A DNA stretch of 20,312 nt from a virus. The notes beneath the pieces were generated by a model. That model saw nothing but the letters and a program-made list of their open reading frames with translations, searched no databases and was not told the origin of the DNA. Positions 1-20,312 of the stretch are shown piece after piece; positions within the stretch are counted from its first letter, which is position 1; every line of letters starts with the position of its first letter. The stretch is from the IMG/VR virus record IMGVR_UViG_3300002161_000044, positions 1 through 20,312 of that record. One strand, 5' to 3'. The position numbers and the translations under genes were made by a program.

Positions 1-1
1 T

Positions 2-2806
2 GGTGGTGGTGGTGGAGGCGGAGAATTTGACGCATCCGCAAACAGAGTTATTACTGGCCAATGGACATTTAGCAATACTGTATCTGGAGTCACACCAACA
101 AGTGCATCGCACCTTGCAACTAAGCAGTACGTTGATCTAAACTCATTTGATGTTTCAGCGGCAAGAACAATTACGGGAGAATGGCAATTTAGTTTGCCTG
201 TGGTTGGCGCAACACCAGTCTTAGGGTCGCATCTTGCCACCAAGGACTACGTTGACGCAAATCCAGGTTCGTTTGACGCTACATCCAATCAGACAATTAC
301 AGGCAACTGGTCGTTTGCTAATGCTATAACTGGAGTAACTCCAACCCTTGGCGCGCATCTCGCAACAAAGGACTACGTTGACGAAAATGCTGGTTCATCA
401 TTTGACGCATCATTAAATCAAACTATTTCCGGAACATGGTCGTTCAGCAATAACGTCACTGTCCCGACTACTCCGCTGTCAGATGGTCACGCGGCGTCAA
501 AGTCATATGTTGACAGTGTAGCTTCTGGTCTTGCTATTCTTGATGCAGTTGAGGTTGCAACTACGGGACCAATCACGTTGTCGGGGCTCCAAACAATTGA
601 CGGAGTTGCACTCGCTGGGGGTGAGCGTGTTCTTGTTAAGAACCAAACAAATGCTGTCAATAATGGCGTCTACGTTGCGGCATCCGGCGCCTGGTCTCGG
701 GCCTCAGATTTTGATGGTTCTCCATCTAATGAGGTAGTAAGTGGATCATTTACATTTGTTACGTCAGGCACCACCAATGGTGGAAAAGGATTTGCCCTTA
801 ATACGCCTAATCCAATTACCGTTGGCACGACTGCCTTGTCATTCACCGTGTTCTCTGCTACCTCAGGTGCGGTAACATCAATTAACGTCTCTGGAGGATC
901 AACAGGACTGACAATCAGCGGAGGGCCAATTACCACATCAGGTACTTTAACGCTTGGCGGAGTGCTATCAATTGCTAATGGTGGTACAGGTCAAACAACT
1001 AGAGCATCAGCAATCAACGCTCTTCTGCCGGCGCAGGCCGCCGGCAGAGTTTTAGTTTCTGATGGAACCAATGTTTCATTTTCTACTATTCCTGCTGCTG
1101 GAACAGCTGTAAACCAAATTCAGGTGCGTGGCTCAAATGGGGCGTTCGCGGCATCACAAACAATAGTTGACGGCACCGGCATTACCATTAATTCATCTTC
1201 GAGCACTGCTTATCTTCGTTGCGCGTCAAATAAGGATCTTGAAATTACAGCACCATCCGGTAGGAATGTAAAAATCGAATCATTAGGAACTGGCACAACT
1301 AGGATTTATGGCTCAAATTCTTTAACTCTGTACACGGCAGCAACCTCGCGTCTGACAATTTCTTCTGCTGGTGCTTGGCTTATCAACAGTTCCTACGGAA
1401 CAAGTGGGCAGGTTCTTACTTCAAACGGATCTGGGACATCACCATCTTGGAGTGATCTTCCAGGAAACATAACTTTGACTACCGCGGCGCAACCAAATAT
1501 CACATCTATTGGAACGCTGTCATCACTTAACGTTTCTGGGGCTGCATCTACTGGTTCTTTATCTACTGGTTCTATTACTGCTACTTCTGTTTCTGCGCAA
1601 ACGCTTTCTGGTGCAGGAACAAACATAACTTCGCTGAATGCAAGCAACCTTTCTTCTGGTACAGTTGCAACTGCTCGACTTGGTTCTGGAACTGCAGACT
1701 CAACCACATTCCTACGCGGGGATGGAACTTGGGCCACGCCACCAGCGGGTTCTGGTGGGTCATCGTCAGCTACTTCCCTGGTTGCGACATCTTCTGTTAC
1801 TCGCAACATAGCTAACGACTCTGTCAACATAGGCGTTATCAATGGAAATCCATTCGTGCAGTTCCAAAACGCTACTGCAGGATCAAATGAAAAGGTTCTT
1901 TCATTTTTCCATGACGATACTGGTGTGTTCAGGATGCGTCTGGACACCGATACATGGGGCGGTTCAACTGCAGGTGATTTCTTTACTTTAACAAGATCAG
2001 GAACAACACCTAACGTTCTGACACTAAAAGCAACAGGAATTAGTTTAGAGCCAGGGGCAACAGGGCTTACCGTTTCTGGCGCGCTGAGCGCAACTTCTGC
2101 TGCGAGCTTCAGAGGAGCTCGCCCTGCATCCATCACCAACTCAAGTGTGATGGTTGGGCAAAACAGCAACTTCCCATATGTTGCAATGTACTCATCTTCG
2201 CCAACCTCCGGCAATAGATCAAGTACCATAGCTGTTAACTCAACAACGGGCTCAATAATGTTTGAGCTGCAAAATGATGCAATCAGTTCTGCGACCAAGT
2301 GGATGGAAGTGCTAAGATCTGGGAACACTGCAACCGACGTTATCATCACTGCCACCAACACCACTATCGCTGGTGTTCTTCGCCCAAACAATGATAATGC
2401 AAGAACACTTGGAACTTCTAGCAATCGTTGGTCAATGGTATTCGCTGGTACCGGCACCATCAATACCTCTGACGCCAACGAGAAGGAGCAGATCGAGTCG
2501 CTGTCAGCCGCTGAACTGCAGGTTGCAACTGCTCTGAAGGGTCTTATCAAGAAGTTCAAGTTCAAGGACGCTGTTGTATCAAAGGGATCAGCAGCCCGCA
2601 TCCACGTTGGTGTGATCGCGCAGGAGGTTAAGGCGGCATTTGAGGCTCAGGGTCTTGACGCAAATCATTACGGCATCTTCTGCGAGGACACTTGGTATGA
2701 GCTTGATGGCGAGACATCATCAACATACTTTGAGGGTGCTGTTCAGAGAACTCGCCTCGGTATCAGATATGATGAGCTGCTAGCATTCATAATAGCCGCG
2801 CTCTAA
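2..2806 (+). CDS. Phage tail fibre, C-terminal part with S74 self-cleaving chaperone (5' end outside window)
   Basis: Host-recognition fibre of the virion. The frame is open from the window edge, which begins inside a poly-glycine stretch, so the true start lies upstream; in-frame TTG/GTG codons here are not credible starts. Four repeats of about 37 residues (FDA..NQTITG.W.F ... HLATKDYVD) lie at about 26-136, 146-256, 272-382 and 401-514. They are followed by Ser/Thr/Gly-rich beta-type fibre sequence, with NASNLSSGTVATARLGSG and FLRGDGTWA motifs common in phage fibres. The last ~115 residues match the intramolecular chaperone/peptidase S74 family: TSDANEKEQ has the Ser and the Lys five residues later of the catalytic dyad, followed by HVGVIAQEV. 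In that family the domain trimerises the fibre and then cuts itself off just before the Ser. Tandem hairpins follow the stop. Fibre class (long, short or side) cannot be told. Confidence 0.9.
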   Translation, partial: GGGGGGGEFDASANRVITGQWTFSNTVSGVTPTSASHLATKQYVDLNSFDVSAARTITGEWQFSLPVVGATPVLGSHLATKDYVDANPGSFDATSNQTITGNWSFANAITGVTPTLGAHLATKDYVDENAGSSFDASLNQTISGTWSFSNNVTVPTTPLSDGHAASKSYVDSVASGLAILDAVEVATTGPITLSGLQTIDGVALAGGERVLVKNQTNAVNNGVYVAASGAWSRASDFDGSPSNEVVSGSFTFVTSGTTNGGKGFALNTPNPITVGTTALSFTVFSATSGAVTSINVSGGSTGLTISGGPITTSGTLTLGGVLSIANGGTGQTTRASAINALLPAQAAGRVLVSDGTNVSFSTIPAAGTAVNQIQVRGSNGAFAASQTIVDGTGITINSSSSTAYLRCASNKDLEITAPSGRNVKIESLGTGTTRIYGSNSLTLYTAATSRLTISSAGAWLINSSYGTSGQVLTSNGSGTSPSWSDLPGNITLTTAAQPNITSIGTLSSLNVSGAASTGSLSTGSITATSVSAQTLSGAGTNITSLNASNLSSGTVATARLGSGTADSTTFLRGDGTWATPPAGSGGSSSATSLVATSSVTRNIANDSVNIGVINGNPFVQFQNATAGSNEKVLSFFHDDTGVFRMRLDTDTWGGSTAGDFFTLTRSGTTPNVLTLKATGISLEPGATGLTVSGALSATSAASFRGARPASITNSSVMVGQNSNFPYVAMYSSSPTSGNRSSTIAVNSTTGSIMFELQNDAISSATKWMEVLRSGNTATDVIITATNTTIAGVLRPNNDNARTLGTSSNRWSMVFAGTGTINTSDANEKEQIESLSAAELQVATALKGLIKKFKFKDAVVSKGSAARIHVGVIAQEVKAAFEAQGLDANHYGIFCEDTWYELDGETSSTYFEGAVQRTRLGIRYDELLAFIIAAL

Positions 2807-2824
2807 CCTAAACTAGATTTTAGG
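2807..2824 (+). terminator. Small hairpin just after the tail-fibre stop
   Basis: CCTAAA and TTTAGG form a 6-bp stem around a 6-nt loop immediately after the TAA stop, followed within 5 nt by a much stronger hairpin at 2829-2860. It is AT-rich with no clear T-run, so it is at best a weak terminator or transcript-end stabiliser. Confidence 0.35.
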
Positions 2825-2828
2825 ATTT

Positions 2829-2860
2829 GCCCATAGTTGAATATAATTTCAACTATGGGC
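2829..2860 (+). promoter_or_regulatory. Perfect 13-bp inverted repeat covering the next gene's start codon
   Basis: GCCCATAGTTGAA (2829-2841) and TTCAACTATGGGC (2848-2860) are exact reverse complements around the 6-nt loop TATAAT. The ATG at 2855 of the next gene is inside the 3' arm, and the only Shine-Dalgarno-like stretch (TAGGA, 2821-2825) is just upstream of the 5' arm. The RNA hairpin could end fibre transcription, hide the start codon, or both. No long T-run follows, which argues against a plain rho-independent terminator. Confidence 0.65.
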
Positions 2861-3118
2861 ATAATAGTTTATTGGCTAGAACAAAATGATAATGAGTTTT
2901 TTGGTTGTTACCAGGAATCTCATTTTAAACCATTTTCATCCATTGAAATTACAGAGGCGCTAGCATTTGCGCATCGAAAACGAAAAGAAAATGGCGTCAA
3001 CCATGTGGTAATTTCATCTGAGCTTGACGAAAATATAGGAAAAAATGGAGTAAGCTCAGTAGAAAATGGAAAACTCCCAGATGGTTCTGGGTATGGATGG
3101 ACGAAAAGAAGAGTGTAA
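2855..3118 (+). CDS. Hypothetical protein, 87 aa
   Basis: I do not recognise this family. The protein is soluble and mixed in charge, with a Trp/Tyr/Phe-rich start (MGIIVYWLEQND), a central helix-like stretch rich in Ala/Lys/Arg, and a C-terminus LPDGSGYGWTKRRV. The ATG at 2855 is chosen over an in-frame TTG at 2837; neither has a well-placed ribosome site, and both lie in the 13-bp inverted repeat. Codon use is AT-rich like the tail fibre. A hairpin/promoter module begins over its last codons (3112 on). It is the least certain small gene in the window because of its start. Confidence 0.6.
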   Translation: MGIIVYWLEQNDNEFFGCYQESHFKPFSSIEITEALAFAHRKRKENGVNHVVISSELDENIGKNGVSSVENGKLPDGSGYGWTKRRV

Positions 3119-3138
3119 CAGCTAGAAAAAGTTACACT
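3112..3138 (+). terminator. Hairpin AGTGTAAC-N11-GTTACACT, module copy 1
   Basis: AGTGTAAC (3112-3119) pairs perfectly with GTTACACT (3131-3138) around an 11-nt loop, and a short TTT tract follows. It overlaps the last codons and stop of the 87-aa gene. The right arm is also where the -35 element of the next promoter should be, so termination and initiation signals share sequence. The same arrangement recurs at 4899-4927. Confidence 0.55.
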
Positions 3139-3168
3139 TTGCGAGCAGAGTAGTGTATAATCTACCCA
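3132..3168 (+). promoter_or_regulatory. Early-type (sigma70-like) promoter, GTGTATAAT
   Basis: A perfect TATAAT at 3156-3161 sits in the extended form GTGTATAAT (3153-3161). TTACAC (3132-3137) lies 18 nt upstream as a -35 candidate. Transcription would start near 3168, giving a leader of about 24 nt before the ATG at 3192. The GTG-TATAAT form is typical of T4 early promoters and recurs at 4942 and 18366. Confidence 0.7.
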
Positions 3169-3191
3169 TCGCAACGCTCTAGAGCAACCAG

Positions 3192-3647
3192 ATGTTCTAC
3201 ATTCTACTTGAAAACGGGCTTCCCAAAGCTGTAGCAGACAAGAACCCGGGATTCGGAGCGCAGTGGGTCCCATCTCCCACAAAGCTGAAAGAAGCTTCTG
3301 GCTGGACATCCAGCCGAAATGTCAAGTGCTTTGAGGATGCGATCACCCTTGCGACGTATCTTACGGCCTTCACCGGTGAAACGCATCTTCCAGTTGATGA
3401 AGGTGACGGGGTTTGGCCAAGGTACCGAGTGATTGCTGCTCCGTGCATCGGTGATGAAGTTTCCAAGTCCTTCAACGGCGACAGCTATCCCTGCGGCAAG
3501 ATCGTTAAGATTACTCGGACTTGGCAGATTACTACCGACACCGGTACCAAGTTTATCAGGTACAAAGGAACTGGTGGTTGGAGGGAAGCTGGTCGAGGAT
3601 TTTGGATGATCTCCGGAGTTCACGATGAGCGAAACCCCCACTTCTGA
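3192..3647 (+). CDS. Hypothetical protein, 151 aa, first gene of an early-type unit
   Basis: I do not recognise this family. The protein looks globular and soluble, rich in Gly, Trp and Thr (RNVKCFEDAITLATYL; the C-terminal half alternates beta-like strands such as GKIVKITRTWQITTDTGTKF and ends RNPHF). No membrane segment or catalytic motif is visible. The ATG at 3192 follows the promoter by about 24 nt with no clear Shine-Dalgarno; the leader has a 10-bp palindrome (GCTCTAGAGC, 3176-3185). Codon use is more GC-rich than the upstream genes. It heads a run of small genes to 4900. An early host-takeover role is inferred from promoter and position only. Confidence 0.75.
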   Translation: MFYILLENGLPKAVADKNPGFGAQWVPSPTKLKEASGWTSSRNVKCFEDAITLATYLTAFTGETHLPVDEGDGVWPRYRVIAAPCIGDEVSKSFNGDSYPCGKIVKITRTWQITTDTGTKFIRYKGTGGWREAGRGFWMISGVHDERNPHF

Positions 3648-3683
3648 TTTCGGCATTCCATTGTTTCTTTTTCTGGAGCGCGC

Positions 3684-4028
3684 ATGACACCTTACAAGTA
3701 CCAGAAGGAACTTGACATCTTCCTCGAGGCGCAGCTTGCAGCTGAGCTTGCTACGAGGCGCTACCTTTTGGAAAACCCTGGTCAGTGGTACCCATGCGGT
3801 TTTGCGTGGGTCAAGATTCGACCTGCCAGAGGCCGCTTCGTCGATATGTGCAAGGACCAGGGTGCCGGGCGCACCGACGACTTCGAGGGTGGTTTCTCCA
3901 TCTGGAACCCGTCAGGGAACCCCACCCAGTGGATGGACGCGAAGGCAGCAGGTGCTCAGGCGTTCGTAGAGGTTCTGAAGAAGCACTATCCCACCATGAA
4001 GATCAGCGTACAGACGAGGATTGACTAA
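3684..4028 (+). CDS. Hypothetical protein, 114 aa
   Basis: I do not recognise this family. A good ribosome site (GGAG, 3675-3678) precedes the ATG by 5 nt. The N-terminus is a long predicted helix (YQKELDIFLEAQLAAELATR), followed by a Trp/Gly/Pro-rich middle (GQWYPCGFAWVKIRPARG, FSIWNPSGNPTQWMD) and a C-terminal helix with a basic end. The Cys/Trp pattern hints at a compact fold, but no known motif is clear. Its TAA overlaps the next gene's ATG by one base, so the two are probably translated together. Confidence 0.75.
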   Translation: MTPYKYQKELDIFLEAQLAAELATRRYLLENPGQWYPCGFAWVKIRPARGRFVDMCKDQGAGRTDDFEGGFSIWNPSGNPTQWMDAKAAGAQAFVEVLKKHYPTMKISVQTRID

Positions 4029-4168
4029 TGCGACGCCGAGAAGACGATGAGGATGTCCCGTTCACCCCGACGAAGCGACAGCGCCGAGGTGAAGAGCGGC
4101 AAGATGACGTTCCCAAGTGGAAAATGGAACGGCGCAAGAAGCAGCGTCAACAGGGGAGAGAAGTATGA
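4028..4168 (+). CDS. Small highly charged basic protein, 46 aa
   Basis: The ATG at 4028 shares its A with the previous stop (TAATG), and the TGA stop overlaps the next ATG (ATGA, 4165-4168), so this frame sits precisely between two coupled genes. The product is almost entirely Arg, Lys, Glu, Asp and Gln (begins MRRREDDEDV; ends ERRKKQRQQGREV), probably disordered or a single helix that could bind nucleic acid or an acidic partner. No family can be named. The overlaps on both sides are the main evidence that it is real. Confidence 0.6.
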   Translation: MRRREDDEDVPFTPTKRQRRGEERQDDVPKWKMERRKKQRQQGREV

Positions 4169-4317
4169 TTGACTCTCAGAAGTTGCCCAACAGCGTAAAA
4201 TTTCCCAACAACGTATCGGTGATCATTGGGTCTGCGCTCATTGGATACGGCACCGGTTCCATTTCCGTCGCCATCGGCGTCTTCTGCATTGCCTTTGCTC
4301 TTCTTACAACTGATTAA
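4165..4317 (+). CDS. Small single-pass membrane protein, 50 aa
   Basis: The ATG at 4165 overlaps the previous stop and follows a purine-rich site (AGGGGAGAGA). The first ~17 residues are polar; the rest is one or two closely packed hydrophobic stretches (VSVIIGSALIGYGTGSISVA, IGVFCIAFALL) with Gly-x-Gly and small-residue spacing typical of membrane helices, ending LLTTD. It is followed after one base by another membrane protein gene at 4319. Function unknown; an inner-membrane location is inferred from composition. Confidence 0.65.
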   Translation: MIDSQKLPNSVKFPNNVSVIIGSALIGYGTGSISVAIGVFCIAFALLTTD

Positions 4318-4318
4318 C

Positions 4319-4900
4319 ATGATCGACTTCATCTCCTTCATCTTCTACAAGATGCTCGCTCTGATCGGCCTGCTGGCGGTCTTTGGTTTTCCGGCGCTGA
4401 TAGGTCACACGCTGGTCTGGGGACTAGTCCCCAATAACCGTGTCGCCTGCTGGTTCTACTGGATTCCAGTCGGCTCATTCGTCGGCATGGCCTACATCCT
4501 CTTCGCGGCATGGGCCTGGCCCTTCGGAGTTCCGCGTACCACAAGCGTGGAGGATCACCTTACGGGGGCGTTGTGGAACGTTGTCACCGAGAACATGCAG
4601 GAGCACCTCGATCGGCAGAAGAAGGCAAAGTCTCCTACCCGCACGGAGCTCGGCACTGAGATTCGGCGCTTCGAGCTGGTGAGCTGGAACCCACCGAAGC
4701 ACTTCTATGTCACCCTCAAGGACGTGCAGACAGGACAGCGCTATGAGGGACAGTATGTATCTAAGCACTGCCTGAGGCGGGAAGGGCTGAAGCACGGTGA
4801 GCAGTATAACCTGATTGTTCGCTACTACGCGCTGAGCAGCAAACCGGGTGAGCGGTTCATGGAGTTCACCAACCTGCGCTCTGCGTTCTGCGGCGACTAA
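4319..4900 (+). CDS. Hypothetical membrane-anchored protein, 193 aa
   Basis: The ATG at 4319 comes 2 nt after the previous stop; in-frame codons further upstream would run back through the 50-aa gene and are rejected. Two hydrophobic helices are visible, at about residues 10-36 (MLALIGLLAVFGFPALIGHT) and 42-68 (VACWFYWIPVGSFVGMAYIL, then AAWAW). A soluble domain of about 120 residues follows, mixed alpha/beta and basic in parts (LKDVQTGQRYEGQYVSKHC). The family is not recognised. The pairing with the small membrane protein at 4165 suggests the two work together at the inner membrane. A hairpin starts over its stop codon. Confidence 0.75.
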   Translation: MIDFISFIFYKMLALIGLLAVFGFPALIGHTLVWGLVPNNRVACWFYWIPVGSFVGMAYILFAAWAWPFGVPRTTSVEDHLTGALWNVVTENMQEHLDRQKKAKSPTRTELGTEIRRFELVSWNPPKHFYVTLKDVQTGQRYEGQYVSKHCLRREGLKHGEQYNLIVRYYALSSKPGERFMEFTNLRSAFCGD

Positions 4901-4931
4901 GTGTAACCAACCTTCATTGTTACACTTTTCC
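4899..4931 (+). terminator. Hairpin AAGTGTAAC-N11-GTTACACTT plus T-run, module copy 2
   Basis: AAGTGTAAC (4899-4907) is an exact reverse complement of GTTACACTT (4919-4927), with an 11-nt loop and TTTTCCC following. It starts inside the TAA stop of the membrane protein gene, as expected for a terminator of the 3192-4900 unit. Arms, loop length and relation to the downstream -10 match the copy at 3112-3138. Confidence 0.65.
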
Positions 4932-4957
4932 CTGGTCCATGGTGTATAATAGTATCA
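4920..4957 (+). promoter_or_regulatory. Early-type promoter whose predicted start is the ATG of HD-Pnk
   Basis: TATAAT at 4945-4950 sits in GTGTATAAT (4942-4950). The -35 region is the right arm of the preceding hairpin (TTACAC or TACACT, 4920-4926; spacing 18-19). The usual start 7 nt after the -10 is 4957, the A of the ATG. A 7-bp inverted repeat, GTCCATG (4935-4941) and CATGGAC (4956-4962), flanks the -10 and covers the start codon; it could be an operator or chance. Confidence 0.75.
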
Positions 4958-6102
4958 TGGACGCAATCTCTTACATCAAGCTCTTCAAGTACTCGCCGTC
5001 TTGGTTCCGCATGAGCCAGACGGTGGAGGACTCTCCATGGCATAGAGAATCCTCTGTAGCAGTGCACACCGAGATGGTGCTCGAGGAGTACAAGACCCAC
5101 TTCATGCCGCACCGGTCGCCAGATCAGAACAAGATCGCCCTGCTCGCCCTGCTGTTCCATGATGTGGGAAAGCCGGCAGCTGAAGAGGTCCTAGAAAAGA
5201 AAGACGGCTCGGGCACGCATCGGCGCTACGCTGGTCACGAGCAGGACTCTGCCGTCGCCTTCACCGAGCGGTGGCTGCAGGACCCGCTGCTGCGCGAGTT
5301 CGTGTCGGTTGAAGAGGCTCGCAAGATCCGCTTCATCATCGAGCACCACCTGCCGTACGGCTTCAAGGACGGTAAGAAGCGCTCTGACCTGCGCACCGCT
5401 ATCGAGCATACGCTGCGCGAGGACGTGCAGACGTTCTACGACTGCCTGCGCTCGGACTGCTGGGGTCGCATCAGCGACGACCATCCAACCAAAAAGCAGA
5501 ACGTCGAGGAGTGGATCGCTGAGTTCCAGAAGGTACCGTTGACTGTCAACAAGGTTGACCTCAATCGTGGGAAGTGCTACATCTTGATCGGACCGTCTGG
5601 CTCGGGCAAGTCGACGTGGACCAAGCAGTACAAGCGGGATGGTGATTACGTGGTGTCGCTTGACGAGCACCGTCTGCAGTTCTATACCGCGAACACGAAC
5701 TTCGGTTTCGCCGTTCCTGATGAGAAGCGCTTTTATGCTGAGGCATGGGAGTACTGCAACCAGCACGAGGCAGAGTTCAAGAAGTACGTGGATGAGTTCG
5801 TACGCCGCACCTTTAGCGACAGCCTGAAGAGCCTCAAGGCTCAGCCGTTTCGCAGCGTCTTCATCGACAAAACCAACGGCTCGAAGAAGGCACGTGCAAA
5901 GTGGATCCAGGCGGCACGCAGCATCGGCATGAAGGTAGTGGCTGTGGAGTTCTGGAACACGCTACCGACCCTCATCGAGCGGCAGTCGTCGAGAGGTGAC
6001 AAGTCAGTTCCTGAGCTGTCGGTTAAGCAGCAGTACTTCGCTCAGACGTGCGCATGGTTGGGTAGTGAGGTGGATGAGGTAATCGTGGTGCCAGGCACCT
6101 AG
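4957..6102 (+). CDS. HD-Pnk: HD-domain 3'-phosphatase fused to 5'-polynucleotide kinase, 381 aa
   Basis: The N-terminal half has HD-phosphohydrolase metal ligands: H37, H68-D69 (LFHDVGKP), H94, H130/H131 (IIEHHLP) and D167. The C-terminal half is a P-loop kinase: GPSGSGKST at 212-220 with K218, and D236 in VVSLDEHR, the position of the catalytic Asp in T4 Pnk-type kinases. This order, HD phosphatase first and kinase second, is known from phage RM378 polynucleotide kinase and bacterial HD-Pnk enzymes, and is the reverse of T4 PseT, whose phosphatase is HAD type. The role should be healing 3'-phosphate and 5'-OH RNA or DNA ends before ligation; no ligase gene is in this window. There is no Shine-Dalgarno; the ATG coincides with the predicted transcript start. 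Its TAG stop overlaps the convergent endonuclease stop (CTAG), and two terminators follow. Confidence 0.85.
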   Translation: MDAISYIKLFKYSPSWFRMSQTVEDSPWHRESSVAVHTEMVLEEYKTHFMPHRSPDQNKIALLALLFHDVGKPAAEEVLEKKDGSGTHRRYAGHEQDSAVAFTERWLQDPLLREFVSVEEARKIRFIIEHHLPYGFKDGKKRSDLRTAIEHTLREDVQTFYDCLRSDCWGRISDDHPTKKQNVEEWIAEFQKVPLTVNKVDLNRGKCYILIGPSGSGKSTWTKQYKRDGDYVVSLDEHRLQFYTANTNFGFAVPDEKRFYAEAWEYCNQHEAEFKKYVDEFVRRTFSDSLKSLKAQPFRSVFIDKTNGSKKARAKWIQAARSIGMKVVAVEFWNTLPTLIERQSSRGDKSVPELSVKQQYFAQTCAWLGSEVDEVIVVPGT

Positions 6103-6728
6103 CCGAGGAGGGCGCGCTCGGCAGCCCTCCTCTTCTTTGCCTCGACAACAGCCCTGACGTGTTCAGGGCTTTTCTTCTTTCCAGTTAGGCTCGCCTTGCG
6201 CTTTGCGCGCGTCTCTGCTGACTGCTCTTGCCCTGTCATTGCCTTCGCGATGTTCTGACGGTGCTCTTCTGAGAACTTCTTTCCAATCTTTGCTTCAGAC
6301 TGGCGCTGCTTAGTCTGTTCTGACAGCGACCAAGTCTTTCCTTTAGAACCACACATCCTGGCTTTTTGCTCTGCGGTTCTCTTCTTTCCCCTCAAGCGTT
6401 CTGCTATTAGTGCTACATGATCTGGGTGCTTTTCGGAAGGGAAAGCAGGGGCGTCGTGTCTGTTCAAGAAGCGTGGATCAATACGCACCCTCATACGCCT
6501 AAGAACCCTGTGTTCGCTCAACCGGGCGGCATCTGACTTCTCAAACACTTTTCTGACTTGCACGATGTCAGGTTCCCCAAGTTCGGTGCGTGCCCTTTGC
6601 ACGTGTTTTGAACTCGTGAAGTAGGTTACCCAAAGATCTGATGGTGAGCATCCCCTGCGGTAACGCACACCGTAGTACCACTTGTTGTGATTGCTCCAGC
6701 CGATAAGATAGGTGTAAGGTTGTGTCAT
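6099..6728 (-). CDS. GIY-YIG homing endonuclease with NUMOD3 repeats, 209 aa (Seg-like)
   Basis: Free-standing selfish nuclease gene, the only convincing minus-strand gene. The N-terminus has a degenerate GIY-YIG core: YLIGWS (residues 7-12) and WYYGVRY (18-24), then a candidate catalytic Arg and Glu (SEHRVL, about 72). From about residue 112 to the end there are at least three NUMOD3-type DNA-contact repeats (GKKRTAEQKARM, GKKFSEEHRQNIAKAM, GKKKSPEHVRAV). T4-like phages carry such genes between core genes, cutting sister genomes to spread. Here it lies between HD-Pnk and gene 32, and its stop overlaps that of HD-Pnk on the other strand. Its last ~27 codons also encode, on the plus strand, two terminators. 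No strong promoter of its own was found. Confidence 0.85.
   Translation of the reverse strand: MTQPYTYLIGWSNHNKWYYGVRYRRGCSPSDLWVTYFTSSKHVQRARTELGEPDIVQVRKVFEKSDAARLSEHRVLRRMRVRIDPRFLNRHDAPAFPSEKHPDHVALIAERLRGKKRTAEQKARMCGSKGKTWSLSEQTKQRQSEAKIGKKFSEEHRQNIAKAMTGQEQSAETRAKRKASLTGKKKSPEHVRAVVEAKKRRAAERALLG
6105..6138 (+). terminator. Rho-independent terminator 1 after HD-Pnk
   Basis: GAGGAGGGC (6105-6113) pairs perfectly with GCCCTCCTC (6124-6132) around a 10-nt loop, followed by TTCTTT. It begins 3 nt after the HD-Pnk stop and lies wholly inside the antisense 3' end of the endonuclease gene. Confidence 0.75.
6150..6180 (+). terminator. Rho-independent terminator 2 after HD-Pnk
   Basis: AGCCCTGA (6150-6157) and TCAGGGCT (6163-6170) form an 8-bp stem with a 5-nt loop, followed directly by TTTCTTCTTT. 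This is the clearer of the two tandem terminators. It also lies antisense within the endonuclease coding region, where it encodes part of the last NUMOD3-like repeat. Confidence 0.8.
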
Positions 6729-6774
6729 AAAGTATTTACTGTTCTGACCATCTCCCCATCAACCTTGTAACAGG

Positions 6775-6809
6775 TTGGAAAGTTGTAAACGTTGTGTAGA
6801 ATAGCGTAA
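6775..6809 (+). promoter_or_regulatory. Promoter of gene 32, GTGTAGAAT
   Basis: GTGTAGAAT (6794-6802) is one base from the GTGTATAAT early-type element. TTGGAA (6775-6780) lies 16 nt upstream. Predicted start is about 6809, giving a leader of about 69 nt. A 6-bp hairpin CAACCT/AGGTTG (6760-6765, 6772-6777) precedes it and overlaps the -35 region, a variant of the hairpin-promoter arrangement seen at 3112 and 4899. Confidence 0.55.
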
Positions 6810-6814
6810 ATAGA

Positions 6815-6853
6815 CTGCAGACACAATGGAGTGTTTGTAGTTTATGTTTCATT
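6815..6853 (+). promoter_or_regulatory. Candidate pseudoknot in the gene 32 leader (translational autoregulation)
   Basis: Stem 1: CTGCAGACAC (6815-6824) with GTGTTTGTAG (6831-6840), 10 bp including two G-U pairs. Its loop AATGGA (6825-6830) can pair with TTCATT (6848-6853), one G-U included, giving an H-type pseudoknot with a 7-nt connecting loop. It lies 38-63 nt (stem 1) upstream of the ATG, followed by an AU-rich, apparently unpaired stretch to the ribosome site AGGAG (6867-6871). In T4 a pseudoknot at this place starts cooperative gp32 binding on its own mRNA, shutting off translation. A full 10-bp stem 1 is long for a 7-nt loop, so some base pairs may open. Confidence 0.6.
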
Positions 6854-6877
6854 ATTTTCAACGTTTAGGAGATAGAC

Positions 6878-7780
6878 ATGGCAAAGCGTAGTTTGGCTGA
6901 TCTGGCTGCAGCATTTGAACAAAAAGCCGGCGGTACTGGTGGTACCGATCAAAGATGGCGGAGCTTTTTTCCCTTCTGGAAAGCTCCTAAGGACAGCGTC
7001 TCTGTTGTCCGTTTCCTACCCGACCAAGATGAAGACAACCCGATGGGTTTCCTGGTGGAAAACCTGACCCATGAACTGGTTGTAAATGGTAAGCGCGAAA
7101 CTGTCGCCTGTCTGAAGATGTTTGGTGAAGATTGCCCGATCTGCGCGCTGTCGCAGAAGTACTATGATCCTAAGGACCCTGAGCACAACGAGGCTCTCGG
7201 TAAGAAGTACTACCGCAAGAAGAGCTACGTTGGACAGGTCATTGTTCTCGAAACTCCGGTTGAGCACAACGCTGAAGAAGTTGTGAAGCTCATCGAATTT
7301 GGTCCTAAGATCTTTAAGCAGATCCAGGCAGCATTTCAGAGCGGTGATCTTGAGAACCCTCCGTACGAGCTGAAGGGTGGCTACAACTTCCGCATCAAGA
7401 AGACGCAGTCTGGCGAATATTTCGACTATGGAACTTCTAGCTTCTCCCCGAAGATGACTGATGTTGGGGATGACGTCATTGAGGCTATCGAGCTCTTTGA
7501 CCTAAAGGCATGGCGCACCCCGAAGACTGCTATGGAACAGCTTGAAGCGATGCTGATTGCTGACCAGACTGGTGCTTCTGTTTCTACTCGTGAAAAGGAA
7601 GCAGCTCCTGTTGCTACTCCTGCCATTTCTAAGCTTTCTAAGGCACTTTCCAGCAGCGATGATGACACCCCTGCTCCTTCTCCTTCCCCCGCAGCATCGG
7701 CTGGTGAGAAGAAGCTTAGCGTCGTTGAGCAGCTCCGTCTCCGCGCAGCGCAGCAGAAGGCAGCACAAGGCGCTGAGTAA
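6878..7780 (+). CDS. 32: gp32-like single-stranded DNA-binding protein, 300 aa
   Basis: Coats single-stranded DNA during phage replication, recombination and repair, and organises UvsX, UvsY and the replisome. The zinc site of T4 gp32 is present: H65, C78, C86 and C89 (THELVVNG..., CLKMFGEDCPIC), with H to C spacing identical to T4. The N-terminus has the basic/Ser cooperativity segment (KRSLADLAAAF) and WRSFFPFWKAP leads into the core. Length is about that of T4 gp32 (301). The C-terminus differs: after about residue 225 it is Ala/Ser/Pro-rich with only one DDD cluster and ends in a basic helix-like stretch (EKKLSVVEQLRLRAAQQK), unlike the strongly acidic T4 tail. Ribosome site AGGAG is 6 nt from the ATG. 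Own promoter and a pseudoknot-type leader precede it; uvsX follows after 80 nt. Confidence 0.93.
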   Translation: MAKRSLADLAAAFEQKAGGTGGTDQRWRSFFPFWKAPKDSVSVVRFLPDQDEDNPMGFLVENLTHELVVNGKRETVACLKMFGEDCPICALSQKYYDPKDPEHNEALGKKYYRKKSYVGQVIVLETPVEHNAEEVVKLIEFGPKIFKQIQAAFQSGDLENPPYELKGGYNFRIKKTQSGEYFDYGTSSFSPKMTDVGDDVIEAIELFDLKAWRTPKTAMEQLEAMLIADQTGASVSTREKEAAPVATPAISKLSKALSSSDDDTPAPSPSPAASAGEKKLSVVEQLRLRAAQQKAAQGAE

Positions 7781-7790
7781 TTGAAACATG

Positions 7791-7838
7791 GTCGGCGCGA
7801 TCGCGCTAGGTGCCTAAGGCATCGCGAGTAGCGTCGGC
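7791..7838 (+). promoter_or_regulatory. GC-rich structured spacer between gene 32 and uvsX
   Basis: This spacer holds a 12-nt palindrome GCGCGATCGCGC (7795-7806), a 6-bp pairing CGCGAT (7796-7801) with ATCGCG (7821-7826) enclosing GCC-TAA-GGC, and a direct repeat GTCGGC (7791-7796, 7833-7838). No T-run follows, so it is not a plain terminator. It may slow transcription, be a processing site, or stabilise the gene 32 mRNA end. The uvsX ribosome site (AAAAGGAG) follows it. Confidence 0.4.
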
Positions 7839-7860
7839 TATTCCTTAAAAGGAGCAATCT

Positions 7861-8991
7861 ATGGCAGGACTTCCATTCCTAGACAAGTTTAAGAAAGAGG
7901 TTGCCAAGCTAGAGACGGTGGCAGTTGGTCTTCCTGAGACTACTCACTGGCTTTCAACTGGTAATTACGCCCTTAATCGGGCTCTTAGCGGTGACTTCAA
8001 GAAGGGCGTCCCCCTCGCAAAGATCACGCTTTTTGCTGGTCCTTCGGGTTCCGGCAAAAGTTTTATCGCGGGCAACATCACCAAGCAGGCGCAGGTGCAA
8101 GGCTATCACGTTGTCTACCTGGACAGTGAGCATGCGATTGACGTTGATTACCTGGGAAAGATCGGATGCAATATCGACCCTGAGCACCTGACCTATATCT
8201 CAGTAGCAACTATTGAGGACGTCAATTCAGTTCTTTCTGAGTTCTTCACCGGATACAAGAAGGCATTCGGTAAGGACAACCTCGATGCTCAGAAGACCCT
8301 CATCGTTCTTGATAGTCTGGCGATGCTCTCATCCAGCACCGAGATGGAGAACTATGACAAGGGCGTCATTAAGGGTGATCAAGGTCAGCTCGCAAAGCGA
8401 CGTAAGGCAATGTTGAGGTTGGCGCTTGGTCAGATTGGTCGGCTTCCGATCACCATGCTCATTACTGACCACGTCTACCCTCAGGACATCATGCTGGGTG
8501 ACGGTGCTTGGGCAATCACCAACTCCACCAAGTTTTCTTGCTCTATCATCGGTATTGTCACGAAGCTCAAGCTCAAAGAAGAGAATGAGATCGTTGGGGT
8601 ACGCATGCGCTTCGAGACATACAAGTCCCGCTTCGCAAAGATTGGTACCAAGGTTGAGCTTGAGGTCCCATACAACAGTGGCATGTCACCTGTCACAGGT
8701 CTTCTCCAGATGCTTGAGGAAATGAAGGTCATCGCAAAGGGCACTCAACCTGGTGAGAAGCTTAACTGGGTGGCTGAGTGGACTGATGAAGGCACTGGTG
8801 AGATCCACAAAGTATCCTTCCGCGAGAAGGATTTCAATGAGGAAATCGCTCTGCAGCTACTGGAGCACCCGGCATGTAAGCCACTTATCGCTAGAGGCGG
8901 ACCAGAACCAAGTGAAGATGACATTGACAACATCATCGATCAAGATGAACAACCACAACCAGCCGCTAAGAAGCGCGGCAAGAAGGAGTAA
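7861..8991 (+). CDS. uvsX: UvsX RecA-like recombinase, 376 aa
   Basis: ATP-dependent strand-exchange protein that forms filaments on single-stranded DNA and starts recombination-dependent replication in T4-like phages. Walker A is GPSGSGKS (60-67), Walker B LIVLD (147-151), and E90 in YLDSEHA is the likely catalytic Glu equivalent to RecA E96. Loop-type sequence (KGVIKGDQGQLAKRRKAMLR) and ITDHVYPQDIMLG resemble the T4 family rather than bacterial RecA. Length is near T4 UvsX (391). The acidic linker followed by a basic end (PAAKKRGKKE) may be a partner or DNA contact. An AAAAGGAG ribosome site precedes the ATG. It lies directly after gene 32 and before a 58-residue gene with a 2-nt gap. Confidence 0.95.
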   Translation: MAGLPFLDKFKKEVAKLETVAVGLPETTHWLSTGNYALNRALSGDFKKGVPLAKITLFAGPSGSGKSFIAGNITKQAQVQGYHVVYLDSEHAIDVDYLGKIGCNIDPEHLTYISVATIEDVNSVLSEFFTGYKKAFGKDNLDAQKTLIVLDSLAMLSSSTEMENYDKGVIKGDQGQLAKRRKAMLRLALGQIGRLPITMLITDHVYPQDIMLGDGAWAITNSTKFSCSIIGIVTKLKLKEENEIVGVRMRFETYKSRFAKIGTKVELEVPYNSGMSPVTGLLQMLEEMKVIAKGTQPGEKLNWVAEWTDEGTGEIHKVSFREKDFNEEIALQLLEHPACKPLIARGGPEPSEDDIDNIIDQDEQPQPAAKKRGKKE

Positions 8992-8993
8992 TT

Positions 8994-9170
8994 ATGCCTA
9001 ACCAAGTAACCATTCAGTTCGTCAACGGCGGTTTCATCATCAAGAAGTCCGTTGACGACAAGGATACCATTGAGATCGTAACCTCTACTGGCAAGCTCAA
9101 CAAGGCCTTCCGCGCCGCCGTTGAGGAGCTCAGTCTACTACCGAAGAAGTCTGACGACGGCGAAGAGTAA
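8994..9170 (+). CDS. Small hypothetical protein downstream of uvsX, 58 aa
   Basis: Begins 2 nt after the uvsX stop with a strong ribosome site (AAGGAG, 8983-8988) inside the end of uvsX. The sequence is MPNQVTIQFVNGGFIIKKSV..., about two beta strands followed by a helix (KLNKAFRAAVEELSLL) and an acidic tail (DDGEE). No family recognised. Tight coupling to uvsX suggests a recombination or replication accessory. A 9-bp hairpin follows the stop. Confidence 0.75.
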   Translation: MPNQVTIQFVNGGFIIKKSVDDKDTIEIVTSTGKLNKAFRAAVEELSLLPKKSDDGEE

Positions 9171-9179
9171 TATTGATTA

Positions 9180-9199
9180 GGGCCTCTTTGAAGAGGCCC
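9180..9199 (+). terminator. 9-bp hairpin after the uvsX unit
   Basis: GGGCCTCTT (9180-9188) is an exact complement of AAGAGGCCC (9191-9199); in RNA it would form about 7-8 bp with a UUUGAA-type loop. Only GTTAATAT follows, a poor T-run, and the next ATG is 7 nt downstream. It is probably a partial terminator or an mRNA end stabiliser that lets some transcription pass into the uvsY-uvsW genes. Confidence 0.55.
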
Positions 9200-9205
9200 G
9201 TTAAT

Positions 9206-9472
9206 ATGCGTATAACACTTTGCGCCCGCTCTAAGATCTTGCAACTCTTAGAGCCGGGCGGTATATTCAGAATTCAAGCAACAGGTTCTATTGAAGCAGG
9301 GTCTTTGATCGACCTAATACCTAATGCTGAACTAAAAGCCGGTGATAGTACAATATCACATGTGCCATTTGTTGTCGCTGATTTTCAAACATCAACACTG
9401 TTAGCTGATAAAACTGTTGACTTCAACTACAATACCAACGAGTTCATAATTTCTAATAGAGATAAAGAGTGA
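9206..9472 (+). CDS. Hypothetical protein, 88 aa
   Basis: I do not recognise this family. The ATG at 9206 lies just after the hairpin; an in-frame TTG at 9173 would begin before the hairpin and has no support. The protein appears beta-rich with alternating hydrophobic residues (GGIFRIQATGSIEAGSLIDL, then PFVVADF and VDFNYNTNEFIIS). Its TGA overlaps the GTG start of the next gene (GTGA), pointing to coupling with the uvsY-like gene. A role in the recombination cluster is inferred from position only. Confidence 0.7.
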   Translation: MRITLCARSKILQLLEPGGIFRIQATGSIEAGSLIDLIPNAELKAGDSTISHVPFVVADFQTSTLLADKTVDFNYNTNEFIISNRDKE

Positions 9473-9930
9473 CAGCTTTTCTAACCATAGATGAAACGAA
9501 GCTTGGAGAAGAGCTGATGCTCTTCTTTGACAGGTATTCAAAGGAAATTGAAAAGGCAGAACCTTTGTTTGAGTTAGAAGGAAGGCGTTTAGAAGAGATA
9601 GCGCGTTCCTTACCTTATCACCAGTCGCACTATGATCAGCTTGCCAAAGAAGCGCATCAGCTAGTCAAGTGGTTAGAAAATTCAAAGGCTAGAATTGAAG
9701 CACGTCTGACTAAGAACTACCTTCAAGGTCAGCGAGCGTACGGGGCGCGCGAAACGTCTACACTTGTCGCTGGCGAAAAAGAGATGGTGGAACATAATCA
9801 GCTAATCATTGAGGCAACGCTTCTGTACCAAAAGCTTGATGCTATAGTTGAAAGCTTCAAACAGATGGGATGGATGGTGGGAAACATAGTTAAACTACGA
9901 GTAGCGGAACTACAAGATGTCGTCATTTAA
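9469..9930 (+). CDS. uvsY: UvsY-like recombination mediator, 153 aa
   Basis: In T4 UvsY loads UvsX onto gp32-coated DNA. This protein is almost wholly helical and has the same order of features as T4 UvsY (137 aa): a helix with Tyr and Leu spacing (HYDQLAKEAHQLVKWLENSK), a short polar link (QRAYGARETSTLVAGE), then a long C-terminal helix pair (ALLYQ-type packing, IVESFKQMGWMVGNIVKLRV) like the end of UvsY family members. The assignment rests on this pattern plus place between uvsX and uvsW, not on strict motifs. The GTG start at 9469 overlaps the previous TGA; the next in-frame Met (residue 17) would lose the first helix. It overlaps the following gene by 14 nt. Confidence 0.72.
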   Translation: MTAFLTIDETKLGEELMLFFDRYSKEIEKAEPLFELEGRRLEEIARSLPYHQSHYDQLAKEAHQLVKWLENSKARIEARLTKNYLQGQRAYGARETSTLVAGEKEMVEHNQLIIEATLLYQKLDAIVESFKQMGWMVGNIVKLRVAELQDVVI

Positions 9931-10318
9931 AATTTCTAAAGCAACGGCACCATCGGTAATTGGTGGATCATACACCGTAAACAGTGGTGGAGCCGCACCA
10001 ATCATCATAGGACCCGGAACTGTTACGGTTTCGGCTGATGACATTAAATCGCTAACAGGTGCCAAGGAAGACCGTTCAGTTAGAATGCTTATATCTGCAG
10101 TTTCTGGTGAACCAAATGTTGAGTTCTATGAAACACAAGCAGATGGAACAAAAATTAAGGCGTGTTTTGAGCCAGACAGTGGCATGGCTGTAACTGATTT
10201 GACAAAAGTGATGATGCTGATAATTGTGCTGCGTGATGGATCAAACACTGGTCCGAATCCTATCTCCTACATTCGCAGCCATAATCTTGAGCGACACTTT
10301 CGTTTTTCTACAGCATGA
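9917..10318 (+). CDS. Hypothetical protein between uvsY and uvsW, 133 aa
   Basis: I do not recognise this family. It starts inside the last codons of the uvsY-like gene (14-nt overlap) and its TGA overlaps the uvsW ATG (ATGA), so it is locked into the recombination unit. The N-terminus is Gly/Ser/Pro-rich and beta-like (SVIGGSYTVNSGGAAPIIIG); the middle has SADDIKSLTGAKEDRSVRML, and the C-terminus ends in an Arg/His/Phe-rich segment (RSHNLERHFRFSTA). No catalytic motif or membrane segment is seen. The Gly-rich beta style would also fit a small virion protein. Confidence 0.75.
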   Translation: MSSFKISKATAPSVIGGSYTVNSGGAAPIIIGPGTVTVSADDIKSLTGAKEDRSVRMLISAVSGEPNVEFYETQADGTKIKACFEPDSGMAVTDLTKVMMLIIVLRDGSNTGPNPISYIRSHNLERHFRFSTA

Positions 10319-11727
10319 CCAAAACAGCGTATATCACTGTCAGAGATGAGGTTTTTTGCCAAATAAGTGGTCTTGAGCCACAGGATCACAAGTCACTTGA
10401 AGACAAGTTTGCGGTGATGGTTGAAGGTGCCTTTTTTCAACCTTTAGTGAAGCTTGGTCGCTGGGACGGACGCATTAGATTTTTTGACAAGACCGGCAAG
10501 ATCTACTTTCGTCTACTTGACGAGGTCATCCCATACCTCGAAGCTTGGGGGTACCAGCTTGAGCTCAGCGATCTTCGAAAGCCGGTGGATCTGGTAGAAG
10601 AGCGCATCTATCCAGAGTTCTTCAAGGATGACCCAGCGCATGAGCTCGGCGTGGTCCTTCGTCCTTACCAGGTAGATTCAGTCAATGCCGCGCTTGAAGC
10701 AGGATCCGGTTTTATCTTGGCGGCAACTGGATCTGGAAAGACGTGGATGATTGCTGGCTTATCGAAGATCATGAATCGAGCTGGTAATCGCGTCATCGTC
10801 ATCGTTCCGTCATCAGATCTAGTTGAGCAGACGGCGGCAACAATGAGGCTTGGTCAGCTCGACGTTGGCGTCTATAGTGGCTCAAAGAAGGATATTCACC
10901 ACAACACGGTGGTCGCAACTTGGCAGTCACTCCAGAATAATCCGGTAGTAATGCACGACTTCCAGTGCATTATCGTTGATGAAGCACACGGCGCTTCCGC
11001 TAAAACTATCGGCGAGCTGATCAATGACCACGGTAAGCACTGCGCATACCGCTTCGGCTTCACTGGCACCTTCCCTAAACCGAAGATCGACCAGATGTCG
11101 CTTCGCGGCGCCATTGGTAATATCCTCTACGAGATCAGCGCTGCCGACCTCATTAGGATGGGTTACCTGGCACAGCTAGAAATTGAACCTGTTGAGATCC
11201 AAGAGATGGTTGAAGAGGAGTTTCCTGACTACAGTAGCGAGCGAGCGTTCATCAACAAGAACGCCGATCGGCTTGACTTCATTGCTGACCTCATCATTGC
11301 GAAGGCGCAGCAGTACGGCAACACACTTGTGCTGGTCAACTCCATCAAGCAGGGCAAGGAGCTGCAGAAGCTCATCAAGGACAGCGTCTTCCTGCACGGC
11401 GCCACTGAGAACGAGGTGCGCGCCGAGTGGTACCACATGTTCGAGAACCGCGATGACCTCATCGTCATCGCAACTTTTGGTATCGCGTCAACAGGCATCT
11501 CGATCGATCGCATCTTCTGTGAATTCATGATTGATGCTGGCAAGTCGTTCATCAAGTGCATTCAGTCGATTGGCCGTGGCCTCCGCAAGTCGGGTGACAA
11601 GGACCGCGTGCACCTTGTGGACGTGCACAGCAACCTCAAGTGGTCGAAGAAGCACTTTAGAGAACGGAACAAGTTCTATAAAGAGGCGCAATATCCAGTC
11701 ATGAAGGTAGTAAAGGCAAAGCTATGA
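10315..11727 (+). CDS. uvsW: UvsW superfamily 2 helicase, 470 aa
   Basis: In T4, UvsW unwinds R-loops and branched DNA and helps switch from origin-dependent to recombination-dependent replication. Motifs seen in order: Q-like RPYQ (117-120), Walker A AATGSGKT (136-143), DEAH (222-225), GFTGT (248-252, motif III) and QSIGRGLRK (417-425, motif VI with arginine fingers). The N-terminal ~100 residues (FFQPLVKLGRWDGRIRFFD...) match the small N-terminal substrate domain of T4 UvsW. Length is slightly below T4 (about 500). The start ATG overlaps the previous stop; its TGA overlaps the next ATG. The first third is more AT-rich than the region from about 11250 to 11650. Confidence 0.93.
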   Translation: MTKTAYITVRDEVFCQISGLEPQDHKSLEDKFAVMVEGAFFQPLVKLGRWDGRIRFFDKTGKIYFRLLDEVIPYLEAWGYQLELSDLRKPVDLVEERIYPEFFKDDPAHELGVVLRPYQVDSVNAALEAGSGFILAATGSGKTWMIAGLSKIMNRAGNRVIVIVPSSDLVEQTAATMRLGQLDVGVYSGSKKDIHHNTVVATWQSLQNNPVVMHDFQCIIVDEAHGASAKTIGELINDHGKHCAYRFGFTGTFPKPKIDQMSLRGAIGNILYEISAADLIRMGYLAQLEIEPVEIQEMVEEEFPDYSSERAFINKNADRLDFIADLIIAKAQQYGNTLVLVNSIKQGKELQKLIKDSVFLHGATENEVRAEWYHMFENRDDLIVIATFGIASTGISIDRIFCEFMIDAGKSFIKCIQSIGRGLRKSGDKDRVHLVDVHSNLKWSKKHFRERNKFYKEAQYPVMKVVKAKL

Positions 11728-12158
11728 AGGCAATCCGTCAAGTCGGCATTGGTGACATCGGTCACGTTCGAAACCAACTGCTTTCTGTTGCAATCATCTC
11801 CAAAGATCTTTCAACAGATCAGCTTGATGGTGCTATTCGAGCAGCTGACGAACTTGGTATGCGCCTCAGGGCACACGTGCTTGTAGAAGACGTGGTGACT
11901 GAGACCAACCTCAATAGCATTATCATGCACAACATGTCGGCAGATCACCAGCTTGAAACTTACTACGGAGAGATTCCAGCCCACATCCTTTCAACCTGTG
12001 AGATTATTCTACAACCTGAAGGGAATGAAGCCTACACTGCGGATGAGACCAAGTATTGTATAATTGAAACCTGGAACCGCTATGGTGGTCGCTTTGCTGG
12101 TGGCAACTTTGCACGGCATGATGCTGAAACTCTAAAAAGGATGTACCTTGATAATTGA
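11724..12158 (+). CDS. Hypothetical protein downstream of uvsW, 144 aa
   Basis: I do not recognise this family. The ATG overlaps the uvsW stop (ATGA), implying coupled translation. The sequence looks globular and soluble: two helices (TDQLDGAIRAADELGMRLRA), a strand-rich middle (HVLVEDVVTETNLNSIIMHN), and a C-terminal segment with many aromatic residues (CIIETWNRYGGRFAGGNF). No known active-site motif is clear. The gene overlaps the next one by 11 nt. Confidence 0.75.
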   Translation: MKAIRQVGIGDIGHVRNQLLSVAIISKDLSTDQLDGAIRAADELGMRLRAHVLVEDVVTETNLNSIIMHNMSADHQLETYYGEIPAHILSTCEIILQPEGNEAYTADETKYCIIETWNRYGGRFAGGNFARHDAETLKRMYLDN

Positions 12159-12348
12159 ATGCCGACCTGATATGGCTGACGCGCTGTCTATCATCTTCAA
12201 GCACGAAGGAATACAATATTCCCACGGTATTGGGCCAGGGTGTATTGCTATCGAGGTGTTGAAGAAAGATGAGAAGCGAGCCAAGAATGCTCTAGCTGAA
12301 TGGAAGCGCGCAGTCGATGCCATCTACAATCAAATGCAAACACGTTAA
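12148..12348 (+). CDS. Small hypothetical protein, TTG start, 66 aa
   Basis: The TTG at 12148 is preferred because AAAAAGGA ends 6 nt upstream (12138-12141), whereas the in-frame ATG at 12172 has no ribosome site. The product begins MIIECRPDMADALSIIFKHE and reads as strand-helix-strand-helix, ending in a basic helix (KKDEKRAKNALAEWKRAVDA). It resembles a small ferredoxin-like fold in layout, but no family is recognised. It overlaps the previous gene by 11 nt and is followed after 1 nt by the next ATG. Confidence 0.65.
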   Translation: MIIECRPDMADALSIIFKHEGIQYSHGIGPGCIAIEVLKKDEKRAKNALAEWKRAVDAIYNQMQTR

Positions 12349-12349
12349 C

Positions 12350-12859
12350 ATGCAAATAATATCTGAAGCTTCTAGACCCTACATCTTAAGTTCTTTGTCA
12401 TCTCCCATTGGAGTGTCACATTTTTGGACGTTAAGTGGCCATGCTCTAGATTTCAAGCTTGAACCTCTTGAATACCTAGAAGAAACTACTGGCAAGACTA
12501 TTAAAATTAGAGTGCAAAACCTCGATATAGCCCTGCCAGCAAGTTGGTACGTCTTGGCTGTTGACACGGAAACTTACACAGTAGATAGTGTCCCAATTGC
12601 TATGGCAGCAACGATGGGACATCGCCTGTTTTTGTTTTCGCCGGATGATGGAAAACTTGCAACAACCTCAGCCATGGTAGTAGACTACCTACCAAAAGAA
12701 TCTGTAATTCATCCAATGATTCCGAAAGGATCAGCGATGATTCACCCAACAGGACCAGAAACCCTTCACGGTCGCTCTGTTTTTTATGGTATCGTGTGTG
12801 GTCCGCATGATTTACACAGGTGGATTGATGGTAGAACTGTTGGCGATATCTTAGGATAG
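12350..12859 (+). CDS. Hypothetical protein, 169 aa
   Basis: I do not recognise this family. The ATG at 12350 comes one base after the previous stop; upstream in-frame codons would only overlap the 66-aa gene. Beta-rich and soluble, with WYVLAVDTETYTVDSVPIAM in the middle and a His/Pro/Gly-rich C-terminal third (VIHPMIPKGSAMIHPTGP, CGPHDLHRWIDG). The repeated IHP segments and nearby His/Asp residues could bind a metal, but this is speculation. It is the last gene before the late promoter of the endolysin, so early or middle transcripts that cover it may read into the endolysin hairpin. Confidence 0.72.
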   Translation: MQIISEASRPYILSSLSSPIGVSHFWTLSGHALDFKLEPLEYLEETTGKTIKIRVQNLDIALPASWYVLAVDTETYTVDSVPIAMAATMGHRLFLFSPDDGKLATTSAMVVDYLPKESVIHPMIPKGSAMIHPTGPETLHGRSVFYGIVCGPHDLHRWIDGRTVGDILG

Positions 12860-12864
12860 CGGCC

Positions 12865-12878
12865 GATAAATAAGGTCT
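12865..12878 (+). promoter_or_regulatory. Late-type promoter GATAAATA upstream of the endolysin
   Basis: GATAAATA (12865-12872) differs from the T4 late consensus TATAAATA only at the first base. T4 late transcription starts about 6 nt after this element, here about 12877-12879, within the 5' arm of the hairpin at 12870-12901. The lysis gene directly downstream is the expected kind of late target. Confidence 0.6.
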
Positions 12879-12901
12879 CAAATAGAAAAAGGAGACCTTA
12901 T
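12870..12901 (+). promoter_or_regulatory. Hairpin hiding the endolysin ribosome site and start codon
   Basis: ATAAGGTCTC (12870-12879) is the exact reverse complement of GAGACCTTAT (12892-12901), with a 12-nt loop. The 3' arm contains the last bases of the Shine-Dalgarno AAGGAG (12889-12894) and the first two bases of the ATG (12900-12902). Read-through transcripts from upstream would fold and block translation; transcripts from the late promoter would lack most of the 5' arm. This is the design known for T4 lysozyme gene e. Confidence 0.7.
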
Positions 12902-13514
12902 GGTAACATTTTCTAAAGCATTTGAAAAGGCAGTAGATCATGCGATGCTCTATGAGGTAGGATCTCACTGGGATTTAAATGTTCCTGGTGTTCGGGAAGG
13001 ACTTATCCAAACTAGAGAGCAACGTAGGGCTGTTGGTTATGTAAATGATCCTGCCGATAGAGGAGGAGAGACAAAATTTGGCGTCGCCAAACGCCCAAAT
13101 CCAGATCTTGACATTACTAATCTAGATTGGGAAGGTGCCAAAAGGGTGTACTTTAGGAGATATTGGCTGTCCGCTAACTGCGATGATTTGGACCTAATGT
13201 CACCTAGACTAGCAATTCTTCATTTTGATGGTGCAGTCAACCATGGCGTTGGGCGTTCAGGCAGATTTCTGCAAAGAGCGGTTGGAGCCACCGAAGATGG
13301 TGACGTAGGCCCTGCAACTCTCAGAGGAGTTCAGGCGGTCATCTTATCAAGGGGTGACATCACGATCTGCAACCTAATCTGTGATTATCGCGAAGCTTTC
13401 TATGAAGCAATTATTAGGAATGACCCAAGCCAAGAACGATTCCGTCGTGGGTGGATGAGGCGCATCAGAGAGATGCGAGAATTTACAACCAGCCCAGAAA
13501 TGAATTTTCAATAA
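12900..13514 (+). CDS. Endolysin, GH108-type N-acetylmuramidase with peptidoglycan-binding domain, 204 aa
   Basis: Lysis enzyme cutting the glycan backbone of peptidoglycan. The family signature YVNDPADRGGETKFGVAKR is at 48-66, followed by the helical core (YFRRYWL) and a PG_binding_3-type region (FDGAVNHGVGRSGRFLQRAV, then DGDVGPATLRGVQAV). Common GH108 proteins have a catalytic Glu in an EGGYVND motif; here YEVG (E19) is separated from GYVND by an insert of about 25 residues (to 47), so E19 is the likely catalytic residue, with E57 as alternative. No signal peptide, so it needs a holin to reach the wall. A good AAGGAG site precedes the ATG but is locked in a hairpin; a late-type promoter sits just upstream. 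Confidence 0.85.
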   Translation: MVTFSKAFEKAVDHAMLYEVGSHWDLNVPGVREGLIQTREQRRAVGYVNDPADRGGETKFGVAKRPNPDLDITNLDWEGAKRVYFRRYWLSANCDDLDLMSPRLAILHFDGAVNHGVGRSGRFLQRAVGATEDGDVGPATLRGVQAVILSRGDITICNLICDYREAFYEAIIRNDPSQERFRRGWMRRIREMREFTTSPEMNFQ

Positions 13515-13579
13515 CATGTCCTGAAATACTTTATCTGCAGCCTGATGCAGCTCAGTCGTAATTTGCCATTGGAGTTACA

Positions 13580-13834
13580 ATGACATATGATGAAACACCC
13601 CCTAGACTGTTCACTGTAGTGACCTCAGCAAAAGTGAACTACAACATGGACACTGTAGAATATCTAATCAATCAGGAACATGAAAGAAGGGCTGCTGCTG
13701 GGCAATCAAGATTGAACACGCAAGAAATAAATGAATTTCGTAGACAGTTGATCGTGAAGCTTATCATTCAAAATGATGCTGAAGCAGCGATCAACTTAAG
13801 ACCGTCTACAACTCGCAGTACCCTATTTGGATAA
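13580..13834 (+). CDS. Hypothetical protein upstream of nrdA, 84 aa
   Basis: I do not recognise this family. TTGGAG gives a ribosome site about 6 nt before the ATG. After a short extended N-terminus (TPPRLFTVVTSAKVNYNMD) it is mostly helical (TVEYLINQEHERRAAAGQSR, INEFRRQLIVKLIIQN) and ends STTRSTLFG. The nrdA ribosome site (AAGGA, 13832-13836) overlaps its stop, so translation of the two is coupled. The 65-nt spacer before it holds a weak 5-bp hairpin (CTGCA/TGCAG) and no promoter I can support. Confidence 0.72.
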   Translation: MTYDETPPRLFTVVTSAKVNYNMDTVEYLINQEHERRAAAGQSRLNTQEINEFRRQLIVKLIIQNDAEAAINLRPSTTRSTLFG

Positions 13835-13844
13835 GGAAAAAGTA

Positions 13845-16142
13845 ATGATCAAATGCATTGTTAAACGAAATGGCGCGCAGGAATCTTTTTCACCTGCTAA
13901 AGTAAATGGGTGGGGCACTTGGGCAGCACGCTCTCTTGGTTCTCAAATGGATTGGGCATCAGTGGTGCTTGAAGCAGTTAACCAATGCCCAGAAATTTGC
14001 ACTTCACTTTTACTGCAAGAGACACTGATAAAAGTCTGCCTAAGCAAGAAGACGTGGGAACACAATCGTATGGCTGGACGCCTCTATGCCGCTCTTCTTG
14101 AGAGAGTCATTTACGACAAAAAGCGGCCAACTGTAAAGCAACTCCACTTGCAGCTTGCCGAAGTTGGAATGATGGTAAAACTAGATTACTCAGATGAGGA
14201 ATATGATCAAATAGAGAGCATCATTGATCATAAACAGGACCTTAAGTATCCGCACTATCAGATAAATCAGATTAGATACAAGTATGCCCTGCGCAACAAG
14301 AAGACTGGCAAAGAATATGAAACACCACAGTTTGTTTACATGCGCATGGCTATGGCTCTCGCTGAAAAGCTGCCAAAGGACGAACGATTACATCATATTT
14401 CAAAATGGTACGAGCACTTTAGCCACAATCGACTCAATGCGCCAACACCAAACTATGTTAACTTAGGAACAAAGCTTAATGGGTATGCTTCTTGTTGTCT
14501 CTACACAACTGATGATACAGCGCCTTCTCTTGCTGCTGGTGATCACATAGCATATATGATGACAGTCATGAGTGCTGGTATAGGCACGCATATCAATACG
14601 CGTTCTCTCGGTGATGCTGTTCGTGGTGGTCTTGTTCAGCACCAGGGTAAGCTTCCATACTATCGTTCAATGGTAGGAGCTATTGGAGCAAATCTTCAAA
14701 ACGGGCGCGGGGGTGCTGCTACTGTGTACTATACAGCATATGACCCAGAAGTTGAGGTGATTCAGAAGCTTCGTCATCCACTTACACCAGCAACAAAGAA
14801 AATCTCCGGCTGTCATTATAGTTTTGGCTCCAATAAATTGTTTGCACGTAAGGTTGCCAAGAATGAGCAGTACGCTCCATTCTCATTTGGTGAACGGCCA
14901 GATTTATATTTCGCTCAGTACGCTAAGGATCAATCTGTTTTTGAAAAGCTTTATACTGAATATGAAAAGAATGCTAAAGTTAAATTGTCAGCCCGAGAAG
15001 TTTTACTGGGTGCATTAACCCAAGCGTACGAGACGGGGGTGCAGTACTTGCACATGACGGATGCTCTTAACATTCACACACCTTTTAAAGAGACTATATT
15101 CTCTTCCAATTTATGCGCAGAAATAGGAATACCTACAAAACATTACGCGTCAGTTGAAGATCTTTATAAGAAAAAGTACGATGAGAAAAAAGACGGCGAG
15201 ATTGGTCTATGTTCACTTGCAGGAATTATTGTTTCCAACATTGAGAACGATGAGCAATACGCAGAGGTTGCGTACTACGCGTTAAAGATGATTGACGTAT
15301 GTATCCACAAATCAGACTATGTTTTCCCGAGCCTTGAACATACAGCAAAAGCCCGTCTTTCTGCAGGTGTTGGTATTCTTGGATTGGCGCACCTGATGGC
15401 AAAGGAAGGCAGACTATATGATACACGAGATGGTCGCAATTTCATACATGAGATATCAGAGACGCATATGTGGCACCTTATTAATGCCTCTCTTCGTCTA
15501 GGCAAAGAGCTTGGTAATGCTGAGTGGATGTGCAAGACGAGGTGGCCCGAAGGTTGGTTGCCAATTGATACATATGAGAAACGTGTAGACGAGCTCGTCA
15601 CCGTTGGGCTGAAGCGTGACTGGGAAGGCCTGCGCCAGCAGATAATCGCTAACAAAGGTATTCGCAACTCGGTATTGGTGGCGCACATGCCAGGTGAGAG
15701 CTCAACGATTGCAGCAGGTACGACCAATGGCCCGTACCCTGTCCGCGAGCTGTATATCATGAAGACAAACGACACACAGGTGAATCATTGGGCAGCGCCT
15801 GATGGTACTAAGCTGAAGAACCGCTACCAGTCTGCGTGGGACATCAAAACATCTGACATGATCAAGGTCTATGCCATCATGCAAAAGTGGACCGATCAGG
15901 CAATCAGCGCCGACCTCTTCGTTAAGATTCAAGGTGATGAAAAGGTGTCAAGCGCAGCCATCATCCAAGACTACCTTGATATGGTTAAGTACGGTATGAA
16001 GACTCGCTACTACGTCAACAGTCTGACTTCATCGGGTATAGACCTCACAAAGACAGAGAACGCTGTGGTATCTGCAGTAAAAATATATGAAGAACCACAA
16101 CCACCGAAAGATGACCAATACTGCGAAAGTTGTACATTGTAA
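13845..16142 (+). CDS. nrdA: Ribonucleotide reductase class Ia large subunit NrdA, 765 aa
   Basis: Reduces ribonucleoside diphosphates to deoxynucleotides with NrdB. Features seen: an N-terminal ATP-cone-like segment (IVKRNGAQESFSPAKVN), an active-site Cys (C217 in ASCCLY), the radical site N422-L-C424-A-E426, the partner Cys C456 (GLCSLAG), TIAAGTTNGPYP, and the tandem tyrosines of the radical path (TRYYVNS). The C-terminus ends CESCTL, the CxxC pair that passes electrons from glutaredoxin. Length matches T4 NrdA (about 750). The ATG at 13845 is chosen for its AAGGA site; the in-frame TTG at 13827 has none. nrdB follows after 2 nt. Base composition shifts from AT-rich to more GC-rich near 15540. 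Confidence 0.96.
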   Translation: MIKCIVKRNGAQESFSPAKVNGWGTWAARSLGSQMDWASVVLEAVNQCPEICTSLLLQETLIKVCLSKKTWEHNRMAGRLYAALLERVIYDKKRPTVKQLHLQLAEVGMMVKLDYSDEEYDQIESIIDHKQDLKYPHYQINQIRYKYALRNKKTGKEYETPQFVYMRMAMALAEKLPKDERLHHISKWYEHFSHNRLNAPTPNYVNLGTKLNGYASCCLYTTDDTAPSLAAGDHIAYMMTVMSAGIGTHINTRSLGDAVRGGLVQHQGKLPYYRSMVGAIGANLQNGRGGAATVYYTAYDPEVEVIQKLRHPLTPATKKISGCHYSFGSNKLFARKVAKNEQYAPFSFGERPDLYFAQYAKDQSVFEKLYTEYEKNAKVKLSAREVLLGALTQAYETGVQYLHMTDALNIHTPFKETIFSSNLCAEIGIPTKHYASVEDLYKKKYDEKKDGEIGLCSLAGIIVSNIENDEQYAEVAYYALKMIDVCIHKSDYVFPSLEHTAKARLSAGVGILGLAHLMAKEGRLYDTRDGRNFIHEISETHMWHLINASLRLGKELGNAEWMCKTRWPEGWLPIDTYEKRVDELVTVGLKRDWEGLRQQIIANKGIRNSVLVAHMPGESSTIAAGTTNGPYPVRELYIMKTNDTQVNHWAAPDGTKLKNRYQSAWDIKTSDMIKVYAIMQKWTDQAISADLFVKIQGDEKVSSAAIIQDYLDMVKYGMKTRYYVNSLTSSGIDLTKTENAVVSAVKIYEEPQPPKDDQYCESCTL

Positions 16143-16144
16143 CC

Positions 16145-17242
16145 ATGAGCAAAGTATTCAACACCGACAAGACCCCAGAACAATATCGTGCAAAGTCACC
16201 ACTTTTTCTAGGGGATGATCCTGGACTGTTTGATACAGTCAATAAGCACTATCCTAATATCTGGTCAATCTACAAGACTATGAAGTCACTAGACTGGTCA
16301 GAGGATGAGTTTGATTACACGCAGTGCAACATTGACTTTAAGAACTGCCCCCGCCCAGTATACGATATGATGATAAGGACTCTTGCGTGGCAATGGGAGG
16401 CAGATAGCGTTGCATCTCGCAGTGTTGCACCGCTCATGGCACCATTTATTAGTGACAGCTCGCTTTGGGCGGCGTGGCAGCGTATATCTGACAATGAGAT
16501 CGTGCACGCTGCCACTTACAGCGAAATCGTGCGAATGTGCTTTGACGACCCTGAAAAGGTGCTGGCTGATATACTGTCAGTTAAACAAAGTCTTACACGT
16601 CTTACTATTGTCAAGCAGATATTTGATGACCTTCATGTTGCATCACATCAATATGCCTTAGGAATCATTTCAAAGGATGATGCCTATGATGTAATTTTCA
16701 TGACCGTAGTAGCCCTTTTGCTACTCGAGCGAGTACAGTTCACTGCAAGCTTTGGCATTACCTTTACCATTTGCAGCACAAACTACTTTCAACCAGTTGG
16801 AAAGGCAGTACAGAAGATTGCGCAGGATGAGTTAGAGGTGCATGCAGAATTTGACAAGGAGGTACTTCGCGTGGAGCTTGCAACCGAGCGTGGGCAGGAT
16901 GCCTATCGCCGCCTCAAGCCACGCATCAAGGCACTCTGCGATGAGGTCGTTGACAGCGAATTGACATGGACAGATTACCTCTTTAGCGAGGGGCGTGAGC
17001 TTGTTGGCACCAACGCGTCAAAGGTCAAGAACTGGGTGCTCTTCAATGCCCGTGATGTCTACCAGTTTCTTGACATAGAGAGCGAGCACAAGTTCCCGAG
17101 GACCAACCCTATGCCTCACTTAGAAGACTGGATTAACATTGGAAAATCGCAAGCTGCTCCACAGGAACAAGATAACAATCAGTATAAAGTTGGAACCATT
17201 GTACGTGATGATTCAACCGTAAACTTTGAGGTAGATTTTTAA
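16145..17242 (+). CDS. nrdB: Ribonucleotide reductase class Ia small subunit NrdB, 365 aa
   Basis: Di-iron tyrosyl-radical subunit partnering NrdA. Metal ligands and radical Tyr fit E. coli NrdB spacing: D87 (WEADSVASRS), E118, H121 and the radical Y125 (NEIVHAATYSEI), then later Glu and Glu/His ligands in QDELEVHAEF. The C-terminal tail (DSTVNFEVDF) is the short acidic-hydrophobic peptide that docks in NrdA. The ATG at 16145 is 2 nt after the nrdA stop; an in-frame ATG at 16130 would overlap nrdA and lacks a ribosome site. A glutaredoxin follows after 9 nt, so reductase and its reductant are one unit. Confidence 0.95.
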   Translation: MSKVFNTDKTPEQYRAKSPLFLGDDPGLFDTVNKHYPNIWSIYKTMKSLDWSEDEFDYTQCNIDFKNCPRPVYDMMIRTLAWQWEADSVASRSVAPLMAPFISDSSLWAAWQRISDNEIVHAATYSEIVRMCFDDPEKVLADILSVKQSLTRLTIVKQIFDDLHVASHQYALGIISKDDAYDVIFMTVVALLLLERVQFTASFGITFTICSTNYFQPVGKAVQKIAQDELEVHAEFDKEVLRVELATERGQDAYRRLKPRIKALCDEVVDSELTWTDYLFSEGRELVGTNASKVKNWVLFNARDVYQFLDIESEHKFPRTNPMPHLEDWINIGKSQAAPQEQDNNQYKVGTIVRDDSTVNFEVDF

Positions 17243-17251
17243 GGAGAACTC

Positions 17252-17512
17252 GTGTTTCACATTTACTCAAAACCAAACTGTGCATTTTGTGACCAAGCAA
17301 AGGCACTTCTGACTGCTAAAAACCTACCTTTCAAAGAATTCATCATGGATGTTGGTCAACCAAAAGTTGAAGGAAAAACCTACGTATCCCGTGAAAAGGT
17401 ACTAGAAACTTTTCCAAGTGCACGCACTATGCCACAGATTGCCCTTGTGAAGGATGGTAACTTCCAGCCAATCGGTGGATTCGTAGAACTAAGGGAGCAG
17501 ATAGGTGCTTGA
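17252..17512 (+). CDS. Glutaredoxin, 86 aa (NrdC-type role)
   Basis: Thiol-disulfide carrier that most likely regenerates NrdA, whose C-terminal CxxC is encoded just upstream. The active site is CAFC at residues 10-13 (KPNCAFCDQAK), the cis-Pro motif is TMPQIAL, and GGFVEL near the C-terminus fits the glutaredoxin fold; size is typical. The start is a GTG at 17252 with a strong AAGGAG ribosome site at the end of nrdB. The motif CAFC differs from the common CPYC and from T4 thioredoxin-like NrdC (CVYC). Its stop overlaps the next gene's start region by 8 nt. Confidence 0.88.
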   Translation: MFHIYSKPNCAFCDQAKALLTAKNLPFKEFIMDVGQPKVEGKTYVSREKVLETFPSARTMPQIALVKDGNFQPIGGFVELREQIGA

Positions 17513-17723
17513 AATTCTTGTACTGTTGGTTGTCATAACCGTGTGCTTAACTGTTGCACTTGCGCATAGGCTAACTGTTTCCTTTAGGAGGTACAAGGCT
17601 AAAGAGGACCTCTCATTTTCAGACCACAACACTGATGTGGAACTCCTCCTTTTTAGGATGACATTGGTATCTTGGCTGTTAACAGCAATATGGGTAATCA
17701 TCGTAACCATTTCAATGGCGTGA
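17505..17723 (+). CDS. Small two-helix membrane protein, 72 aa
   Basis: The GTG at 17505 follows an AAGGGAG site and overlaps the glutaredoxin end by 8 nt. One hydrophobic helix is at the N-terminus (LEILVLLVVITVCLTVALAH) and a second at the C-terminus (LVSWLLTAIWVIIVTIS), joined by a charged loop (RRYKAKEDLSFSDHNTDVE). A two-pass inner-membrane protein is likely. It could be a lysis accessory (holin, antiholin or spanin partner) given the holin-like gene next door, but nothing specific supports this. A strong terminator follows. Confidence 0.65.
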   Translation: MLEILVLLVVITVCLTVALAHRLTVSFRRYKAKEDLSFSDHNTDVELLLFRMTLVSWLLTAIWVIIVTISMA

Positions 17724-17776
17724 CAATCCACTAGCCAAGATTAATAGCATTAGTTGCTAAATAGGCGCCCTAATTT

Positions 17777-17808
17777 GAAAGCCACCTTAAAGGTGGCTTT
17801 CCTGTTTT
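17777..17808 (+). terminator. Strong terminator after the nrd unit
   Basis: GAAAGCCACC (17777-17786) pairs perfectly with GGTGGCTTTC (17792-17801) around TTAAA, followed by CTGTTTT. The A-run on the left arm would also serve transcription from the other side. It closes the 13580-17723 unit and precedes the late promoter at 17822. The rest of 17724-17857 holds only a weak 5-bp hairpin (TAGCA/TGCTA). Confidence 0.85.
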
Positions 17809-17821
17809 CGGGAGTGATATT

Positions 17822-17835
17822 CATAAATACTATTC
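17822..17835 (+). promoter_or_regulatory. Late-type promoter CATAAATA
   Basis: CATAAATACTATTC (17822-17835) differs from the T4 late element TATAAATA in the first base only and has the usual pyrimidine-rich start region. Start of transcription would be about 17835, giving a leader of about 23 nt before the ATG at 17858. It lies just after a strong terminator, so the next gene appears to be transcribed separately. Confidence 0.65.
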
Positions 17836-17857
17836 AGTAGATTAATCTAGGTACGAA

Positions 17858-18292
17858 ATGTCATCACAGCAAACTTTATCCAATATAGTTTTTGACGTAT
17901 TTGGTCATCAAGTCAACTTAATGGCAATGGCATTTATTGTTCTTGTTGCTGGAATCTTGTTTCTTTTTTGGAGAATTCAAAGATCGCAGAAACTTGATTT
18001 TGCCGATATGATAACCAAGGATGGTCAAACTGTTTCACTTACAAAGGTCCTTCAGTTAATTGGTGGATTGACGGCAACATGGATAATGATAAAGCTGACA
18101 TTAACCGGTGGATTAACTGACGCAATTCTGGGAATATATCTTGCATACGTGGGCGGTGTTGAAGGGTTTAGTAAGTACGTGACTGCTAAATATCAGTACA
18201 AGGAATTTAGCGTGAGACAGCCCGCTGAAGCGAGAATCTCAAGTTCGGATGAATTTGCAGAAAATCCATCGCTAAAGCCACCAAAAGACTAA
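17858..18292 (+). CDS. Late membrane protein, holin candidate, 144 aa
   Basis: Three hydrophobic segments are visible: about 21-39 (LMAMAFIVLVAGILFLFW), 64-84 (VLQLIGGLTATWIMIKLTL) and 87-106 (GLTDAILGIYLAYVGGVEGF). A charged cytoplasmic-type loop (RIQRSQKLDFADMITKDG) lies between the first two, and a polar C-terminal tail of about 35 residues ends SLKPPKD. Size, helix number and a late-type promoter fit a class I holin, which would release the endolysin encoded at 12900. This is inference: no motif defines it, and a virion-associated membrane protein is possible. The ATG follows a weak AGG site. Confidence 0.6.
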   Translation: MSSQQTLSNIVFDVFGHQVNLMAMAFIVLVAGILFLFWRIQRSQKLDFADMITKDGQTVSLTKVLQLIGGLTATWIMIKLTLTGGLTDAILGIYLAYVGGVEGFSKYVTAKYQYKEFSVRQPAEARISSSDEFAENPSLKPPKD

Positions 18293-18349
18293 TTTTAGCG
18301 TAAACTTATTACACGCAAACTTGTTACTTTGTAACCTATAAAAGTGTGT

Positions 18350-18381
18350 ACAAATGTCAGGTTGAGTGTATAATGCACTCA
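18350..18381 (+). promoter_or_regulatory. Early-type promoter, predicted start at the ATG (leaderless)
   Basis: GTGTATAAT (18366-18374) is identical to the elements at 3153 and 4942. A -35 candidate (GTGTAC) lies 17 nt upstream of TATAAT. The predicted start, 7 nt after the -10, is 18381, the A of the ATG. TGAGTG (18363-18368) and CACTCA (18376-18381) form a 6-bp inverted repeat flanking the -10. Upstream, GTTAC-TTT-GTAAC (18323-18335) echoes the GTTACAC/GTGTAAC arms of the other modules. Confidence 0.68.
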
Positions 18382-19094
18382 TGCGCCAACACCTAACCTT
18401 CGAAGAGAAGCTTGCTGCCAAAGCAGCGCGTCAAGCCGAAGTCCTGGCCCGTCGTGAAGCTCGCAAGGCTGAAACCCGAGCGCGCAATGAAGCTAAGAAG
18501 CAAGCTGCTTTGCAAGCCAAGGCGGCTGAGCGTGAATCCCAGCGGCAAGCCTGGAAGGCAGAGCAGCAGAAGCACCGTGATGACTTCAAGGCTACCATGT
18601 CTGAACAGGACTGGGTCGACTTCCAGGAGGCCATCAACGAGCCCTCTTCCAAGGTCTTGGAGAATGGTCTGCAGCTGGTGACCAACGAGTGGCTGCACTC
18701 CGTCAAGCAGCAGTTCCAGAGCCGAGGGTGGCTCTCCCAGAAGCAGCTGCAGCTGCTCCTTAAGAAAGTGCGGCGCCGTCGTGAACTGGCCACAAAGGCG
18801 GAAGCCTGGCCTAAGCTCAAGGAGGGTGATAACGTCAAGCTCTTTTGTACCGTTATCAAGTCTGAAGAAATTCGTGGCGTCTACGGTATGTTCTTCAAGA
18901 TCACGCTTGATACCCACTACGGTCGCCGTTGCAACATCAAGACTGGGCGCCGGGAGTGGCATGAAGTTGCGCTGCAAAAGCAGCAAGCAGGAAAGAGGGT
19001 CTTCGTGTACGCGAAGATCAAGTGGATCTCTCCTGAAGCAGGCAGCACCTTCGTCCTTACTTCTCGTGGTGCAAAGTTTGGTGATCTGTTGTAA
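18381..19094 (+). CDS. Hypothetical protein with coiled coil and OB-like C-terminal domain, 237 aa
   Basis: Residues 1-75 form a long Ala/Arg/Lys/Glu/Gln-rich helix (EEKLAAKAARQAEVLARREA and on), a likely coiled coil or nucleic-acid-contacting helix. A helical middle has WVDFQEAINEP and WLSQKQLQLLLKKVRRRREL. The last ~85 residues alternate strands (VKLFCTVIKSEEIRGVYGMF, FKITLDTHYGRRCNIKTGRR, VFVYAKIKWIS, STFVLTSRGAKF), compatible with an OB-type fold, but the family is not recognised. The ATG at 18381 coincides with the predicted transcript start and has no ribosome site; the in-frame GTG at 18366 lies inside the -10 and cannot be the start. Codon use is GC-rich like the HD-Pnk region. Confidence 0.75.
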   Translation: MRQHLTFEEKLAAKAARQAEVLARREARKAETRARNEAKKQAALQAKAAERESQRQAWKAEQQKHRDDFKATMSEQDWVDFQEAINEPSSKVLENGLQLVTNEWLHSVKQQFQSRGWLSQKQLQLLLKKVRRRRELATKAEAWPKLKEGDNVKLFCTVIKSEEIRGVYGMFFKITLDTHYGRRCNIKTGRREWHEVALQKQQAGKRVFVYAKIKWISPEAGSTFVLTSRGAKFGDLL

Positions 19095-19102
19095 AATAAA
19101 AT

Positions 19103-19987
19103 ATGAACAAGCTAATTACCATCAATCCGAACCGCATCGATCTAGACGAAGCCTACATGCAGATGGCTGAGGTCTGGGCGAAGCGGTCCAAAGCCAACCG
19201 TAAGCAGGTCGGCGCCCTCATAGTCAAGGACAAGCAGATCATCTCTGACGGCTACAATGGCATGCCGGCTGGAGATGAGGACGACACCTGTGAAACCTGG
19301 GCGGTTAGGACAGACGACCCAACGCTGACACCGGTCCTGCGGACAAAGTCTGAAGTTCTTCACGCTGAGAGCAATGCCCTTGCCAAGATCGCCGAGAACG
19401 GTGGTGTCGGGGCTCAAGGCGCCACCCTCTACGTCACAATGTCTCCGTGTAAGGAATGCGCGAAGCTCATCAAGCAGGCAAAGATCAAGCGGGTCGTTTT
19501 CCGAGAGCTCTACCGTGATCGTGAGGGAATCGACTTCCTGCTGAAGCGTGGCGTGGCAGTTGATCAGCTGGTGCAAGCTGAGGTTGATGGAGCCTCACCA
19601 AACTCGACGCGCGTACCTGAGCGATCAGTTGCGCCTCCCGTTCAACCAGAACCTAAGTCACCTCTGCTCGACCAATCGTCAAGGGCCGAAGTTTCGCGGC
19701 TTCGAACCCTCGCTGCGGTTGCAGGAAAGCCTGCGCCGGCTCAGGGCTCCACTCTGGTGGAGCCCACAGCAGTTCCAGTAGTGCAAGGTCCTACACTGGT
19801 CCAACAGCCGGTAGTTCCACCTGTCCAAGGTCCAATGGTGAATGAGCCTCTCCTCGTTAATGACGTCGCAGCGGCGCTTGCGGCCGCTGGCATCTCACTT
19901 GAGGATGGTGTTCCCGTAGAACGCCCATCCACTCCTGAAAAGAAGCCGCAGGTTGACGACGGTGGCTACGTTTCTTCTTTCTTCTAA
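19103..19987 (+). CDS. cd: dCMP deaminase with long Pro/Val repeat tail, 294 aa
   Basis: Zinc enzyme converting dCMP to dUMP for dTTP synthesis. Residues 12-155 hold the deaminase: GYNGMPAGD (50-58), H87-A-E89 and PCKEC with C116 and C119, as in T4 Cd (about 190 aa). From about residue 161 an extra ~130-residue tail follows, rich in Pro, Val, Gln and Ser, containing three tandem 14-residue units (QGSTLVEPTAVPVV, QGPTLVQQPVVPPV, QGPMVNEPLLVNDV; 19742-19867). It ends with an Ala-rich helix (AAALAAAGISLEDGV) and DDGGYVSSFF. The tail is not part of the known enzyme and may tether it to other proteins of nucleotide synthesis. No ribosome site is visible before the ATG; the upstream spacer is AT-only. 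Confidence 0.88.
   Translation: MNKLITINPNRIDLDEAYMQMAEVWAKRSKANRKQVGALIVKDKQIISDGYNGMPAGDEDDTCETWAVRTDDPTLTPVLRTKSEVLHAESNALAKIAENGGVGAQGATLYVTMSPCKECAKLIKQAKIKRVVFRELYRDREGIDFLLKRGVAVDQLVQAEVDGASPNSTRVPERSVAPPVQPEPKSPLLDQSSRAEVSRLRTLAAVAGKPAPAQGSTLVEPTAVPVVQGPTLVQQPVVPPVQGPMVNEPLLVNDVAAALAAAGISLEDGVPVERPSTPEKKPQVDDGGYVSSFF
19742..19867 (+). repeat. Three tandem 42-bp units in the dCMP deaminase gene
   Basis: Units at 19742-19783, 19784-19825 and 19826-19867 each begin with codons for Gln-Gly and encode Pro/Val-rich 14-residue repeats in frame. The units have diverged in sequence, so they are old or under selection at the protein level and not a recent slippage product. Confidence 0.7.
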
Positions 19988-20001
19988 TCAATGGGACTTT
20001 T

Positions 20002-20312
20002 ATGCCTGACTTTGTTGACACCAGCGACTTTCTGAACAAATCTACCATTCTGCGCCGAGCGAGCGTCAATCGGCAGAACTTTGATCCTTCCAATAAGGAA
20101 CACCTTGATAGTCTCAAGTCGTTCATCAGCACTGGAAACTGGGGTGATGTACAGTTCTACTGCGAGTATCCATTCACAGATGTCCCAATGACCGTGCTAG
20201 TGAAATTTGCGCGCTCGCGCCTTGAAGCTCATAGTCAAACTGACGAAGAGATGCTAGCTACAAAGATACTGGCGGGTGCGAGCATCCTAGGTTCTCTTGC
20301 TGATGAAATCAC
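20002..20312 (+). CDS. Hypothetical protein, 3' end outside window (first 103 codons seen)
   Basis: The ATG at 20002 follows the dCMP deaminase stop by 14 nt with a weak GGGA site. The visible part (MPDFVDTSDFLNKSTILRRA ... NWGDVQFYCEYPFTDVPMTV ... EEMLATKILAGASILGSLAD) looks soluble and mixed alpha/beta. No family recognised and the frame is still open at the window edge. An overlapping ATG at 19991 gives only a 14-codon frame. Probably co-transcribed with dCMP deaminase. Confidence 0.7.
   Translation, partial: MPDFVDTSDFLNKSTILRRASVNRQNFDPSNKEHLDSLKSFISTGNWGDVQFYCEYPFTDVPMTVLVKFARSRLEAHSQTDEEMLATKILAGASILGSLADEI

Follow-up and report, generated by a model that had tools for sequence, protein, structure and literature searches.

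How an endolysin gene placed inside a cluster of DNA-metabolism genes could be kept silent until late in infection is the question raised by this locus. The window, meaning the whole stretch of 20,312 bases analyzed here, is one virus record from end to end (IMG/VR IMGVR_UViG_3300002161_000044). Its + strand carries a T4-like DNA-metabolism cluster comprising a gp32-like ssDNA-binding protein, a RecA/UvsX-like protein, a UvsW-like helicase, several small ORFs, a GH108 endolysin, NrdA, NrdB, glutaredoxin, and a dCMP-deaminase-type protein. The genes around the endolysin were located as follows:

10315–11727, + strand: UvsW-like helicase, upstream part of the co-directional DNA-metabolism cluster
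12317–12859, + strand: conserved ORF (phrog_11279, function unknown), syntenic marker for the endolysin slot
12900–13514, + strand: endolysin of 204 aa, GH108 (PF05838) and PG_binding_3 (PF09374)
13827–17512, + strand: nrdA, nrdB, and glutaredoxin, downstream co-directional cluster

The endolysin is encoded on the same strand as its DNA-metabolism neighbours on both sides, and a terminator scan of the window listed no likely terminator directly upstream of it. Judged from this arrangement, a position downstream of a co-directional cluster would expose the gene to early read-through. The ORF at 12317–12859 gave weak results in single-protein scans; an alignment of it was effective. A DNA search of public phages with the window region returned no match.

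The endolysin scored 60.9 bits against PF05838 and 46.8 bits against PF09374, both above the curated cut-offs, and the PF05838 catalytic domain is followed by PF09374, as in the GH108 endolysin architecture. T4 lysozyme e, in contrast, belongs to PF00959 (Phage_lysozyme), and no homology between the two enzymes was detectable. The description of the enzyme in the first-pass annotation, as GH108-type and not homologous to T4 lysozyme, was therefore upheld.

Five features were placed at the start of the endolysin gene:

12865–12872, + strand: T4-type late promoter element GATAAATA, predicted to occupy −13 to −6
12870–12879, + strand: hairpin 5′ arm ATAAGGTCTC, the initial 8 nt of which precede the predicted late +1
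12878, + strand: predicted late transcription start (+1), placed by T4 spacing, 6 bases past the element
12889–12894, + strand: Shine-Dalgarno (SD) sequence AAGGAG, with GAG (12892–12894) inside the 3′ arm
12892–12901, + strand: hairpin 3′ arm GAGACCTTAT, taking in SD bases and the AU of the start codon

The order of the leader is GATAAATA-AGGTCTC-(12 nt)-GAGACCTT-ATG, with a hairpin loop of 12 nt and the endolysin ATG at 12900–12902. The two arms were 100% complementary over 10 nt according to the repeat finder, and the perfect 10-bp inverted repeat claimed earlier over part of the SD and the AUG was thus exact in the sequence. It had also been claimed that a late element overlaps the 5′ arm and that a start near 12878 removes most of it. 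GATAAATA does overlap the arm, and since the first base of the T4 late consensus lies at −13 (PMC2988020), the start is placed at 12878, six bases past the element. Of the 10 bases in the 5′ arm, the first 8 (12870–12877) would then be lost and the last two would remain. ATAAATA by itself was not enriched in the window (2 found versus 1.43 expected), and an Rfam search gave no match. The evidence is the combination of element and hairpin together with its conservation, not the presence of ATAAATA alone.

In T4, the gene e leader folds into a hairpin that hides the SD and the AUG, and its 5′ arm is encoded by late TATAAATA elements; long early transcripts are silent, and late transcripts are translated (PMC3014915). 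On the basis of geometry, modelled folds, and comparison with relatives, the endolysin leader of the window is very probably a transcription-start-dependent translational switch of this type, for which we infer promoter use, read-through, and an effect on translation. Early or middle transcripts that cross the recombination and nucleotide-metabolism cluster would include the 5′ arm; the read-through RNA would fold the hairpin, burying part of the SD and the AUG, and would yield little or no endolysin. A late sigma (gp55-type) RNA polymerase would use GATAAATA at 12865 and start near 12878, and the resulting transcript, lacking most of the 5′ arm (8 of 10 bases), would form no hairpin and would be translated. 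With translation from late transcripts, the lysis enzyme would accumulate only late.

RNA 12866–12910 was predicted to fold to −13.1 kcal/mol (z = −4.8 against dinucleotide shuffles), and none of 200 shuffles was as stable. The predicted cost of opening the start region was 13.6 kcal/mol on the read-through RNA, a value matched in one of 200 shuffles in which the start region was fixed and the upstream 74 nt were shuffled. On the late RNA it dropped to 8.6 kcal/mol, the residual cost arising because early codons can pair with the 5′ end of that RNA. Folding of the long versus the late-start leader, proposed earlier as a check, gave a divided answer: the SD (12890–12894) was predicted to be freed, its unpaired probability rising from 0.40 to 0.75–0.97, and the cost of 8.6 kcal/mol persisted. 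The late transcript of the window was predicted to be less open than those of most relatives, and this modelled residual structure is where the case for the window itself is weakest.

Two scans of viral contigs yielded 42 distinct GH108 leaders sharing the N-terminus, picked by protein similarity and not by leader sequence. A NNTAAATA element was present 8–60 nt upstream of the start in 39 of them, and no late element was found in the other three (L006, L094, and L096). The TAAATA core was invariant across 19 aligned relatives, and the gp55 family (phrog_234) was present in 9 of 15 related records.

The median opening cost of the 39 endolysin leaders was 13.6 kcal/mol on read-through RNA versus 3.9 kcal/mol on late RNA, with a median drop of 9.5 kcal/mol. 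Freeing of the start region by late-start truncation was predicted in most relatives, the drop reaching at least 4 kcal/mol in 35 of 39 leaders and at least 8 kcal/mol in 23; little change was observed, despite a late element, in L093, L102, L104, and L116. When the position of +1 was varied, the relatives lost structure once it lay about 5 nt or more past the element. On the same scale, opening costs changed from 16.2 to 1.6–4.1 for T4 gene e, from 16.1 to 3.4 for gene 49, and from 13.7 to 0.4 for I-TevII, and the computed profile of T4 e is the same as that of the GH108 endolysin leaders.

As a control set, 81 other genes with a late element, an SD, and an ATG were taken from 13 of the same contigs. 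Their median drop was 3.4 kcal/mol, with at least 4 kcal/mol in 36 and at least 8 kcal/mol in 11, versus the larger endolysin drops (Mann-Whitney P = 7e-8). The ranking within contigs is the safer test, because some leaders are near-duplicates; by this measure the endolysin came first in 8 of 13 contigs, compared with 2.6 expected (P = 6e-4). As 11 of the 81 other late genes also dropped by at least 8 kcal/mol, the device is not exclusive to endolysins.

Covariation was assessed in 19 leaders with the overlapping layout of 5′ arm and promoter. In the arm-swap test, each leader's own arms gave −12.6 kcal/mol versus −6.9 kcal/mol for swapped arms (0 of 100,000 permutations), and 80.7% of alignment cells were paired versus at most 51% for slid registers, figures that lean towards structure since the 19 were picked because the layout was visible; the comparison of 39 leaders is free of that bias. 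Double changes occurred at 6 of 9 pairs of the hairpin alignment. The leader alignment that the first-pass annotation had called for thus revealed pairing conserved in relatives with compensatory changes.

The position of the promoter relative to the hairpin was variable. The 5′ arm overlapped the late element in about half of the relatives; in the remainder, nearly half, it lay upstream of the element, with the promoter in the loop or in the 3′ arm, the extreme being L092 with 19-nt arms. The layouts were interleaved on the endolysin tree, where well-supported branches forced at least four changes of the overlapping layout, and this interleaving points to repeated rebuilding of the switch.

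These data also bear on other explanations of the repeat. The one with the most in its favour, though still unlikely, is that the hairpin represses every transcript alike, through general structure at the start region, and that this phage has no early/late switching; in its favour, the opening cost predicted for the late transcript of the window is still 8.6 kcal/mol. The climb of SD unpaired probability from 0.40 to 0.75–0.97 on the late RNA speaks against it, as does the nearly full opening of the relatives on late RNA, and the leftover structure draws on coding bases, which emerge only once the SD and the AUG have done so. It is rather less probable that the repeat is a DNA palindrome, serving as an operator for a regulator of the late promoter and not as an RNA hairpin. 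The repeat does overlap the late element, and T4 I-TevI binds an operator overlapping its own late promoter (PMC2988022), but among the relatives the pairing persists through wide variation in arm sequence and loop length, and the position of the 3′ arm follows that of the SD and the AUG. In nearly half of the relatives, moreover, the promoter comes after the 5′ arm, with no shared site.

A role as intrinsic terminator, or as stabiliser of an mRNA end, in the gap between the upstream ORF and the endolysin is very improbable, even though a stable hairpin between two genes would suit either role, for no U-run follows the stem, the hairpin is absent from the terminator scan list, and it overlaps the SD and the AUG and would be lost from the late transcript. 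The likelihood of a chance hairpin is close to negligible: several other inverted repeats of at least 10 bp with short loops do occur in the 20-kb window, but here pairing is kept despite diverged sequence in dozens of relatives. The T4 e-like timing device put forward by the first-pass annotation is, as far as models and comparisons reach, supported by geometry, predicted folds, conservation with covariation, and neighbourhood.

With regard to neighbourhood, the order uvsW–ORF12317–endolysin was common to about 28 loci, on one strand and often followed by nrdA-nrdB-grx, which defines a conserved co-directional slot, uvsX-uvsW-ORF-endolysin-nrdA/B-grx. In a second group the endolysin stood behind SbcD/SbcC-like (gp47/46-like) genes, with an opposite-strand ORF between them in some members; early read-through would be expected to reach it there too. 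In L299/L300 (3597–4163) the slot held an unrelated PF11860 N-acetylmuramidase with a strong, different hairpin (drop 17.0), and in L085 (3834–4406) and L279 (3568) a PF11860 muramidase with a late element and without the hairpin; the PF11860 assignment was Pfam-tested for L085 and L299. The earlier suggestion of convergent or modular reuse can accordingly be narrowed. So far as these data reach, the convergent reading fits better, since arms and layouts change often on the tree and the unrelated muramidase has a different hairpin or none. The modular one fits less well, yet in L005 and L090 the hairpin remains with the endolysin despite extra DNA separating the upstream gene.

Two further slots were recorded. 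The muramidase at L274:4303 is similar in sequence to the PF11860 enzymes and showed a weak opening change. At L084:1721–1754 (minus strand) the late element and hairpin persist ahead of nothing more than a 28-aa ORF, and this 40.9-kb contig yielded no GH108 gene.

Among cultured phages, the T4-like Pseudomonas phages Astolliot and Milchi carry a GH108 endolysin adjoining rnl, pnk, and NAD genes. At the start of this gene is a strong hairpin, the loop of which contains a TAAATA element; the annotation of their records does not mention the leader. They share with the window the enzyme family, the DNA-metabolism neighbourhood, and the strong start hairpin with TAAATA. They differ in that their late element sits in the loop, preceded by the 5′ arm, in their other neighbours (rnl, pnk, and NAD genes), and in a shorter endolysin N-terminus. 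Being cultured, both make the switch testable. Melnitz-1 and DLP_6 were rejected as examples: the GH108-like gene of the former is only distantly similar and has no late element just upstream, and in the latter the match is internal to a 720-aa gene that carries a lysozyme annotation and adjoins baseplate genes.

Until now, the T4 gene e switch has been regarded as belonging to T4 and its close relatives. According to a 2010 review, several phages have a gene e without such a structure, and many T4-type phages have no gene e (PMC3014915). I-TevI/I-TevII, gene 49, soc, and Aeh1 mobE are late genes embedded in early or middle transcripts, and in each the SD stays hidden until transcription starts from a late promoter inside the hairpin (PMC2988022, PMC3014915). 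The products controlled by those hairpins are homing endonucleases, a resolvase, and a capsid protein, whereas that of the window would guard an endolysin gene. T4 e itself adjoins nudE and ipIII and has two late elements, whereas the window endolysin lies between uvsW/ORF12317 and nrdA and has one, and the arm sequences of the two hairpins are unrelated. Searches of the open-access literature gave no account of such a device at an endolysin other than e. The GH108 switch belongs with the known T4 e-type switches; what is new is the breadth, the unrelated enzymes, and the repeated rebuilding.

That the device occurs at a non-homologous endolysin, across dozens of diverse T4-like phages, suggests a recurring RNA safeguard of the lysis clock. 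We lean slightly towards a broader view, in which late-start hairpins would be the default guard of endolysin genes in early or middle clusters of T4-like phages, whatever the enzyme family. They would be kept by selection on timing rather than on sequence and repeatedly rebuilt, arms and promoter position changing and unrelated enzymes swapped into the slot acquiring their own hairpin. The GH108 leaders provide natural replicates for studying a regulatory RNA that is kept while its sequence turns over, and late-start hairpins offer a means of predicting which genes within early operons are in fact late.

Other hairpins and late elements were also noted in the window. At 6805–6845, a CGTAAATA element and, after it, a 15-pair hairpin (ATAGACTGCAGACAC/GTGTTTGTAGTTTAT) precede the gp32-like ssDNA-binding gene, the SD (about 6866) of which lies outside the hairpin, with the ATG at 6878; this hairpin may be a gp32-type autoregulatory leader or a terminator. 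At 17756–17829, a GCTAAATA element, a strong terminator-like hairpin (17777–17801), and a CATAAATA element (17822) precede the ORF at 17858, the start region of which is not occluded. A perfect 14-bp inverted repeat with a 6-nt loop at 2828–2861, just past a long tail-fibre-like ORF (194–2806), is probably a transcript end.

In the control set, the strongest non-endolysin cases included endonucleases in L177, L180, and L258 (PHROG endonuclease, GIY-YIG homing endonuclease, and HNH), so that endonuclease genes are among the strong switch cases, as in T4. A conserved 119-aa ORF in two related phages, L196 and L241, had a late-start hairpin among the strongest (drops of 14.2 and 18.5 kcal/mol, respectively), and its L196 copy gave no PHROG match. 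A conserved membrane-protein-like ORF of about 300 aa (MGFIxILxLTTLxIAG...) was found in four phages (L337:5208, L344:5158, L345:2296, and L346:4291), in each case with a late element and a strong start hairpin, the drops ranging from 7.6 to 15.0.
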